The notes under the pieces were generated by a model that saw only the letters and a program-made list of their open reading frames with translations, was not told where the DNA came from and made no database searches. A program made the position numbers and the translations under genes. Positions 1 through 64,000 of a stretch of DNA of 64,000 nucleotides are shown piece after piece. Source of the DNA: Tetragenococcus koreensis (GTDB taxonomy: Bacteria > Bacillota > Bacilli > Lactobacillales > Enterococcaceae); contig NZ_CP027786.1 in the NCBI RefSeq assembly GCF_003795145.1, positions 310,001 through 374,000 of the forward strand, read 5' to 3'. Each line of letters begins with the position of its first letter. The first letter of the stretch is position 1.

Positions 1-379
1 GGCGAGATGGGACATCGAGACATTTTTTAAGGCATCGAAATCATTGCTTCATCTGACTAAAGAAACACAAACGCGACATTATCAAGCCTTAATTTGTCAC
101 ACCACCATTGTGTTCACACGGTATATTTTATTAAGCTGGCAGCAGCGCTGTGCCAATGATGAGCGGACCTTAGGTGGCTTATTTTATGAACTGGGCGATC
201 AAATAAAAGAACTCGATTGGTCCGCTGCTCTTATCGAATTAGTACATATTATTCAAGCGGTAAGCGAAGAATCAGGAAGCCAATTACAAGATTTTATTAC
301 AAGTCAACTCCAACACTGGGTGGATACTCTGCCCCGTTATATCAAGGCTTATCTCCCAGATTTGGTGTGCGAAACTTGA
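1..379 (+). mobile_element. IS4-family insertion sequence, right-end fragment cut by the window edge
   Basis: This is the 3' part of a transposase gene. By direct reading its 379 bases are identical to 54955-55333 of the complete copy in this window. It carries the end of the IS4-family catalytic signature (RWDIETFFKASKS) and the C-terminal domain. The reading frame ends at a TGA that is also the last three bases of the element. The right terminal repeat TGTGCGAAACTTGA is at 366-379. The rest of the element lies outside the window. The flanking bases (GTTAGTT...) differ from those of the other copy, so the two are independent insertions or the ends of a larger rearranged unit. Confidence 0.93.
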
Positions 380-1058
380 GTTAGTTATTTGGATGTCTTT
401 AGCAGACTCAGTTGTATTATTTTTGCTATTAATAGGTGCGATCGGTTTACTTTCAATAAAAGGGCTTTTTTCTAATTTTGTTGTATGGACAATGTTAATG
501 CGCAAAAAGTATTTTAAAACCTATGATCGTATTGAAATTGACGGAAATAAGGGGATTGTTACCAAAGTCTCGTTTCTATATTTTCAAATGATGGAATTGT
601 CCAATTGGTTTGATGCTGAAGCTCCTACAGGGCGAGTGATACGGATTCCTAATGAGCTTTTGCTGAAAAAACCAGTGTTTAACTACAATGGCTTATTAAA
701 GATTAATTGGAAAGAAGTTGAATATACAATTCGGCCAGACAGTGATTGGGAGAAAGCTACGCAAATCCTGACTGAAATTTCAGAAGCCTATGTACATGAG
801 CTAATAAATGGTCGTTTTGTGAATAAAAAAGAAGAACTAGAACATAAAATAGATTTATTTGACGGCAAAGTAGATCCTGTGAACATTGTTGATGTTACGC
901 CTATCGGGATTACTTTAAAAGTTCGTTTTCCGGTATATTACACTGAAGGAACTGCTACTAAAACCATGTTAAATAAACAAGTACTGAGACGTTTTACCGA
1001 TGAACCAGATATCGAATTAGTTGGGACTAAGCTGCATATTAAAGATGAGAAAGAATAG
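380..1058 (+). pseudogene. MscS-family mechanosensitive channel, 5' end removed by IS4 insertion
   Basis: The open frame translates to an MscS beta-domain: a hydrophobic segment (about residues 5-35 from the ATG at 393), then YDRIEIDGNKGIVTKV, GRVIRIPNE and a soluble alpha/beta C-terminus. MscS proteins are membrane channels that open under hypo-osmotic stretch and normally have at least three transmembrane helices. Here only one remains. The frame is open right up to the IS boundary at 379/380, and the first ATG (393) has no ribosome-binding site. I infer that the IS removed the promoter, start and first helices. A short 221-residue product could still be made by read-through from the IS, but it is unlikely to form a normal channel. 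Confidence 0.75.
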
Positions 1059-1141
1059 GCTAAGATTTTTCGAAAGAATTATTATAAATACTAGTGTAAG
1101 TTTTATAAGGGATAAAAGATAATGTGAGGAGGCGATTGAAT

Positions 1142-1915
1142 TTGAAGAAAATTTTACTACGAGCTGATGATTTAGGATATTCAGAAGCGATAAATTATGG
1201 TATTGAAAAAGCAGTGAAGGAAGGATTGATTCGCAGTGTCGGTGTGATGGTTAATATGCCTGCAAGCAAACATGGGGTTGATTTGTTGGTGGACGAACCG
1301 ATCGCATTTGGACAACATACAAATTTTTGTGTGGGGCGGCCAATTTCAGATCCGAAACTTATTCCTTCGCTTGTCGATGAAGAAGGGATGTTTAAAACAT
1401 CAACAGTCTATCGTAAAGCAGAAGAGGACTTTGTTAATTATGATGAAGCATTGATTGAAATCGAAGCTCAATATAACCAATTTTTGATGCTTTTCAATAA
1501 AAAACCCGATTATTTTGAAGGACACGCTGTTGCAAGTGCAAATTTCTTTCGAGCGTTAGAAGATTTTGCGCACAAGAATGAGTTAAAATATTCTGGTTTA
1601 CCAGAAGGTAAGGATCCCAATCGCCTAGATGAGGATTCACATATTTTGATTAACGAATACAAAGTTTATATGACAATGGAAAGTATGAATGAGGACTATG
1701 ACCCTTATGATACGTTTTATAAAATGGTAAAAGAACAACGAGAAGATGGGGTCGAAATGATGATCTTTCATCCAGGTTATTTAGACGATTACATTATCAA
1801 CCATTCCTCCTTGTTACTGCCACGAACGAAAGAAGTGACTTTTTTAACAAATCCTGAGATCAGTAATTTTCTAATCGATAAAGAAATTGATTGTTTGGAT
1901 TACCGCGATTTATAA
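1142..1915 (+). CDS. YdjC/ChbG-family carbohydrate deacetylase
   Basis: A protein of 257 residues with the YdjC hallmark near the N-terminus (LLRADDLGYSEAINYGI) and later metal-ligand regions GQHTNFCVG and FEGHAVAS, plus FHPGYLDD near the C-terminus. The family is metal-dependent deacetylases of N-acetylated oligosaccharides, such as ChbG on chitobiose. I chose the TTG at 1142, giving MKKILLRADD, because AGGAGG at 1127-1132 lies nine bases before it. A GTG at 1124 would overlap that site. No sugar genes adjoin it in an operon, so the substrate is open. A terminator hairpin follows. Confidence 0.85.
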   Translation: MKKILLRADDLGYSEAINYGIEKAVKEGLIRSVGVMVNMPASKHGVDLLVDEPIAFGQHTNFCVGRPISDPKLIPSLVDEEGMFKTSTVYRKAEEDFVNYDEALIEIEAQYNQFLMLFNKKPDYFEGHAVASANFFRALEDFAHKNELKYSGLPEGKDPNRLDEDSHILINEYKVYMTMESMNEDYDPYDTFYKMVKEQREDGVEMMIFHPGYLDDYIINHSSLLLPRTKEVTFLTNPEISNFLIDKEIDCLDYRDL

Positions 1916-1932
1916 GCAGTAGATTAAATTAG

Positions 1933-1977
1933 AAAAAGCTGAGTTACGTTGACTAAAATGTAATTCAGCTTTTTTAT
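1933..1977. terminator. Bidirectional hairpin terminator between convergent genes
   Basis: AAAAAGCTGAGTTAC (1933-1947) pairs with GTAATTCAGCTTTTTT (1960-1975). A-rich and T-rich flanks on the two sides allow it to end the deacetylase from the left and the DUF218 gene from the right. The stop of the latter lies inside the 3' arm. Confidence 0.8.
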
Positions 1978-2435
1978 AACTTATCTTCTTCAATTTCTTT
2001 TTGTAATGTTTTAATGACCTCATATTCTTCTTTTAGTAATTCAACCGATCCTCCGGGCGCTCCTAATAAAGAAAAGGGTACATTTAATAATTGATCAGCT
2101 AGTAAATTAACCCGTGATAAGTGAAACCAAGAAGTTATAATTTTTACTGAGCTTATATGATTTTTAATACATATTTCATTACAAAAACGAAGATTTTCAA
2201 TTGTATCCCAAGAATCCCTTTCTTTAATAATTTGGCCTTCGTAGCCATTTTCCACTAACCAATTAGCCATGTATTCCGCTTCGTTTATTCCTTCTCGTCC
2301 TTTTCCGCTGACAATAATACAATTAATTTGGTTTTTTTCAGCATCCTTTTGAGCTAATTGTAGTCTTCTTTGTAAGAGATGTTCGAGAGACTTTACTGGA
2401 TAACCTAATACAATAATTGCTTGTTCTTTCATCAT
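1974..2435 (-). CDS. DUF218 (YdcF/SanA-like) protein, short form
   Basis: About 153 residues. The sequence follows the DUF218 plan: a beta strand and loop (AIIVLGYPV), VSGKGREGINEAEYMANWL, then the acidic motif KERDSWDTIENLRF, which matches the E-x-x-S-x-x-T-x-E-N family signature. A WFHLSR motif follows later. The family is linked to cell-envelope polysaccharide or vancomycin-resistance phenotypes (SanA, YdcF), but the reaction is unsettled. There is no N-terminal membrane helix, so this one looks cytosolic. The start is uncertain: clustered GTG/ATG codons lie at 2432-2444 with only a weak ribosome site. Confidence 0.75.
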   Translation of the reverse strand: MMKEQAIIVLGYPVKSLEHLLQRRLQLAQKDAEKNQINCIIVSGKGREGINEAEYMANWLVENGYEGQIIKERDSWDTIENLRFCNEICIKNHISSVKIITSWFHLSRVNLLADQLLNVPFSLLGAPGGSVELLKEEYEVIKTLQKEIEEDKL

Positions 2436-2444
2436 TAACATCAC

Positions 2445-2682
2445 CAGTTATAGTTTATCATTTTTTACGAAGTTTTGTGTTTCAAAAAAAGATACTTTTA
2501 CTAATTTATTTAGTCTTACTTTTTGGATTAGGTTTGTGCTATTTCTCTTTATTTATCGTTTCACATTAGAGTTTTATACTGAAACCTCTACAACAAACAC
2601 AATATTTGTAGTTTAATAGCACTTTATTATAAGCTTAAAGTGTAGAGAAAATAGCAAACTTTAGTATATTGGAGGTATACAA
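2445..2682. other. Gene-free AT-rich intergenic region
   Basis: A divergent spacer between the DUF218 gene and the dehydrogenase. It should hold both promoters. I see AT-rich tracts, but no -10/-35 pair I would defend and no palindrome. Confidence 0.5.
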
Positions 2683-3564
2683 ATGGCAGAACAAAAAACA
2701 ATAAAAACGATTGCGTTTCTAGGTACTGGAATTATGGGTGCGCCTATGGCTAGAAATTTGCAGAAAAATGGCTTTGAAGTACATGCGTGGAACCGGACTC
2801 GTGCTAAAGCAGAAGAACTTCAGCCAGATGGCGTAACTATATATGATACACCTCAAGAAGCAGTTAAAGATGTTGACGCTGTTATCACGGTATTAAAAGA
2901 TGCAGCAACTGTGTTAGAAACGATAAAATCAGCTCAAGAAAGTCTTACAAAGGGAACTATTTGGATTCAAATGACCACAGTTGGTAAAAAAATAGATGAA
3001 ATCATTCAATTTGCCAACGAACATGAGTTAATCTTTTTTGATGCTCCTGTGCAAGGAACCAAAGCACCGGCAGAAAGCGGAGAGCTTACCATTATGCCGT
3101 CAGGTTCTAGTGACTACAAAGAGGTACTTGCGCCTATTTTTGACGTTATTGGGAAAAAGACGATCTGGGTTTCTGAAGAAGCTGGAAAAAGTAGTCGTTT
3201 GAAGCTCGCCTTAAATAGTTGGGTATTTGCTTTAACGCATGGTGTAGCTGAAAGTTTAACCATTGCAAAAGAATTAGGAGTAGATCCATCTTTAGTTATG
3301 GACGTGATCACTGGTGGACCTATGGATACGCCTTATTTCCAACAAAAAGGCAAAGCGATTTTGAATGACGATTATACAGCTAGCTTTGCAGTAAAAAATG
3401 CAGTGAAAGATGCGCAATTGATTGTAGATGCTGTTGAAGACGAGGATTTACAAATTGATATTACACCTGCAGGGTTACGTAGGTTTCAACGTGCGCTAGA
3501 CGAAGGACATGGTGATAAGGATATTGCTGCCTCTGGTTTAGCGGGAAAAAAAGAAAATGAATAA
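2683..3564 (+). CDS. NAD(P)-dependent beta-hydroxyacid dehydrogenase (3-hydroxyisobutyrate dehydrogenase family)
   Basis: A protein of 293 residues with an N-terminal Rossmann fold (IAFLGTGIMGAPMARNL, about residues 10-26), a substrate-binding loop in the APVQGTKAPAESGELTIM region, and the catalytic lysine segment SRLKLALNSWVFALTHG (Lys near 171, Asn four on). The family oxidises short 3-hydroxy acids such as 3-hydroxyisobutyrate, tartronate semialdehyde (reverse) or 6-phosphogluconate analogues. The exact substrate cannot be read. A good GGAGG site precedes the ATG. It stands alone with its own terminator. A decayed second copy of this gene and of its terminator lies at 14305-14725. Confidence 0.88.
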   Translation: MAEQKTIKTIAFLGTGIMGAPMARNLQKNGFEVHAWNRTRAKAEELQPDGVTIYDTPQEAVKDVDAVITVLKDAATVLETIKSAQESLTKGTIWIQMTTVGKKIDEIIQFANEHELIFFDAPVQGTKAPAESGELTIMPSGSSDYKEVLAPIFDVIGKKTIWVSEEAGKSSRLKLALNSWVFALTHGVAESLTIAKELGVDPSLVMDVITGGPMDTPYFQQKGKAILNDDYTASFAVKNAVKDAQLIVDAVEDEDLQIDITPAGLRRFQRALDEGHGDKDIAASGLAGKKENE

Positions 3565-3575
3565 GGTTTAATAAA

Positions 3576-3649
3576 AACAGCTAGGAACGTTGTACGATTT
3601 CCAAAAGGCTAATTTTTGGACGAAATTACACGCGACCTAGCTGTTTTTT
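3576..3649 (+). terminator. Hairpin terminator of the dehydrogenase gene
   Basis: AACAGCTAGG (3576-3585) pairs with CCTAGCTGTT (3636-3645) followed by T residues. The arms are reverse-complementary, so it can also serve the PTS gene on the other strand. A diverged copy exists at 14642-14725. Confidence 0.8.
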
Positions 3650-3656
3650 CATATTC

Positions 3657-5033
3657 TTATTTGTTAAGTCTTACCTTTAATTGTTTTTTATACCAGACAA
3701 ACAAAAGCACATAGACCACAATACCTAAACCAGCAATTGCTAATTTAGTAATGTCAAATTGATGAACACCTTCACCTAGAACAATTGCAATCATTTTTTC
3801 TAGTGGGTTGGAATCAACTGAAGTGAATGTTTGTCCTTGTTCTAAACCAGCAGGGAAGTTGTCCATCGCAATTGAAGCTGAAGTGATAAATTTAGCGACC
3901 ATCGTTGCTGACCAAAGATAAATCGGAATTAAAATTGTACCGATTAAAGTCATACGAATAACTTTTCCTTGTGTAACGATCAATAAAGCAGGAGTTAAGA
4001 TGGTCATTAAAATGCCACCTAAAGGCATTACTTTATTTCCAGGTAAGATCATAGCGATAATCAAAAGGATAGGAGCTAAAAGATTCACAACGGCCCAAAC
4101 TTCTGCTCTTGAAGCAACAATTGGCCAGTCAATAGCAATCAATAATCTTCTTCCTCTTAAACGCTTGCTCATCGCATTTTGTACGCCATCTGATAAAGGT
4201 TCGATTGCTGGCCCAAACCAACTACCTACGATACTGAATAATTCTAAAGCAACTCCACCTGTGAATGCTAATTCAAAAATAGCTGCAGTAGATTGTTGGC
4301 CTAAAAGACCAATAAACACACCTAAATAAGCACCAATGGCAAATTTACTTCCCCAAAAACCAATTTTTCTATTTAATGTTTCAGCATCAAAATCAAATCT
4401 ATCGATAAACGGTAGACAAATATCAATAAAACGATTGATAAGCATCGCTAAAGGCGCAATTAGAAAAGATGGATGAGCAGTCGTTGTGATATTGTTTTCA
4501 TCATAATCAAGCACTTTATCTAGTGTTGGTTTCATTGCATCGGCATTTAACAACATCATAGAGTAAATGAATAAAACGAAAACTGAAGTAACAACGATAT
4601 TATGAGCGTAGTAGTTGAGTAACAACCCTAAAATAGATACATTCCAGATATTGAATAAATCCACATTCAGTGTTTCTGTTGCTTTCATGAATAGCAAGAT
4701 AATATTGAGAACAAAACAAATAAAGGCAAAATAAAGGGTGTAGATAGACCCCCAAGTAATTAACGCTAATGGCGCCCATCCTAAATCTGTTATAGATAGT
4801 TCAATTCCAGTTGACGCAACAAAATTATTTAACGCGGGACCAAAGGCTTCTGTTAACAAAGAAATAACGGCACTCATTCCTGTTAACGCAATTGCCATTC
4901 TTAGACCGCCTTCAATCGATTTTGATAAAGGTGCTCTAAATATAACACCTAGTAAAGTTAAAACAACGAACATTATGGCTGGTCCGCCCAGCCCTATAAA
5001 GAAATTAAATCCATTTTCTAAAGCATTAATCAT
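3657..5033 (-). CDS. GatC-type PTS EIIC component, orphan
   Basis: A 458-residue polytopic membrane protein of the galactitol PTS IIC family. It opens with FNFFIGLGGPAIMFVVLTLLGV, which resembles the start of the IIC at 48835, and shares the GGVALELFSIVGSWFGPAIEPLSDG type of conserved loop. IIC proteins carry the sugar across the membrane. They normally need IIA and IIB to phosphorylate it. None is encoded here, and the divergent operon supplies a PfkB kinase instead. This permits the idea of a non-phosphorylating permease or of borrowed IIA/IIB. The promoter region holds the palindrome CGTAATCGATTACG, shared with the regulator gene. Confidence 0.88.
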   Translation of the reverse strand: MINALENGFNFFIGLGGPAIMFVVLTLLGVIFRAPLSKSIEGGLRMAIALTGMSAVISLLTEAFGPALNNFVASTGIELSITDLGWAPLALITWGSIYTLYFAFICFVLNIILLFMKATETLNVDLFNIWNVSILGLLLNYYAHNIVVTSVFVLFIYSMMLLNADAMKPTLDKVLDYDENNITTTAHPSFLIAPLAMLINRFIDICLPFIDRFDFDAETLNRKIGFWGSKFAIGAYLGVFIGLLGQQSTAAIFELAFTGGVALELFSIVGSWFGPAIEPLSDGVQNAMSKRLRGRRLLIAIDWPIVASRAEVWAVVNLLAPILLIIAMILPGNKVMPLGGILMTILTPALLIVTQGKVIRMTLIGTILIPIYLWSATMVAKFITSASIAMDNFPAGLEQGQTFTSVDSNPLEKMIAIVLGEGVHQFDITKLAIAGLGIVVYVLLFVWYKKQLKVRLNK

Positions 5034-5060
5034 CTTTCAATATCCCCCTAGTTAAAAATA

Positions 5061-5074
5061 CGTAATCGATTACG
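5061..5074. promoter_or_regulatory. LacI-family operator upstream of the orphan IIC gene
   Basis: CGTAATCGATTACG is a perfect 14-bp palindrome with a central CG step, as expected for LacI-family binding. The same 14 bases occur at 5271-5284 in front of the LacI-type gene. The site sits 27 bases before the IIC start codon, so it probably lies at or just after the transcription start. Confidence 0.85.
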
Positions 5075-5236
5075 GAGGAATTAGTCAAAGTGTACCATCT
5101 TTTTTTAGAATAATCAACAGCGCTTCCAAACGTGTTTTAGTATTGCTATAATTAAAGATGAGAGGCAAAAATACTAGCAGTAACTGTGTTAACTAATAAT
5201 GTGAGTTGATGGAATGAAGCGTTTTACTATTAACTA

Positions 5237-5284
5237 TTGACAAAGCTTTGAAAAATAGTAATAATGTAGACGTAATCGATTACG
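5237..5284 (+). promoter_or_regulatory. Promoter and operator of the LacI-kinase-epimerase operon
   Basis: TTGACA (5237-5242) is a perfect -35 box. A -10-like TAATAA lies at 5259-5264 (spacing 16). The palindrome CGTAATCGATTACG at 5271-5284 would cover the transcription start, which is a repressing position. It is followed at once by the GGAGG ribosome site of the regulator gene, so the layout implies autoregulation. Confidence 0.8.
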
Positions 5285-5295
5285 GAGGAACAAAA

Positions 5296-6276
5296 ATGAC
5301 AACAATTAAGGACATCGCAAAAATGGCAGGAGTGTCTACAGCGACGGTATCAAGAATTATTAATGGGAAAGGCGAGGCCAAGCAAGAAACCATTGATTTA
5401 GTAATGAAGATTGTCAAAGACCTTGAATATCACCCAAATAAAATGGCACGTTCCTTGCGGCAAGGGAAGTCAAATCTGATCTCAGTGATGATACCTAATT
5501 TAGACAATCCTTTTTTTGGCGAGTTGGTCGGAGCGATTGAACACGAAGCAGCTAAATATGGACTACGTATTTCTATCTGTAATACAGACGATTCAAGGGA
5601 GAAAGTCGAGTATTTTTTAACAAACATGATAGATAACTATGCTTTTGGCGCAATTATCTGTACATTAAAAGTGACAGAGGATGATTTAGCTAGTCTAGAA
5701 GAACAAGGGATACACACGGTAACCGTTGACCGCTCTCATTTTGAGCATTCTTTTTCTTCTATTAATATTGATCAGTTAAACGGCGCTTTTATTGCGACAA
5801 GACACTTGATTGAAAGAGGCGCAAAAAAGAATGTATTGATTTGTGGTCCGGAAATTGAGCGTATGTCTGGTGAGAGGGTTAAAGGTTATCAACTAGCACT
5901 TCAATCAGATGAATTATCCTTTTCAAGAGTTGCTTATGGTGATTATACTTTAGGATCTGGCTATCAGATTATGGATACACTTATTAATGAAGGTGTTCAA
6001 TTTGATGGCATCCATGCATCAAATGATTTAATGGCACTTGGAGCATTAAGACGTTGTTTAGATCATGGTCTGGCTGTTCCTAATGATGTGAGAATTGTTG
6101 GAAACGACGATTTAACCATCGATAAATACTACAATCCTCGTTTGACAAGCTTATCTCAAATGAATGATCGGGTAAGTCATTCAGTCATTAATGAACTAAT
6201 CAATTTGAACGAAAAAGAACACACTCCCCAAAAAGTTGTGATGTCTCCTGAATTAATTGTTAGAGAAACGACATAA
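5296..6276 (+). CDS. LacI-family transcriptional regulator
   Basis: 326 residues. The helix-turn-helix is at the very N-terminus (TTIKDIAKMAGVSTATVSRI) with the hinge region KMARSLRQGKSNLISVMIP. A periplasmic-binding-protein-like effector domain follows (DNPFFGELVGAIEHEA, then DGIHASNDLMALGALR). I start it at ATG 5296, eight bases after GGAGG. An upstream TTG in frame would run through the operator and promoter. It heads an operon with the kinase and epimerase and faces the IIC gene. Twin palindromes in the two promoters mark it as the local repressor. The inducer is probably a sugar or sugar phosphate of this locus. Confidence 0.92.
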   Translation: MTTIKDIAKMAGVSTATVSRIINGKGEAKQETIDLVMKIVKDLEYHPNKMARSLRQGKSNLISVMIPNLDNPFFGELVGAIEHEAAKYGLRISICNTDDSREKVEYFLTNMIDNYAFGAIICTLKVTEDDLASLEEQGIHTVTVDRSHFEHSFSSINIDQLNGAFIATRHLIERGAKKNVLICGPEIERMSGERVKGYQLALQSDELSFSRVAYGDYTLGSGYQIMDTLINEGVQFDGIHASNDLMALGALRRCLDHGLAVPNDVRIVGNDDLTIDKYYNPRLTSLSQMNDRVSHSVINELINLNEKEHTPQKVVMSPELIVRETT

Positions 6277-6295
6277 ATTTAATGGAGGAACCAAG

Positions 6296-7210
6296 ATGGA
6301 TTTAGATGTAATTGTAATGGGAGCGATCAATATGGATATGTATGTACATGTTGATGACTTTCCTAAATATGGCGAAAATATACAAGCAAAAGAATTAGAT
6401 CAAAAAGTAGGAGGAAAGGGTTCAAATCAAGCTGTTACAGTAGCAAAACAAGGCGTAAATCAAGCATTGATCGGAACAGTCGGCAATGATGATTTTGGTA
6501 AACAGATTTTGGACTCATTAAGTCAACAGGGCGTAAAAGCGGATTACATTGTGAATAAAGATGATACTCAAACGGGAATAGCCGTTGCGGTCGTTGATCA
6601 TACGGGCGAAAATACGTTTATGGTGATATTGGGCGCGAACATGGCTCTAAAGGCTGAAGAAGTTGAGCAAGCGATGGAACCATTAGAAGGTAAAATTTTT
6701 CTTTTGAATCTTGAAACTAGTCAAGAGTCTGTTTTAGCTGCTTTAAAAATGGCTAAAAAGAAAAAGATGTATGTTGTTTTAGACCCAGCACCTGAAGGCT
6801 CTTACTTTGAAGAAGCATTGCAATATGCAGATTTAGTAACACCAAATCAACAAGAAACTGAACGAATTGCTGGCATGTCAGTCAATACAGTAGATGATGC
6901 TAAAAAAGCAGCCAAATGGATTGCCGATCAAGGTGTTTCAGATGTTATTGTAAAATTGGGTAGTGAAGGCAGTGTCCTTTACGAATCACAAAAGGACCAT
7001 TTTACAATCATTGAAGCAACCCGAGTAAAAGCGATCAATACTGTTGGAGCAGGCGATATCTTTGCCGGAGTGTTAGCGTCTAAATTAGCAAAAGAACCAG
7101 ATGACTTGGTTGCGGCTGCAAAACTTGCTTCAAAAGCGTCTGCATTAAAAGTTTCTCGGCCAGGCGGTCAAGACGGTATTCCTACCAAAGAAGAATTAGA
7201 TCAATTATAA
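6296..7210 (+). CDS. PfkB-family sugar kinase (ribokinase type)
   Basis: 304 residues with both PfkB signatures: GGKGSNQAVTVAKQG near residue 40 and the anion-hole/catalytic motif INTVGAGDIFAGVLASKLA near residue 250, whose Asp is the base. The family transfers phosphate from ATP to a sugar hydroxyl. Ribokinase is the closest named member by motif, but neighbours suggest a ketose substrate. The start is ATG 6296, preceded by TGGAGGA. The spacing from the regulator stop is 19 bases, so the two are co-transcribed. Together with the epimerase downstream it would phosphorylate and then isomerise an incoming sugar. Confidence 0.88.
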   Translation: MDLDVIVMGAINMDMYVHVDDFPKYGENIQAKELDQKVGGKGSNQAVTVAKQGVNQALIGTVGNDDFGKQILDSLSQQGVKADYIVNKDDTQTGIAVAVVDHTGENTFMVILGANMALKAEEVEQAMEPLEGKIFLLNLETSQESVLAALKMAKKKKMYVVLDPAPEGSYFEEALQYADLVTPNQQETERIAGMSVNTVDDAKKAAKWIADQGVSDVIVKLGSEGSVLYESQKDHFTIIEATRVKAINTVGAGDIFAGVLASKLAKEPDDLVAAAKLASKASALKVSRPGGQDGIPTKEELDQL

Positions 7211-7233
7211 TTAAAAATAAGAGGAGCGATAAA

Positions 7234-7887
7234 ATGAGTGAAAAATTTTTTTGTCCATCAATGATGTGTGCTGATTTTACAAAATTGCCAAAGGAAGTAA
7301 AAGATCTAGAAGAAGCTGGTATTGATATTTTCCATATGGATATTATGGACGGTGTCTTTGTACCCAATTTTGCACTTGGTACAGAAGACTTCAAAGCGAT
7401 TCGAGCAAATACCGATAAATTAATGGATGTTCATTTGATGATTTCTAATCCAAGTCAGTATGTGGATTTATTTTCGGATTTGGGTGCTGATATTATTTAT
7501 ATTCATCCTGAAACAGATACACATTCGATCAGTACGTTAAATAAAATAAAAGCAAACGGGAAAAAATGTGGAATTGCGATTAATCCAGAAACGTCAATTG
7601 AAACAGTCAAAGAATTATTTAATGTCATTGATTATTTGCTAGTAATGACAGTAAGTCCTGGGTTTGCCGGACAAAGCTATTTAGAGTTTGTTAACGATAA
7701 AATTAAAGAAGCCGCTAAATATGCAAATGAAAATTCCTTTAAAATTGTTGTAGATGGTGCGATTTCTCCTGAAAAAATTGAGAAATTAAGCAAAATCGGT
7801 GTTGAAGGTTTTGTTCTGGGAACGTCCACGATCTTTAATAAAGAAGAGTCTTATAAAGAAATTGTAGATTCAATTAAAAAATTGTAG
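7234..7887 (+). CDS. Ribulose-phosphate 3-epimerase family protein, AlsE-like
   Basis: 217 residues forming a TIM barrel of the Rpe family. Motifs in order: CPSMMCADFTKL, FHMDIMDGVFVPNFALG, VHLMISNPSQY, IHPET, VMTVSPGFAGQSYL, VDGAISPEKI and VEGFVLGTSTIF. The SMMC start, the HPET motif and the VMTVSPGFAGQ loop resemble D-allulose-6-phosphate 3-epimerase (AlsE) more than housekeeping Rpe. The catalytic aspartates are present (MDIMDG and VDG). It probably converts allulose-6-phosphate to fructose-6-phosphate or acts on a pentulose phosphate. It ends the operon 24 bases after the kinase; a terminator follows at 7996. Confidence 0.87.
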   Translation: MSEKFFCPSMMCADFTKLPKEVKDLEEAGIDIFHMDIMDGVFVPNFALGTEDFKAIRANTDKLMDVHLMISNPSQYVDLFSDLGADIIYIHPETDTHSISTLNKIKANGKKCGIAINPETSIETVKELFNVIDYLLVMTVSPGFAGQSYLEFVNDKIKEAAKYANENSFKIVVDGAISPEKIEKLSKIGVEGFVLGTSTIFNKEESYKEIVDSIKKL

Positions 7888-7995
7888 TTTGAAAGAAAGC
7901 GGAAATGAGACGTGAGACCACTTCTAGATAGTATAAAAGAAGTTAGCAGATGAAGATATGAAAAGCACGTCATAAAAATATAGAATAGTTTCAAA

Positions 7996-8035
7996 AAACT
8001 GCGGAGTGTTTATTTTTTTCGCAGTTTTTATTTAT
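7996..8035 (+). terminator. Hairpin terminator after the epimerase
   Basis: AAAAACTGCG, a loop of about 17 bases, then CGCAGTTTTTATTT. The stem plus T-run is intrinsic-terminator form and ends the operon that starts at 5296. Confidence 0.8.
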
Positions 8036-8079
8036 AAATATAAGAAATTAGAAGCGAAGCGATTGTAAAAGTGTAAGAA

Positions 8080-8100
8080 AATTATACGCAGCGTATAATT
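8080..8100. promoter_or_regulatory. 21-bp palindrome, operator of the toxin-antitoxin pair
   Basis: AATTATACGC, a single A, then GCGTATAATT: a perfect 10-bp inverted repeat. It lies 57 bases before the antitoxin start and overlaps the expected promoter, where AbrB-type antitoxins usually autorepress. A -10-like TATAAT also occurs at 8130-8135. Confidence 0.8.
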
Positions 8101-8157
8101 ATAGTTAGACGATATGTATAATTCATGCTATAATAAATAAAAGAGAGGTGAGCGGTC

Positions 8158-8454
8158 ATGGAAATTATGAAAGAGCATGGTAAAATCAAAAAATGGGGGA
8201 ACACAAAAGGAATCGTTTTACCTAAAGCTGTCTTGTCTAATGCTAATTTAAAAAATAAAGAAAACGTTAATATAACAGTCGAAACTCAACCTAATGGGAG
8301 AAAGCGAATTGTTATTGAAGATGTGACGGAAGATAAAAAGGATTTGTTAGAAAGTTTAGTTGGTACTGTTAGTTTACCTAAGGATTTTGATATAAAAACG
8401 GAAAGAGCGGAAAGAAAACAGAAACGGTTGGTAAAACATGAACTGCATTATTGA
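8158..8454 (+). CDS. AbrB/MazE-type antitoxin
   Basis: 98 residues. The N-terminal half matches the SpoVT-AbrB fold: KIKKWGNTKGIVLPKAVL, with the typical W-G-N-S/T and LPK elements, then a second beta segment VNITVETQPNGRKRIVIED. The charged C-terminal tail (DFDIKTERAERKQKRL) is probably the part that wraps the toxin. The gene has an AGAGGTGAG ribosome site and overlaps the PIN toxin gene by 17 bases, which is typical of translationally coupled type II pairs. The palindrome at 8080 is the likely autoregulatory site. Confidence 0.88.
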   Translation: MEIMKEHGKIKKWGNTKGIVLPKAVLSNANLKNKENVNITVETQPNGRKRIVIEDVTEDKKDLLESLVGTVSLPKDFDIKTERAERKQKRLVKHELHY

Positions 8455-8845
8455 CATCAACGTAATATTAGATGTATTAGCAAAAAGAGAAGAATTTTAT
8501 AAACAGTCGAAAGAAGTTTATATGTTATCTGTTTATGGTGTGATCAAAGGGTTCATAACGGCGAACATGGTCACAGACATTTACTATATTTTAGAAAAAT
8601 ATGGTTCTGAAAACGCAAAAAATGAAATCAGAAAGTTATTACAACTAAATGAAGTACTTTCTGTAACGGAATTAGACTGTATTAATGCATTGGAATTAAG
8701 TGGGGACGACTTTGAAGATAATTTGATTATAGCTACTGCAATTCGTAACGACGTAGAAAGCATCATTACTAGAAATGGTGAAGACTACCGTAATAGTGGT
8801 TTAATTGTCTATACGCCAGAAGAGTTAATTCGTAAGTTCAAATGA
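8438..8845 (+). CDS. PIN-domain toxin (putative ribonuclease)
   Basis: 135 residues with PIN acidic residues in order: Asp6 in IIDINVILDVLAKR, a central acidic region (ELDCINAL) and the DDFEDNLIIATAI plus ESIITRNGEDY segment. PIN domains cleave RNA using these carboxylates and Mg or Mn. The start is inside the antitoxin gene, which fits coupled expression of a VapC-like toxin with an AbrB-fold antitoxin. Targets cannot be inferred. No other genes share the unit, and a strong terminator follows directly. Confidence 0.85.
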   Translation: MNCIIDINVILDVLAKREEFYKQSKEVYMLSVYGVIKGFITANMVTDIYYILEKYGSENAKNEIRKLLQLNEVLSVTELDCINALELSGDDFEDNLIIATAIRNDVESIITRNGEDYRNSGLIVYTPEELIRKFK

Positions 8846-8909
8846 TATGTCTTTTAAAATGTTTACCGACGTTGGTCCGTATTTATTTTAAGGCATATCA
8901 TTTTATTTT
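8841..8909 (+). terminator. Terminator of the toxin-antitoxin operon
   Basis: AATGATATGTCTT (8841-8853) pairs with AAGGCATATCATT (8890-8902), a 13-bp stem with one G-T pair, then TTATTTTG. The stop codon of the toxin gene lies in the 5' arm. Confidence 0.8.
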
Positions 8910-9240
8910 GCTATAAAAGATTTTACACCAGTCACAAGTTGAGAACGATTATTATGAAGCGACTCAAAGTTTAGAAGAAAGTGAGCTAGATTGCTAAACA
9001 TAGTCATGCTCAACAAGTTATTTGTTCTTATCGACAGCCTTACATAGATCACATTATGGTTAATTACTTGAAGACGAACAGTATTACCTATAGCTGTTGT
9101 ATTGGTTAATATTTCGTAAAACTTTGAATTTATCAAACGATGCCCTCGGTTTTACATGGGGGAACTTGAGTTACTTTACCCAATAATATATGAGAATAAA
9201 CGATTTTGGGAAAATGTGCTAAAATGAATAAAAAGGCGAG
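8910..9240 (+). other. Gene-free stretch with possible degenerate coding remnants
   Basis: No intact gene is convincing. Short plus-strand frames read like protein but are broken by stops and shifts, for example ENDYYEATQSLEESELD, then AQQVICSYRQPYIDHIMVNY, then FYMGELELLYPIIYENK ending near 9225. This pattern suggests an old decayed gene, but I cannot name the family. A 77-residue frame on the minus strand is probably chance. Confidence 0.35.
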
Positions 9241-9251
9241 GAGTGTTGGCA

Positions 9252-9689
9252 ATGGAAGACTATGAAAAATATGAGGCAAAAGCTGAAGAAATAAGAAAAC
9301 AGAATGAACAGTTACTCGTTGAATTTCAGCAATACTTGATTGACAAACAGCTTAGTACAAAAACAATCAATAAACATGTGCCCAATGTTGACTTTTATAT
9401 CAATCAGTTTCTTCTTCATGATGGGTTGCTGGAAGCGAAAAAAGGAGCACTGGCTATCGGTGAATTTCTGGGCTACTGGTTTATTAGAAAAGCAATGTGG
9501 TCAAGTGTTGCTCAAATTAATGAAAACGCCACAAGTTTAAAAAAGTTTTATACCTTCCTGTATGAAAGAGGAGATATCGATAAAGAAACTTTGGATGAAC
9601 TAAAGGACACCATTAAAGAGGAAAAACCGGAATGGCTTGAAACTATGCAACGCTACGATGATCCGTTCGATATGCCATTTGAGCTATAA
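9252..9689 (+). CDS. Integrase core-binding (SAM-like) domain protein without catalytic domain
   Basis: 145 residues, highly charged and helical. The segment FQQYLIDKQLSTKTINKHV through SLKKFYTFLYERGDIDKE resembles the N-terminal core-binding helix bundle of tyrosine recombinases, but the Arg-His-Arg-Tyr catalytic domain is absent. I chose ATG 9252 because AGGAG at 9239-9243 lies eight bases upstream. A conserved stand-alone protein of this type is plausible. A recombinase relic is the alternative. It is transcribed alone, followed closely by the disulfide reductase. Confidence 0.6.
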   Translation: MEDYEKYEAKAEEIRKQNEQLLVEFQQYLIDKQLSTKTINKHVPNVDFYINQFLLHDGLLEAKKGALAIGEFLGYWFIRKAMWSSVAQINENATSLKKFYTFLYERGDIDKETLDELKDTIKEEKPEWLETMQRYDDPFDMPFEL

Positions 9690-9724
9690 ATGTGTTAAAC
9701 AATGATTGATAAGGAGTGAGATTC

Positions 9725-11059
9725 ATGGTAGAGAAATATGATACTGTTGTGATTGGTGCTGGCCCTGCTGGAACGGCAGCTGCTTCATCTTTAAAAGCTC
9801 AGGGAGAAAAGGTAGCGATTGTAGAAGAAGATTTGTGGGGCGGTACTTGTCCTAACCGCGGTTGTGATCCTAAAAAAATCTTATACGCTGCAGTAGAAGC
9901 AAAAGCTCAAGCTGATCTTTTAGCAGGCCAAGGGTTAAATACGCAAAGTTCTATCGAATGGTCAGATCTAATGGCGAATAAACGAGACTATACAAAACAA
10001 ATAAGCCCGGGTACTCATAAAAGTATGACGAGCAGTGGAATTGAAACATTTACTGGTCATGCGCAATTTGTCTACCCACACACATTAGAAATTGGCCAAC
10101 AAACGATTGAAGCTCAGAACGTGATCATCGCGACTGGCTTGCGGCCACGAATTCCAGAAATTAAAGGGAAGGAATTTTTGCAAACAAGTACGGACTTTTT
10201 AGAGTTAGATGAAATGCCAGCAAATATTACGATTCAAGGAGGCGGTTATGTTGCTTTTGAACTGGCCGGGATTGCATCTTCTGCTGGAGCTAAAGTGACA
10301 TTAATCCATCATAATGATCGTCCATTGAAAGCTTTTCCAGAAAAACTTGTGCAAACTCTTTGCGATCAATTATCCGAAAATGGTGTAGAGATTATTTTGA
10401 ACCAAGAAATCACGGAAGTTCAAAAAAATTCATCAGGTTATCGAGTGATGGGTAATGATGGCTTTGACAGAGAGACAGATCGAGTCTTTGCTGCAGTCGG
10501 CCGAATTGCCAACGTGGACCAATTAAGGTTAGATCAAATAAATGTTGAATATTCTAATAAAGGCGTGAAAGTAAACGAGCATTTACAATCAGACGCTTCA
10601 CATATTTATGCGATCGGCGATTCAGCAGCTTCTCCGGTGCCTAAGTTAACACCTGTTGCAGGCTTTGAAGCGAACTATGTGGTCGAACAAATTTTAGGCG
10701 ATCACACAGAGATTAAATATCCATTAGTACCAACTATCATCTTTTCTTTGCCTAAATTGTCGCAAGTTGGTGTATCTGTGCAGCAGGCACAAGAAGATAC
10801 AGATAGATATCAAGTGAGAACGACCAATATGGAAGAATGGATCACCTATAAAAGACAACATGAAGAAAAAGTTTTGGTCCAACTAGTCATTGATCAAAAG
10901 CAAGACAAAGTGGTGGGAGCTGCTTGTTTGAGTATGGAAGCCGATGAGATGATTAATTATTTGAGATTGCTGATTAAGCATGGATATTCAGCCGCAGAAG
11001 TTGGGCAAACACTCTTTAACTACCCAACGACCGCAAGTGATATTCAGTATTTGTATTAA
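9725..11059 (+). CDS. FAD/NAD(P)-dependent pyridine nucleotide-disulfide oxidoreductase
   Basis: 444 residues in the class I flavin disulfide reductase layout: FAD-binding VVIGAGPAGTAAASSL, redox disulfide GGTCPNRGCDPKK (Cys-x4-Cys), NAD(P) Rossmann motif IQGGGYVAFELAGIAS near residue 165, FAD motif IYAIGDSA near 300, and a dimerisation domain at the C-terminus. In glutathione reductase the C-terminus supplies a catalytic His (HPT). Here the matching place reads NYPTTASD, so the usual acid-base histidine is absent and the substrate may differ from glutathione. I start it at ATG 9725, after AAGGAG at 9711-9716. Confidence 0.88.
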   Translation: MVEKYDTVVIGAGPAGTAAASSLKAQGEKVAIVEEDLWGGTCPNRGCDPKKILYAAVEAKAQADLLAGQGLNTQSSIEWSDLMANKRDYTKQISPGTHKSMTSSGIETFTGHAQFVYPHTLEIGQQTIEAQNVIIATGLRPRIPEIKGKEFLQTSTDFLELDEMPANITIQGGGYVAFELAGIASSAGAKVTLIHHNDRPLKAFPEKLVQTLCDQLSENGVEIILNQEITEVQKNSSGYRVMGNDGFDRETDRVFAAVGRIANVDQLRLDQINVEYSNKGVKVNEHLQSDASHIYAIGDSAASPVPKLTPVAGFEANYVVEQILGDHTEIKYPLVPTIIFSLPKLSQVGVSVQQAQEDTDRYQVRTTNMEEWITYKRQHEEKVLVQLVIDQKQDKVVGAACLSMEADEMINYLRLLIKHGYSAAEVGQTLFNYPTTASDIQYLY

Positions 11060-11200
11060 ACTTTAGGGTTAAGAAAAAAACTGTACCAATAACTGCTGTA
11101 AGATACAAAGATATGCTTTTTTGAATGATTGCGAACATTACGAGTTTGTATTCATTTTGAAAAGTATATTTTTTGTTTTCAGGCAACGTTTTATATGAGA

Positions 11201-11295
11201 TTCGAGTTAATTCGTACTTCGCCTGAATTTATCACTTGATTCGAATTAATTCGAATTATGTGGTAAAATGAAATGGAGATTCGAATTAATTCGAA
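11201..11295. promoter_or_regulatory. Three phased palindromic operator-like repeats before the AAA ATPase gene
   Basis: TTCGAATTAATTCGAA, a perfect 16-bp palindrome, occurs at 11240-11255 and 11280-11295. A diverged copy (TTCGAGTTAATTCGTA) occurs at 11201-11216. The starts are 39 and 40 bases apart, close to four helical turns. The middle copy overlaps a -35 position relative to TAAAAT at 11264-11269. The last lies in the leader just before the ribosome site. The cognate regulator is not obvious, as no DNA-binding gene adjoins. Confidence 0.8.
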
Positions 11296-11308
11296 AGAAG
11301 GTAAGGTT

Positions 11309-12499
11309 ATGATACAAAGAACGAATTATTTAAAAAAATTAAAACGAGTAAAAGATAAACAAATTATTAAAGTATTAACTGGCGTGCGTCGTTGTGGAAA
11401 ATCAACAATCTTACAAATGTTTCGGCAACAATTGCTCGACGAAGGAGTTGAGCAATCTCAGATCATTTTTATTAATTTTGAAGACTTAGCAAATGAGAAA
11501 TATCTTGACTATCATGAGTTGTATCAATATTTGGATAACAGCATTGAAGAAAACCAGAGATATTATATTTTTTTGGATGAAATCCAAGCAGTGACTCATT
11601 TTGAAAAAGTATTAGATAGCTTATTTATCCGTTCTAACGTGGATATTTATGTTACTGGTTCTAATGCATTTATGTTATCTGGAGAGTTAGCCACACTACT
11701 TTCTGGTCGTTATATTGAAGTACGTGTTCATCCCTTATCTTTTAAAGAGTACCATAGTGCTTTTAAAAGAGACGCAACTACAGATTTCCAAGCCTATCTT
11801 AATTTTGGAGGTTTTCCTTTTGCTGTCCAATTAGAAGATGAAAAAACATTTAAAGATTATGTAGACGGTATTGTCAATACTGTATTAGTTAAAGACGTAT
11901 TACAACGGAAACAACGCAGTGATAGCGCTTTAGTTGAACATATAGCTCGTTTTTTAACAGATACCGCTGGCAACTTAATTACTGTTAAAAAGATTGCGAA
12001 TACGTTAACTTCAATGGGAGAAAAGACAACTAGCGATACAGTTTTGTCTTACTTATCGGCATTTCTCGATGCATATTTGTTTTATAGGTGTGATCGCTAT
12101 GATATTTCCGGGAAAAAGTATCTATCCGTTAATTCCAAATATTATCCTGTAGATATGTCACTACGCTATGCACTTTTAGGAACAAAACGAGTAAATATCG
12201 GTAGTCGCTTAGAAACTGTTGTATTTTTAGAATTATTACGTCGTGATTATGAAATTTATGTAGGAACGATTGAAAATACTGAAGTTGATTTTGTGGCAAT
12301 TAAGCAAGGCGTTAAGGAATATTATCAAGTTTCTTATACTTTAATTGACGATGAGACGTATAACCGAGAAGTCTCTGCATTGAAGAAAATCAAAGATGAT
12401 TACCGAAAAATTTTATTAACGGCTGACCCAGGCTATGCAAATGATGAAGGCGTTGAGCAAATAAATGTTATTAACTGGCTTTTGGGAGAAAATGAATAA
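11309..12499 (+). CDS. AAA_14/DUF4143 P-loop ATPase
   Basis: 396 residues. The N-terminal half is an AAA_14 ATPase: Walker A GVRRCGKST, Walker B YYIFLDEIQ, sensor region IYVTGSNAFMLSGELATLLSGR. The C-terminal half fits DUF4143, with a winged-helix-like part (ITVKKIANTLTSMG) and a terminal strand set (TEVDFVAIKQG) that resembles a nuclease-like fold. The family is common and its function is unsettled. I prefer ATG 11309 over 11273, since GAAGG precedes it and the earlier start would place an operator palindrome inside the coding region. The gene stands alone under the phased palindromes. Confidence 0.85.
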   Translation: MIQRTNYLKKLKRVKDKQIIKVLTGVRRCGKSTILQMFRQQLLDEGVEQSQIIFINFEDLANEKYLDYHELYQYLDNSIEENQRYYIFLDEIQAVTHFEKVLDSLFIRSNVDIYVTGSNAFMLSGELATLLSGRYIEVRVHPLSFKEYHSAFKRDATTDFQAYLNFGGFPFAVQLEDEKTFKDYVDGIVNTVLVKDVLQRKQRSDSALVEHIARFLTDTAGNLITVKKIANTLTSMGEKTTSDTVLSYLSAFLDAYLFYRCDRYDISGKKYLSVNSKYYPVDMSLRYALLGTKRVNIGSRLETVVFLELLRRDYEIYVGTIENTEVDFVAIKQGVKEYYQVSYTLIDDETYNREVSALKKIKDDYRKILLTADPGYANDEGVEQINVINWLLGENE

Positions 12500-12714
12500 G
12501 AAACTTAATTTGATTGTTGATAAACTTTCTTAAATTAGTTAACAAAAAGATTAGGCACAGAATTTGGAGCGGGGTATTTATACTAATTTTTCTATAATTT
12601 AATAGAACAGGAAGATTGTTAAAATTATTACAGAATTGCTCGAAACTTTTTGTTAAAAAGCAAGTATATTTCCGGTCGTTTATTCAAAATCAATTGTATT
12701 TTAAGCTGTTTTAT

Positions 12715-12743
12715 TTTACAATTGAAAGCGTTAAAATTATAAC
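12715..12743 (+). promoter_or_regulatory. Promoter with a cre-like site for the ABC transporter genes
   Basis: TTTACA (12715-12720), a 17-base spacer and TATAAC (12738-12743). The spacer contains TGAAAGCGTTAAAA, a partial match to the CcpA cre consensus. Carbon catabolite control is possible but not certain. Confidence 0.5.
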
Positions 12744-12780
12744 AGTTAAAAATACTGTTTAAATATAAGGAGGGTAACCA

Positions 12781-13623
12781 GTGAAAAAGAACTTTATTGT
12801 TTTATTACTTCTTTTTGGAGGAGTATTAACTGCTTGTACTAACAACGAAGGCAATAGTGCAGAAGAGGATAACAGCTGGCAAGATGTGGAAGAAGAAGGA
12901 CAGTTAACAGTAGCCACCTCAGGTACTTTATATCCTTCTTCCTTTTATGACGATGATAATCAGTTAGTAGGGTATGATGTAGATGTTGCCAAAGAGGTAG
13001 CCAAACGGTTAGATGTTGATATTGAATTTGAAGAATACAATGTTGATGGACAAATTTCATCACTTCAAAACGAAAATACGGATTTTGCAGCGAATGATTT
13101 TAGTTTGAACAGTGATAGAGAAGAAAATTTTCTTTTATCTTCACCGATAAAATATTCATTTGCAAGTTTAATTGTGCGAGAAGAAGATGATTCAGGAATT
13201 CATTCCTTAGAAGATTTAGAAGGAAAAAAAGCTGCGGGTGAGCCGAATACAAGCTATATGAGAGCGGCTGAACAATATGGCGCTGAGTTAGTGACTTACG
13301 ATAATGCGACGAATGAACAGTATTTGACCGATGTTGCGAATGGACGAACTGATACGGTAGTTAATGATTATTATCTACAAAAAATGACGACAGAAGCTTT
13401 GGCTGATATTCCGGTAAAAATTTTAGACGATGTGTATTTTAACCTAGACCATAATGGCTTTTTGTTTGAGAAGGATCATGAAGCTTTGCATGAAAAAGTC
13501 AACGAAGTGCTGGCTGACATGAAAGATGATGGCACGCTCAAAGAAATTTCAGAAGAATATTTTGACGCGGATGTATCGGAAAAGCCAGACGTAGAAAATA
13601 TTGAACAGGTAGATGTTGAATAA
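12781..13623 (+). CDS. Amino-acid ABC transporter substrate-binding lipoprotein
   Basis: 280 residues beginning with a lipoprotein signal peptide (KNFIVLLLLFGGVLTAC, lipobox Cys near residue 19), a Glu/Asp-rich linker, then a family-3 solute-binding domain: GQLTVATSGTLYPSSFYDD, LVGYDVDVAKEVAKRL and DFAANDFSLNSDREENF. Such proteins capture polar amino acids or cystine outside the membrane. The start is GTG with AGGAGGG upstream. The permease gene overlaps its stop by one base. No ATPase gene is present in the locus, so energy coupling must come from elsewhere or the system is a remnant. Confidence 0.88.
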   Translation: MKKNFIVLLLLFGGVLTACTNNEGNSAEEDNSWQDVEEEGQLTVATSGTLYPSSFYDDDNQLVGYDVDVAKEVAKRLDVDIEFEEYNVDGQISSLQNENTDFAANDFSLNSDREENFLLSSPIKYSFASLIVREEDDSGIHSLEDLEGKKAAGEPNTSYMRAAEQYGAELVTYDNATNEQYLTDVANGRTDTVVNDYYLQKMTTEALADIPVKILDDVYFNLDHNGFLFEKDHEALHEKVNEVLADMKDDGTLKEISEEYFDADVSEKPDVENIEQVDVE

Positions 13624-14303
13624 TGTATATTCCAGGACTTGATTTTACATTGATGTGGGAATCGCTCCCTTTTATTTTGCAAGGTTTATCCTATACTTTG
13701 GGAATTGCTATTGCATCGTTATTACTGGGGAATTTTTTAGGACTTTTGCTAACATCACTTGGCTTAGTCCCTAATAAAATTTTACGAGGACTCGTACGCT
13801 TGTGGCTTTCTTTTTTTAGAGGAGTGCCAGCCTTGGTGTTATTGTTTATCCTCTATTTTGGTTTACCTTACCAACTTCATCCGCTAACTGCTTCGATTGC
13901 TTGTTTTACTTTGACTGGCAGCGCGTTTATGGGAGAAATTTATCGGGGCTCTATTTTAGGTGTTGACTCGGGTCAATGGGATGCTGCCTACGCTTTAGGA
14001 TTTAATTTCATGAAAACAATGCGACTGATTATTATGCCGCAAGCCTTTCGTATTTCAGTTCCAGCGTTAAGTAATGTGGCAATGGACTTATTGAAAGGTA
14101 CTTCCCTTGCTGCGATGATTACCATACCTGATATTTTTCAGAACGCTAAAATTGTAGGAGGACGTTCCTTTGACTTTATGTCAATGTATGTCTTAGTGGC
14201 TGTTATTTATTGGATCTTATGTCTAGCAATTCAAGCAGTTCAACAACGCTTAGAAGAATACTTTGCCAAGCGTTATGGCACGTCTTTTAAGGTAAAAAAA
14301 TAG
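13623..14303 (+). CDS. Polar amino-acid ABC transporter permease (HisM/GlnP type)
   Basis: 226 residues with about five membrane helices and the EAA-type loop that contacts the ATPase (AYALGFNFMKTMRLIIMPQAFRIS). The N-terminal region GLSYTLGIAIASLLLG and the FFRGVPALVLLF motif are typical of the polar amino-acid family. It starts within the stop of the lipoprotein gene (TAATG). The expected third gene, for the ATP-binding subunit, is missing: the sequence directly after its stop is a decayed dehydrogenase copy, which suggests a deletion or recombination joined here. Confidence 0.88.
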   Translation: MYIPGLDFTLMWESLPFILQGLSYTLGIAIASLLLGNFLGLLLTSLGLVPNKILRGLVRLWLSFFRGVPALVLLFILYFGLPYQLHPLTASIACFTLTGSAFMGEIYRGSILGVDSGQWDAAYALGFNFMKTMRLIIMPQAFRISVPALSNVAMDLLKGTSLAAMITIPDIFQNAKIVGGRSFDFMSMYVLVAVIYWILCLAIQAVQQRLEEYFAKRYGTSFKVKK

Positions 14304-14304
14304 A

Positions 14305-14636
14305 CGAAATTATTTGATTTGCCAATAAACATAAGTCAATTTTTTGATGCTTCTATACAAGGGGCTAAAGCATCAGTAGAGGATGAAAGCTTCCAAGAAT
14401 GCCATTGAGTTCTAGTAAATACAAAGTCAATTTTTGATGTTATTGGGAAAAGACGAACTGGGTATCTGAAGCCTCCCGAAAAAAATAGCCATTTGGAATG
14501 AACAGTAAATGGTTCGATATTTGTTTTAACACATAGTGTAATAGAAAACTTAACTATTGCAAAAGAACTAAGAATCCAACCTTGGAGTTAGTTATGGATA
14601 CAATTTTTTCAACAAAATAAAAATGGGTAAGATTTA
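14305..14636 (+). pseudogene. Decayed second copy of the 3-hydroxyisobutyrate dehydrogenase-type gene
   Basis: The sequence aligns by eye with 3000-3570 of the intact gene. Matching stretches include TTTGCCAA..AAACATAAGT, TTTTTTGATGC near 14343, TTTTTGATGTTATTGGGAAAA near 14436, ACTATTGCAAAAGAA near 14554 and AGTTAGTTATGGA near 14587. Internal deletions and frameshifts leave no long frame. The 5' half is absent. The remnant starts within a few bases of the permease stop, and its terminator (14642) also has a counterpart at the parent gene. I infer an old segmental duplication that then decayed and replaced whatever followed the permease. Confidence 0.75.
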
Positions 14637-14641
14637 ATAAA

Positions 14642-14725
14642 AATAGCTAGGAATGTTGTAGTGTGTTCCTAAAAGTTAGCTTTTTTCTAATTTTGGGGGG
14701 CGGTACATCTACCTAGCTATTTTTT
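14642..14725 (+). terminator. Terminator relic matching the one at 3576
   Basis: AATAGCTAGG (14642-14651) pairs with CCTAGCTATT (14712-14721) followed by T residues. The arms and loop resemble the dehydrogenase terminator at 3576-3649. It would end ABC transporter transcripts. Confidence 0.7.
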
Positions 14726-15219
14726 AAATCGTTATTAGTTTTAATTGCTACTCATTTTTGTATCACTTATTTATCGTAAAATTTTTCCCCTGATTTCGCC
14801 TGTTATTTGTTTTGAAGATAGAAGATAAACTAATTAAGAAGTTTTTATATAATAACAATCTTTTTGAAAGAGATAATTTTCCTATTTTCTATCTATAAAC
14901 TTATTATTTTTTGATTTCATGTAAATTTAATTTCATATAAACGCACATTTATGTTGAAATTTAATTTAATAAGGGCTATACTCTAATTAGTTAAATGAAT
15001 TTGTTTAGGCAAATATTTTAGTGCACATCGTTAATTTTATGAAAATAGCCTTATATTACTAAGTTAATAGTTTTACTTTAGCATAGTGGTAAAGAGTCAA
15101 GATAAAAATTGAAATCATTTCTGTTTTTAAACTTGAAAATGGGCTCGCTGAACTAGGCCTGCGCAAATCAAGCGTTTTCACAGGTCGTTTCCTAAGAAAT
15201 GCGCAAAATAACAATAATG
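14726..15219. other. Gene-free AT-rich region, probably including the 3' end of the IS110 element
   Basis: No open frame of note. Up to about 15110 it is AT-rich. From about 15120 base composition rises (for example CTAGGCCTGCGCAAATC), which probably marks the downstream non-coding end of the IS110-family element. IS110 elements lack long terminal repeats, so I cannot fix the boundary. Confidence 0.4.
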
Positions 15220-16470
15220 TTATTTTTCTATCACGCTCCTAGGTGGCGTATAGAGTTGGTGGTTACGTAGTAGCGTATCCACCAAACGCACAAATTTTCT
15301 TGCAGTTAAAACGATGGCTCTTTTGTGTTGGTGTTTCGGTGTTTCTTGATATTTCTTACGATAAAAAGCTTGGTATTCGGGCAAATGTCGTCTTACAGAA
15401 TTGGCAGCTTCAATTAAGTAGTAACGGAAATAGCGATTGCCTTTTTTCGTTAATGGTGTGTCCTCGGCTTCATGACGGCCTGACTGATGTCTGGGCCAAG
15501 TGAGACCAGCATATTTGGCTAAACTGGCTTGATCGGGAAAACGTTGGATTTGACCAATTTCAGCTAATAAGCCAGCGGCATAAACGGGACCTACACCGGG
15601 AATACTGGTTAAACATTGGTATTCGGGCACCGTTTGAACGAGATCTTCGATCCCTTGGTCACAGTCTTTAATGGCTTTTTCCAAGGAACGAATTTCACGC
15701 ACAAGGATGCCTAAGATCATGTCGACCGATTCGCTCACGACTTGATCAAGCCGGTAAGAACTACGGATGGCCCGTTGGATCGTTTTTGCCAACCCTTCGG
15801 GATCTTTAAAGCGACCGCGCCCTTTCGTTTGAAGCCATTCGGCAAAGTCTTTCAAAGGCAGGTTCGCTAAGTCGTCTAAGGATAAATCTTGGGTAAAAAG
15901 TTCCATGATTATGGCACTAAAAACGGTCGTGGACCCTTCAGCTTCACGCAATTCCTTTTTTAAGGTATTGCATTTATACGAAAGGTTTTCAATAAAATGT
16001 TGTTTGACTTCAACTAATTGCCGTACGAATTGATAACGCGTGCGAGTCAATCGTTGAAGCGCCATATATTTTTCTTCTTTGATAGGTGAATTCGTATAGC
16101 GTTGAATCCGTAAGTAGTCGGCAATCATGAACGCGTCGATCGGATCCGTTTTATCCTCATCAAACATTTTGATATATTGTTTGATTCGATGTGGATTTTC
16201 AATCGTTGTAATGGCATGAATCGCTTGAAGCTGTTCATCCTGGTGGAAATTTACCGCTGGATGATAACTATACATGGAGGTAGATTCCATACCAATGACG
16301 ATTTGGTCAAACGAATACGTTTCGTAAAAGGCGAGTACCTGTTCTTTTAGTTTCCAGGCGCCTTGGGTGTCATTGCCATAGGTGTGATTTAACAACACCA
16401 CCATTTCGTCGGTTAGATAACATGTATCTAGTTTTTCCGAGCTAACGTCTATACCTACAAATAATTTCAC
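15220..16470 (-). CDS. IS110-family transposase (bridge-RNA-guided recombinase type)
   Basis: 416 residues. The N-terminal RuvC-like DEDD domain starts LFVGIDVSSEKLDTCYL, then VIGMESTSMYSYHP and DEDKTDPIDAFMIADYL. A coiled middle follows, and the C-terminal Transposase_20 domain shows LTSIPGVGPVYAAGLLAEIG and YAGLTWPRHQSGRHE, whose serine is the expected nucleophile. I start at the GTG at 16470, which has AAGGAGG directly upstream. The longer frame to 16764 would translate the non-coding left end. IS110 enzymes are guided by an RNA from the element itself, here most likely from the long region upstream of the gene. Confidence 0.93.
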   Translation of the reverse strand: MKLFVGIDVSSEKLDTCYLTDEMVVLLNHTYGNDTQGAWKLKEQVLAFYETYSFDQIVIGMESTSMYSYHPAVNFHQDEQLQAIHAITTIENPHRIKQYIKMFDEDKTDPIDAFMIADYLRIQRYTNSPIKEEKYMALQRLTRTRYQFVRQLVEVKQHFIENLSYKCNTLKKELREAEGSTTVFSAIIMELFTQDLSLDDLANLPLKDFAEWLQTKGRGRFKDPEGLAKTIQRAIRSSYRLDQVVSESVDMILGILVREIRSLEKAIKDCDQGIEDLVQTVPEYQCLTSIPGVGPVYAAGLLAEIGQIQRFPDQASLAKYAGLTWPRHQSGRHEAEDTPLTKKGNRYFRYYLIEAANSVRRHLPEYQAFYRKKYQETPKHQHKRAIVLTARKFVRLVDTLLRNHQLYTPPRSVIEK

Positions 16471-16499
16471 GGGGAAGGACCTCCTTTCAAAAAAAATTA

Positions 16500-16740
16500 G
16501 GAAAATGCTTCGATACTGTGGGCTTCCCAAGATACACGTTGTATAATCACAACCTCGTTTACGAGAATATAGTGACAAGAGGCAGGAGCTGCTTTCAAAC
16601 CTTCTACTCAAGGTATGCCTGCCCGAATGTCGAAACAGATAGTGTGTTGGTAATGATAACAACGGTCTGGGTTGCATGCTTAAATGCGTAGACGAACTAC
16701 AGGAGGTGATAGCACAATCCCATGTGGATCCTTTCCACTG
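16500..16740 (-). ncRNA. Candidate IS110 bridge RNA
   Basis: IS110-group elements encode a bridge RNA in the non-coding region 5' of the transposase. Here that region is about 270 bases with no reading frame. On the minus strand TATAAT (16749-16744) would start an RNA near 16738. It opens with a hairpin (GTGGA..TCCAC near 16735-16720), later has GGCAGG..CCTGCC arms enclosing a large loop (about 16620-16578) and CTCGTAAACGAG, and runs to a T-rich tract just before the ribosome site. Ends and loop assignments are inferred. Confidence 0.5.
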
Positions 16741-16988
16741 ACAATTATATCTCAGGAACCACACAATATCGAAACAAGTTCCAAAGTGCCCTCCGCTCGT
16801 TCAAGAATCACGAGCTGCGCGGAGCTTCGCTCCTTGCCTCGGCGAGCAAAGCTCGCTTTGACAAAGGGAGAAAAGGTAGTGTTGCCTAAAGATTTTATTA
16901 TTTAATGTTATTTATTTTATTTTCAAAGAACCAGAACATTTGCATCAGAAAAGATGCTTATAAATATATTTTACGAGGAGGTAAGAAT

Positions 16989-17366
16989 GTGAGAAAAATT
17001 ATTTTAGTTGGACATGGGGATGGTTGTATTGGAATGAAAAAGTCTGCAGAAATGATCTTGGGCAAGCAGGATCATTTAGCAGCGATTGCCTTAAAAGAAA
17101 GCGAGGGCTTAAACGACTATTTGGAAAAAGTACGAACAACTGTAGATGAGTACATGAAAGACGGTTATGATGGATTACTTTTATTGGCGGATATTAAGGG
17201 AGGTACACCTGGAAATGTGGCAACTTTAGTAGGAAAACAGAAAGATCAAGTTCAAGTTATTGTTGGTTATCACTTGGCTATGATATTAACCGCGTGCACA
17301 AATGATAAAATAAACAGTCAAGAATTGCTGGAAGAAACCAATCAAATGATCCAAAAAGTTATTTAA
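16989..17366 (+). CDS. Mannose-family PTS component IIA
   Basis: 125 residues. The start RKIILVGHGDGCIGMKKSAE is the EIIA-Man fold, with His9 as the phosphorylated residue and the helix ending in EMILG. Later LLLADIKGGTPGNVA is the typical dimer strand. It takes phosphate from HPr and passes it to the IIB encoded next. I chose GTG 16989 because GAGGAGG at 16975-16981 lies seven bases upstream. It is first in an operon IIA-IIB-IIC/IID-nanE-rpiR. An IS110 element ends just upstream and may have replaced the native promoter. Confidence 0.88.
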   Translation: MRKIILVGHGDGCIGMKKSAEMILGKQDHLAAIALKESEGLNDYLEKVRTTVDEYMKDGYDGLLLLADIKGGTPGNVATLVGKQKDQVQVIVGYHLAMILTACTNDKINSQELLEETNQMIQKVI

Positions 17367-17386
17367 AATCAGGAGGAATCTATAAA

Positions 17387-17854
17387 ATGGAAATTGCAAT
17401 TACTAGAATTGATGAAAGATTAATCCATGGACAAGTAGCTTATTCTTGGACAGTCGAATATCAAGTAGATGAAATCGTAGTTGTTGATGATGAGATCGTT
17501 AATGATGATATGCAAAAAATGCTACTTGAAATGGCTGTACCTGAAGGAAAAACGTTAAAAATATTGTCTATAGAACAAGCTGCTGTCTATTTAAAAGGTT
17601 CTGGAAATAAAAAAGTATTCCTTGTGGTAAAAACGCCACAAATCATCTTAGATTTAGATAATAAAGGTGTAAATTTTGATTCTATTAATATTGGTGGAAT
17701 GTACTATAAGGAAGGTAAAGAACAAATTACAAAAACAGTATATATTGACAACGAAGAAAAGCAAATCTTTAAAGAATTAGCGTCGAATGGAATCTCATTG
17801 GATGTTCGAACGTCTCCTAGGGATAAATCATTTGATTTAATATCTAAAATTTAA
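17387..17854 (+). CDS. Mannose-family PTS component IIB
   Basis: 155 residues. ITRIDERLIHGQVAYSW is the hallmark of EIIB of the mannose/sorbose family, with the phosphorylated His14. It receives phosphate from IIA and phosphorylates the sugar held by the IIC/IID pair. The AGGAGGA ribosome site is well placed, 20 bases after the IIA stop. The context with NanE points to N-acetylmannosamine or a related amino sugar as substrate. Confidence 0.9.
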   Translation: MEIAITRIDERLIHGQVAYSWTVEYQVDEIVVVDDEIVNDDMQKMLLEMAVPEGKTLKILSIEQAAVYLKGSGNKKVFLVVKTPQIILDLDNKGVNFDSINIGGMYYKEGKEQITKTVYIDNEEKQIFKELASNGISLDVRTSPRDKSFDLISKI

Positions 17855-17911
17855 ATTGTAAGCGATTTAATTCCTTGATATAAAAGTGAAACAAAGTTAA
17901 GGGGGAGGAAA

Positions 17912-19486
17912 ATGGGACTAACAGCTTCAATCTTATTAAGTGTTTTTGCGGCATTACTAATCACTGAAAACTATGGTTATGGGTTATGGATGGTTAGCCG
18001 CCCAATATTTGCTGGGCCTTTAATCGGCTTGATTTTAGGGGATTTACAAACCGGCTTAACAGTTGGTGCAAGTGTCGAACTGATGTTTATGGGCGTTCTT
18101 CCTATTGGTGGTTCAGTACCGCCAAACGCACAAATCGCTGGTATTATTGGGACGATTTACGCTATTGAAGCAAACTCAACTTCTTTAGGTATTTCTTTAG
18201 CTTTACCTATTGGAATATTGGCCCAGTTTTTAATTATGCTCGCTTGGAATATTAATATTTATTTGGTTCATAAAGCAGATAAATCAATTAAAGAAGGTAA
18301 TACTAGAAAAATGGAAGGATTACATTTAGCAGGTATTTTAGTATTTTTCTTGGTCTTTTTCGTTTCTTCATTTTTGGCTATTTATTTTGGTAGCGGTTTT
18401 GTGAGTAGTATTAATGAAGCTTTACCAAATTGGATTTCAGGTGGTTTAGAAATTGCTTCTGGTTTACTTCCAGCTATTGGGATGGCAATGTTACTTAAGA
18501 TGATGGACTTTAAAAAATATTGGTCCTTTTTTTTAATTGGTTTTGTTCTATCAGTTTACTTAGAATTAGACGTTTTGGCAGTATCATTATTAGGTTTGGG
18601 AATTGCAGCAGGTATTTCCGCGATTAAAAACCGCTCTGATGATGATTCATTAACGCCTGATCAAGAAGAAGATGGCAATGAAGAAAAACTGATCCATAAG
18701 AAAGATCTATGGAATATGTATGGACGTTCTTTTTTTACAATGGCTACTATTAACTATGAAAGATATATTAGTTTAGGTTTTGACTATGCAATGGTTCCTA
18801 TATTAAAACGTTTATATGCAGATAAAGAGGAATATGTTGATGCCTTAAGACGGCATAATGAATTTTTCAATTGTCATCCTTATACGGCCAATATCGTTTT
18901 AGGTGTTTCAGCTGCTTTGGAAGAGCAAAAAGCAAAGGGAAGCGCTATTACTGATGAAACAATTGCTTCCACAAAAACGGCATTAATGGGCCCTTTGTCA
19001 GGGATAGGAGATTCAGTTTTTAAAGCAACATTTATGACAATATTTGCTGCGATCGGGGCAGGGTTGGCGCTGAACGGTAATATTTTGGGTCCTGTTGTTT
19101 TCATTGTTCCCAATGTACTATTAAATGTCATTTCACGCTATTTGGGGATTTTTTGGGGCTATAAATTTGGTGTTAAATTAATTGCCAAAATGAAAAACTC
19201 AGATTTGATCCAAAATTTTGTTCAAGGCGCAACTATTGTAGGGATGATGGTTACAGGATCTATGGTTGTTAACTTTGTTCAAATTGAACTTACAGCAGAA
19301 TGGGTTAGTGCGGGAAAAGAGATAGTATTACAAGATTTACTAGAACAAATTTTCCCTAGCTTATTACCTTTAATTATTACCCTACTATTCTATCAATCAT
19401 TAGTTAAAAATAAAAAAGCAATCTATTGGTTGATGTTGGTTTGCTTTGTTATTGGTTTAGCAGGTAAATTTTTCGGAATTCTATGA
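17912..19486 (+). CDS. Mannose-family PTS IIC-IID fusion protein
   Basis: 524 residues. Residues 1 to about 235 are EIIC (sorbose/mannose type): LDTGL-like membrane segment LGDLQTGLTVGASVELMFMG and GGSVPPNAQIAGIIGTIYA. After a charged linker (about 238-262, DDDSLTPDQEEDGNEEK), residues 265-524 are EIID: DLWNMYGRSFFTMATINYE, FNCHPYTANIVLGVSAALEEQ, MGPLSGIGDSVF and a terminal membrane segment. In most species these are two genes. One uninterrupted frame here joins them, which should fix a 1:1 ratio of the two membrane subunits. The protein forms the sugar channel. Confidence 0.92.
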   Translation: MGLTASILLSVFAALLITENYGYGLWMVSRPIFAGPLIGLILGDLQTGLTVGASVELMFMGVLPIGGSVPPNAQIAGIIGTIYAIEANSTSLGISLALPIGILAQFLIMLAWNINIYLVHKADKSIKEGNTRKMEGLHLAGILVFFLVFFVSSFLAIYFGSGFVSSINEALPNWISGGLEIASGLLPAIGMAMLLKMMDFKKYWSFFLIGFVLSVYLELDVLAVSLLGLGIAAGISAIKNRSDDDSLTPDQEEDGNEEKLIHKKDLWNMYGRSFFTMATINYERYISLGFDYAMVPILKRLYADKEEYVDALRRHNEFFNCHPYTANIVLGVSAALEEQKAKGSAITDETIASTKTALMGPLSGIGDSVFKATFMTIFAAIGAGLALNGNILGPVVFIVPNVLLNVISRYLGIFWGYKFGVKLIAKMKNSDLIQNFVQGATIVGMMVTGSMVVNFVQIELTAEWVSAGKEIVLQDLLEQIFPSLLPLIITLLFYQSLVKNKKAIYWLMLVCFVIGLAGKFFGIL

Positions 19487-19499
19487 GGGAGATATATTT

Positions 19500-20192
19500 A
19501 TGTCACAAAATAATGTACTGGAAAAAATTAAAGGTGGCTTGATTGTGTCTTGTCAAGCGCGTAAAGGTTGGCCAATGTATGGTACGGAAATTATGGTAGC
19601 TTTTGCAAAAGCAGCAGAACAAGGCGGTGCATGCGGAATACGTGCAACTGAACCTCAAAATATTAAAGCGATTAAAAATGAAGTTGATCTACCAATGATT
19701 GGAATTTTTAAACAATGGTATGATGGCTATGAAGTTTATATTACACCTACTTATGAGAGTGCTGCTGCTATAGCAGCAGCAGGCGCTGATATAGTCGCTA
19801 TGGATGGGACACAAAGAAATCGACCAAACGGTGAAGCACTAGATGAGATAATTAAGAAGATCCATAAAAATTATCCAACTGTTTTAGTCATGGCTGATTG
19901 CGATAACCTTGAAAATGGAAAATATGCCCAAGAATGTGGCGCAGATATTGTTTCCACGACAATGGCAGGTTATACTAAATCTACAAGAAATCAACAATCT
20001 TTTAATCCAGATTTAGTTAAGGAAATGAAAGAAAAACTAACGATTCCTATTATTGCGGAAGGTCATATTAGTGACGTAGAAGAATTGTATACTGCCTATA
20101 AAAGTGGTGCAGATTCTGTGGTGATAGGAACAGCTATAACAAGGCCGGAAATTATTACCAAAAAACTAGTGGAATCACTATTGGAGGAATAG
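19500..20192 (+). CDS. nanE: N-acylglucosamine-6-phosphate 2-epimerase
   Basis: 230 residues of the NanE family: a TIM barrel starting GGLIVSCQARKGWPMYG, then ACGIRATEPQNIKAIK, GIFKQWYDGYEVYITPT with the catalytic lysine, ADIVAMDGTQRNRP, ADCDNLENG and IIAEGHIS. The enzyme converts ManNAc-6-phosphate to GlcNAc-6-phosphate. Placement right after a mannose-type PTS implies that the PTS imports ManNAc as its 6-phosphate. NagA and NagB must lie elsewhere, since no deacetylase or deaminase is in the window. Co-transcribed with the PTS, 13 bases after it. Confidence 0.93.
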   Translation: MSQNNVLEKIKGGLIVSCQARKGWPMYGTEIMVAFAKAAEQGGACGIRATEPQNIKAIKNEVDLPMIGIFKQWYDGYEVYITPTYESAAAIAAAGADIVAMDGTQRNRPNGEALDEIIKKIHKNYPTVLVMADCDNLENGKYAQECGADIVSTTMAGYTKSTRNQQSFNPDLVKEMKEKLTIPIIAEGHISDVEELYTAYKSGADSVVIGTAITRPEIITKKLVESLLEE

Positions 20193-20194
20193 AT

Positions 20195-21046
20195 TTGTCT
20201 TTAACAGAAAATCTGAAATTACAAAATGATTTTACAGAAATTGAACAAAAAATTGCCGATTATGCGCTGAATAACATGAAAAAAGTGTCGCGCATGACCA
20301 TTAAAGAATTTGCGACGGCGGCTGACGTTAGTGAGGCAAGTGTGGTTCGTTTCTGTAAGAATATAGGAGTTAAAGGTTTTCGTGAATTCAAATTAGTTCT
20401 TAATCAAGAATTAGTATTAGAAGGTAAGAATAGTAGTTTTAATATTGTAGAAAAAAATAAGAAAGAAGAACTAACCACACAAGACGTTCTATTTAATACA
20501 CTTGAGTTGGATCGCTTAGCCGTAGACCAATTATTTAATACACTGGATACGAAAAGTGTTGAACAAGCAGTAAATAACATTGCTAAGAGTAATATAGTTG
20601 TTGTGTATGGCGCTGGTGCTTCTTCAATGGTTGCAGAGGATCTGACCCATAAGTTTACTAAACTAGGACTATCGACTTTTTTTAATCGTGATTTTCATTA
20701 CATGTTATCAATTGTGCTGAACATGCAAGAAGGCGATACGTTTATTGCAATTTCAACCACAGGTCTAACACAAGAAGTATTAGAATTATCAGAACTGGCA
20801 AAAAAGAGGAAAGGAACAGTTATTTCGATAACAACTTTACAAAAGTCAAAATTAGCTAAACAGTCAGATGTATTATTAAGTACACCTGTTTTAGAAGAAT
20901 ACTTTCGTGTGGCTAACTTAGCTACGAGAATTTCTCAGTTAGTAGTTGTTGATATATTATATATGAATCTCTATGAAAAGTTTGATAAAGAAGTTACGCC
21001 TAAGCTTTTTGAACTTCGTGATGCAGTAAAAAAATATCGAAATTAA
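20195..21046 (+). CDS. RpiR-family transcriptional regulator
   Basis: 283 residues: N-terminal HTH_6 (FTEIEQKIADYAL, MTIKEFATAADVSEASVVRF) and a C-terminal SIS sugar-phosphate-binding domain (VYGAGASSMVAEDLTHKF, FIAISTTGLTQEVLEL). The start is TTG at 20195, with GGAGG overlapping the end of nanE. This is tight translational coupling at the operon end. Its likely job is to control the operon in response to ManNAc-6P or GlcNAc-6P, as NanR-type RpiR proteins do. A terminator follows at 21106. Confidence 0.88.
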   Translation: MSLTENLKLQNDFTEIEQKIADYALNNMKKVSRMTIKEFATAADVSEASVVRFCKNIGVKGFREFKLVLNQELVLEGKNSSFNIVEKNKKEELTTQDVLFNTLELDRLAVDQLFNTLDTKSVEQAVNNIAKSNIVVVYGAGASSMVAEDLTHKFTKLGLSTFFNRDFHYMLSIVLNMQEGDTFIAISTTGLTQEVLELSELAKKRKGTVISITTLQKSKLAKQSDVLLSTPVLEEYFRVANLATRISQLVVVDILYMNLYEKFDKEVTPKLFELRDAVKKYRN

Positions 21047-21105
21047 AACTCGCAAAAGGGTTTACATTCAGTATTTATATAAAAATATGGCACAAACAAT
21101 AGATT

Positions 21106-21141
21106 GCACGCAAGGGAATAATTTTTCTTGCGTGCTTTTTA
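21106..21141 (+). terminator. Terminator of the PTS-nanE-rpiR operon
   Basis: GCACGCAAG (21106-21114) pairs with CTTGCGTGC (21127-21135), followed by five T residues. Confidence 0.85.
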
Positions 21142-21259
21142 ACGTGTATTTCTAAAATAAATGTGGAGGAGATACGAACTCAAAATGTAGTAGAAAACAG
21201 AAAAAGTATGGTTAGGTTAACTACAACAAGAATGAAATAGCTTAGCAATTAAAGAACGT

Positions 21260-22243
21260 TTAAACAGTCTTGCCATTTGAAACTTTAACGGGCAACTTAT
21301 ACATATCTTCTAAAAGTATATCTGGTTGTGTAATTCGTTGTATTAGTAAATCGACTAATAAGTCAGTGAAGTCTTGAATGGGTTGAGCAATTGTTGTTAA
21401 ATCTGGGAAGTAACTTTGCATAAATTGTGTGCCATCATACCCAATAACCTTTAATTGTTTTGGTATATCAATACCTAGTTCACGACAGTTATTAATAACC
21501 AAAGTAGCGGTTAAATCATCTGTACAAAATAAACTATCCATATCTCGTTTTTCTAAAATTTGTTTGATTTTCATATTTTTTAAAGTTAAAGAGTTTTCAA
21601 ACGGTGCAAAACGAAAGATCGTGGGTGTGAGTCCAACTTCCTCTAAAAACGCAAGATAGCCGTTTAAACGTTCATTGGTCGGGGAATCTGACACATTGCT
21701 ACCAGCTATAATACCAATTCTTTTTCCGCCATTTTTATAGAGTGTTTCTGTTGCCAAGTATCCACCTTGATAATTGTCACTACCTACAATAGGAATCCCT
21801 TCGGCTAAGTAACGGTCGAATGAAATAATTGGTAACTCGATCGTTTCATACTCTTTAATCCCTAAATTATGAGCGCCAGCAATGATTCCGTCCACTTTAT
21901 TTGCGGCCAACATTTTAAGATAGCTGCGTTCTTTTTCCTTATTTTGAGCACTGTTACAAAGAATAGTTTTATAGCCATGTTCAAATAATTTGGTTTCTAA
22001 TTGTTCGACGAGTTCAGCAAAAAAAGGATGGGCAATTGTTGGAAAGATTAATCCAACTAATTGTGTATTCTTTCCCTGCAATGAACGTGCTAAAGAATTG
22101 GGTTGATAATTTAACTCGCCCATTGCGGCCTGTACTTTATCAATGGTTTTTTGACTTAGAGAGCCATAGTTGTTAATTACTCGCGAAACTGTAGTTGGAG
22201 ATACACCTGCTTTTTTGGCTACATCTGTGAGCTTGATAGACAT
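21260..22243 (-). CDS. LacI-family transcriptional regulator
   Basis: 327 residues. N-terminal HTH IKLTDVAKKAGVSPTTVSRV, hinge YQPNSLARSLQGKN, then the effector domain (LVGLIFPTIAHPFFAELVEQL, DGIIAGAHN, DSLFCTDDLTATLVINN). It diverges from the alpha-glucoside-type PTS gene across a 486-base spacer. That spacer holds a 22-bp imperfect palindrome, which makes this the probable local repressor for a maltose- or sucrose-like sugar. The ribosome site GAAGGAGG lies directly before the ATG. Confidence 0.9.
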   Translation of the reverse strand: MSIKLTDVAKKAGVSPTTVSRVINNYGSLSQKTIDKVQAAMGELNYQPNSLARSLQGKNTQLVGLIFPTIAHPFFAELVEQLETKLFEHGYKTILCNSAQNKEKERSYLKMLAANKVDGIIAGAHNLGIKEYETIELPIISFDRYLAEGIPIVGSDNYQGGYLATETLYKNGGKRIGIIAGSNVSDSPTNERLNGYLAFLEEVGLTPTIFRFAPFENSLTLKNMKIKQILEKRDMDSLFCTDDLTATLVINNCRELGIDIPKQLKVIGYDGTQFMQSYFPDLTTIAQPIQDFTDLLVDLLIQRITQPDILLEDMYKLPVKVSNGKTV

Positions 22244-22363
22244 TTTTTAACCTCCTTCAATTATTAAATGGGATGATAGTGGAGAATGGTTTCTTATACA
22301 ACGGTCAATAATTAGTAGAATTTCATTGTTTTATTTTCATTTAAAGATAGTCCAGTTTTAAGC

Positions 22364-22405
22364 AAATGTCAAACGTATGACATTTTAAAACATTTGACGT
22401 GTCAA
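22364..22405. promoter_or_regulatory. Operator pair between the LacI gene and the PTS IICB gene
   Basis: 22364-22385 is a 22-bp imperfect palindrome with arms AAATGTCA and TGACATTT around a central ACGT. Just downstream, 22394-22405 is TTGACGTGTCAA, a near palindrome with a similar TGAC/GTCA core. The pair lies in the divergent spacer and suits two dimers of the LacI-type protein. Confidence 0.7.
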
Positions 22406-22442
22406 CATTCCTCTTATATTTAACTTTTTTATTACTGAACGA

Positions 22443-22490
22443 TTGACATCTTTATAGGGGTATAGTATAAATGTATAAAGCGTTTTCGAT
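22443..22490 (+). promoter_or_regulatory. Promoter with a cre site for the PTS IICB gene
   Basis: TTGACA (22443-22448), a 17-base spacer and TATAAA (22466-22471) form a strong promoter. AAAGCGTTTTCGAT (22477-22490) is the reverse complement of a cre-like site and covers the expected start point, so CcpA repression is likely. The transcript would have a leader of about 250 bases before the PTS gene. I see no clear riboswitch in it. Confidence 0.75.
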
Positions 22491-22729
22491 TTGTTGGGAA
22501 TGTAAAATGAAATTTATAGGCACATAGAATGTGTATTTTTATTAAGCAGAGAAATTGAGGTGATAACCAATTACATTGTCGCTAATTATAAGTTTGTCGA
22601 TAGCATAAGTCATAAAGTAGTTTAGAAAACTCGGACTATTATTATAATTAATTTTGAATGAGCAATTGTTCATAGCATCAAAAATAAATTATTAGGGTTT
22701 AAGGTTGAGTAAAAAGGAGAAGAATAAAA

Positions 22730-24346
22730 ATGATGCAAAAGGTACAGCGTTTTGGGGGAGCGATGATCGCTCCAGTTTTGTTATTTGCTTTTAATAGTAT
22801 TGTGTTAGCGTTTGCTATTGTATTTCAAGATCCTGAAATTATGGGCGGATTAGCAGCTGAAGGAACTTTTTGGACAGACATTTGGTCTGTGATTGAAGCT
22901 GGTGGTTGGGTTGTATTTGACCACATGGAATTATTATTTGTTATAGGATTGCCGATAGGGCTGGCTAAAAAAGCGAATGCACGAGCAGCTTTAGAAGCTT
23001 TTATCATTTACATGACATGGAATACATTTATCAATGCAATATTACAAATTTGGGATTTTGGTGTTGAACTTGGTAGTACAGAAGAAGTTCTCGGTGTAAA
23101 AGCTATTGGTGGTGTCGAAACTCTAGATACAAACATTATCGGAGCTTTGTTAATTTCTGGAATGGTTATCTGGTTGCACAACAAATTTTATGATACAGCA
23201 CTTCCTGAATGGATCGGAATTTTCTCAGGATCTGCATTTGTTGTTATTATTGGATTTATAGTTACTTTACCTTTAGCATTTTTAACAGCATGGTTGTGGC
23301 CAATGTTACAAGGATATATGTTCCAGTTGCAAGATTTAATTGCAGGTAGTGGTACAGCAGGTGTAGGAGCTTTTGTTTTCTTAGAAAGAATTCTGATTCC
23401 AACTGGGCTTCATCATTTTATTGCTCAACCATTCAAATATGGGCCAGCCGTTGTTGATGGCGGATTAACAAACTTTTGGTTTGAAAACTTAGCTGATATT
23501 TCTGCTTACAATGGGACCTTAAGAGATCTTGTTCCACAAGCTGGCTTTGGTTTGAATAGTATGCCTAAGGTGTTTGCTCCAATTGGAATTGGTGCAGCTT
23601 TTATTGCAACAGCGAAGCCAGAGCAACGGAAAAAGACAATTGCTCTAGTTCTTCCGACAGCTGTAACAGCTGTTTTAACTGGAATTACGGAGCCATTTGA
23701 ATTTACCTTCTTATTCTTGGCGCCACAGCTGTATGTTGTGTATTCATTACTTGCTGCAGCGATGGCCATGACGGTTTATGCTCTGGGTGTCTCGCTTGTA
23801 TTAGGGGGAGGTTTGATTTCCTTTTTCCCAAGGTTTATTATACCATTATCAACGAACCATATGGATGCGATCATTATCTTCTTTATTGTGGGACTGGCAT
23901 TCTCGGCGCTTTATTTCTTGATCTTCCGTTGGTCAATATTGAAATTTAATATTAAAACACCAGGTCGAGATGATACAGGAGAAGTTAAGTTACACACTAA
24001 AAAAGATTACAAGAGCAAAAAAGCCGGTGAAGCTGGTAATGATAATGGCGCAAGTACTAGCGGAACTTCACCTGTAAGACAAAGTACGAATCCTAATGCG
24101 CAAAAAGCGGGTCACTTTTTAGAAGGTCTGGGCGGCATAGAAAACGTAACAGATATTAATAATTGTGCAACACGACTTCGCGTAAAAGTTGCTGATGAAA
24201 GCAAAATTTTGGACGATGACTTTTTTAAAAGCGGTGGTGCGCATGGAATCGTTCGTAACGGAACTGCTATTCAAGTAATTGTAGGCTTAGATGTGCCAAA
24301 AGTAAGAGATTTCTTTGAAGAAATCGTTGAAGATGAAAGCAAATAA
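22730..24346 (+). CDS. Alpha-glucoside-type PTS transporter IICB
   Basis: 538 residues. Residues 1-420 are an EIIC of the glucose superfamily, maltose/alpha-glucoside branch: FGGAMIAPVLLFAFNSIV, GLHHFIAQPFKYGP and TGITEPFEFTFLFLAPQLY. After a Ser/Thr/Gly-rich linker, residues 455-538 are EIIB with the phosphocysteine motif DINNCATRLRVKV. It would import a disaccharide such as maltose, isomaltose or trehalose as a phosphate. No phospho-glycosidase and no IIA domain are nearby, so both must be supplied elsewhere. The following gene is a phosphoesterase. Regulated by the operator and cre site upstream. Confidence 0.9.
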   Translation: MMQKVQRFGGAMIAPVLLFAFNSIVLAFAIVFQDPEIMGGLAAEGTFWTDIWSVIEAGGWVVFDHMELLFVIGLPIGLAKKANARAALEAFIIYMTWNTFINAILQIWDFGVELGSTEEVLGVKAIGGVETLDTNIIGALLISGMVIWLHNKFYDTALPEWIGIFSGSAFVVIIGFIVTLPLAFLTAWLWPMLQGYMFQLQDLIAGSGTAGVGAFVFLERILIPTGLHHFIAQPFKYGPAVVDGGLTNFWFENLADISAYNGTLRDLVPQAGFGLNSMPKVFAPIGIGAAFIATAKPEQRKKTIALVLPTAVTAVLTGITEPFEFTFLFLAPQLYVVYSLLAAAMAMTVYALGVSLVLGGGLISFFPRFIIPLSTNHMDAIIIFFIVGLAFSALYFLIFRWSILKFNIKTPGRDDTGEVKLHTKKDYKSKKAGEAGNDNGASTSGTSPVRQSTNPNAQKAGHFLEGLGGIENVTDINNCATRLRVKVADESKILDDDFFKSGGAHGIVRNGTAIQVIVGLDVPKVRDFFEEIVEDESK

Positions 24347-24372
24347 AATGATTAGGTTGTTAGAGGTGCAAT

Positions 24373-25101
24373 ATGAAAATACTTTTGATATCAGACATTC
24401 ATAGCAATGCTGTGTCTTTACGTAAAATTTTAGAGAAAGAAAAAGATGTGGATAAAATTCTATGTGCAGGTGACCATGTAGATTATGGACTTTACCCTAA
24501 AGAAGTTCTGGAATTGGTTAAAGACTATAATATTACAAGTGTCAGAGGAAACCACGATGATCATATGATCAAAATTTGGGAACAAATAGAACAAGGTGTG
24601 GAGCAAGATGAATTTAAATGGATCCATCATAACGCAGATATTTTAGGTAAAGAGGATATCGATTATCTAAAAGCACTGCCTAAAACGATCTCATTTGACT
24701 TAGGTAATATTGGATATGTGCTTCAGCACCAGTGGAAAGAAAATTCATATGAAACCATTCAAAGCCAATATCACTTTGACCAGTTTTGGAAAGAACATTA
24801 TACCGGAGAATTGCAAGGAGACTTTGAAAAAAGAATTATTTTTGGTCATACTCATAGACAAGGGATACATTACGTGACAAGTGACAAGCTTTGGTTGAAT
24901 CCGGGAAGTGTTTCTTACAGAAGACCAGATGACCCTACGAAGGATGCTCATTATATGGTATTAGAAGACGAAAAGATTATATTTAAACAATTACCTTATG
25001 AAAAAGCTGAGTTAATGAACGAAGTAAATAAGTGGCAAGGAATCATTAAACAAAAAGATATGGACGTCGCTTTGTTCTTCTTTGGGGAAGATGAGAGTTA
25101 A
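24373..25101 (+). CDS. Calcineurin-like metallophosphoesterase (YfcE/MJ0936 type)
   Basis: 242 residues with all metal motifs: ISDIHSN (D-x-H), CAGDHVDYG (G-D-x-x-x), VRGNHDD (G-N-H-D/E), a histidine in LQHQW and FGHTHRQG. The short single-domain form is that of YfcE-like cytosolic phosphodiesterases and phosphatases. It lies 27 bases after the PTS gene with a GAGGTG ribosome site, so it is probably co-transcribed. It could remove phosphate from an imported sugar phosphate, but that is speculation from position only. Confidence 0.87.
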   Translation: MKILLISDIHSNAVSLRKILEKEKDVDKILCAGDHVDYGLYPKEVLELVKDYNITSVRGNHDDHMIKIWEQIEQGVEQDEFKWIHHNADILGKEDIDYLKALPKTISFDLGNIGYVLQHQWKENSYETIQSQYHFDQFWKEHYTGELQGDFEKRIIFGHTHRQGIHYVTSDKLWLNPGSVSYRRPDDPTKDAHYMVLEDEKIIFKQLPYEKAELMNEVNKWQGIIKQKDMDVALFFFGEDES

Positions 25102-25147
25102 GTTATTTTGTGAGGCTATAATTTAATATCTAGTAGAAGGTTTAATT

Positions 25148-25197
25148 AAAAGGGTTATGTTGCATTTTTAACGATGCGACATAACCTTTTTAATTGG
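25148..25197 (+). terminator. Terminator after the metallophosphoesterase
   Basis: AAAAGGGTTATGTTGCAT and ATGCGACATAACCTTTTT form a long near-perfect stem with an eight-base loop, followed by more T residues. Confidence 0.85.
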
Positions 25198-25287
25198 TTT
25201 TTCGTTGTATTACAGCGTAAGTTTGGATATAATTAGAATAAAAAATGATGAAGTTATTTTTTTGTGTAAAATTTTAGGAGGAATTAC

Positions 25288-26880
25288 ATGCCAGAGAAAA
25301 AAGCTACAACGATTTATCAAGTATTATGGAATAGTGCCGATATTTTACGTTCGAAAATGGACGCTAGTGATTATAAAGATTATTTACTTGGATTAATCTT
25401 TTATAAGTATCTTTCCGACACAATGCTTTATCATGCTGCTGAACTATTAGAAGAAGAACCATCAGATTTGAAAGAAGCACAAAAGATATATACAGAAGCT
25501 TATAATGATTCAGATACTCACGATGACTTAATAGATGCGCTGATGTTTGATTTTTATTATACAGTTGAACCACAGCTAACATTTACAGCGTTAGTGGAAG
25601 CAGTACATAAAGGAGATTTTCAATTAGAAGATCTGGCGCAAGGTTTTCGTAATATTGAGCAAAGCAGCGAATTATATGAAAACCTATTTGAAGATGTTGA
25701 TTTATATTCAAGAAAATTAGGCTCAACACCCCAAAAACAAAATCAAACGATCGGTGAAATAATGACAGAAATTGACACTTTAGATGTTGCTCATGAAGGT
25801 GATGCATTGGGTGATGCTTATGAGTATCTAATCGGTCAATTTGCTTCAGCTTCTGGTAAAAAAGCAGGGGAATTCTATACGCCGCAAGCAGTTTCTCGTT
25901 TAATGACCCAGATCGTATTGCAAGGAAAAGAGGACCAAAAAGGCTTTAGTGCTTATGACCCTACTATGGGATCTGGCTCGTTATTGCTTAACGTCAAAAA
26001 GTTTACAAAAGAACCAGGAACAGTGAATTTTTTTGGACAAGAGCTGAATACATCAACTTATAACTTAGCACGTATGAATATGATTCTGCATAATGTATCT
26101 GCTGCAAATCATCATTTACATAATGGCGATACATTGGATGCAGATTGGCCAACAGAAGAACCAACTAACTTTGATGCAGTCCTTATGAACCCACCTTATA
26201 GTGCAAAGTGGTCTGCAGACAAAGGATTTTTAGATGATCCACGATTTTCCATGTACGGTGTCTTAGCACCAAAATCTAAGGCAGATTTTGCCTTTCTTCT
26301 ACATGGATATTATCACTTAAAGGACTCTGGAGTCATGGCAATTGTATTACCTCACGGTGTATTATTCCGAGGTGGAGCCGAAGGGAAAGTCCGTAAATCT
26401 TTAATTGAAAATGGCTCAATTGATACTGTTATTGGGTTGCCAGCAAATATCTTTTTTAATACGAGCATTCCAACGACGATTATTGTATTAAAAAAAGACC
26501 GTGATAATAAAGATGTGTTGTTTATCGACGCTTCCAACGAGTTTACCAAAGGAAAAAATCAAAACGTACTGGAAGATAAGCACAGTGACAAGATTCTTGA
26601 AACTTATAAGAAGCGCGAAGATATTGACAAATATGCCCACGTAGCCAATTATGATGAGATTGAAGAAAATGACTTTAATCTAAATATTCCAAGGTACGTG
26701 GATACGTTCGAAGAAGAAGAGCCAATAGATATGGTGGCTTTAAGTAAAGAAATTACTGACCTAGACAAAGAAATCGAAAAATCAGAAGCTAAGATTTCTT
26801 CTATGATTGAGGAGCTCGCTGTAACGGATGAATCAAAAGAATTTATTGAAGCAGCAAAGGCGGTGTTTAATCATGAGTAA
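25288..26880 (+). CDS. hsdM: Type I restriction-modification methyltransferase subunit
   Basis: 530 residues. An HsdM N-terminal helical domain (about 1-150) precedes the N6-adenine methyltransferase domain: GEFYTPQAVSRLM, SAM-binding DPTMGSGSLLLNV near residue 230, and catalytic NPPYSAKW near residue 300. A coiled C-terminal tail (LDKEIEKSEAKISSMIEEL) contacts HsdS. It methylates adenines in the sequence set by HsdS and is needed for restriction too. AGGAGG lies before the ATG. The stop overlaps the hsdS start by eight bases (ATGAGTAA). Confidence 0.95.
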   Translation: MPEKKATTIYQVLWNSADILRSKMDASDYKDYLLGLIFYKYLSDTMLYHAAELLEEEPSDLKEAQKIYTEAYNDSDTHDDLIDALMFDFYYTVEPQLTFTALVEAVHKGDFQLEDLAQGFRNIEQSSELYENLFEDVDLYSRKLGSTPQKQNQTIGEIMTEIDTLDVAHEGDALGDAYEYLIGQFASASGKKAGEFYTPQAVSRLMTQIVLQGKEDQKGFSAYDPTMGSGSLLLNVKKFTKEPGTVNFFGQELNTSTYNLARMNMILHNVSAANHHLHNGDTLDADWPTEEPTNFDAVLMNPPYSAKWSADKGFLDDPRFSMYGVLAPKSKADFAFLLHGYYHLKDSGVMAIVLPHGVLFRGGAEGKVRKSLIENGSIDTVIGLPANIFFNTSIPTTIIVLKKDRDNKDVLFIDASNEFTKGKNQNVLEDKHSDKILETYKKREDIDKYAHVANYDEIEENDFNLNIPRYVDTFEEEEPIDMVALSKEITDLDKEIEKSEAKISSMIEELAVTDESKEFIEAAKAVFNHE

Positions 26881-28108
26881 GGAAGAAAGAAGAGTGCCAG
26901 AAGTACGTTTTGAAGGTTTTTATGACGATTGGAAACAGCGTAAGTTGAGGGAACTTACACAAAGGGTGACTCGCAGAAATAAAAACTTAGAATCAACTTT
27001 ACCTTTAACAATCTCTGCACAAGATGGTTTAGTGGATCAAAATGTATATTTTAATAAGGTAGTTGCTAGTCGTGATGTCAGTAATTATTATCTAGTAAAA
27101 TATGGTGATTTTGCATATAATAAGTCATATTCAAATGGGTACCCTTTAGGCGCTATAAAACGTCTGGAGAAGTATGAAAAAGGTGTGTTGTCAACACTTT
27201 ACATTGTGTTTAAACCTATTGATGTTAATTCTGATTTCCTTGCAAAATATTATGACACAACTTATTGGTACCATGAGGTCTATAAAAATGCTGCAGAGGG
27301 AGTAAGAAACCACGGATTGTTAAATATTTCTCCTTCTGATTTTTTTGAGACTAAATTATCTATACCAAAAAATTGGGAAGAACAAGGTAAAATAGGTACT
27401 TTTATTCAGAAAATAGATAACACTATCGCTCTTCATCAGGAAAAGTTATCTAAACTACAAACATTAAAAAAAGTAGCGCTGCAAGCTTTATTCCCAAAAA
27501 AAGACGAGATTGTACCGAAAGTAAGATTTACTAATTTCAATGAGGCATGGAAACAGCGTAAGTTATCTAGTCTTGCTAATATTGTTGGTGGTGGGACACC
27601 AAACACCAAGGCGGAAGAATATTGGGATGGAGATATTGATTGGTACTCCCCTGTAGAAATTGGTAAAGATATTTATGTCTATGAAAGCCAAAGAAAGATA
27701 ACAGAGCTTGGACTAAGAAAAAGTTCAGCAAAAATACTACCTTCTGATAGAACTATACTTTTTACCTCGCGTGCTGGAATTGGAGATATGGCTATTTTGA
27801 AGAATTCAGGCACTACGAACCAAGGCTTTCGATCTATGATTGTAAATGACGATACCGATACTTACTTTCTTTACTCGTATGGCAATAAAATAAAAAAATA
27901 TGCGTTAAAACACGCTTCAGGTTCAACTTTTTTAGAAATATCTGGTAAAGAGTTAAGTAAGATAGAGTTAAAAGTACCATCTTTAACTGAACAACGAAAA
28001 ATCGGATTCTTGTTCGAGCAAATAGATAACGTAATCACTCTTCATCAAATTAAAATAAAAAAATTACAAACTTTAAAAAAGGGTTTCCTACAAAAAATGT
28101 TCATATAA
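26873..28108 (+). CDS. hsdS: Type I specificity subunit, expressed copy
   Basis: 411 residues. Layout: short leader MSKEERRVPEVRFEGFYDDW, target recognition domain 1, a central conserved helix (IDNTIALHQEKLSKLQTLKK, about residue 180-200), the repeated boundary WKQRKL, recognition domain 2, and a terminal conserved helix ending KKGFLQKMFI. Each recognition domain reads one half of the split DNA site. The start is ATG 26873 inside the end of hsdM. The repeats at the domain boundaries are shared in inverted form with the silent copy at 29168-30406, so this gene can be rebuilt by inversion. Confidence 0.93.
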   Translation: MSKEERRVPEVRFEGFYDDWKQRKLRELTQRVTRRNKNLESTLPLTISAQDGLVDQNVYFNKVVASRDVSNYYLVKYGDFAYNKSYSNGYPLGAIKRLEKYEKGVLSTLYIVFKPIDVNSDFLAKYYDTTYWYHEVYKNAAEGVRNHGLLNISPSDFFETKLSIPKNWEEQGKIGTFIQKIDNTIALHQEKLSKLQTLKKVALQALFPKKDEIVPKVRFTNFNEAWKQRKLSSLANIVGGGTPNTKAEEYWDGDIDWYSPVEIGKDIYVYESQRKITELGLRKSSAKILPSDRTILFTSRAGIGDMAILKNSGTTNQGFRSMIVNDDTDTYFLYSYGNKIKKYALKHASGSTFLEISGKELSKIELKVPSLTEQRKIGFLFEQIDNVITLHQIKIKKLQTLKKGFLQKMFI

Positions 28109-28111
28109 AAG

Positions 28112-28160
28112 TGAAGCTTCAATAGATTATCTCAATTCAAACCCATTGAAGCTTTTAATC
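28112..28160 (+). terminator. Terminator after hsdS
   Basis: AGCTTCAAT and ATTGAAGCT arms with a loop of about 21 bases, followed by TTTAAT. It lies between the convergent hsdS and recombinase genes and could serve both. Confidence 0.7.
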
Positions 28161-29089
28161 TATACTAGCATAGCTAAATGACGCATAATTTTATCATTAT
28201 CCTGATTTTCTAATTCCTGAATGATATGCAAATAAGTTTCCTGTGTAGTCGCCATACTAGAGTGACCTAATCTTTTTGCGACGCTGGCAACAGATACACC
28301 TGCGAAAAGTAATAATGATGCATGAGTATGACGTAAACCGTGTATAGTGATAGTTGGAATGTTGGCTTTATTACATAATGTTTTTAATCGATTATTGACT
28401 GTAGAATTAAATACTCTTTTTTTTGCAAAGATTGGGCTTTCTTCATCTAGCCCTTTCATCAATTGTAAAAATTGCATAGCAATTTGCCAGTCCAACTGTA
28501 CTTTCCTATTTGATGATTCATTTTTAGTAGATTGAAATTCCCCTTTAGAAGTTTTATAGTTCCAAGTTTTGTTTACCAATACTTTTTGTGTGGAGAAATC
28601 AAAATCACTAGGCGTAAGAGCAAGTGCCTCTGAGAATCGTAATCCTGTTTTTGCTAATAACAAAATAAACCAATCCCAATTAATTTCTGTACCTAATTCT
28701 AGTCTTTTCAACAACAGTTGTAGTTCAAATTGATTTAGGAATTTAGTTTTTTTTTCGCTAGCTTCTTTTCCCTTGATAACAATTTTCCTAGTGGGGTTTT
28801 TATCTAATACACCTTCATCAACAGCATCTAAAATTGCGCCTTTAATTTGATGATGAAAATCCATTGTCGTCTGTTTTTCATGTGTTTTAGCGTATTCATT
28901 TAATAAAAGCTGATATTTTTGTCTGTTTAAGTGTTTCATTCTTAAATTTGGTGCTAATTCAATAATTCTTTGGTTTGTCATACGGTATTTTCTCAGAGTG
29001 ACTGGTCTAACGGCTCCTACTTTATATAAATCAATCCATTCTTCAAAGTACCTATAGAATAATTGTTCCTTTTGTTTATTTCTGGACAT
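28160..29089 (-). CDS. Tyrosine recombinase, probable hsdS invertase
   Basis: 309 residues. The N-terminal core-binding domain spans about 1-150. The catalytic domain has Arg in TGLRFSEALAL, then ITIHGLRHTHASLLL (H-x-x-R), GHSSMATTQETYLHI with the catalytic Tyr in TYLHI. Genes of this type beside hsdS, as in pneumococcal and other streptococcal systems, invert specificity cassettes. It lies between the two hsdS copies, so it rides on the invertible segment. I choose the ATG at 29089, with AGGGGG upstream. That ribosome site lies in the arm of a strong hairpin. Confidence 0.92.
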   Translation of the reverse strand: MSRNKQKEQLFYRYFEEWIDLYKVGAVRPVTLRKYRMTNQRIIELAPNLRMKHLNRQKYQLLLNEYAKTHEKQTTMDFHHQIKGAILDAVDEGVLDKNPTRKIVIKGKEASEKKTKFLNQFELQLLLKRLELGTEINWDWFILLLAKTGLRFSEALALTPSDFDFSTQKVLVNKTWNYKTSKGEFQSTKNESSNRKVQLDWQIAMQFLQLMKGLDEESPIFAKKRVFNSTVNNRLKTLCNKANIPTITIHGLRHTHASLLLFAGVSVASVAKRLGHSSMATTQETYLHIIQELENQDNDKIMRHLAMLV

Positions 29090-29092
29090 AAA

Positions 29093-29148
29093 AAAACCCC
29101 CTAATAATATTTGATGATTATTCATCAATACTATTATTACGAGGTTTT
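29093..29148 (-). terminator. Large hairpin between silent hsdS and the recombinase gene
   Basis: On the minus strand: AAAACC, TAATAATA and TTGATGA, a four-base ATAA loop, then TCATCAA, TATTATTA and GGTTTT (plus-strand positions 29143-29148, 29132-29139, 29122-29128, 29111-29117, 29102-29109, 29093-29098). A seven-T run follows just before the recombinase ATG. It has terminator form, and its 3' arm includes the recombinase ribosome site, so it may limit recombinase expression. Confidence 0.65.
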
Positions 29149-29167
29149 GAAAATAATGAAAGAGCTT

Positions 29168-30406
29168 TTATATAAACATTTTTTGTAAAAAAGCTTTTTT
29201 TAAATTTTGCTGTTTTTCTAATTTTTGTTGATAAAGAGTGACAATATTATCTAATTTAGAAAAAAATTGGCCTATTTCTCTTTGTTCTTCAAAACCAGGT
29301 ACCTTTATCTTCCATTTTTTTACTTCAGACATAGGAACTAAGTTTATCATTGCTGAACCAGGATTTGATCTGGTTAATTCTCTTTGCATATTATCTGAAC
29401 GCATAAGTTGCAAAAAATATTCTGAATCTATTTTTTTAGCATTAACTTTGAACCGGATTAAAGCTTGATTAAATACCCCCTTTTTTATACCCTTAGGCAC
29501 TCTAGAAATACGACCAATAGTGCCTGCGCCACTCATAATAAAATCTCCTGGAATTATTTCAAATTTAGATAGTTCTTTAAATTTTTTTTCAGTAATATTA
29601 TATCTAGTATTATATCTGTCATAAATTGCATTTTGCTGTTCATAAACAACATAGTTACTTTCAGGTACAAATAAGTCTTTTTTTAGAGCACTACCGAATG
29701 GTCCTCGACGTATTCCTTTTTTTGGATCTAGTAAGTCTGAAAACTTACGCTGTTTCCATGGACTGCTAAAATTAGCGAATCTTACTTTGGGTTCTGTTTC
29801 CTCTTTTTGGGGAAACAAAGATTGTAAGGCTGCTTTTTTTAATTCTTGTAACTTATCTAATTTTCGTTGATGAAGAGCGATAGTATCATCAATTTTGTTG
29901 AGTAATGAACTTATTTTTGTTTGTTCTTCAATACATGGAAATAAGGTTTCAAACTTTAAAATATTATTCTTACTTATTCCAAATACTTTCATACCAGTAC
30001 CAACTTTATATCCATATTTCCTAAACGTAGATGAATGGATTAAGTAGTACAAATAAAGTGGTTCAATTGTTTTTGGTCTGAGTGCTATTGTATGTAAACC
30101 GGCCACAATCCTAAATGGCGTTTTTTCAACAATAACAGAAGGCATTGCAATACCTTGATAGTCCTCTGACGCATCTGCAAGTGCAAGGTCGCCTTTTTCT
30201 AAGTATTTATAATCACCAACATTAATATTGGGTATATTAGACTTAGAAGTAATCTTATCAGCTCTTTTTGTATGAATATCACCATAATGAATATATCGTA
30301 CACCAGTATTTTTCTCTGTTTCAACACTTCTTGAAAGAGGATAAGACTTAATTACACTTACTAAGTTGGTCAGCTTACGCTGTTTCCAATCGGTAAAAGT
30401 GTTTAA
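29168..30406 (-). pseudogene. Silent hsdS cassette lacking a start (storage copy)
   Basis: The minus-strand frame is open from 30406 to a stop at 29168. It starts right after an in-frame TAA with NTFTDWKQRKLTNLVSV, so it has no leader or ribosome site. It carries two recognition domains that differ from those of the expressed gene, the conserved helix KIDDTIALHQRKLDKLQELK, the boundary WKQRKF, and the same end KKAFLQKMFI. An ATG at 30145 would give a 325-residue partial protein but is internal to domain 1. It is a donor for inversion rather than a dead gene. Confidence 0.88.
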
Positions 30407-30629
30407 TTATAATTTTGTGGTGATAAAAAATATATGATGTTCTGGGAATTTTAACCAATTTGACAATAGTAAGTGAAAACAATTCTTTACAGGAGTTTTT
30501 GCTTATTTTTGAAAAGCGACTATTGTTCTTAGCTTTTGCTGTGATAAACTAATAATTATAAAACAACATTAAAAATTTTTATATAAAATAGAAACAGGAA
30601 GTTAAAAGAATTAAATGAGGTGAGAGCGT

Positions 30630-33600
30630 TTGGCACAACATACAGCAGAACAAGAGCTAGAAAACAATTTAATCAAACAATTAATTAATGGCATTTCACA
30701 GTGGACATATCGAGATGATTTACATACTGAAGACGAACTTTGGGAAAACTTTCGCAAGAAATTGGAAGCGAATAATAAAGATGTTTTGAACGGCGTACCT
30801 TTGACAAAACAAGAATTCCGTCAGATACAGAATCAATTGCAATTTCCTAATTTTTATGAAGCTGCGCGTTGGTTGAGTGGAGAAAACGGAATTGCTAAGG
30901 TTCAGGTCCAAAGAGAGGATGCTACGTTAGGAACGATTCGATTGCGAGTCATCAACCGTCAAGACGTTGCGGGGGGTTCATCTTCTTATGAGGTGATTAA
31001 TCAATTTGAATCGCCTAAACGTTCGTTAGAAGAGAATGATCGTCGATTTGATGTGACGCTTTTAATCAACGGGTTGCCTATGATTCATATCGAATTAAAA
31101 AATCGTGCTCATCCGTATATGGATGCTTTTCGTCAAATACGCAAATATTTAAAAGAAGGGAAATTCACTGGTATTTATTCCACTTTACAAATGTTTGTGG
31201 TAACGAACGGTACAGATACCCGTTACATTGCTTCAGCGATAGATACAAAGCTGAATGAACAGTTCCTGACCAAATGGGTCGATTACAAGAATCAACCGAT
31301 TAATGGCTATTTGGAGTTTGCTCAAGAGGTTTTATCGATCCCCATGGCACATAAGATGGTCACTCAATATACAGTGATTGATAATAACCGGAAATCTTTA
31401 ATTTTGCTACGTCCTTATCAAATTCACGCAATTGAGGCAGTAAAACAAGCGTCTGTACAATCAAAATCAGGCTATGTTTGGCATACAACTGGCTCTGGTA
31501 AAACATTAACTTCCTATAAAGTGGCAAAAAATCTTTTACAAATCCCTTCAATTCAAAAGACCATTTTTATCGTAGACCGTCGAGATTTAGACCAGCAAAC
31601 AACAGCTTCTTTCTTATCTTATTCTGAAAATGATGTTGTTAATATTGATGAGACGGATAATGTAAGTGATTTGATCAAAAAATTACTTTCAGAAGATCGT
31701 ACCGTTGTAGTTACAACAATACAAAAATTAAACTATGTTATGAAACGATTTGCTGATAAAGAAGGAACAAAACGTTATGAAAAAATGACACAGCTAAAAC
31801 TAGCTTTTGTTGTCGATGAATGCCATCGTGCGGTTAGTCCACAAAAGAAACGTGAAATTGAAGCCTTCTTCCGTCAATCCTTATGGTACGGTTTTACTGG
31901 TACACCAATTTTTGTTGAAAATAAGAAAAGTGTCTTAGGAGATCTTCCGCAAACTACAAAACAGCAATATGGCGAATGTTTGCATCAATATACGGTAAAA
32001 GAAGCGATTCATGATCAGGCGGTTCTTGGATTTCAGGTGGAATATAAATCAACCTTTAATGAAAGTCAGTTAGACAAAATTGTGACAGACAGTAGCAATA
32101 GACAAAATGTTAATGTGGATGCAATGTTAACTGATGAAAAAGAGGTACTGATTCCTAATTCTGTTTATGATGAAAAGCAGCATATGTTAGAAGTTATTGA
32201 TTCTATTATTAACAATTCTCAGTCAAAGCTAGGATTTGCTAAAGGAGTAGGTCAAACATTTGATGCTATTTTGACTACTAGCTCAATAAAAAAAGCTCTT
32301 GAGTATTATGACCTGTTTAAACAAGTAAAACTAGATGAAACGGATGTACGTGTTAAAGAAAAAACAAAGAGAATTTTACCTGACTTTCCCAAAGTTGCGA
32401 TTACTTATTCAATTAGTGAAAATGAAGAGTCTTCCAGCAAAGAGCAAGAGAAAATGAAGGAGATTTTGCGAGATTACAATGAAGAATTTGGAACGAATTT
32501 TACTTTGGAAACAATGCGTGCTTATAATCGAAACATTAATGATCGACTTGCTCGTAAAAAAGAAAAATATTTAGCTCGTTCCGAACAACTAGATTTAGTA
32601 ATTGTTGTAGACCGATTGTTAACTGGGTTTGACGCACCATGCTTATCGACCTTGTTTATTGATCGACAACCAATGCAACCACATGATTTGATTCAAGCTT
32701 TCTCAAGAACGAATCGATTGTTTGATAAAAGTAAAAAATATGGTCAAATTGTTACATTTCAAAAGCCAAAAATTTTTGAGCAAGAAGTAAAAGATGCGTT
32801 AGTTCTTTACTCTAATGGTGGCGAAAATGAAGTATTAGCACCAAGCTGGGAAGAGGCTCAAGAAGCATTTGTTACGGCTATCGAAGAAATGCATGAAATT
32901 GTTTCTTTACCAGAAGAAGTGGACAATTTGAACGAAGCAGAATTGAAAAAATTTATTAAGGCTTTTCAAAAATTGGATCGTACTTATTCCTCAGTTCAAG
33001 TATATACTGACTTTGATGACAAACAATTGGGAACAATATTTCCAATTAAAAATGAAGAGATAGAAGAACTTCATGGGAAGTATGTAAATGTCTTAGACTC
33101 TCTTAGACCACCTGAAGATGATGGAGAAGACCCAGAGATTGATATTTTTTATGAACTAGAATCAGTCAAAACAGAAGAAATAAATTATGAGTATATACTT
33201 AATCTAATCCAAGCGTTTGTTCCAAGCGGAGACGACGAATATGAACTGATTGCTAAAGAAGATCAAAAAGCTACAAGTGAAGTTAATAAATATATTGATG
33301 AATTGGCTAAGAGTAATGCACAATTAGCAAAACTAATGCGTCACTTATGGGACAATATTCTTCAAGAACCAGAAAATTATCGAGACCAAAATGTATCAAA
33401 TTTATTAGAGGATATGGTTCAAGGCACGAGTTACGAGGTACAACAAGAATTTTCAAATAAATGGCAAGTAGATGAAGAAGAGTTAGCCTATGTCATGGAA
33501 AATTATAATCCAAAAAAAGAACATCAAAATGGAGAAAATGAGTTACAACGTACAGCTGATTATTCAACTTATAAAGAAAAAGCAGAAGAACCTGTGTCTA

Positions 33601-33680
33601 AATTGAAGTATGGAAAAACAATGCGTAAAGAGTTGGATAAGGTAATGAAAGAGGAGATATTGCCGCTAAGAAGACAGTAG
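30630..33680 (+). CDS. hsdR: Type I restriction endonuclease subunit (ATP-dependent translocase)
   Basis: 1016 residues. The N-terminal nuclease domain has the PD-(D/E)xK core [20 protein letters not shown]. The helicase core follows, with Walker [13 protein letters not shown] near residue 288, DECH box [12 protein letters not shown] near 395, SFGFTGTP-like [10 protein letters not shown], and motif [13 protein letters not shown] near 690. A C-terminal helical region binds HsdM/HsdS. HsdR translocates DNA and cuts unmethylated invaders. The start is TTG at 30630 with GAGGTGAG upstream. It has its own promoter region (30407-30629), since the silent cassette separates it from hsdMS. Confidence 0.94.
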
Positions 33681-33723
33681 TTTTTGATTTATTTAGATAA
33701 ATGAGAAAGGAGGGATTTTTATA

Positions 33724-34233
33724 ATGGATGATGGTATTTTGTTGAGTATTATATACGGAATATATCTTGAATCTTTTCCTCAGAAATGGTGCCAAAAGAT
33801 GAAAAACAATAGGTTAAGAAAATTTATGCACCTACCTTTTTATTACCATGATTTAGAAAATCTTGAGATTTTTTGTGAAAAATTAACGAAACAAGGATTT
33901 AACTCAAAAGAGATAGAATCAGTAACTCAGAATTTAGAAGTCAAATTAAATCAAAAATGGGAAAAGACAAAGTTTTTTATTAATAATAGCTTAAGGATTA
34001 TAATGTTCTGCATAACAGGTTTAGCAGTTGTTTTTGCATGGACTTTTTTATCTGATAATGTTCCGTATGGGCAAAGATATGAATATCTGAATATAGTAAC
34101 CCTAATTATTAATGTCGGTGTACTATTTAGTTTATTAATTATGATTTATTTAGCTAATAAAAGGACGAAAGAAGAAAACCTACTATCTGTTTTAAAAGAC
34201 GCACAGATAATAATGAAAAGAAGTAAGCCTTAG
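33724..34233 (+). CDS. Hypothetical membrane protein with two transmembrane helices
   Basis: 169 residues, family not recognised. An N-terminal amphipathic, basic part (about 1-90) precedes two predicted membrane helices, IIMFCITGLAVVFAWTF and VTLIINVGVLFSLLIMIYLA, and a short charged tail. The start has AAAGGAGGGA upstream and lies 43 bases after hsdR, so it could be co-transcribed with it. There is no signal of a known toxin, nuclease or transporter. Position next to a restriction locus is compatible with a defence accessory, but nothing in the sequence shows it. Confidence 0.6.
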   Translation: MDDGILLSIIYGIYLESFPQKWCQKMKNNRLRKFMHLPFYYHDLENLEIFCEKLTKQGFNSKEIESVTQNLEVKLNQKWEKTKFFINNSLRIIMFCITGLAVVFAWTFLSDNVPYGQRYEYLNIVTLIINVGVLFSLLIMIYLANKRTKEENLLSVLKDAQIIMKRSKP

Positions 34234-34701
34234 TGTTTATTAATATTTTGTTATGTAATAGGTATAAAAGAGTGTGTTAGAGGGTTTGTATCGGTGCTGT
34301 TTTTAGCCGGATGTAGTGCAAATGTATCAGAGGATGATTTAAAGGCCAATGATTGGACGATTGAACCTGACGAAGAAGATGTTCCCAACATGATTGCATC
34401 TTTTTCCGATCATGTAATGACGATAAATGTCGATGTAGACAGTATGGAATCAACTACTACAGATGAGTGGGGACAAATGGGCGAGGAGTTTGCTAAAGAG
34501 TTAGCCAGTGAAATGGATTTTAAATTAGAATACACATTAGATGGAGATCAGATTACTCTTCAAGATACAGATAATGAAGATGAAGAAAACACCTATGAGG
34601 TTTCTGAAGAAGATAATAACATCATTTTTACTCCTATTGATGATGAATCGGATGACGAAGCCGAAACGATAACGTTGCAACCCAATGAAAATGAAGAATA
34701 G
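34231..34701 (+). pseudogene. Small acidic lipoprotein gene without a credible start
   Basis: The frame encodes VSVLFLAGCSANVSEDDLK and a very acidic C-terminal domain of about 120 residues (rich in Asp and Glu). SVLFLAGC is a good lipobox, but a GTG at 34294 would leave only seven residues before the Cys and no positive N-terminus. Upstream the frame stays open (IKECVRGF) without ATG, GTG or TTG plus a ribosome site. I infer loss or mutation of the 5' end. The acidic surface would suit a halotolerant species, which is speculative. A terminator follows at 34797. Confidence 0.5.
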
Positions 34702-34796
34702 GCGTAAATAAAGAAAATTTAATTGAGACATGAATTATGCAATTAGGTTATTTGTCATATATATACTAGTTATTTTTATAGAATTAAAAACAAAAG

Positions 34797-34840
34797 ATCG
34801 CTGAAAGTCTGTATTACACAAACTTTCAGCGATTTTTTTC
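34797..34840 (+). terminator. Strong hairpin terminator
   Basis: ATCGCTGAAAGT (34797-34808) pairs perfectly with ACTTTCAGCGAT (34822-34833), followed by a seven-T run. It ends the lipoprotein transcript and shields it from the IS element downstream. Confidence 0.88.
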
Positions 34841-35009
34841 TCTCATTAAAATTTTTTTACTTTAATTTTTTCATTAACTGAGTGAATTTCATAATTTCGA
34901 GCTCTTGTGCCTCAAGGAATCTGACACACAAAAAAGGCAGTACCTCCCCAAATCCTGTATAATGGTAGTTGACAATAACAACCAAAAAAAGACTGGAGGC
35001 GTACTCCCT

Positions 35010-36365
35010 ATGACCATTATACGACAACAAAGCTTATTTGGCATCCAAGAATTATACGAGATGGCACCTACCCAACGTTATGAATCGATTATTACAGCGA
35101 TAGATTTGGATGCGATCTACCATGAAATAAACAAAAAGTCACGACTTGGTGCACCAGTAGATTTGAATTATTCAGCGATGATTATTTCTTTCTTCGTACG
35201 AATTGTTGAGCGTATCCCAACGATTAAAGACCTCGTTAAGCGCCTGAATGATGACTTTGTTTTTAAATTGAATTGTGGGTTTCTTGTGTCTGATAACACT
35301 CCGTCTGAAGCTGCCTATTCTCGACTCGTAACAAAACTGAGTGAATCTAACGTTTTAGAGAATGAGCGGGAAAAAGTAGTTCTTCAAGCGATTGCGGAAG
35401 GCTTTATCATGGATGATACCGCCGCAATTGACGCAACCCATTTTGAAGCACGTGATCAAGCCCCACCAAAAGAAGAAAAACCAAAAGCCGAGCCGAAAAA
35501 ACGTGGGCGTAAACCTAAGGAAGAGCGTGAACAATGGCTTATCGAACAGGCAGAGAAAGAAGCGAACCTTCCAATTTTCGAAAAGAAAATAGAAGCACAG
35601 TTAGATATGCCTTTAAGTAAACTCCGGGCTGAAGTTCCTCAGGACCCAAAATGGGGTGTAAAAAAGAACAGTGAAGGCAAAAATGTCTATTGGTATGGCT
35701 ACAAAGGACACCTAGCCGTTGGTACATCCAGCCAGTATATTTTACAGTCTCTTTTTTCATCTGGTAATCTGAATGACGGAAAAGCGGCAATCCCATTATT
35801 AAAAGGCATGGATGAACGCCTATTCTTACCTTCATTGAACTACCAAACAATGGACGCTGGTTATGACTATGACCCAATTTACGAACAAGTTCATCGAATA
35901 AGGAACCAATCTGTCATTGCTTACAATCAGAAAAATGAAGGGGAGCCTATTGGCTTCGATAAACACTTTGCCCCCACCTGTTTCAGGGAGCATTCTTATC
36001 GTTATGATAGTTTCGATGCCAAATACGAAACGTTGAAATACACCCGTCCAAAAGAATGTAATGATTGTCCTTTAGCTAACGAAGGGATCTGCCAAAAGGT
36101 TTATAAAGTAAAAATTACTACAGACCTCAGGAGATATACAGCACCCGCTCGTGGATCAAAGGCATGGAAAAACATATCCAAACGTCGCTCAGCAGTAGAA
36201 CGCGTTAATGCTTATTTAAAAGAATATTTTCAGCTCAACAATGTACGTTATCGAACGGGAAAACGCGCAAAAGTTCACTTTGACATCGTAACCCTTATTT
36301 ATAATGCATCAAAATTAGCAAGTGATCGTATTCGTTTACTGTTAAGCCAGCAACAAGCTGCTTAG
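35010..36365 (+). CDS. IS1182-like transposase (DDE type)
   Basis: 451 residues. N-terminal InsH/DUF772-type domain (SLFGIQELYEM..RYESIITAIDLDAIYHEI). The DDE catalytic domain has DDTAAIDATHFEA (first Asp), a basic insertion (PKAEPKKRGRKPKEER), MDAGYDYDPIYEQV (second Asp), a Cys cluster (CNDCPLANEGICQKVY) and KRRSAVERVNAYLKEYF with the last Glu. The layout matches the IS1182 group. The start is ATG 35010 with TGGAGG upstream. Weak terminal similarity CCTCAAGGAAT (34911) against ATTACCTTGAAG (36419) may mark the ends, but I could not fix them. Confidence 0.88.
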   Translation: MTIIRQQSLFGIQELYEMAPTQRYESIITAIDLDAIYHEINKKSRLGAPVDLNYSAMIISFFVRIVERIPTIKDLVKRLNDDFVFKLNCGFLVSDNTPSEAAYSRLVTKLSESNVLENEREKVVLQAIAEGFIMDDTAAIDATHFEARDQAPPKEEKPKAEPKKRGRKPKEEREQWLIEQAEKEANLPIFEKKIEAQLDMPLSKLRAEVPQDPKWGVKKNSEGKNVYWYGYKGHLAVGTSSQYILQSLFSSGNLNDGKAAIPLLKGMDERLFLPSLNYQTMDAGYDYDPIYEQVHRIRNQSVIAYNQKNEGEPIGFDKHFAPTCFREHSYRYDSFDAKYETLKYTRPKECNDCPLANEGICQKVYKVKITTDLRRYTAPARGSKAWKNISKRRSAVERVNAYLKEYFQLNNVRYRTGKRAKVHFDIVTLIYNASKLASDRIRLLLSQQQAA

Positions 36366-36727
36366 GAAACTGGATCTGATCGTATTGAAGAACCATCTAT
36401 TGGTCGTATTTAATCAACATTACCTTGAAGCCCTTTTAAAAAAACGAAAATAAAGGGTCTAGTTTGGTGTTGCTTTTACAAGTTGTTTTTCACATGAATT
36501 TTCAGAAAATAGGGTTTTAAGAATTTTGCAGATCTGTGTATTTTTAAAAAGAGCAATTATGAAATTGATTCAACTAAACAATAAATTGCAACAAGTAAAC
36601 AATTAACTCTTAAAACTTGTTGCAAAGAAATGTAATATTCAAGAATAAGTTATCTGTCTATAATGAAAATGTATTCATGATAACGCTAACAGAATTGAAG
36701 ATTTTTAAGATAGGATGTGCGTATCAT
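36366..36727. other. Gene-free region with an 11-bp inverted repeat
   Basis: It holds the right end of the IS1182-like element (to about 36435) and then the leader of the BglG-type gene. TTGCAACAAGT (36586-36596) and ACTTGTTGCAA (36615-36625) are perfect inverted arms separated by 18 bases, with no T-run after them. This suits an operator or RNA element more than a terminator. Confidence 0.6.
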
Positions 36728-38671
36728 ATGTTAACAAAACGACAAAAAAATTTACTTGAACTTTTAGAATCACAAGATGACTTTCTAACAGTGGAATTTA
36801 TAGCTAACAAGCTAGGTGTGTCAAAAAGAACTATTCATTCAGAATTAAAATTGTTGGAAGATTACATCCAAAGTTTAGGTAAATTTTTGGAGAAGAAGAG
36901 AGGAGTTGGAGTTGCACTTAGAGAACTAAAAGAAAATACTTTGCCAAAAGAAAGCGATGAAATATCGGATATCTATAATACTGTCACTCGAAGAACTGAA
37001 ATAATGAGAACGCTATTATTTGAAGAAACATCGGTAAGTTTTAATTATTTATCCGAAATTTATATGGTAAGTAAGACCTCTATTATAAAGGACTTTGAAT
37101 TTATTATGAGGATTCTTAAAGCAGGTTCTAATATCAAGCTTAAAAGTGACAGATATGGAACAAGGATATCTGGAAATGAAATTGATATTCAGAAAGCTTA
37201 TTTACAATTTAATCGTTATATAATAAGTAATTCAGCATTTTACTACGAAAACACGGTATCAAAAAAGTTGAATTTATTGGCACCTTATTATGGTGAAAAA
37301 CTTATTGGTGTATGTACGAATCTTTTATACAACTATGTGCGGGATAATAGCAACGCGATTTCAGATTACTATGTGCAGAACGTGTTAAATATTTTTACTA
37401 TTTTGGTCTACCGAAATATGAATGGATATCATATTCAAGAAAACCAAGAGACAGAAGATTATGATTATACTTTGTTTTTTGAAGAGAGTGCTGTCAAACT
37501 TTTGCATAAAGCTTCGTTAAGGCTAGATTTTTCATATACCAACGAAGATATAAAATTTTTTTCACAGCATTTAATATCTAACAGGTTTGAACCTTTACCG
37601 GAAGAAAACATTGATGATGTGCTTGTTAATAAACTATTGGCACAGGTTTCGAAAGCATTGAATATTGATTTTTCCAATGATAAGAAACTAGAAGAACAAT
37701 TAATCAATCATATACCGCCTATGATTTATCGTTTACGGTCCAATAATAAAACAGAAAACCCTTTTACTGAACAAATAAAAACAGAATTTCCATTAACCTT
37801 TAATGTGATTTGGGTCGTACTCGGAGAATATGAAAAACGATTAGAAATTGCCTTTAATGAAGATGAAATTGCTTTTCTTACAATCTACTTCCAGTCAGCA
37901 ATTGAACGCGCAAAAATAAATAGAAAAATATTGATAATTTGTCAGATGGGGATTGCAACATCAGAGCTTCTAATGAATCGAATAAAAAACATTGTCCCTT
38001 CTTTAGATACGATCGAAGTCGCTTCAGTGGCAGAACTGGAGCACATTGATATGGAACAATTTGACGTAATTATTTCAACAATCAAGGTGGATGTTCCTGG
38101 TAAAGATGTCATACTTGTTTCGCCATTTTTAACGGATACAGACATAGAGAAAATAAAAAGTTCAGGATACCAGCCAAGTAATATTAGTAAAATAAATCCA
38201 TTATTAGAGCAACATCATTTAAAGAAGTTTATTAGCTCAGAATTTATTTTTGTTAATACAGACTTTTCTTCTAAAGAAGAATTATTTGAAGTTATAGGTA
38301 AGGACTTAATTGAGAAAGGATTGGTAGAGCAAGAGTTTATTTCAGGACTTCTTCATAGGGAAAAATTAGGGGGAACAGATTTACCTTCTGGCGCGGCTGT
38401 GCCACATGGAAACCCTATACATGTTAACCAAACGATTGTGGTGGTGGTGAAAAATAAGCAAAAGTTTAAATGGGATAAGTATTACGTAGATATCGTGTTT
38501 TTGATTTGTATTTCTACACAAGATACCCTACAAACTCGCAGGATCTTGTCAGATATTTATAACATAGTAGATAATTCTAAAATATTAAAACAAATTAGAA
38601 AAAAATCTTCGAAAACAGCTTTATTGAAAAACTTAGGGAGTGAACAAGATGGGAAAAATTCAAGAAAATGA
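36728..38671 (+). CDS. BglG-family PTS-regulated transcriptional activator
   Basis: 647 residues with the full activator layout: winged HTH at 1-65 (KRQKNLLELLESQ, GVSKRTIHSELKLLEDYI), a second HTH (FNYLSEIYMVSKTSIIKD), two PRD domains in the middle, an EIIB-like domain with ICQMGIATSELLMNRI (Cys near 404), and an EIIA-2 domain with GAAVPHGNPIHVNQ (His near 558). PRD regulators sense phosphoryl flow through the PTS they control. It is directly followed by the PTS IIA gene with overlapping reading frames. An earlier in-frame start (36617) adds a non-conserved leader. I use the ATG at 36728. Confidence 0.88.
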   Translation: MLTKRQKNLLELLESQDDFLTVEFIANKLGVSKRTIHSELKLLEDYIQSLGKFLEKKRGVGVALRELKENTLPKESDEISDIYNTVTRRTEIMRTLLFEETSVSFNYLSEIYMVSKTSIIKDFEFIMRILKAGSNIKLKSDRYGTRISGNEIDIQKAYLQFNRYIISNSAFYYENTVSKKLNLLAPYYGEKLIGVCTNLLYNYVRDNSNAISDYYVQNVLNIFTILVYRNMNGYHIQENQETEDYDYTLFFEESAVKLLHKASLRLDFSYTNEDIKFFSQHLISNRFEPLPEENIDDVLVNKLLAQVSKALNIDFSNDKKLEEQLINHIPPMIYRLRSNNKTENPFTEQIKTEFPLTFNVIWVVLGEYEKRLEIAFNEDEIAFLTIYFQSAIERAKINRKILIICQMGIATSELLMNRIKNIVPSLDTIEVASVAELEHIDMEQFDVIISTIKVDVPGKDVILVSPFLTDTDIEKIKSSGYQPSNISKINPLLEQHHLKKFISSEFIFVNTDFSSKEELFEVIGKDLIEKGLVEQEFISGLLHREKLGGTDLPSGAAVPHGNPIHVNQTIVVVVKNKQKFKWDKYYVDIVFLICISTQDTLQTRRILSDIYNIVDNSKILKQIRKKSSKTALLKNLGSEQDGKNSRK

Positions 38672-39122
38672 CAAAGGCGTAATTTCGGAGGAGTTGATAT
38701 TTCTAGATAAAGAATTCGAAAATCAAGAAGAAGTCCTTCAATTTATCGTAAATAATGCTGAATCTAATGGTTATGTAACGGATAAAGATAAGCTCTATGA
38801 AGCAGTAAAAAAACGTGAACAGGAAGTGCCTACAGCTATTGGTTACTCTATTGCGATCCCGCATGGAAAGACCGATGCAGTTGCGCATCCATTCATCGCC
38901 TTCTTACGAACAGCCAAAGATATAAAATGGACAAACCAAAAGGAAGGGATGATACGCTTAGTATTTCTTATCGGGGTTCCAGAAAAAAGTGAGAATAATT
39001 TACATCTAAAGTTTATCTCTCAACTGAGTAAAAAGTTATTAGATGAAGACTTCAGGGAAAAATTATTAAGACAAACTGATAAAAAAAGAGCTTTTCAACA
39101 ACTAAATGCAATTGAAATTTAA
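38649..39122 (+). CDS. Fructose-family PTS component IIA
   Basis: 157 residues of the EIIA-2 fold: EELIFLDKEFENQEEVLQFI, then AIGYSIAIPHGKTDAV with the phosphorylated His near 72, and LVFLIGVPEKSENNLHLKFI. It passes phosphate from HPr to the IIB encoded next. The start is ATG 38649 with GGGAGTG upstream; the first 23 bases lie inside the end of the regulator gene, so translation is coupled. It is the first transport gene of a IIA-IIB-IIC-GatZ operon. Confidence 0.87.
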   Translation: MGKIQENDKGVISEELIFLDKEFENQEEVLQFIVNNAESNGYVTDKDKLYEAVKKREQEVPTAIGYSIAIPHGKTDAVAHPFIAFLRTAKDIKWTNQKEGMIRLVFLIGVPEKSENNLHLKFISQLSKKLLDEDFREKLLRQTDKKRAFQQLNAIEI

Positions 39123-39135
39123 GGAGGAAAACGAA

Positions 39136-39450
39136 ATGAAAATAGTAGCAGTAACAGCATGTCCAACTGGGATAGCACATACTTATATGGCACAAGAAGC
39201 TATCGAAAAAGAGTGTCAAAAAAGAGGATACGAAGTGAAAGTAGAAACGCAAGGAAGTATGGGAATTGAAAATGAATTAGAACAAGAAGAAGTTGATGCG
39301 GCAGATATTGTTATTTTGGCTATAGGAATTGGGATTGATGGTGAAGAACGTTTTGAAGAAAAAGAAAATGAAGGCAAAGTTATAAATGCTGACCCAGGAG
39401 AAGTGATTAAACATCCTGTTGAGACTATTGATCAAGCAGAAAAAATCTAG
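39136..39450 (+). CDS. Fructose-family PTS component IIB
   Basis: 104 residues. [20 protein letters not shown] is the FruB-type phosphocysteine motif (Cys9), followed by KVETQGSMGIENEL and ADIVILAIGIGIDGEERF. The ATG at 39136 follows AAGGAGG. An upstream in-frame start would overlap the IIA gene without reason. It phosphorylates the sugar bound by the IIC gene downstream. Confidence 0.9.
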   Translation: MKIVAVTACPTGIAHTYMAQEAIEKECQKRGYEVKVETQGSMGIENELEQEEVDAADIVILAIGIGIDGEERFEEKENEGKVINADPGEVIKHPVETIDQAEKI

Positions 39451-39475
39451 TTTTATTTAAAGGAGAAAGAGCAAA

Positions 39476-40525
39476 ATGAAAAAAAGTAATAAATTTTTTA
39501 AGGACCTACAAAAAGCTTTTAATACGGGTGTCTCTTTCATGTTGCCTGCAGTAGTTGTAGGAGGGATCTTTTTAGCTATTTCTTTAGCAACTGGGGAAGC
39601 CACTGAGTCAGGACTGGAAGTTACCAATCCTTTTATGAAAAATTTGAATGACTTGGGCGATGCTGGTTTTGCTATGATGATTCCATTACTTTCTGGCTAC
39701 ATTGCTAATACATTAGCAGGAAAGCCAGCACTAGCTCCAGCTATGATTTTAGGTTACATCGCCAATAATCCGATTGGGGAAGGAGAAGTCCAAACTGGAT
39801 TTCTGGGAGCCATGATTATGGGGGTTGCAGTTGGATATTTTGTTCGCTGGTGTAAGACCTGGAAAGTGCCCTCTACCATTCGAACGATTATGCCTATTTT
39901 GATTGTACCTGTGATTACAACGTTTGTTTTAGGGATGATTTACATTTATGTTATTGCTGTACCGATTGGTGCTGCGATGGATTGGCTTGTAAGAGCATTA
40001 GGACAAATGCAAGGAGGCAGCGCCATTATATTTGGCTTAATCATTGGCGCAATGACCGCTGTGGATATGGGCGGTCCCGTCAACAAAACGGTTACAGCTT
40101 TTACTTTAGCGTTGATGGCTGAGGGCGTCTATGCACCAAATGGAGCGCATCGTATCGCAGTGGCTATCCCGCCGCTAGCTCTGGCGATTTCAACCTTTAT
40201 CGATCGTAAAAAATATACTTCTGAGGATAAAGATTTAGGTATATCAGCCTTTTTTATGGGATTAATTGGTATTACAGAAGGAGCTATCCCCTTTGCTGTT
40301 AAAGATATTAAACGCGTGTTACCTGCGATTATTATCGGTAGTGCAGTAGGTGGGGCCATCGGAATGGCTAATGGCGTAGAAGCTCTGGTTCCACATGGAG
40401 GCTTAATTATTTTGCCAGTAGTAAATGGGAAATTATGGTATTTCTTATCTATGCTTATCGGAACACTGGTATCAGTTGCTATTTTGCATTTTACCAAACC
40501 AAACTTAGAGAATATAGAAAAATAA
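39476..40525 (+). CDS. Fructose-family PTS component IIC
   Basis: 349 residues, about nine membrane helices. Family motifs: FNTGVSFMLPAVVVGGIFLAI, GFAMMIPLLSGYIANTLAGKP, AVDMGGPVNKTVTAFTLALM, GITEGAIPFAVKD and PHGGLIILPVVNG. It is a complete stand-alone IIC of the fructose/mannitol superfamily. With a GatZ-like protein as the next gene, tagatose or a related ketose is a more likely substrate than fructose. Confidence 0.9.
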   Translation: MKKSNKFFKDLQKAFNTGVSFMLPAVVVGGIFLAISLATGEATESGLEVTNPFMKNLNDLGDAGFAMMIPLLSGYIANTLAGKPALAPAMILGYIANNPIGEGEVQTGFLGAMIMGVAVGYFVRWCKTWKVPSTIRTIMPILIVPVITTFVLGMIYIYVIAVPIGAAMDWLVRALGQMQGGSAIIFGLIIGAMTAVDMGGPVNKTVTAFTLALMAEGVYAPNGAHRIAVAIPPLALAISTFIDRKKYTSEDKDLGISAFFMGLIGITEGAIPFAVKDIKRVLPAIIIGSAVGGAIGMANGVEALVPHGGLIILPVVNGKLWYFLSMLIGTLVSVAILHFTKPNLENIEK

Positions 40526-40583
40526 ATAATATAAATTTAGCTGTAACATGATTTATATAAATAAAAAATTGGAGATGAAATGA

Positions 40584-41861
40584 ATGGAAAAATTACCAAT
40601 CAAAACAGTTGTTGAAGGCCTTCTTAAGTTACAAAAAACAGGGGAAAGTGCTACTATATTAGGCGTTGGCCCAATGTCTAGAAACTGCGTTCAAGCAACT
40701 TTAGAATTATCTCAAGAAGATGACTTTCCAGTGATGTTTATTGCTAGTCGAAACCAAGTTGACGCAGATGAATTGGGTGGCGGATACGTTAACGGATGGA
40801 ACCAGTTTACTTTCGCAAAAGCAGTAGAAGAAGTAGCAGAAAAAATTAATTATGATAATTTATATTATCTTTGTCGTGACCATGGAGGACCTTGGCAACG
40901 TGATAAAGAAAGAGATGATCATTTACCAACGGACGAAGCAATGGCACTTGGACAAAAATCGTATGTTGCTGATATTGAAGCAGGTTTTGACTTATTAATG
41001 ATCGATCCTACAAAAGATCCATTTGAAGTTGGAAAAGTTATCCCATTAGATACTGTTTTAGAAAGAACAGTTGACCTAATTGAGTTTTGTGAAAAAGAAC
41101 GTAAGTCTCGTAATTTACCAGAAATTGGTTACGAAGTAGGTACAGAAGAAACAAATGGCGGCTTGACTTCAACAGAAACCTACGAAAAATTTATCTTAAG
41201 ACTAAAAGATGAATTAGAAAAACGAGGTTTACCAATGCCAACGTTTATCGTAGGACAAACAGGAACATTAACTCGTAAAACGGAACAAGTAGGTACTTTT
41301 GATTTTAATAATGCTTATGATCTGGCACAAATGGCAAAAAAATATGGCGTTGGTTTAAAAGAACATAATGGGGATTATCTAGATGACGTTACTTTATTAG
41401 AACACGTACCTTCTGAAATCACTGCAACTAATGTAGCACCTCAATACGGGACAGAAGAAACTCGTGCTTACTTGAATCTTGCAGCAGTTGAAGCAAGGTT
41501 AGTTGATAATGGACTAGTTAAAGAAGCATCGAAAACTCGTGAAACGTTATTAATCCATGCAATCAATAGTGAACGTTGGAGAAAATGGATGGTTGGTGAA
41601 CAAAAAGATTTAACAGTTGACCAAATTTTAGATTCAAATGACAACCAATTACAAGCAGAAATCCTAGATATTGCTGGACACTATACGTTCAATGATGACG
41701 AAGTTAAAGCTGAAATTGAAAAGATGTATCAAAATCTTAAAGGTCAAAATATTGATGGGCAACGCTATGTTGTGGATCATATCAAACGTCCAATTCGTGA
41801 CTATGCAGAATGCTACAAATTAAATGGTGCAACTACTCGTATTAAAAATCTTTCGAAATAA
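40584..41861 (+). CDS. GatZ/KbaZ-like protein, possible ketose-phosphate 4-epimerase
   Basis: 425 residues, full length for the GatZ/KbaZ family: ATILGVGPMSRNCVQATLEL, MFIASRNQVDADELGGGYVNGW, CRDHGGPWQRD, IGYEVGTEETNGG, FIVGQTGTLTR and LKEHNGDYLDD. In E. coli GatZ supports the tagatose-bisphosphate aldolase GatY, but no aldolase gene adjoins here. Characterised stand-alone relatives act as D-tagatose-6-phosphate 4-epimerases, and the conserved Asp, His and Glu residues fit an enzyme. I infer that the PTS product is converted to a fructose phosphate. It ends the operon; a long-stem terminator follows. Confidence 0.8.
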   Translation: MEKLPIKTVVEGLLKLQKTGESATILGVGPMSRNCVQATLELSQEDDFPVMFIASRNQVDADELGGGYVNGWNQFTFAKAVEEVAEKINYDNLYYLCRDHGGPWQRDKERDDHLPTDEAMALGQKSYVADIEAGFDLLMIDPTKDPFEVGKVIPLDTVLERTVDLIEFCEKERKSRNLPEIGYEVGTEETNGGLTSTETYEKFILRLKDELEKRGLPMPTFIVGQTGTLTRKTEQVGTFDFNNAYDLAQMAKKYGVGLKEHNGDYLDDVTLLEHVPSEITATNVAPQYGTEETRAYLNLAAVEARLVDNGLVKEASKTRETLLIHAINSERWRKWMVGEQKDLTVDQILDSNDNQLQAEILDIAGHYTFNDDEVKAEIEKMYQNLKGQNIDGQRYVVDHIKRPIRDYAECYKLNGATTRIKNLSK

Positions 41862-41879
41862 AAAGATTAGATTGTATGT

Positions 41880-41936
41880 AACGATTTCCTAAAAGTTAGC
41901 TTTTTCTAACTTTTAGAAATCGTTATAAAAATTATT
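41880..41936 (+). terminator. Very long-stem terminator after the GatZ-like gene
   Basis: AACGATTTCCTAAAAGTTAG pairs with CTAACTTTTAGAAATCGTT across a five-base loop, a stem of about 19 pairs with one bulge. The tail ATAAAAATT has only modest U content on either strand, so it may act in both directions. Confidence 0.8.
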
Positions 41937-42059
41937 ATTATTCACTGCATTCATTGTTAAATTTAAGAAATAATATGGAGGATTTGCAATAAGTATAAAA
42001 TAGGTTTTATTTGAGTATGGCCCTATTTTGATCATAAAGAAGGGTGGATCCCCAAATTT

Positions 42060-42767
42060 ATGCAAGCAATTTTTTTTGATGTGGATGATACGCTATATGA
42101 TCAATTACGTCCATTTGCGAGAGCTTTTGAGAAACATTTTAACTTTAGTAATATTCCATTGGAAACGTTGTATACGACTAGTCGAAAGTTGAGCGATGAA
42201 GTTTTTCAATTAGTAGAAAATGGACAGATGGATATGCAAGAGATGCATGTATATAGAATTAAACATGCACTAGCGTATTTTGGCAAAAAGATTTCTAATA
42301 AAGAAGCTGTTAAGTTTCAAAGGGATTATCAGTTTTTCCAAGAAGAAATCACATTATTACCTGATGTGATAGATGCTTTAAATTTTTGTTCTCAAAATGA
42401 AGTCACCATGGGGATTATAACCAATGGACCATTAGCTCACCAAAAAAGAAAAATTAAACAGCTGGGTGTTAGAAATTGGATTCCGAAAGAAAATATAATT
42501 ATCTCTTCTGAGGTAGGCTTAGCAAAGCCTGATGTTCGAATTTTTCATTTAGCAGAATCGAAAATACAGTCAGCTAACGATCAAGTTTATTACGTAGGAG
42601 ACTCATTTCAAAATGATATTATTGGAGCTAAAAATGCAGGTTGGAAAGCTATATGGTGCAATCGTAGATGCCATAAAAAGCCTCTTGAAACTGTGGAACC
42701 TGATTATGTTATTACTGGGAAAACTAAATTATTCGAAACTGTTCGTGAAATCGTGTGGGGAATTTAG
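42060..42767 (+). CDS. HAD-superfamily hydrolase, first of a tandem pair
   Basis: 235 residues. HAD motif I FFDVDDTLYDQL (nucleophile Asp8), helical cap, motif II GIITNGP, motif III Lys in GLAKPDVRIF, and motif IV YYVGDSFQNDIIGAKNAGW. This is the subfamily IA type that includes YjjG nucleotidases and small-metabolite phosphatases. The substrate is unknown. A GGGTGG ribosome site is a little far upstream. It is 36 bases before a homologous gene, and the two are clearly paralogues. Confidence 0.87.
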   Translation: MQAIFFDVDDTLYDQLRPFARAFEKHFNFSNIPLETLYTTSRKLSDEVFQLVENGQMDMQEMHVYRIKHALAYFGKKISNKEAVKFQRDYQFFQEEITLLPDVIDALNFCSQNEVTMGIITNGPLAHQKRKIKQLGVRNWIPKENIIISSEVGLAKPDVRIFHLAESKIQSANDQVYYVGDSFQNDIIGAKNAGWKAIWCNRRCHKKPLETVEPDYVITGKTKLFETVREIVWGI

Positions 42768-42803
42768 AGAGTATATTTTTTAATAGTACAAGGGAGCTTA
42801 ACC

Positions 42804-43520
42804 ATGAAAAACGTATTTGTTTTTGATATTGATGATACTTTATACGATCAATTACATGCTTTTAAACGAGCAATTAAAAACTTACAGATAAGTAGTCAAA
42901 ATGATCTAGATATATCTTCACTCTATCAATTGATGAAAAAATATGGAGATGAAACTTTTTCTTCAACAGGTTTTGATCAAGCAAAGTTAAGATCAATGCA
43001 AATATTTCGTATTAAACGGGCACTTCAAGATTATGGAGTTAAAATTACTAATGAGCAGGCCCTGAATTTCCAATTAGATTTTGAAAAGTATCAAAATGAC
43101 ATTGAACTATTTCCAAAAATGGAAGAACTGTTAAACCTACTTGTTGCAAAAGAACAAGTTCTAGGAATTATTACCAACGGGACCGTAGACAAGCAACTAA
43201 AAAAAGTTAAAGCATTGAAGCTTGGTAAATGGGTTCCGAAAAACAATATTTTAATATCTGAAGCAGCTGGTGTCTCAAAACCTGAAAAAGCTATTTTTAA
43301 ATGTTTTGAGAATAAACTATTCTTGCCTTTAGAAAAGCAAAACGTATTTTATGTTGGAGATAATTATTTAAATGACATCATAGGACCGAAATCTGTCGGG
43401 TGGAATACAATTTGGGCTAATTACCGCGAGTATAACAAACCTATTGAATGTGTAGCAGATTATATCGTACAAGAACCAAAAAGTTTATACACTACTATTA
43501 CAAAGCTTATTGATAAATAA
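42804..43520 (+). CDS. HAD-superfamily hydrolase, second of a tandem pair
   Basis: 238 residues with the same order of motifs as its neighbour: VFDIDDTLYDQLHAF (Asp nucleophile), GIITNGT, GVSKPEKAIF and FYVGDNYLNDIIGPKSVGW. The two proteins share motif wording but differ widely between motifs, so the duplication is old or one copy was acquired. AGGGAGC precedes the ATG. Their tandem position suggests different substrates in a common salvage task. Confidence 0.87.
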   Translation: MKNVFVFDIDDTLYDQLHAFKRAIKNLQISSQNDLDISSLYQLMKKYGDETFSSTGFDQAKLRSMQIFRIKRALQDYGVKITNEQALNFQLDFEKYQNDIELFPKMEELLNLLVAKEQVLGIITNGTVDKQLKKVKALKLGKWVPKNNILISEAAGVSKPEKAIFKCFENKLFLPLEKQNVFYVGDNYLNDIIGPKSVGWNTIWANYREYNKPIECVADYIVQEPKSLYTTITKLIDK

Positions 43521-43831
43521 TCTTAAGTACATAAGAAGTTGTATGTAAGTTAGAGACAAACAATAGTTAGCAAAAGAACACGACCGCCAAATAATTGAAG
43601 AAATCGTCGCAGATTTTGAAATGAATTGTATTGCTTCTGAAGAAGAGATGAAGCAAAAATTTGGAAAATATGGTTGGGGAAAATAAAGAATTAACTTAGT
43701 CAAAAACAATGAGAGTACTCTTTTAAAGAAAGTCAGAAAAAGCCCTAGAGTGAGGGCTTTTTAGATCTTGCTTATTTTTTGTGTCAAAAATTTTAGAGTG
43801 AAAATTATTATAGCAAATTGCTAAGGTTTTG
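43521..43831. other. Intergenic stretch with a coding remnant and a terminator
   Basis: From 43567 to 43686 one frame reads LAKEHDRQIIEEIVADFEM, then ASEEEMKQKFGKYGWGK and a stop. It is protein-like, but it follows an in-frame stop and lacks a start, so it looks like the tail of a lost gene that I cannot name. A hairpin at 43742-43763 (AAAGCCCT, six-base loop, AGGGCTTT, T-run) ends transcripts. Confidence 0.45.
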
Positions 43832-44383
43832 CTAGCGAATAGATGATAATCGTTTTACCAACAACCGACCTACAAGCGAAACGAAGATAACCGTTAGTAA
43901 TTTATCTAAGTAATCCGTTGCAATTTGAACTAAAAAGACTGAAAGTGCTTGGTTCATTCCGGCGCCATATAATAGTTGAACAATGATGCTTGATCCGGCA
44001 GAAGTAATGCCGTTAAATAAAATGACGGTGATAATCGTTGAAAGAATCGTACCAGGTAAAGAAATTGCCAAGGCAAGCCACCAACTGTTTTTTAGCTGAG
44101 TAGCTTGCTTACGTTTATATAACATACCAGCGACCGCGCCGATAACTAATTGAACTGGCATAAAAAATAAGGAGAAGATATCAGAGGTTACTCCAACCAG
44201 AACGCCTGTGGCACCACCAACTGCCATTCCGCCAAAGGGCCCTAAAAGGCTGGCTGCAAAAATGGTCCCGACGGCATCTAAATAAATAGGTAACCTTAGC
44301 ATTAAAATAAGATTACTACAAACGATATTTAAAACCAGACACAATGCCATGATTACAATAGAGCGAGTTGTATTTTTTCTCAT
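43832..44383 (-). CDS. ECF transporter substrate-binding (S) component
   Basis: 183 residues, about six membrane helices and very hydrophobic. The N-terminal helix start and the PIYLDAVGTIFAASLLGPFGG motif, followed by GVTSDIFSLFFMPVQLVIGAVAG, match S-components of energy-coupling-factor importers. These rely on a shared EcfAAT module encoded elsewhere. It overlaps the nucleoside hydrolase gene by four bases (ATGA), so a nucleoside, nucleobase or other N-glycoside vitamin is a likely substrate. Confidence 0.85.
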   Translation of the reverse strand: MRKNTTRSIVIMALCLVLNIVCSNLILMLRLPIYLDAVGTIFAASLLGPFGGMAVGGATGVLVGVTSDIFSLFFMPVQLVIGAVAGMLYKRKQATQLKNSWWLALAISLPGTILSTIITVILFNGITSAGSSIIVQLLYGAGMNQALSVFLVQIATDYLDKLLTVIFVSLVGRLLVKRLSSIR

Positions 44384-45369
44384 AATTCTACCTCCAATAA
44401 CTGAGGCAGAATTTGTGAAAGTTCAGACTCTTCAGCTTTGAGCACGCGTGTTAGAAATAAGCACCAAAAAGCTGTTTGGTCCACACTTGTTAAAATGTGA
44501 CAATTATTCGATAGCTGCCAAAAATTGTGATCGTCTACAATAGATTGACCGCGGCTGATGCCAGTGGTGGCAATTTCTACATGACTGTCAAAACCTTGAG
44601 CAAGTGTAGGGTCAAGTAAATAGGCGATGGTTAAAGGATCATTAACTACACAGCCGAGGACTTTTTCATGTTCCCAGTGAAAATCAAAATAAAATTGGGT
44701 GATTTGTTGAATAAATTGATAAATTCGTTGGTCTGTATGTTTCATATATTCGAGAATTGTCGGGGTTAGCACGATTTTACGTGTTACATCAAGACCCATC
44801 ATCTCGATTGGAATGGGTAGTTTTTGCTCAAAAACAAATTTTGCTGCATCTGGATCACACCAAAAATTGTATTCAGCGACCGGTGAGCAATTGCCATGGG
44901 AACGGTAATTGCCTCCCATTACGAGAAAACGCGACGCTTGGGCAAAGCAATTCGGATCTTCCTGTAAAACCAAAGCGATGTTGGTGAGCGGTCCTAAAGC
45001 TAAGACGGTGGTATCGGGATTTTGTTGCAATGTTTCTCGAATAAACGACACAGCATTTGCTTTGGGTTGAACAGAAGTGACGGGAGAAATTTGGCTATCA
45101 CCCAAGCCATCTTCGCCGTGGGTGTCCTGAGCGCTAGTAAAAGGAACCGCCAGTGGTTTTTCAGCTCCAATGTATACTGGTATGTCTAACCGATCGACTA
45201 GCCGCAAAACTTTTAACGCATTTTGTGCTCCGACGCTTGCTGGTACATTACCGCTGACGATGGTGATGCCGATGATATTGAGTTCTTTTGATTGTAAAGC
45301 TAGGAGTAGCGCTAAACTATCGTCTATTCCTGGATCACAATCAATGATGATATTCTTCTTTGTATTCAA
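44380..45369 (-). CDS. Inosine-uridine-preferring nucleoside hydrolase family protein
   Basis: 329 residues. The calcium-binding motif IIDCDPGIDDSLALLLAL is at the N-terminus, followed by TIVSGNVP, THGEDGLGD, LALGPLTNIALVL and EYNFWCDPDAAKFVF. VNDPLTIAYLLDP with the last Ca-ligand Asp lies near 245. The family hydrolyses the N-glycosidic bond of nucleosides. It is the first gene of a two-gene operon with the ECF S-component, which suggests uptake and cleavage of the same compound. AGGAGG precedes the ATG. Confidence 0.92.
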   Translation of the reverse strand: MNTKKNIIIDCDPGIDDSLALLLALQSKELNIIGITIVSGNVPASVGAQNALKVLRLVDRLDIPVYIGAEKPLAVPFTSAQDTHGEDGLGDSQISPVTSVQPKANAVSFIRETLQQNPDTTVLALGPLTNIALVLQEDPNCFAQASRFLVMGGNYRSHGNCSPVAEYNFWCDPDAAKFVFEQKLPIPIEMMGLDVTRKIVLTPTILEYMKHTDQRIYQFIQQITQFYFDFHWEHEKVLGCVVNDPLTIAYLLDPTLAQGFDSHVEIATTGISRGQSIVDDHNFWQLSNNCHILTSVDQTAFWCLFLTRVLKAEESELSQILPQLLEVEL

Positions 45370-45651
45370 TTTCCTACCTCCTTGTGAAGTTCTTGGTTTT
45401 TTATTCTGGGAAGTTTACGAACCAGTCCAGGCAATTTTGCCTGATTTTATGAATACTTGTTTAGTATACAACATAGAAGGAGTAGTGCAAGTAGTTGTTA
45501 ACCGTTTTATGTTGTAGATGTTTCTCGTAATTTTTATCACAAGCGATTTTTTGTTTGTTGTCGATAAAGCAAACATTTTTTCTGAATTACTCGTTTTATC
45601 TTGAAAATTGTAACCGTTTCGTTTACACTAATCTTGTAGTAATAAATCCGA
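45370..45651. other. Gene-free leader of the nucleoside hydrolase operon with a palindrome
   Basis: The main element is at 45609-45627: TGTAACCG, TTT, CGTTTACA, a near-perfect inverted repeat of operator type. On the minus strand it overlaps a possible -10 (TACAAT), so it could repress the nucleoside hydrolase operon. No reading frame above 30 codons looks real. Confidence 0.55.
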
Positions 45652-45757
45652 ATAAAAAAAGGCACTCCCTGTATCAGTTGGCGCTGACACAAGGAGCCTT
45701 GACAAGTCATCGAGACTGACTGATCAAGTTGCCATAGTCAATGCAACGCATCGACTT
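45652..45757 (-). ncRNA. Structured small RNA or attenuator leader
   Basis: On the minus strand TATAAT (45768-45763) precedes an RNA start near 45757. Three hairpins follow: GTCGATG/CATTGAC (45755-45737), one with CTTGA/TCAAG outer arms (about 45727-45697) and a long terminator stem. In the last, GGCTCCTTGTGTCAG (45698-45684) pairs with CTGATACAGGGAGTGCC (45677-45661), followed by seven T residues. There is no reading frame. It is either an independent sRNA of about 105 bases or a terminated leader of the nucleoside hydrolase operon. I recognise no known riboswitch class. Confidence 0.6.
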
Positions 45758-45852
45758 TCTTTATTATAGCCAACATGAAAGCATTTTTCTAGTGTTTTCT
45801 GTTAATTTTTCGGCTTTTGAAAGTGATTGAAGTATGCTTATTTAACTATGTC

Positions 45853-45894
45853 AGAGGTATTGGACAGTTTTGTCTAGTACCTCTTTTTTTATTG
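45853..45894 (+). terminator. Plus-strand terminator with no gene upstream
   Basis: AGAGGTATTGGACA (45853-45866), loop GTTT, TGTCTAGTACCTCT (45871-45884), then a T-run. The stem is 14 pairs including two G-T pairs. No plus-strand gene precedes it for kilobases, so it ends either a small transcript or an attenuated leader of the operon at 46116. Confidence 0.75.
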
Positions 45895-46000
45895 TTTTTC
45901 AATAAAGCAAGCCTGTGTTCGGATTTATTGCTGCTGTTTTAAAAACTGTGTTTAGCTAGCATGGTTTTAAAAATAGTAAATGGACATGTCAAACTATTTT

Positions 46001-46014
46001 TGAAAACGCTTAAA
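46001..46014 (+). promoter_or_regulatory. cre site (CcpA box) before the transketolase-PTS operon
   Basis: TGAAAACGCTTAAA matches the cre consensus TGWAANCGNTNWCA in all but one fixed position. It lies 102 bases before the first gene. Overlapping it on the left is an inverted repeat with arms AAAAATAGT and ACTATTTTT (about 45970-46001). I looked for a sigma-54 promoter here because of the LevR-like gene and found none convincing. Confidence 0.7.
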
Positions 46015-46115
46015 GTAATATAAAGGGGGCAACGTGAGGCTTAACCTGGATTTGGTTCGTATGAATATATGGATCGGATTCAGGATGTTTTTATATAGGA
46101 GAAAGGAGTTTTAAA

Positions 46116-47018
46116 ATGTCAGAACATTATTCGCAATTACAGATTGAAAATGCCGCAAAAAATATTCGTAAACGTGTTTTAAAAATTACCCTTGAAAGAA
46201 ATGGTTGTTATTTAGCTCAGGCTTGTTCTTCGTCAGAAATTTTAGCTTCTCTTTATATGAGTATTCTAAATCTTTCCGAAAGTAAGGGACCGCAAATACC
46301 TGGAAAATTCCCTGGAACACCTTCAAAAGACAACATGGATTACCTTCCAGGTTCTGCATATAACGGCAGTACAGATGCACCTTATGATAGGTTATTTATT
46401 TCACCAGCTCATTACGCAGCACCGGTTTATTCAACTCTTGTTGAAGTTGGTAGATTATCTGAAGAAGCTTTAGAATTTTTCAATAAAGATGGATATAGTA
46501 TGGAAATGATTGGTGCAAATCATACTCCCGGTTTTGAAAATGCTGCAGGGACACTAAGTCAAGCAATAAGTATTGCAAGTGGAACTGCTTATGCAAGAAA
46601 AATAAAAAAACAAAGTGGTAGGATATTTGTCTTTATGTCTGATGGTGAAATACAAGAAGGACAGCTATGGGAGGCTGTTCAAGTAGCAGCCTTTTATAAA
46701 TTAGATAATTTAGTTTTACTAGTTGATGTTAATAGGCAACAAGTTGAAGGATTTACCCAAGATATTATGAATATTGAACCACTTGAAGAAAAATTTAAAG
46801 CATTTGGTGCAAAAACGGCAAAAATTGATGGTCATAGTGTTGAAGAATTACAAAAAGCTTGCCAAATGACAGAAAAAGGAAAACCGTTAGTTGTATTATG
46901 CTATACCAATCCGACACAAGGGATTCCTTTGTTAAAGCATCGTCGAGGACAAATGCATTTTATTCGTTTTAAAGAAGATGAATACAATGAGTATCTTAAG
47001 TTTTATCAAAATATGTGA
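46116..47018 (+). CDS. Transketolase N-terminal subunit (split transketolase)
   Basis: 300 residues: the thiamine-diphosphate domain of transketolase. Motifs: LYMSILNLS, RLFISPAHYAAPVYSTL, GFENAAGTLSQAISIASG and the TPP motif SDGEIQEGQLWEAVQVAAFY through LLVDVN. It forms the active site with the pyrimidine-binding subunit encoded next. It starts an operon with that subunit, a galactitol-type PTS and a zinc dehydrogenase, so it probably acts on a pentulose-5-phosphate made by the dehydrogenase rather than in the housekeeping pentose pathway. GAAAGGAG precedes the ATG. Confidence 0.92.
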   Translation: MSEHYSQLQIENAAKNIRKRVLKITLERNGCYLAQACSSSEILASLYMSILNLSESKGPQIPGKFPGTPSKDNMDYLPGSAYNGSTDAPYDRLFISPAHYAAPVYSTLVEVGRLSEEALEFFNKDGYSMEMIGANHTPGFENAAGTLSQAISIASGTAYARKIKKQSGRIFVFMSDGEIQEGQLWEAVQVAAFYKLDNLVLLVDVNRQQVEGFTQDIMNIEPLEEKFKAFGAKTAKIDGHSVEELQKACQMTEKGKPLVVLCYTNPTQGIPLLKHRRGQMHFIRFKEDEYNEYLKFYQNM

Positions 47019-47031
47019 GGAGGAAAATAGT

Positions 47032-48021
47032 GTGCAAATAGAAAAAGACGTGCATTCTAATAACATCATTCAATTCGCTGGAAATCATAAAGAAGTATTG
47101 GTAATGTCTGCTGATCTAGGAACTTCGTGTGAAGTTGGGGAATTTGCTAAGAAACTACCCGAAAGGTATTTATCAATGGGCATTGCTGAACAAAATATGA
47201 TGGGATGGGCTGCTGGTTTAGCCAAAGAAGGTTTTCGTCCGTTTCTTCATACATTTGCTGTTTTTTTGTATAGGAGAACACTTGATCAATTAGAAATGTC
47301 GATTGCGTATCCTAATTTACCAGTAGCATTATTAGGTTTCGTGCCGGGGATTACTACGCCTGGAGGGATTACTCACCAGTCAATTGAAGATGTAGGAATT
47401 ATGAGGACAATTCCTAATATGAATATTTTTGACTGTGGCGATACTACTGATGTTGAGTCTGCTTTAGAAATTTGTAGGGAAATAAATGCTCCTATTTATG
47501 TGCGTATGTTAAGAGGAGCTGTTCCGCGTTTATTTGATCCGAATGTACCAACAAAATTTAATAAAGGTAGACTTCTTAGTGAAGGAACAGACATTGCTTT
47601 GTTTTCTAGTAGTATTTGTACTGAAGAAGCGATGCGAGCTACAAATTATCTTGAAAAACAAGGGCTATCGGTGCAGCACGTCCATATTACTACATTAAAA
47701 CCATTCACTGATCCATTAGTGCTTGAGACGCTTGAAAAGGTTAGTTATGGAGTAATAACTATGGAAAATCATAGTGTGATTGGTGGATTAGGTACTTTGG
47801 TTGGCGAGGTAATGCTAGAAAATATGATTAATAAAGAACTGATAAAAATAGGTATTAATGATGAGTGGACTCATGGAGCTGCAAAACCTTATTTGATGAA
47901 GAAGTATGGGATAGATGCGTTGTCTTTAATTAAAGCGGTGGAAAAATTAATAGATGATAAGTTCGATGCGACTGAAAATGAGCTGGAAGCCATCCGCTTA
48001 GAAGATTACGATAGAGTTTAA
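47032..48021 (+). CDS. Transketolase C-terminal subunit (split transketolase)
   Basis: 329 residues: pyrimidine-binding and C-terminal domains. The conserved glutamate is in RYLSMGIAEQNMMGWAAGLA, with FLHTFAVFLYRRTLDQLE and MENHSVIGGLGTLVGEVM further on. The start is GTG 47032, nine bases after GTGAGGAGG. An earlier ATG at 46978 would read out of frame through the end of the first subunit gene. The split arrangement is common outside the housekeeping tkt gene. Confidence 0.92.
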   Translation: MQIEKDVHSNNIIQFAGNHKEVLVMSADLGTSCEVGEFAKKLPERYLSMGIAEQNMMGWAAGLAKEGFRPFLHTFAVFLYRRTLDQLEMSIAYPNLPVALLGFVPGITTPGGITHQSIEDVGIMRTIPNMNIFDCGDTTDVESALEICREINAPIYVRMLRGAVPRLFDPNVPTKFNKGRLLSEGTDIALFSSSICTEEAMRATNYLEKQGLSVQHVHITTLKPFTDPLVLETLEKVSYGVITMENHSVIGGLGTLVGEVMLENMINKELIKIGINDEWTHGAAKPYLMKKYGIDALSLIKAVEKLIDDKFDATENELEAIRLEDYDRV

Positions 48022-48066
48022 TGTAAGATAATTATCTTATATCTTTATATATTGATGAGGTGAAGT

Positions 48067-48528
48067 ATGAAAAATTTATTTAATAAAGAACTTGTATTTT
48101 TAGATATTGAATCACCTAACGCCAATGAACTATTTAAGATAATAGCAGACGAACTTCAAAACAAAGGGTTTGTAAATGAGAAATATCATGACGGCCTAAT
48201 AAATCGTGAAAAAGATTTTCCTACTGGATTACAACTAGAAGATTACAGCGTTAGTATACCGCATACAGACCCGGAAACAGTAAAAAAAGACTTTATTGCT
48301 ATAGTAAGGCCTAGATCCCCTATAATGTTTTCCTTAATGGAAGATAATGATAAGAAAACACCCGTGGATTTATGCTTTTTTATTGGATTAAGAGATGGAA
48401 AGAAGAGTCCATTAGCTTTAATGGAATTAATTTCGTTAATACAAAATCATAAACTGATATTGTCTGTATTAAATGAAAAAAACAGAAAAAAAATAATAGA
48501 AGAAATTCAAGAGGTGAGGTTTACGTGA
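48067..48528 (+). CDS. Galactitol-type PTS component IIA
   Basis: 153 residues of the EIIA-2 fold: LDIESPNANELFKIIADEL, then YSVSIPHTDPETVKKDF with the phosphorylated His near 66, and LCFFIGLRDG. Sequence and neighbours place it with the galactitol family (GatA). It overlaps the IIB start by four bases, so translation is coupled. Confidence 0.88.
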   Translation: MKNLFNKELVFLDIESPNANELFKIIADELQNKGFVNEKYHDGLINREKDFPTGLQLEDYSVSIPHTDPETVKKDFIAIVRPRSPIMFSLMEDNDKKTPVDLCFFIGLRDGKKSPLALMELISLIQNHKLILSVLNEKNRKKIIEEIQEVRFT

Positions 48529-48809
48529 AGAAAACAATCGTTATAGCTTGTGCAACAGGTGTTGCAACTTCAACAGTCATTGCTAATAGAGTGGAAGATT
48601 TATGTACGAAAAATGATATAGAATATCAGCTAATTCAATGTAAAGTACCTGAAGTAGGAAGTTACGAAGACCAGGCAGATTTAATCATTACTTCTGGAAA
48701 GAGCCCTAGAAAATTTAAAGCGATTACAATAAAAGCTACTTCATATATCACTGGTATTAATGATGAACAAACAGATAAAGATATTATTAATGCTTTACAA
48801 GATAGTTAA
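48525..48809 (+). CDS. Galactitol-type PTS component IIB
   Basis: 94 residues. KKTIVIACATGVATSTVIAN contains the P-loop-like phosphocysteine motif (Cys9) of GatB-type IIB. The start is GTG overlapping the IIA stop (GTGA). The second half (LIITSGKSPRKFKAI, YITGIND) is the usual short alpha/beta tail. It transfers phosphate to the polyol bound by IIC. Confidence 0.88.
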   Translation: MKKTIVIACATGVATSTVIANRVEDLCTKNDIEYQLIQCKVPEVGSYEDQADLIITSGKSPRKFKAITIKATSYITGINDEQTDKDIINALQDS

Positions 48810-48834
48810 ATAAAATATATGAAGGAGAATAAAA

Positions 48835-50106
48835 ATGAAGATTATCACCGATGTAGTTAATTACATTATTGGATTGGGCGCTAGTGCAATCCTTCCTATA
48901 ACACTTTTAATTTTAGGATTAATTTTTGGACTAGGTTTGGGAAAATCTATTAAAGCAGGAATTACTGTTGGGATTGGTTTTGTTGGAATTAACTTGGTTA
49001 TCGAACTATTAACGAGCGAAGTTGGCGAGGCAGCTCAATTGATGGTTCAACGTATAGGTCTGAATTTAACTGTCATTGATGGAGGATGGCCATCCGCCTC
49101 GGCAGCTGCTTGGGGCTCTCCTATATCAGCACTATTAATAGCAGTTTGCTTATTAGTAAACGTTATTTTAATTATATTTAAAGTGACAAAAACAATGTAT
49201 GTTGATATTTGGAACTATTGGTATTTTTTGTTTGCCGGATCTGTTGTTTATACGATTACAAACAATTTAGTTGCAGCTTCTATAGCGGCTATTCTATTAA
49301 TGGTAGTTCATTTAGTTATGGGCGATAAGTTGCAACCTTATGTTGAAGATTATTTTGAAATTGATAATGTTACTTTACCGACCGGTTCTTCATTAATGTG
49401 GGTACCGCTAGGTTTTGCTGTTGATTGGATATTAGATAGAATTCCAGGCATAAATAAAATTAATGTTAATTATGAAACCATTCAAAAAAAGTTTGGAGTT
49501 TTTGGTGAACCTATGGTAATAGGTGTTGCTATTGGTATAATACTTGGTTTTCTAGCTGGATATGATGTGGGCCAAGCATGGCTATTAGGGATAAATATGG
49601 GCGCTGTTATGATGATTTTGCCAAGAATGATAAAAATCCTACTGGAAGGATTGCTTCCTATTTCTAATGCTGCCCAAGTATTTTTACGTGATAAATTTAA
49701 AAACAGAGAACTATTTATTGGATTAGATTCTGCCATTTCTTTAGGTGATTCTGCTGTAATATCTTCTGCTTTAATTTTAGTTCCAATAATGATAATTCTT
49801 GCATCTATTTTGCCAGGGAACAGAGTGTTACCTTTTGGAGATCTTGCTTCAATTCCTTTTTATGTTGCTTTTATAACCGCTCATAATAAAGGTAATATTT
49901 TTAAGACCGTGCTTACAGGTACTATAATGATGATTTTAACTTTATATATGGCTACTAATTTTGCTTCTGTATATACAGAAATGATGAACGCGGCTAATTT
50001 TACTATTCCACAAGGAGTTAGTCAGATGTCAAGCATTACTTCCGGCGGTAGTCTTTTAAATTGGATAATACTTCAGATAACGCAACTATTAAATTCAATT
50101 TTTTAA
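48835..50106 (+). CDS. Galactitol-type PTS component IIC
   Basis: 423 residues, highly hydrophobic with about ten helices. The start IITDVVNYIIGLGASAILPI and the loops LGKSIKAGITVGIGFVGINL and MIKILLEGLLPISNAAQVFL match GatC. Unlike the orphan IIC at 3657 it has its IIA and IIB partners. With a dehydrogenase and transketolase in the same operon, the substrate is probably a pentitol such as xylitol, ribitol or arabitol. Confidence 0.9.
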   Translation: MKIITDVVNYIIGLGASAILPITLLILGLIFGLGLGKSIKAGITVGIGFVGINLVIELLTSEVGEAAQLMVQRIGLNLTVIDGGWPSASAAAWGSPISALLIAVCLLVNVILIIFKVTKTMYVDIWNYWYFLFAGSVVYTITNNLVAASIAAILLMVVHLVMGDKLQPYVEDYFEIDNVTLPTGSSLMWVPLGFAVDWILDRIPGINKINVNYETIQKKFGVFGEPMVIGVAIGIILGFLAGYDVGQAWLLGINMGAVMMILPRMIKILLEGLLPISNAAQVFLRDKFKNRELFIGLDSAISLGDSAVISSALILVPIMIILASILPGNRVLPFGDLASIPFYVAFITAHNKGNIFKTVLTGTIMMILTLYMATNFASVYTEMMNAANFTIPQGVSQMSSITSGGSLLNWIILQITQLLNSIF

Positions 50107-50126
50107 TTATTGAAAGGATGAGATAA

Positions 50127-51173
50127 TTGAAAGCTTTAATGAAATTGGAAAAAGGTTTTAACAATATGAAAGTTGTAGACATTGATGAACCAGAAGTGAA
50201 AGAAGATCTAGTTAAAATTAAAGTTAAATACTGCGGGATTTGTGGAAGTGATTTACATGCTTATCAAGGAATATACCCAAGTACAATTCCGCCTGTAGTA
50301 TTAGGGCATGAATTTGCCGGAGAAGTTATAGACATTGGACCAAAAGTTCAAAATATAAACATTGGGGATCGTGTAACTAGTGAAACGACCTTTGCAACAT
50401 GCAATAATTGTGAACAATGTAAAACTAAAAACTATAACCTGTGTTCTAAACGAAAAGGATTAGGAACACAAGTTAATGGAGCTATGTCAGCTTATGTTTT
50501 AAGTAGAGAAGAAAGTGTTCATGTTTTAGATGAAAATGTTTCTTACTTATCAGCAGCTTTATCAGAACCCTTATCATGTGGGGTACATGCTTCGTTAGAA
50601 AAAGTGGAAGTCCAAAAAGAAGATACTGTTTGTGTTTTTGGACCTGGGACAATAGGAATATTACTAGCTATGGTGGCTAAATCAAAAGGTGCTAGAGTGA
50701 TAGTGGCAGGTGTTACGAAAGATGAAAAAAGATTAGAATTAGTAAAAAAATTAGGTTTTATATCCGTTGATCAGCAAAAGGAAGATTTAAAAGCGATTAT
50801 TGATGAACATACTCAAGGAAATGGTGTTGATTTTTCCTTTGAATGTTCAGGGGTGGTTAAAGCATTAAATACAGCATTAGCCATAACTAAAAAAAGAGGA
50901 ACAATCGTTCAAATGGGAGTTTTTGCTAAAGATTTTAATGAAATAGATACACAGTCTATATTACAAAAAGAAATAAACTACATTGGGTCAAGGTCACAAA
51001 AACCTTCTTCATGGCAAAAAACAATGAAAATCCTAAGTGATCAAGTAATTTCCCCAGAGCAAATTGTTACTTCAATTATTTCATTGGAAAATTGGAAAGA
51101 TGGTTTTGAAAATTCAATAGCTGCTAAGGATATTAAAGTAGTGATTGATCTAGAAAAAGATGGGCCCTGCTAA
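50127..51173 (+). CDS. Zinc-dependent polyol (phosphate) dehydrogenase, MDR family
   Basis: 348 residues. Catalytic zinc ligands are Cys in KYCGICGSDLHAYQG and the GHEFAGEV His-Glu pair; the four structural zinc cysteines are in CNNCEQCKTKNYNLC. NAD is bound at VFGPGTIGILLAMVAKS near residue 170. It resembles sorbitol and galactitol-1-phosphate dehydrogenases. In this operon it would oxidise the pentitol phosphate delivered by the PTS to a ketose phosphate for the split transketolase. The start is TTG at 50127 with AAGGATGAG upstream. Confidence 0.9.
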   Translation: MKALMKLEKGFNNMKVVDIDEPEVKEDLVKIKVKYCGICGSDLHAYQGIYPSTIPPVVLGHEFAGEVIDIGPKVQNINIGDRVTSETTFATCNNCEQCKTKNYNLCSKRKGLGTQVNGAMSAYVLSREESVHVLDENVSYLSAALSEPLSCGVHASLEKVEVQKEDTVCVFGPGTIGILLAMVAKSKGARVIVAGVTKDEKRLELVKKLGFISVDQQKEDLKAIIDEHTQGNGVDFSFECSGVVKALNTALAITKKRGTIVQMGVFAKDFNEIDTQSILQKEINYIGSRSQKPSSWQKTMKILSDQVISPEQIVTSIISLENWKDGFENSIAAKDIKVVIDLEKDGPC

Positions 51174-51369
51174 TTCAACGATGTCATTCTGGATAGCTGA
51201 TTCGTTTCAAATACTTTACTATAAAAAGAACAATATTAATAATATTCTAATTTAAAAACATAAATTATTCGAGAATAGTTTACTTTTTTAGCTTTATAAA
51301 ATGTAATTAAAGTGCTAAAATTTAATACCAATATATAGTAAGGTTAAGAGTTAGTATAAAGAGGTTAAC
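51174..51369 (+). other. Intergenic region before the LevR-like regulator
   Basis: AT-rich, about 200 bases. I see no terminator hairpin after the dehydrogenase and no clear promoter, so the regulator may be read through from the operon or have a weak promoter of its own. Confidence 0.4.
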
Positions 51370-53832
51370 ATGACAAATACTGAAAAAATTTACGACAAAA
51401 TAAGAAATTTATATGAAGATGGAAGAGAATTTACAGCTTCTGAATTATCAAAACAGATTGGTTTATCTAGAAGTATGACATCAAATTACTTGAATTCACT
51501 TGTTAAAACAAAAAGTTTAAATAAAAAGAATACTCGACCTGTTAAATTTTTGTTGGCACATAAAAAAAGCGCCTTCGATGTAGTTGTTGGAGCACAAGGG
51601 AGCATGGCTACGTTGGTTGAACAGTGTCAAGCTTCTGTAAACTATCCACCAAATGGATTGCCAATTATTTTGCGAGGTAATAGTGGCGTGGGTAAGAGTA
51701 TGTTGGCAAAGCAAACTTATCAATATGCTAAAGAACGTAACGTGTTAAGTCCTGACGCGCCACTTGTTACACTAAACTGTGCAGATTATGCGAATAATCC
51801 AGAGCTGCTTTCTTCCGCGCTTTTTGGTTATGTAAAAGGAGCTTTTACAGGAGCTGATAGAGAGAAAAAAGGGCTACTTGATAGTGCAAATGGTGGGTAT
51901 TTATTTTTAGATGAAGTGCATAATTTGACGCAGGAAAATCAAGAAAAGTTATTTATTTTAATTGATCAGAAGAGATTTCGCCGTCTTGGTGATGATGATA
52001 ACTGGCAAAAAGCAGATGTTCGTTTGATACTTGCTACAACTGAAGACACAAATAGACGTTTATTGGCAACTTTTCGAAGAAGAATACCATTAGAAATTAC
52101 TTTACCAGATTTCATGGATCGTCCAGTACAAGAGCGTTTAGCTTTAATTACTCACTTTTTTCAAGCAGAAGCAAAAAAGATGGAAAAACAAGTTTTTATT
52201 CACCAAGACGAATTAGAAAAGCTGCTGTATGTAGATGTAGGCGGCAATGTTGGTGCAGTGCAAAACAAAGTACAGATTAGTTGTGCACAGGCTTATAATC
52301 AACACGTAAATGACAATTTTATTAAAATCGGCGAGGCAGAAAACGATGATAAGTTCATTCAAATTTCTTCAAATAGTAGCGACGAACTAATCGAAGATGG
52401 CAGTTATAAATTTGAAAAAATATTAAAAGAAAATTTTGAGAATAAAACCTTTCAAGAAGTATGCAATAATATTCTTCCTTTTTTGAATCAATTAAAAAAA
52501 GGAAGAAATAGAGAGGAAGAACTATTTTCAACTGGTGAACGTTTCATTTATTCAAGATTGCTAGCAAATCAAAATAAATTAGATCGTTTTGGTAAGAATA
52601 TTACACAAAAGCACTTAAAAGAGATAGCTATTTTATTTAATGTAGGGCAAAATTCCTCTTCTTTAAGTATACAATCTATTGATAATAAGGAAGATGCGAA
52701 GTATTTCAACATGGCGCAAACTATTATTAATCAAGTTCATCAGAAAATAAGGGATTCGTTATTACTGTATATGATAACTGCATATTTAAAAAATGAGTTG
52801 CCTATAAAAATTAGAAAGAACGCAATCATTTTAATGCATGGGAAACAGTCTGCTTCAAGCTTATCCAGCGAAGCTAATAATTTGATCGGAGACTATGTAT
52901 TTGAAGCCTTTGATATGCCAATTCAGGTAGAGACAAAAGAAATTGTCCATAGGGTAAACGAGTATGTTACAAATATCGATACAAGAGAGGGTCTAATCCT
53001 TTTAGTTGACATGGGATCACTTGAAAAAATGTATGAAGAGATCAAAGACAATGTTACTGGTGATCTGCTTATTGTTAATAACGTATCAACTTCACTTGCA
53101 TTAAACATTGGTTTTGCATTATTACAAAATAAATCAATGGATTATTTTACAGAATTGGATTATCAACAATTTAATGTGAAACCGCAATTTTTTGAAGGAA
53201 TCTCACAATCGCAAAATATCGTTATTTCTTGTATGTCTGGGGAAGGTATCGCACAAAAAATCAAAGAGATTTTCGAAGATACAAAAACTAAAGTCCCTAT
53301 TGAAATTATTGTTCTTGATTTTGAAGAACTTGAAAAAATTGCAGCTAAAAAAAGCTATACTTCATTTAAAAATACTTTCGCTATCATTAGTACATCCCCC
53401 ATTACAATTCCTGGAGTGAAGTGTATTAACATTGAAGATTTAGTCAACGGAAGTTACAGCCTTGATTTTTTGGAGACAATTTATAGTTCAGAACAGATTC
53501 GGAAACAAACCAACGAAATTATTAAGTTATTTACCATTGAAGGAGCTAGTTTAAGACTTAAGTTTTTAAATCCTGATATGGTCATCAATGAAATTGAGCA
53601 GATTATTACATCATTAGAACAGCGTTACCAAGTAACTTTTAAAAACTTTGTCCGAGTTAACCTGTTTTTGCATCTTTCTTCTATGATTGAGCGATTGTTG
53701 ATAGGAGACGCAGTTGAGGAGATGGAACAATCTATAAGTACAGAACTTGCTAACTTTATTGAGGTGACACAAGATATTTTCAGCTCTATTTATAAAAAAT
53801 ATAATATTATAACTCAAGTTTCGCACATGTAA
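51370..53832 (+). CDS. LevR-like sigma-54-interacting PTS regulator, 3' end altered by IS4
   Basis: 820 residues. N-terminal HTH (1-60); AAA+ sigma-54 activator domain with Walker A RGNSGVGKS near 103, GAFTGAD near 156 and YLFLDEVHN; PRD-like region (about 350-450); EIIA-Man-like domain with LMHGKQSASS (His near 491); EIIB-like Cys in ISCMSGEGIAQKI; C-terminal PRD2 with LFLHLSSMIERLL. Such proteins open sigma-54 promoters when their PTS is active. The last seven codons (TQVSHM and stop) come from the IS left end. Without the IS the frame would read ATA TAA and stop at about 815 residues, so function is probably kept. Confidence 0.88.
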   Translation: MTNTEKIYDKIRNLYEDGREFTASELSKQIGLSRSMTSNYLNSLVKTKSLNKKNTRPVKFLLAHKKSAFDVVVGAQGSMATLVEQCQASVNYPPNGLPIILRGNSGVGKSMLAKQTYQYAKERNVLSPDAPLVTLNCADYANNPELLSSALFGYVKGAFTGADREKKGLLDSANGGYLFLDEVHNLTQENQEKLFILIDQKRFRRLGDDDNWQKADVRLILATTEDTNRRLLATFRRRIPLEITLPDFMDRPVQERLALITHFFQAEAKKMEKQVFIHQDELEKLLYVDVGGNVGAVQNKVQISCAQAYNQHVNDNFIKIGEAENDDKFIQISSNSSDELIEDGSYKFEKILKENFENKTFQEVCNNILPFLNQLKKGRNREEELFSTGERFIYSRLLANQNKLDRFGKNITQKHLKEIAILFNVGQNSSSLSIQSIDNKEDAKYFNMAQTIINQVHQKIRDSLLLYMITAYLKNELPIKIRKNAIILMHGKQSASSLSSEANNLIGDYVFEAFDMPIQVETKEIVHRVNEYVTNIDTREGLILLVDMGSLEKMYEEIKDNVTGDLLIVNNVSTSLALNIGFALLQNKSMDYFTELDYQQFNVKPQFFEGISQSQNIVISCMSGEGIAQKIKEIFEDTKTKVPIEIIVLDFEELEKIAAKKSYTSFKNTFAIISTSPITIPGVKCINIEDLVNGSYSLDFLETIYSSEQIRKQTNEIIKLFTIEGASLRLKFLNPDMVINEIEQIITSLEQRYQVTFKNFVRVNLFLHLSSMIERLLIGDAVEEMEQSISTELANFIEVTQDIFSSIYKKYNIITQVSHM

Positions 53833-55333
53833 AATGATATTAAACAACGGTCTTATCAACTCTTAGGTCGAAAAAAGTCCTGATATTGACTGCCTACCTT
53901 TTTATACAAAAAGAACTCCTTTTGTTTTATAATTGATTTAACCACAAACCAAAAACAAAGGAGTTCTTGCCTTTATGGTACACTTAAAAGCTATTAAAAA
54001 TCAATTACCGAATGAAATAAAAGCCCTTTTTTCTGAATTAAAAGTCACGCAATTTTTAAAACAAGCCCATATGGAAAAGCAAAAAGGGTATTCGGTGGCT
54101 ATTCTATTCACTTTTCTCTTTAGCCTCGTCTTTAAAGGAAAATCCTTAAACCAAGTTCTCAGTGGGCGGGAAAGCGACCAATACATGAAAAAAGATACCG
54201 TGTATCGATGGATGAACAATCCCCATAACAACTGGCGTCTGTTTTTACTTCGGTTTAGTGCGTCTGTCATCGAAAAGCTCCATTCTTTAACGGATACGAA
54301 AACCCATATTCGGACGTTGATCTTGGATGATTCGACGTTTTATCGTAATCGAAGCCAAGAGGTACCAGGCTTAGCTCGTCTTTGGGATCATGCGCTCAAA
54401 CAAGGATACAAAGGGTATCGTATGCTTACTTTAGGGTTCTCCGATGGCTATTCTTTCATTCCGATTGATTTCGGGTTACTATCCGGTAAGAAAAAAGTGA
54501 ACCAAACCATAGCAGAAAAAGATCAACGAACCGTAGGAGCCAAACGATTCAACGAATCAAGTCGTAAAATGCCCGAAGTGGCACTTGAGATGGTTCAACG
54601 CGCCTTGAACCAAGGGATTTACGCCACCCATGTGTTGATGGATAAATGGTTTACTTCCCCTAAAATGATAGACCAATTACACGATATGGGGATTCACACC
54701 ATTGGGATGGTGAAAAATGGAAAAACCAAATACCTTTTTCATCAACGTTTATACAAGCTGGAAGAACTTTATGCCAAATCTACGAAAGAATATACACAAG
54801 AAGCGATTATTTCCTCGATTGTGGTGAAACCAAGCTCCGGCAAAAATCCCGTGAAAATCGTTTTTGTCAAAAATCACAATAAGAAAAGTGCTTGGTTGGC
54901 GATTATGACCGATGATCTGGATTTATCTTCCCAAGAAATGGTCAAAACATACTCGGCGAGATGGGACATCGAGACATTTTTTAAGGCATCGAAATCATTG
55001 CTTCATCTGACTAAAGAAACACAAACGCGACATTATCAAGCCTTAATTTGTCACACCACCATTGTGTTCACACGGTATATTTTATTAAGCTGGCAGCAGC
55101 GCTGTGCCAATGATGAGCGGACCTTAGGTGGCTTATTTTATGAACTGGGCGATCAAATAAAAGAACTCGATTGGTCCGCTGCTCTTATCGAATTAGTACA
55201 TATTATTCAAGCGGTAAGCGAAGAATCAGGAAGCCAATTACAAGATTTTATTACAAGTCAACTCCAACACTGGGTGGATACTCTGCCCCGTTATATCAAG
55301 GCTTATCTCCCAGATTTGGTGTGCGAAACTTGA
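53813..55333 (+). mobile_element. Complete IS4-family insertion sequence
   Basis: A 1521-bp element. Left end CTCAAGTTTCGCACA, right end TGTGCGAAACTTGA. A 7-bp target duplication ATTATAA flanks it at 53806-53812 and 55334-55340. The transposase stop TGA forms the last three bases. It inserted in the last codons of the LevR-like gene. A second copy in the same direction ends at 379. Confidence 0.92.
53975..55333 (+). CDS. IS4-family transposase
   Basis: 452 residues. DDE residues: Asp in TLILDDSTFYRN (near 118), Asp in HVLMDKWFTSPKM (near 224), and the IS4 signature YSARWDIETFFKASKS with the catalytic Glu near 333. The N-terminal helical region and the C-terminal tail are complete, so the element is potentially active. 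An AAGGAG ribosome site lies before the ATG. The untranslated left end is about 160 bases. Confidence 0.94.
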   Translation: MVHLKAIKNQLPNEIKALFSELKVTQFLKQAHMEKQKGYSVAILFTFLFSLVFKGKSLNQVLSGRESDQYMKKDTVYRWMNNPHNNWRLFLLRFSASVIEKLHSLTDTKTHIRTLILDDSTFYRNRSQEVPGLARLWDHALKQGYKGYRMLTLGFSDGYSFIPIDFGLLSGKKKVNQTIAEKDQRTVGAKRFNESSRKMPEVALEMVQRALNQGIYATHVLMDKWFTSPKMIDQLHDMGIHTIGMVKNGKTKYLFHQRLYKLEELYAKSTKEYTQEAIISSIVVKPSSGKNPVKIVFVKNHNKKSAWLAIMTDDLDLSSQEMVKTYSARWDIETFFKASKSLLHLTKETQTRHYQALICHTTIVFTRYILLSWQQRCANDERTLGGLFYELGDQIKELDWSAALIELVHIIQAVSEESGSQLQDFITSQLQHWVDTLPRYIKAYLPDLVCET

Positions 55334-55427
55334 ATTATAATATAAACATAAACACGAATTTTAAATAATTACGATTCCATTTATATTATAATAAAATTTG
55401 TGAAATGAAAAACAAAAAGGTGGTTTT

Positions 55428-56294
55428 ATGGGGAATATTTTATTAGGTCTAGTGCCTGCATTAATGTGGGGGCTTCAACCTCTTGTTATGCAAAAAATTG
55501 GTGGAAAAGCAACGAATCAACAGATGGGGATGTCTATGGGAACGCTCCTGTTTTCAGTTGGCGTGTTACTTTTTCATCAGCCTACTGAATGGAGTGCGAA
55601 TTTAATTATTGCCTCTTTGTTATGCGGGATCTTTTGGTCATTTGGCCAAATTAACCAAATAAAAAGTTTCCATATTATTGGCGTTTCACGCGCGATGCCA
55701 ATTTCAACGGGAACCCAACTGTTAGGAACTACTTTAGTTGGTGTCCTTTATTTCCGTGAATGGACACAAGCGATGCAGTTTGTATTAGGGATTAGTGCAT
55801 TAGTTCTTATCGTTGCAGGGGTTGCATTTACTGCTTTTCAAGAAAAAGAAGAAAAAATTGGTTCTGAAATTAATATGAAAAGAGGCATGACCATATTAAT
55901 TGTTTCCTCCGCTGGTTTTGTACTTTATGCTGTTATTCCTCGAATAGCGGATATTAATGGCTGGGATGCTGTTTTTCCACAAGCAATTGGGATGTTTATC
56001 GGATCGATATTGTTTTGCTCTTTTGAAAAACGACCGGAGATTTTTGGTAGGAAATCTTTCCAAAATATCTTAACTGGACTTTTTTTTGCCGTTGCTAACG
56101 TTACAATTATGCTTTCAAATGAAGCTAATGGCGTAGCATTAGGTTTTACCCTTTCGCAAATGAATGTGGTAGTTTCTACAGTAGGCGGGCTCGTCGTTCT
56201 TCATGAAACGAAAACCTCTAAAGAACTTAAATATACACTGGGGGGATTGATCCTAGTGCTGGCCGGAGGAATTTTGATCGGAATGACCAAGTAA
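55428..56294 (+). CDS. GRP-family sugar uptake protein (GlcU/RbsU type)
   Basis: 288 residues with about ten membrane helices in the DMT fold: GLVPALMWGLQPLVMQKIGG at the N-terminus, MGTLLFSVGVLL, FWSFGQINQIKSF, AMPISTGTQLLGTTLVGVL, LSQMNVVVSTVGG and a final GGLILVLAGGILIGMTK. This family moves glucose or ribose by proton symport, without phosphorylation. Its start has AAAGGTGG upstream. The IS4 element ends 95 bases upstream and may have disturbed its promoter. Downstream genes suggest a deoxy- or pentose-type substrate. Confidence 0.9.
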   Translation: MGNILLGLVPALMWGLQPLVMQKIGGKATNQQMGMSMGTLLFSVGVLLFHQPTEWSANLIIASLLCGIFWSFGQINQIKSFHIIGVSRAMPISTGTQLLGTTLVGVLYFREWTQAMQFVLGISALVLIVAGVAFTAFQEKEEKIGSEINMKRGMTILIVSSAGFVLYAVIPRIADINGWDAVFPQAIGMFIGSILFCSFEKRPEIFGRKSFQNILTGLFFAVANVTIMLSNEANGVALGFTLSQMNVVVSTVGGLVVLHETKTSKELKYTLGGLILVLAGGILIGMTK

Positions 56295-56552
56295 AGAATA
56301 TAGCTGTCGGAGGAACATTTCAAAAGAACGAATAAATCAAAAGTTGGTAGGGAGGCACCTGCCCATCTAAGACTATAAAAGAGCATGATATATCATTTTT
56401 TTATGCACTTCACCAATTTACTTAATATACTTTTAAACGGTAAATACTTATACTAAGATTAGTTGGACGTTAAATCGATTTAGCCGTTTAGTGACACATA
56501 TAAAATGGTTAGATAAATATAAATCTGAATAAAAAGTTAGGGAGGAATTTAA
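56295..56552. other. Intergenic region with a palindromic hairpin
   Basis: Near 56379 the palindrome ATGATATATCAT is followed by a T-run and may be a weak terminator of the transporter. AT-rich promoter-like sequence follows. Nothing else stands out. Confidence 0.4.
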
Positions 56553-57566
56553 ATGAGTGATAATAAAATTCAAGTAGGGGTTATTGGATGTGGGGCAATC
56601 GGAAGAGAACATATCGAAAGACTAACAAACGTCGTTCCAGAGACGGAAGTCGTTGCAGTGTACGATTACGTTAGAGAGCCCGCTGAAACAGCAGCTAAGC
56701 AATATGGGGCGACAGTCTACGATAGCGGTGAAGCTTTGATTCGCAGCGATGAAGTAGATGCTATTTTAGTAGCTTCCACAGATGATACACATGCTGATTA
56801 TGTAATGGAAGCTTTGAAACAAAATAAATATGTATTTTGTGAAAAACCGTTAGCGTTAACTGCAAAAGAATGTGAGAAAATGATAGAAATCGAAACAAAA
56901 CAAGGACATCGTTTACTTCAAATGGGCTTTAATCGTCGTTTTGATAAAGGATATGTCGAAATGAAGGAAGCTATTGATAACAGTGAGATCGGTGAACCAT
57001 TGATGATTCATAGTGCTCATCGTAATATTTCGCAATCGCCTGGATTTGAAACAGATTATGCAATTACACGTGTTGCTATACACGAAATTGATATTAGCCG
57101 TTGGTTATTAGACGAAGAATATGACGAAGTACAAGTGCTTAAAGTAAAACAAAGCAACCATACTGCTGGAGATTGGCTAAACCCGCAATTGGTAATGTTT
57201 AAAACACTCTCAGGTCAACGAGTGGATGTAGAAGTGCAAACTGACGGTGCTTATGCCTATGACATACGCTGTCAAGTTGTTGGAGAAAGCGGTACATTAG
57301 ACCTACCTGATCCAGCTACTGTAGTTAAAAGAAATAACCAAAGCGTTTCAAATGATTTACCATCCACTTGGGCAGGACGATTTGGTAAATCATATGATGA
57401 TGAGTTTCTTGGCTGGGCCAAAGGAATTTTAAATGATAATATTGTTGGTGCAAGTACTTGGGACGGTTATGCAGCTTGTGTTACTACCGATGCACTGATT
57501 AAATCAAGACAAACCGGAAACCCTGAAAAAGTAGTGATGATCGAACAACCGGACATCTATAAATAA
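56553..57566 (+). CDS. Gfo/Idh/MocA-family dehydrogenase (inositol 2-dehydrogenase-like)
   Basis: 337 residues. NAD-binding VGVIGCGAIGREHIERL, then VASTDDTHADYV, the catalytic CEKPLALT (Lys near 96), GFNRRFDKGY and AIHEIDISRWLL with conserved Asp and His. The C-terminal beta sheet and WAGRFGKSYDDEFLGWAKGI end resemble IolG of lactobacilli. It oxidises a cyclitol or sugar at C2 or C3. No other inositol-catabolic gene is present, so the true substrate may be a sugar. GGGAGG precedes the ATG and a terminator follows. Confidence 0.88.
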   Translation: MSDNKIQVGVIGCGAIGREHIERLTNVVPETEVVAVYDYVREPAETAAKQYGATVYDSGEALIRSDEVDAILVASTDDTHADYVMEALKQNKYVFCEKPLALTAKECEKMIEIETKQGHRLLQMGFNRRFDKGYVEMKEAIDNSEIGEPLMIHSAHRNISQSPGFETDYAITRVAIHEIDISRWLLDEEYDEVQVLKVKQSNHTAGDWLNPQLVMFKTLSGQRVDVEVQTDGAYAYDIRCQVVGESGTLDLPDPATVVKRNNQSVSNDLPSTWAGRFGKSYDDEFLGWAKGILNDNIVGASTWDGYAACVTTDALIKSRQTGNPEKVVMIEQPDIYK

Positions 57567-57587
57567 ACACAACTTATCAACAATCAA

Positions 57588-57623
57588 GAGCATTGACTGT
57601 AATAGTTAGTGCTCTTTTTTTTA
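57588..57623 (+). terminator. Terminator after the IolG-like gene
   Basis: AGAGCAT, a 16-base loop, GTGCTCT and an eight-T run. Confidence 0.8.
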
Positions 57624-57716
57624 GTAATTAAACTCAAAAAAATGTAAAATTATTCACCGGGATAACAAAAATCAATGTTATGATGTAACCGTAAACAAAT
57701 ATAAGGAGGAAATAGG

Positions 57717-58412
57717 ATGTCTGTAAATTTAACTGTTGAACAGTTCGCAAATAAAATTGACCACACTTTATTGAAGGCAGATGCGCAAAAAACAGATTTT
57801 GAGAAGCTATGTCAGGAAGCACGAGAATATGGGTTTAAAATGGTGGCTATTAATTCAGCACCTGTTACTTTGTGTAAAAAGTTATTACAAGGTAGTTCGG
57901 TTCATGTTGGTGCAGCAATTGGGTTTCCCTTAGGACAAACAACCATTGAAACAAAGGCTTTTGAAACAAAAGAAGCGATTGAAAATGGCGCTGATGAAAT
58001 CGATTATGTTATTAATATATCGAAGTTAAAAGATGGCGATTTGAATTATATTGAAAAAGAAATGAAGCGGATTGTAGATATCTGTAAAGATAAAGAAATT
58101 CTTTCAAAAGTGATTCTGGAAACTTGCTATTTAACTGATGACGAAAAGAAAAAAATATGCGAGATTGCAAAAGAAGTTCAACCAGATTTTGTCAAAACAA
58201 CGACAGGTTTTGGCTCTGCTGGGGCTACGGTAGCCGATGTCCAATTAATGAAACAAACAGTTGGAGATAAAGTAAAAGTCAAAGCAGCAGGAGGCATCCG
58301 TGATTTGAAAACAGCTAAGGATATGATTGAAGCCGGCGCTGATCGCTTAGGTATGAGTTCAAGTGTCAAAGTAATTGAAGAATATCAAGCCGAAAAAGGA
58401 AGAGTAGAATGA
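57717..58412 (+). CDS. deoC: Deoxyribose-phosphate aldolase
   Basis: 231 residues, usual length. Motifs: KIDHTLLKADAQ, VGAAIGFPLGQTT, GADEIDYVINISKL, KVILETCYLTDDE, the Schiff-base lysine in DFVKTTTGFGSAGAT and the second lysine in VKAAGGIRD. It splits 2-deoxyribose-5-phosphate to glyceraldehyde-3-phosphate and acetaldehyde. AAGGAGG precedes the ATG. Its stop overlaps the start of a zinc dehydrogenase (ATGA), so the two are coupled. The pairing of an aldolase releasing an aldehyde with an alcohol dehydrogenase is suggestive. Confidence 0.93.
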   Translation: MSVNLTVEQFANKIDHTLLKADAQKTDFEKLCQEAREYGFKMVAINSAPVTLCKKLLQGSSVHVGAAIGFPLGQTTIETKAFETKEAIENGADEIDYVINISKLKDGDLNYIEKEMKRIVDICKDKEILSKVILETCYLTDDEKKKICEIAKEVQPDFVKTTTGFGSAGATVADVQLMKQTVGDKVKVKAAGGIRDLKTAKDMIEAGADRLGMSSSVKVIEEYQAEKGRVE

Positions 58413-59452
58413 AGACAGTACGGCTTTATGGGAAAGAAAAAATACAGTTGGATGATGTAGAAAAACCGCTAATAAATGAAAATGAACTATTATTAAAAGT
58501 GAAAGCGGCTTCTCTTTGTGGCACCGATGTGCGCATGTATAAAAATGGTTATTCAGGCGTTGATGAGAATTCTCCCTTAACATTAGGTCATGAAGTTTCA
58601 GGAGTTATTGCAGAAGCCGGTTCTAACGTTACGTCTTATAAAGTAGGACAAAGGATTTCCGTTGCACCCAATATAGGCTGTGGTAACTGCGACCAATGTG
58701 TGAGTGGAAACACGCATCTTTGCGCGAATTACCAAGCGTTTGGCATTAATTTACCAGGTGGCTTTGCTGAATATTTAAAGATCCCTGGAGAAGCAATTCA
58801 ACAAGGAAATATTACACTTTTAGCAGATGAAACTTCTTTTGAACAGGCGGCATTAATTGAACCTTTCAGTTGTGTGTTTAATGGACAAGCTATTGCCGCT
58901 GTTTATCCGGGAGATACCGTGTTGATTATCGGTGGAGGTCCTATTGGAATTATGCACGCGATGTTAGCCTTTAGCCAGGGCGCGAGCCAAGTGATTTTAA
59001 ACGACCGTCATGAAGAACGATTGGCAGCGGCAACAAAGATCTTGCCCAAATTAACGGTTTTAACTAGCGAAGACTTAGCTAATAAAATTTCAGGAGAAAC
59101 ACAGGGGCAAGGCGTTAACTTGTGTATTGTAGCGGCTCCTTCGCCAGAAGCACAAATCGAAAGTATGCATTATATGGCAATGAACGGCCGCTTACTTTTC
59201 TTTGGTGGTCTACCAAAAGATCGCGAAAATGTCCCATTAAACACCAATATCTTGCATTATAAACAATTACGGATTTTCGGCTGTACCAGAGCAAGCATAT
59301 CTTCTTATCGCACATCTGAAAAGTTGATTGCTAGTGGGCAAGTTCCAATTGAACGATTAATTACCAATAGATATCCGATAGAAGAATTTAAACAAGCATT
59401 GGAGAATGCTGAAAAATCGGTTGGATTGAAGAATATGATTGTGCTTAATTGA
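58409..59452 (+). CDS. Zinc-dependent dehydrogenase, MDR family
   Basis: 347 residues. Catalytic zinc: AASLCGTDVRMYKNG and LGHEVSGVI. Structural zinc cysteines: GCGNCDQCVSGNTHLC. NAD is bound at VLIIGGGPIGIMHAM near residue 170, and GRLLFFGGLPKD follows. It is of the sorbitol/threonine dehydrogenase type. The gene is translationally coupled to deoC, so it may reduce or oxidise a related polyol or aldehyde. A hairpin-repeat array follows its stop. Confidence 0.9.
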   Translation: MKTVRLYGKEKIQLDDVEKPLINENELLLKVKAASLCGTDVRMYKNGYSGVDENSPLTLGHEVSGVIAEAGSNVTSYKVGQRISVAPNIGCGNCDQCVSGNTHLCANYQAFGINLPGGFAEYLKIPGEAIQQGNITLLADETSFEQAALIEPFSCVFNGQAIAAVYPGDTVLIIGGGPIGIMHAMLAFSQGASQVILNDRHEERLAAATKILPKLTVLTSEDLANKISGETQGQGVNLCIVAAPSPEAQIESMHYMAMNGRLLFFGGLPKDRENVPLNTNILHYKQLRIFGCTRASISSYRTSEKLIASGQVPIERLITNRYPIEEFKQALENAEKSVGLKNMIVLN

Positions 59453-59466
59453 AAGACAATAGGACA

Positions 59467-59735
59467 CGGAGAAAGAAATGACAAACTATTCTCCGAAAAC
59501 AAAATCATGGATAACGAAATAAGAAAGGGTTATTCGAAGATGGAATGACGGATAATAGGTTCGAAAAAGTATTATCTGAAATCACTAACAAGTAACGAAA
59601 AACGCTCAAAAATGGCTAAAGACGGATAATGAAACAAATAAAATACTATCCGACTTTGAAATCATGAATAACAAAATAATAAAACATTCTCCGAAAACAA
59701 GATGACAGATAAGAGATCCATGGATTTCTTATCCG
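59467..59735. repeat. Array of about six imperfect hairpin-forming repeats
   Basis: Each unit reads roughly CGGATAA, 12-20 variable bases, TTATCCG plus A-rich spacer. Arms: CGGAGAA/TTCTCCG (59467-59473, 59489-59495); GGATAAC/GTTATTC (59509-59515, 59529-59535); CGGATAATA/TATTATCTG (59549-59557, 59570-59578); CGGATA/TATCCG (59623-59628, 59647-59652); a degenerate TGAAT/ATTC unit (59665-59689); CAGATAAGA/TCTTATCCG (59706-59714, 59727-59735). Loops differ while arms keep pairing. Spacers share AAAACAA and GATGAC-like words. Not CRISPR. Confidence 0.75.
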
Positions 59736-59770
59736 AAAAATAGGAAACGCGTCATCTTTCTATAAGTAAG

Positions 59771-59810
59771 CTCCCATTTTACAATTTAAGTAGAATGGGA
59801 GTTTAATTTT
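59771..59810 (+). terminator. Terminator between the repeat array and the RpiR gene
   Basis: CTCCCATTTT (59771-59780) pairs with AGAATGGGAG (59792-59801), followed by TTTAATTTT. It can end plus-strand transcripts from deoC and the dehydrogenase; the minus-strand side has fewer T residues. Confidence 0.75.
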
Positions 59811-60552
59811 CTCCTACTCTCAACGCATAGGAGTCCAAAAGTACTCGCGCTAAAATAGCCAGTGGTAACCTCGAGCGTACCTCATAATCAGGGAAAAATG
59901 ATCCTTCCGATTTAAACCCTACGAATGGGATTTCGATCAAAGACATCAAACTAGAATGACGATTGGCCGTTATTAAAATTGTCCCAATTTCTAATTTATA
60001 ACAGTTTTTAGCTGCAGTAACGAGTTCTTCTGTCTCCCCATTCAGCGAGATAAAAATAACAATATCGTCCTTGCTTAATTTTTTACTCCTTGTTTTTATA
60101 ATCTCGGGGTCCGCATGTAACTCACAGTATTTTCCCGTTAATTGAAATTTTACCATCATTTCTTCAGCAGTCATTTCTGAAAAACCCCGCGCAAAAATAA
60201 TGATTCGTTTGGCCACTTTAATTCTTTGAATGGCGTCTTCAATATTCCCGATTTCGATCATATTAATGGTTCGAGCTACTTCTTGTTCATTTTTTAAGAT
60301 CGCTGTCCGTATCCCTTGATCGACTTTATCTAAAGCAGAAAAGTTAATATCTTTGTAAGACATTTCTTTTAAATGATGTTTAAAGGCTGTGAAACCTTCA
60401 TAGCCTTTTTTCTTCATGGTGCGAACAATAGTTGCTGTTGAAACATTGGCCAATTCACTTAATTTAACAATGGAATAATTAGGAATCGTTTGTAGATTTT
60501 CTTGAATAAACTCCCAAACATATTGTTCTGAATCGCTTAGTTTGTTATCCAT
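59803..60552 (-). CDS. RpiR-family transcriptional regulator
   Basis: 249 residues: HTH_6 at the N-terminus (LSDSEQYVWEFIQE, KLSELANVSTATIVRTMKKKG) and a SIS domain (IIIFARGFSEMTAEEMMVKF, IVIFISLNGETEELVTAA). It diverges from the kinase-PTS-aldolase genes over a 158-base spacer that carries an 18-bp inverted repeat. It is therefore the likely regulator, responding to a ketose phosphate. A GGAGAG ribosome site precedes the ATG. Confidence 0.88.
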   Translation of the reverse strand: MDNKLSDSEQYVWEFIQENLQTIPNYSIVKLSELANVSTATIVRTMKKKGYEGFTAFKHHLKEMSYKDINFSALDKVDQGIRTAILKNEQEVARTINMIEIGNIEDAIQRIKVAKRIIIFARGFSEMTAEEMMVKFQLTGKYCELHADPEIIKTRSKKLSKDDIVIFISLNGETEELVTAAKNCYKLEIGTILITANRHSSLMSLIEIPFVGFKSEGSFFPDYEVRSRLPLAILARVLLDSYALRVGEN

Positions 60553-60619
60553 TTAAGCTCACTCTCCTCATTGCTCTTATCATAATATGATATTTCCATT
60601 TCGTCTATTGTTATTAGAA

Positions 60620-60674
60620 AAAGGTGTAAAGGTTTTCTTTTTAAACAGCTTATTTAGAAAACATTTACATCTTT
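60620..60674. promoter_or_regulatory. Inverted repeat, probable RpiR operator
   Basis: AAAGGTGTAAAGGTTTTC (60620-60637) and GAAAACATTTACATCTTT (60657-60674) are inverted with 16 of 18 matches. The right arm overlaps TTTACA, a possible -35 of the kinase promoter; the left arm overlaps the regulator side. Confidence 0.75.
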
Positions 60675-60710
60675 ATACGTTGCATAATAAAAAACAAGGA
60701 GGAAGTGGTG

Positions 60711-61637
60711 ATGGCATTTTATACATGTACCTTAAATTTAGCGATCGATTTATTTATTGAAACAGATGAACTAAAACCCTTTGTGGTAAACCGGACAAAA
60801 GATGATGACATACAAGCCAACGGCAAGGGAGTTAATGTCTCTCTTATTTTAAAATTATTGGGAATCGATAGTACAGCATTAGGCTTTCAAGCTGGTTTTA
60901 CCGGGAATCATATTGAAGACTTTTTACAGGATAAACAAATTAATACTGGATTTATCGAAGTTCCAGGTTTAACTCGGATTAACGTTTTTACCCAGGTGAA
61001 TGAGACCAAAGAGGAGTATAAGTTAGTCAATAAGGGACCTACAATTCCAGATGAAGCAATTCAAAGCTTATTAAATCAAATTAACCAGTTACAAGCAGGT
61101 GATTATCTGTGTATTTCGGGAAGTTTCCCGCAAGGCGTTTCTTCATCTATTTTAGTAGATATTGCACAAATCTGTTATAAGAGAAAAGTCCATTTAGTGA
61201 TCGATAATAGTTCTCTGGCTGTGATGGATTGCTTAACTTATCAGCCATTTTTATTAAAACCGAATGAAGAAGAATTAGCTTTGTGGTTTGGTAAAAAGAT
61301 ACATACACGAGAGGAGTATATTTTTTATGGAAAAGAGTTGTTAAAACAAGGAGCAGAAAATGTATTAATTTCTTTGGGTGCTGAGGGAGCTATTTTGCTA
61401 AATAAAGAAGGTATTTTTTCTGGAAACTCACCTAAAGGCAAAGTCGTTAATACAGCATGTTCGGGTGATACGCTATTAGGAACATTTATGGCGGGTATTT
61501 TAAATGGGAAAAATATGGAAGAAAACTTAAAACATAGTTTAGCTGCTGGAAGTTCAACTGCTTTTCGCAAAGGATTAACGGATTTTTCAGATGTAGATGA
61601 TTTACAAACACAAATTACCATTCAAAAAGAGGAGTGA
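60711..61637 (+). CDS. Tagatose-6-phosphate kinase / 1-phosphofructokinase family kinase (LacC/FruK type)
   Basis: 308 residues. YTCTLNLAIDLFIETDEL is the typical LacC/FruK start. NGKGVNVSLILKLLG is PfkB motif 1 and NTACSGDTLLGTFMAGI is motif 2 with the catalytic Asp. The family phosphorylates fructose-1-phosphate or tagatose phosphates to the 1,6-bisphosphate. The aldolase LacD downstream makes tagatose-1,6-bisphosphate the likely product. ATG 60711 lies eight bases after AAGGAGG. It is the first gene of the kinase-IIBC-IIA-lacD operon. Confidence 0.88.
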   Translation: MAFYTCTLNLAIDLFIETDELKPFVVNRTKDDDIQANGKGVNVSLILKLLGIDSTALGFQAGFTGNHIEDFLQDKQINTGFIEVPGLTRINVFTQVNETKEEYKLVNKGPTIPDEAIQSLLNQINQLQAGDYLCISGSFPQGVSSSILVDIAQICYKRKVHLVIDNSSLAVMDCLTYQPFLLKPNEEELALWFGKKIHTREEYIFYGKELLKQGAENVLISLGAEGAILLNKEGIFSGNSPKGKVVNTACSGDTLLGTFMAGILNGKNMEENLKHSLAAGSSTAFRKGLTDFSDVDDLQTQITIQKEE

Positions 61638-61643
61638 CATTCT

Positions 61644-63081
61644 ATGGCAAAATATCAAATTATTGGAGCAACAGGTTGTCCTACAGGTATTGCGCATACG
61701 TATATGGCACAGGAAGCCTTGGAACAAGCTGCAAAAAAATAAAAAGGTAACGATCAAAATAGAAACGCATGGTCAAGTAGGTATTGAAAATCAGCTAACA
61801 CCACAAGAAATTAAAGATGCTGACGCAGCCATTATTGCTGCGGACAAAGATGTGCAAAAAGACCGTTTTGCTGGAAAACGTGTGATTAATGTCTCTGTGG
61901 GTAGAGGGATTAAAGAGGCTGATCAACTCATTGAAGATGCATTAGCAGGAAAAGGCAGCGTTTTAAAAGGAAATAAAAAAGAAGAGGGAACCACGGAAAA
62001 GGATACAACAGAAGAGGAGTCAAAACAAAAAAATAGCATTGGCCGCGATATCTATAACAACTTGATGAACGGCGTTTCGCATATGCTGCCGTTTGTGGTC
62101 GCTGGTGGGATTTTAATGGCGATTTCTTTTGCTGTATGGGGTGTTTATTCCGCAGATCCAGACAGTTCGCAGTATAATTCTACCGCTGCCATGATCAAAG
62201 GGATTGGCGATATGTCAATGGGGTTAATGGTTCCAGTGTTGTCCGCTTATATTGCTGAAGGAATCGCGCAACGACCAGGTTTAGCTGTTGGTTTTGTGGG
62301 TGGGTTGATTGCTGATGATGGCGGAACCGGATTTTTAGGCGGAATTTTGTCTGGTTTTCTAGCAGGTTATTTTATTCTTGCTTTGAAAAAATTATTAGAA
62401 AAAATGCCGAAGTCATTAGATGGCTTAAAAGCAATCTTTCTCTACCCCGTAATCGGTGTTTCCGTTGTTGGTGTGATCATGTGGCTATTAAGTGGTCCTA
62501 TGGAATCAATCAACCAAGCAATGATGGATTTTCTAGTTAATTTTGAAGGGTCAAATCCGTTAATATTAGGCATCATTATTGGCTGTATGTCGGCTTTTGA
62601 TATGGGTGGACCGCTTAATAAAGCAGCTTATGTTACCGGGACATTCTTATTAGCTCAAGGTAATACCACCTTTATGGCGGGTGTTTCGGCTGCCTGTATA
62701 GCGCCACCGCTGATTACTGGATTTGCTGCTTTGTTTTTTGGAAAATACTTTGATAAAAATGATCGGAATGCCGGATTTGTTAACTTCATTTTAGGTTCAA
62801 CTCATATTACAGAAGGAGCGATTCCTTTTGCAGCTAAAGATCCATTACGGAATATCCCCATTTTCATGCTAGGTTCTTCCATTGCTGCTGTATTGACCTA
62901 TATGTTTAACGTACAAGTTCCAGCTCCACATGGTGGATTCTTAGTTTTACCAGTTGTTACCGGAAAAGCCGCTTGGGTATTTTCCATTTTATTAGGCTCA
63001 GTTATTGCTGGTTTATTATTCGGCTTGAAACAAAAAAGAATGGCAATGAAAAAGAATACAAATGAAAGTGAGGCAGCATAA
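61644..63081 (+). pseudogene. Fructose-family PTS IIBC gene broken by a +1 shift in a poly-A tract
   Basis: The ATG at 61644 (after AGAGGAG) starts [23 protein letters not shown], phosphocysteine Cys11. At 61733-61739 seven A residues precede TAA, which ends the frame after 33 codons. The rest (KVTIKIETHGQVGIENQL, then IIC with NNLMNGVSHMLPFVVAGGIL, FDMGGPLNKAAYVTGTFLLA and GSTHITEGAIPFAAKDPL) is intact in the next frame. Six A residues would restore one protein of about 479 residues. Either the gene is dead, the tract switches phase or slips, or this is an assembly error. Confidence 0.85.
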
Positions 63082-63536
63082 TGCAATCGATTAAAGAAGA
63101 AAATATTTTTCTAAATCAAGATTTAACAACACAAGATGAAGTATTTGAATTTTTAGCAAAGTAAGCAGTAAACATAGGGATTGCAACGGATGAAAAAGCA
63201 GTCTATCAAAAATTCAATGAACGAGAAAAGGAAAGTACTACTGGCATGATGGATGGGTTTGCGATCCCTCATGCTAAGGATGAATCGATCAAAGAGGCTG
63301 GAGTCATCATTGTTTATCCGAATAACGGAATTGAATGGAATAGTATGGATGACAGACTTACAAAATACGTTATTGCTTTGTTTGTACCAGATACTGAAGC
63401 AGGAACCACACACTTGACCATTTTATCAACGTTAGCGCGGTTATTAATGAAAGCAGAAGTTACGGAACAGTTGAAAAAGGCCACTTCGGCTTCTGAAATC
63501 GCTGAAGTATTGAATACAAATATTGCTGAATTTTAA
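63081..63536 (+). pseudogene. Fructose-family PTS IIA gene with an internal nonsense codon
   Basis: ATG 63081 overlaps the IIBC stop. The frame reads QSIKEENIFLNQDLTTQDEV and FEFLAK, then TAA at 63162-63164 at codon 28, then continues without shift as AVNIGIATDEKAVYQKFNE and MMDGFAIPHAKDESIKEAG with the phosphorylated His, to a normal end at 63536. One substitution (for example AAA to TAA) explains it. An ATG at 63246 could restart translation but would lose the first strand. With the neighbour also broken, the PTS is probably inactive. Confidence 0.85.
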
Positions 63537-63553
63537 AAAAAGGATGGGTACGA

Positions 63554-64000
63554 ATGAATAAACAAGAACACTTACAAAAACTTATGAATGAAAATGGCGT
63601 CATCAGTGCTTTGGCGATTGATCAAAGAGGGGCGATGAAAAAGATGATTGCGCCTTACAAAGAACCAGAAGCCGATGACATTATTGATTTTAAAAGCCTT
63701 GTTTCAACTGAGTTGACGCCTTATACTTCTTCTATTTTATTAGACCCTGAATATGGATTACCCGCAGCAGGCAAGAAAGCTGGGACCAGCGGACTATTGC
63801 TCGCTTATGAAAAATCAGGTTATGATTCAACTGCACCAGGCCGATTGCCAGATTTGTTAGACATTTGGTCTGTGCATCGTTTAAAAGAGGCGGGCGCAGA
63901 TGCTTGTAAATTTTTACTTTATTATGATGTGGATGAAGACGAAGCGATCAATAATCAAAAGCACGCCTTTATTGAACGAATTGGCGCCGAATGTATTGCA
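63554..64000 (+). CDS. lacD: Tagatose-1,6-bisphosphate aldolase, 5' part (runs off the window)
   Basis: 149 codons are visible. Class I LacD family: [70 protein letters not shown] and [13 protein letters not shown], with the Schiff-base lysine in CKFLLYY. It cleaves tagatose-1,6-bisphosphate to dihydroxyacetone phosphate and glyceraldehyde-3-phosphate, completing the pathway begun by the kinase. AAAAGGATGGG precedes the ATG, 18 bases after the IIA gene. The visible part is intact, unlike the two PTS genes. Confidence 0.92.

Follow-up and report, generated by a model that had tools for sequence, protein, structure and literature searches.

Short intergenic palindromes that are often clustered, mostly between convergent or unidirectional genes, are described as REP and BIME elements in PMC3733652, which gives GTAG and CGTC tags for the repeats; the GTAG class has a RAYT/Y1 transposase gene beside them. 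BrickBuilt of Porphyromonas gingivalis, a minisatellite inside a MITE, is described in PMC4596501 as an intergenic tandem repeat of limited host range, with 23-nt repeats that lack spacers and 19 copies in one strain. Efa-1 of Enterococcus faecalis, a genus taken here to belong to the same taxonomic family as Tetragenococcus, is presented in PMC2267715 as an intergenic family of 163 nt with two adjacent stem-loops. ISLre2 elements are reported in T. halophilus in PMC8249745. The array family analysed here resembles each of these in some respects. In contrast to the tagged REP elements, the 144 units of the genome studied carry GTAG in no case and CGTC in one (within 6 nt outside each arm); their period is fixed at 41 nt, the arms of a unit show no covariation beyond that of the array, and the single Y1_Tnp gene (C1:967148) lies 26 kb from the nearest array (C1:993241). 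Unlike BrickBuilt, the units are 29-nt palindromes with 12-nt spacers, and MITE flanks were not seen at 20 of 27 arrays. Efa-1 was compared by size, copy number and fold only, and differs in that the array, searched with the covariance model R1 described below, was found in none of 96 other genomes of the family. No description of the repeat was found among the matches listed in the open-access literature (subscription papers lay outside the scope).

The window, a 64,000-nt stretch (C1:310001-374000) of the 2.73-Mb genome of Tetragenococcus koreensis (G000), holds an intergenic, A-rich array of six palindromic units at 59467-59735 (Table 1). A sequence-only reading of the window had noted six hairpin-type repeats in about 270 bases, and these are real. 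The plan it proposed, arm, loop, arm and A-rich spacer, also stands, but the array is more regular than described, with units of 29-30 nt, 12-nt spacers and a 44-nt module between two groups of three units. The pattern CGGATAA-N{2,25}-TTATCCG has five matches in the genome, all of them 29 nt long, and its reversed control has none, so that the repeat exceeds chance. The array was correctly placed between a dehydrogenase stop codon and a terminator-like hairpin; in the 2.8 kb scanned, two such hairpins were found against 1.7 expected by shuffling. It was likewise correctly judged to be neither coding, nor a CRISPR, nor a terminator cluster. Unlike the identical direct repeats of a CRISPR, the units differ outside their 7-nt arms, and no cas genes were recognised by eye among the array neighbours. 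No Rfam family matched the window array, either over its gathering score or, in locus L041, at E ≤ 1, and in the scanned loci L041, L144, L172 and L177 no listed match over threshold fell on an array. Elsewhere in the window, a PreQ1 riboswitch aptamer at 45387-45431 on the minus strand exceeds the Rfam gathering score.

Table 1. Features of the array and its surroundings (positions in the window)
Feature	Position	Strand	Remark
Zinc-binding dehydrogenase gene (ADH_N, ADH_zinc_N)	58409-59452	+	stop 14 nt upstream of array
Palindromic unit 1, CGGAGAA - 15 nt - TTCTCCG	59467-59495	+	29 nt
Palindromic unit 2, TGGATAA - 15 nt - TTATTCG	59508-59536	+	29 nt, two wobbles
Palindromic unit 3, CGGATAA - 16 nt - TTATCTG	59549-59578	+	30 nt, one wobble
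Central module, 44 nt	59579-59622	+	separates both triplets
Palindromic unit 4, CGGATAA - 16 nt - CTATCCG	59623-59652	+	30 nt, one mismatch
Palindromic unit 5, TGAATAA - 15 nt - TTCTCCG	59665-59693	+	29 nt, two mismatches
Palindromic unit 6, CAGATAA - 16 nt - TTATCCG	59706-59735	+	30 nt, one mismatch
Right flank of array	59736-59771	+	similar to right flank of one MITE-like array (C1:1180421, L138)
Intrinsic-terminator-like hairpin, 3' of array	59767-59805	+
RpiR-type regulator gene (HTH_6, SIS)	59803-60552	-	convergent neighbour

The covariance-model search proposed with the sequence-only reading returned further copies both in the same genome and across the genus. The model, R1, was built from 18 triplets that included the window units, whose own scores therefore hold by construction. 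It gave 85 matches in the genome at E ≤ 10, and the matches at E ≤ 1e-3 merged into 26 arrays. Together with a one-unit MITE remnant at C1:1233242 (E = 5.25), these make up the 27 arrays used for analysis of gene context. Two weak matches at C1:57515 and C1:1140452 (E 0.087 and 0.87) were omitted from the census as doubtful; by eye their arms resemble GGAGAAT/ATTCCCC and perhaps represent a further half-site class. The array family was found in all nine Tetragenococcus genomes searched. At E ≤ 0.01, 10 of 105 genomes of the taxonomic family matched, namely the nine of the genus and G044, whose match, the sole one in the 96 non-genus genomes, is a gene end with a terminator-like hairpin and not an array. 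At E ≤ 1, 16 of 59 genomes matched: the nine of the genus and, with one weak match each, seven of the other 50. Among these seven genomes, the matches in genus g7 were read and rejected as arrays; they are gene ends that carry terminator-like hairpins, one hairpin, and sequence of coding type. The window array had no match in plasmids or phages, one MITE had none in plasmids, and exact two-unit patterns of three half-site classes were found in no viral contig; a plasmid or phage origin was rejected on these grounds. GC skew of the sampled stretches locates the origin at about 2.1-2.2 Mb and the terminus at about 0.7-0.95 Mb. With 14 of the 27 arrays at 0.99-1.60 Mb, all on the same arm, a role as terminus or macrodomain marker was dropped.

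The units obey a strict spacing rule, in which a 7-nt half-site is followed by 15 nt, an inverted half-site and a 12-nt spacer, with a period of 41 nt. Perfect left-right half-site pairs spanning 29 nt occur 94 times in the 27 stretches of the studied genome (174,326 bases), where the median count for other span lengths is 2. Relatives have 138 such pairs, whereas 29 nt is outside the six commonest span lengths in 120,019 control bases. A gap of 12 nt to the next left half-site is seen 70 times in the genome and 99 times in relatives, and a left-to-left distance of 41 nt occurs 65 and 97 times, respectively. The half-site pairs were counted without a chain rule, and the count is thus unbiased, since the penalties of the chain finder favour a period of 41 and a length of 29. 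The chain finder, which yields false positives (97 chains of at least three units in 60 random windows), split 18 of the 26 arrays into two chains (exactly three plus three in 12) and one into three chains; two others have seven units in a row and five a single chain of two or three. Among 59 non-redundant arrays, the distance across the module is 73-75 in 19, 82-84 in 10, never 76-81 and once 34. The empty range between the two groups speaks for the lattice reading given below, but 83 is also two unit periods plus one, and this distance may stem from a decayed unit and not from phasing. Positions 3 and 4 divide the half-sites into three kinds, with GA, AG or AA (classes GGANAA, GAGNAA and GAANAA). 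Arrays with two or more mixed-class units and near-duplicates were left out of the sets used for module distance and covariation. In one array (L132, C1:674967-675199) a single spacer has the reverse composition, T-rich among A-rich ones, as if a unit had been inverted.

The location of the arrays is also biased. Among the 20 non-mobile arrays of the genome, 19 could be placed with gene calls from a home-made codon score: 11 lie between convergent genes, five are in tandem with the A-rich strand, three in tandem against it, and none is divergent. Convergent placement in 11 of 19 exceeds both the 9 of 111 gene pairs in control stretches (p = 2.4e-6) and the 21 of 136 pairs of the same genome with gaps of at least 60 nt after subtraction of the arrays (p = 1.4e-4). 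The seven mobile arrays, described below, comprise four divergent, two tandem and one unplaced, with none convergent.

The sequence-only reading had claimed that the arms covary or keep their pairing, and this could not be upheld. Only one of the six window units pairs perfectly, two contain wobbles only and three contain mismatches; the quoted arm pair CAGATAAGA/TCTTATCCG contains an A-C mismatch, and TGAATAA/TTCTCCG, absent from the quotes, has two mismatches. The covariation test suggested at the time gave no excess of pairs with two-sided change, 6 against a shuffle mean of 6.0 over the 18 triplets. In the same set, 12 cells showed two-sided change against 9.1 after shuffling (78 of 500 shuffles as high), and both the proportion of paired cells (86.8% against 85.3%; 30 of 500 as high) and the covariation score (0.183 against 0.157; 29 of 500), two of five measures, were borderline. 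This upward lean arises because the class positions 3 and 4 agree between the arms, as was seen in a larger set of 86 loop-distinct units, all with both arms fitting the half-site YGRRNAA. In these 86 units, position 5 is free, with 43 agreements where 43.1 are expected, and no significant excess of pairing is seen at positions 8-14. Under free shuffling, agreement at position 1 was above expectation both in class A (observed 56, expected 39.7) and among the loop-distinct units (observed 55, expected 44.0), and position 5 in class A reached 47 against 39.3 (p = 0.02). When right arms were shuffled within arrays (34 arrays, 154 units with at least 11 of 12 scored letters), no significant excess agreement was seen at any of the seven positions (position 1, 103 against 97.8, p = 0.07; position 5, 83 against 81.5, p = 0.37; others p ≥ 0.45). 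The arms of a unit agree no better than the arms of other units in the same array, and stem covariation is not supported. Apparent hairpin covariation can be an array-level consensus and not RNA pairing.

This lack of unit-level covariation weighs against an array of RNA hairpins in 3' untranslated regions that stabilises or processes transcripts, a role also offered by the sequence-only reading. So does position 5 of the 7-bp stem, where a standard pair is missing in 39 of the 86 units. Such a role would agree with the position of the array after a stop codon, with its purine-rich linkers on one strand and with the convergent setting of 11 of 19 placed non-MITE arrays, but none of the six MITE-type arrays that could be placed has such a setting, four of them being divergent. 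Also in its favour, the predicted RNA folding of the window array is better than that of shuffled sequences (z -3.17 on the plus strand and -2.16 on the minus strand), though palindromes give such an excess under any model. The nearly fixed loop length counts against it. We regard the RNA reading as quite improbable.

Comparison of orthologous arrays indicates which parts of the unit are conserved. Five pairs were chosen from a larger set after removal of near-identical strains and of pairs whose units were unequal or could not be aligned. Arms without position 5 had changed in 25 of 372 cells and loops plus spacers in 183 of 837 (p = 1e-11; loop 93/465, spacer 90/372); the half-site YGRRNAA is therefore under selection. 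From position 1 to 7, the arm changes were 6, 2, 2, 14, 11, 0 and 1, each of 62. Of seven aligned pairs, six are free of gaps inside the array, although two of these differ in their detected ends; the seventh, L137/L207, has three gaps. The loops, described earlier as unlike one another, are so within an array, but they align between orthologous arrays in several pairs. A single pair, C1:2513427 (L152) and L177 in G005, accounts for 13 of the 14 changes at position 4; in it this position differs in 13 of 14 half-sites while the loops and spacers of seven units align. Both arrays lie upstream of what appears by eye to be the same pyroglutamyl-peptidase gene, and the switch is one event at one locus. 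Without this pair, the arms had changed in 5 of 288 cells and loops plus spacers in 114 of 648. Class B arrays remain elsewhere in G005 (L182, L185).

Among the roles offered by the sequence-only reading, a protein-binding array fits best, with the protein and the function being putative. We give about an even chance to a reading in which the array, as double-stranded DNA, forms a lattice of sites for a DNA-binding protein that is sequence-specific and probably dimeric. Each palindrome would present two inverted YGRRNAA half-sites, 22 bp apart from centre to centre, and the next half-site would follow 19 bp on; with these two steps half-sites would recur about every two helical turns on one face of the helix. 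The half-site lattice would overlie A-tracts in helical phase. Across 26 arrays, A-tracts (AAA/TTT) have a phasing ratio of 1.62, whereas shuffling of loops and spacers gives 0.96 and none of 500 shuffles reaches the observed value; the shuffle overstates the phasing because phase is partly inherited among related units. One strand of the loops and spacers is rich in A (2367 A and 1014 T of 4704); a double-stranded reading does not call for this bias, which counts against it. Outside MITEs, the half-sites stay under purifying selection, and a bound array, mostly between convergent genes, may act as an architectural element at gene ends, whether as a boundary, as a roadblock or in the handling of supercoils. 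As classes A, B and C coexist in G005, a single protein with one specificity may be insufficient.

A subset of the family is mobile. Seven arrays of the genome (the A-prime subset) share related MITE-like flanks, one with a partial left end; the arrays at 674967 and 1504114 also gave a weak left-flank match to each other. Of the seven elements tested in G005, three are bounded by identical words of 8, 9 and 9 nt, against 0 of 156 mispaired controls; none of six elements in the studied genome is bounded by an identical word of at least 8 nt. Two of the G005 elements, at sites L172 and L168, carry 9-bp target duplications and correspond to empty sites in relatives. At L172 the two flanks abut in G004, G006 and G000, whereas in G001, G002 and G007 they are close together and the element is missing; at L168 the element is absent in G004, G006, G000, G002, G007 and G001. 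The abutting flanks overlap by 9 nt at both sites in G004 and at L168 in G006. The left end of these MITE-like elements is the end of an insertion sequence of about 1641 bp that encodes a 476-aa PF06782 (UPF0236) protein, which we take to mark the ISLre2 family with its 9-bp duplications. Exact 9-bp duplications flank three of the four IS copies examined. The elements thus resemble ISLre2-type (UPF0236) MITEs in the IS-shared left end, the target duplication and the empty sites, but the likeness is confined to the A-prime subset, and the right end of L172 is only weakly similar to the IS end, sharing GTAT and little more. Since a subset sits in MITE-like elements, the earlier suggestion of a miniature repeat family is part of the answer; amplification in place covers only part of it, the family being dispersed over the chromosome with some copies transposed.

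These elements, with their duplications, empty sites and IS-derived left end, lend some weight to a selfish minisatellite within a MITE, in which the palindromes would serve transposition by binding transposase or a host factor and the non-MITE arrays would be old copies without host function. The right flank of the window array is similar to that of the MITE-like array L138 (alignment score 36, shuffled maximum 29), with no clear similarity to the other three flanks compared (p = 0.05, 0.15 and 0.54), but an IS-type left end was not found near it (best 13 of 22 letters within 58801-60400). With R1, three of the four IS copies gave no array and the fourth gave a single weak match, of 28.2 bits (E = 7e-4 in 7.5 kb; in the genome a similar score has E = 0.26). 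Moreover, orthologous non-MITE arrays keep the half-site while their loops drift, and in 20 of the 27 arrays no MITE flanks were seen. We consider a purely selfish origin possible but somewhat unlikely. On the protein-binding lattice reading, the family has reached many intergenic sites, part of it within MITEs sharing an end with a resident UPF0236-transposase insertion sequence.

The window site itself varies across the genus. In G007 the orthologous site carries about six similar units in tandem without the module, in G002 it retains a right-arm remnant, and no array was found in G004, G005, G006 or G008, where the array is dispensable at this site because it is absent, a point against the lattice reading. 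G004, G005 and G006 are presumably T. halophilus. The orthologue of the dehydrogenase was not found in G001 and G003. Its nearest named matches, 75-80% identical, are three T. halophilus loci and a Tetragenococcus MAG, and the named T. halophilus loci have no array at the orthologous site. Absence in several relatives would fit a decaying relic without function, but the strict spacing, the selection on the arms and the presence of the family in all nine genomes of the genus make this a very improbable account.

If the lattice reading is true, Tetragenococcus carries strictly spaced protein-binding lattices, about two dozen in the studied genome, and offers a natural case in which the half-sites of one array switch together between species, as well as an opportunity to test directly how mobile repeats turn into chromosomal architecture. 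The fuller proposal is a genus-wide lattice read by a dedicated DNA-binding system of several specificities, in which whole arrays would be re-specified in concert, spread by MITEs and then kept by selection as architectural or insulating elements between convergent genes; taken as a whole, we consider this unlikely.

Several minor observations were made at the array loci. In G005, the same array with its flanks occurs three times (L177, L178 and L179) at 99-100% identity, two of them near contig ends; either the region is duplicated or the assembly has produced the copies. In L177 (G005:C1), at a distance of at least about 0.8 kb downstream of the array, positions 4070-4254 match the Listeria sRNA rli28 over threshold and 4316-4401 match the RatA antitoxin RNA just under it. 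Some 2.5 kb separate a T-box leader (L144, 271-503, minus strand) from a class B array in the studied genome. In T. halophilus subsp. flandriensis (L095/L157), a single terminator-like hairpin, GAGTAA/TTACTC, was seen by eye after the dehydrogenase gene, where the window has the array.
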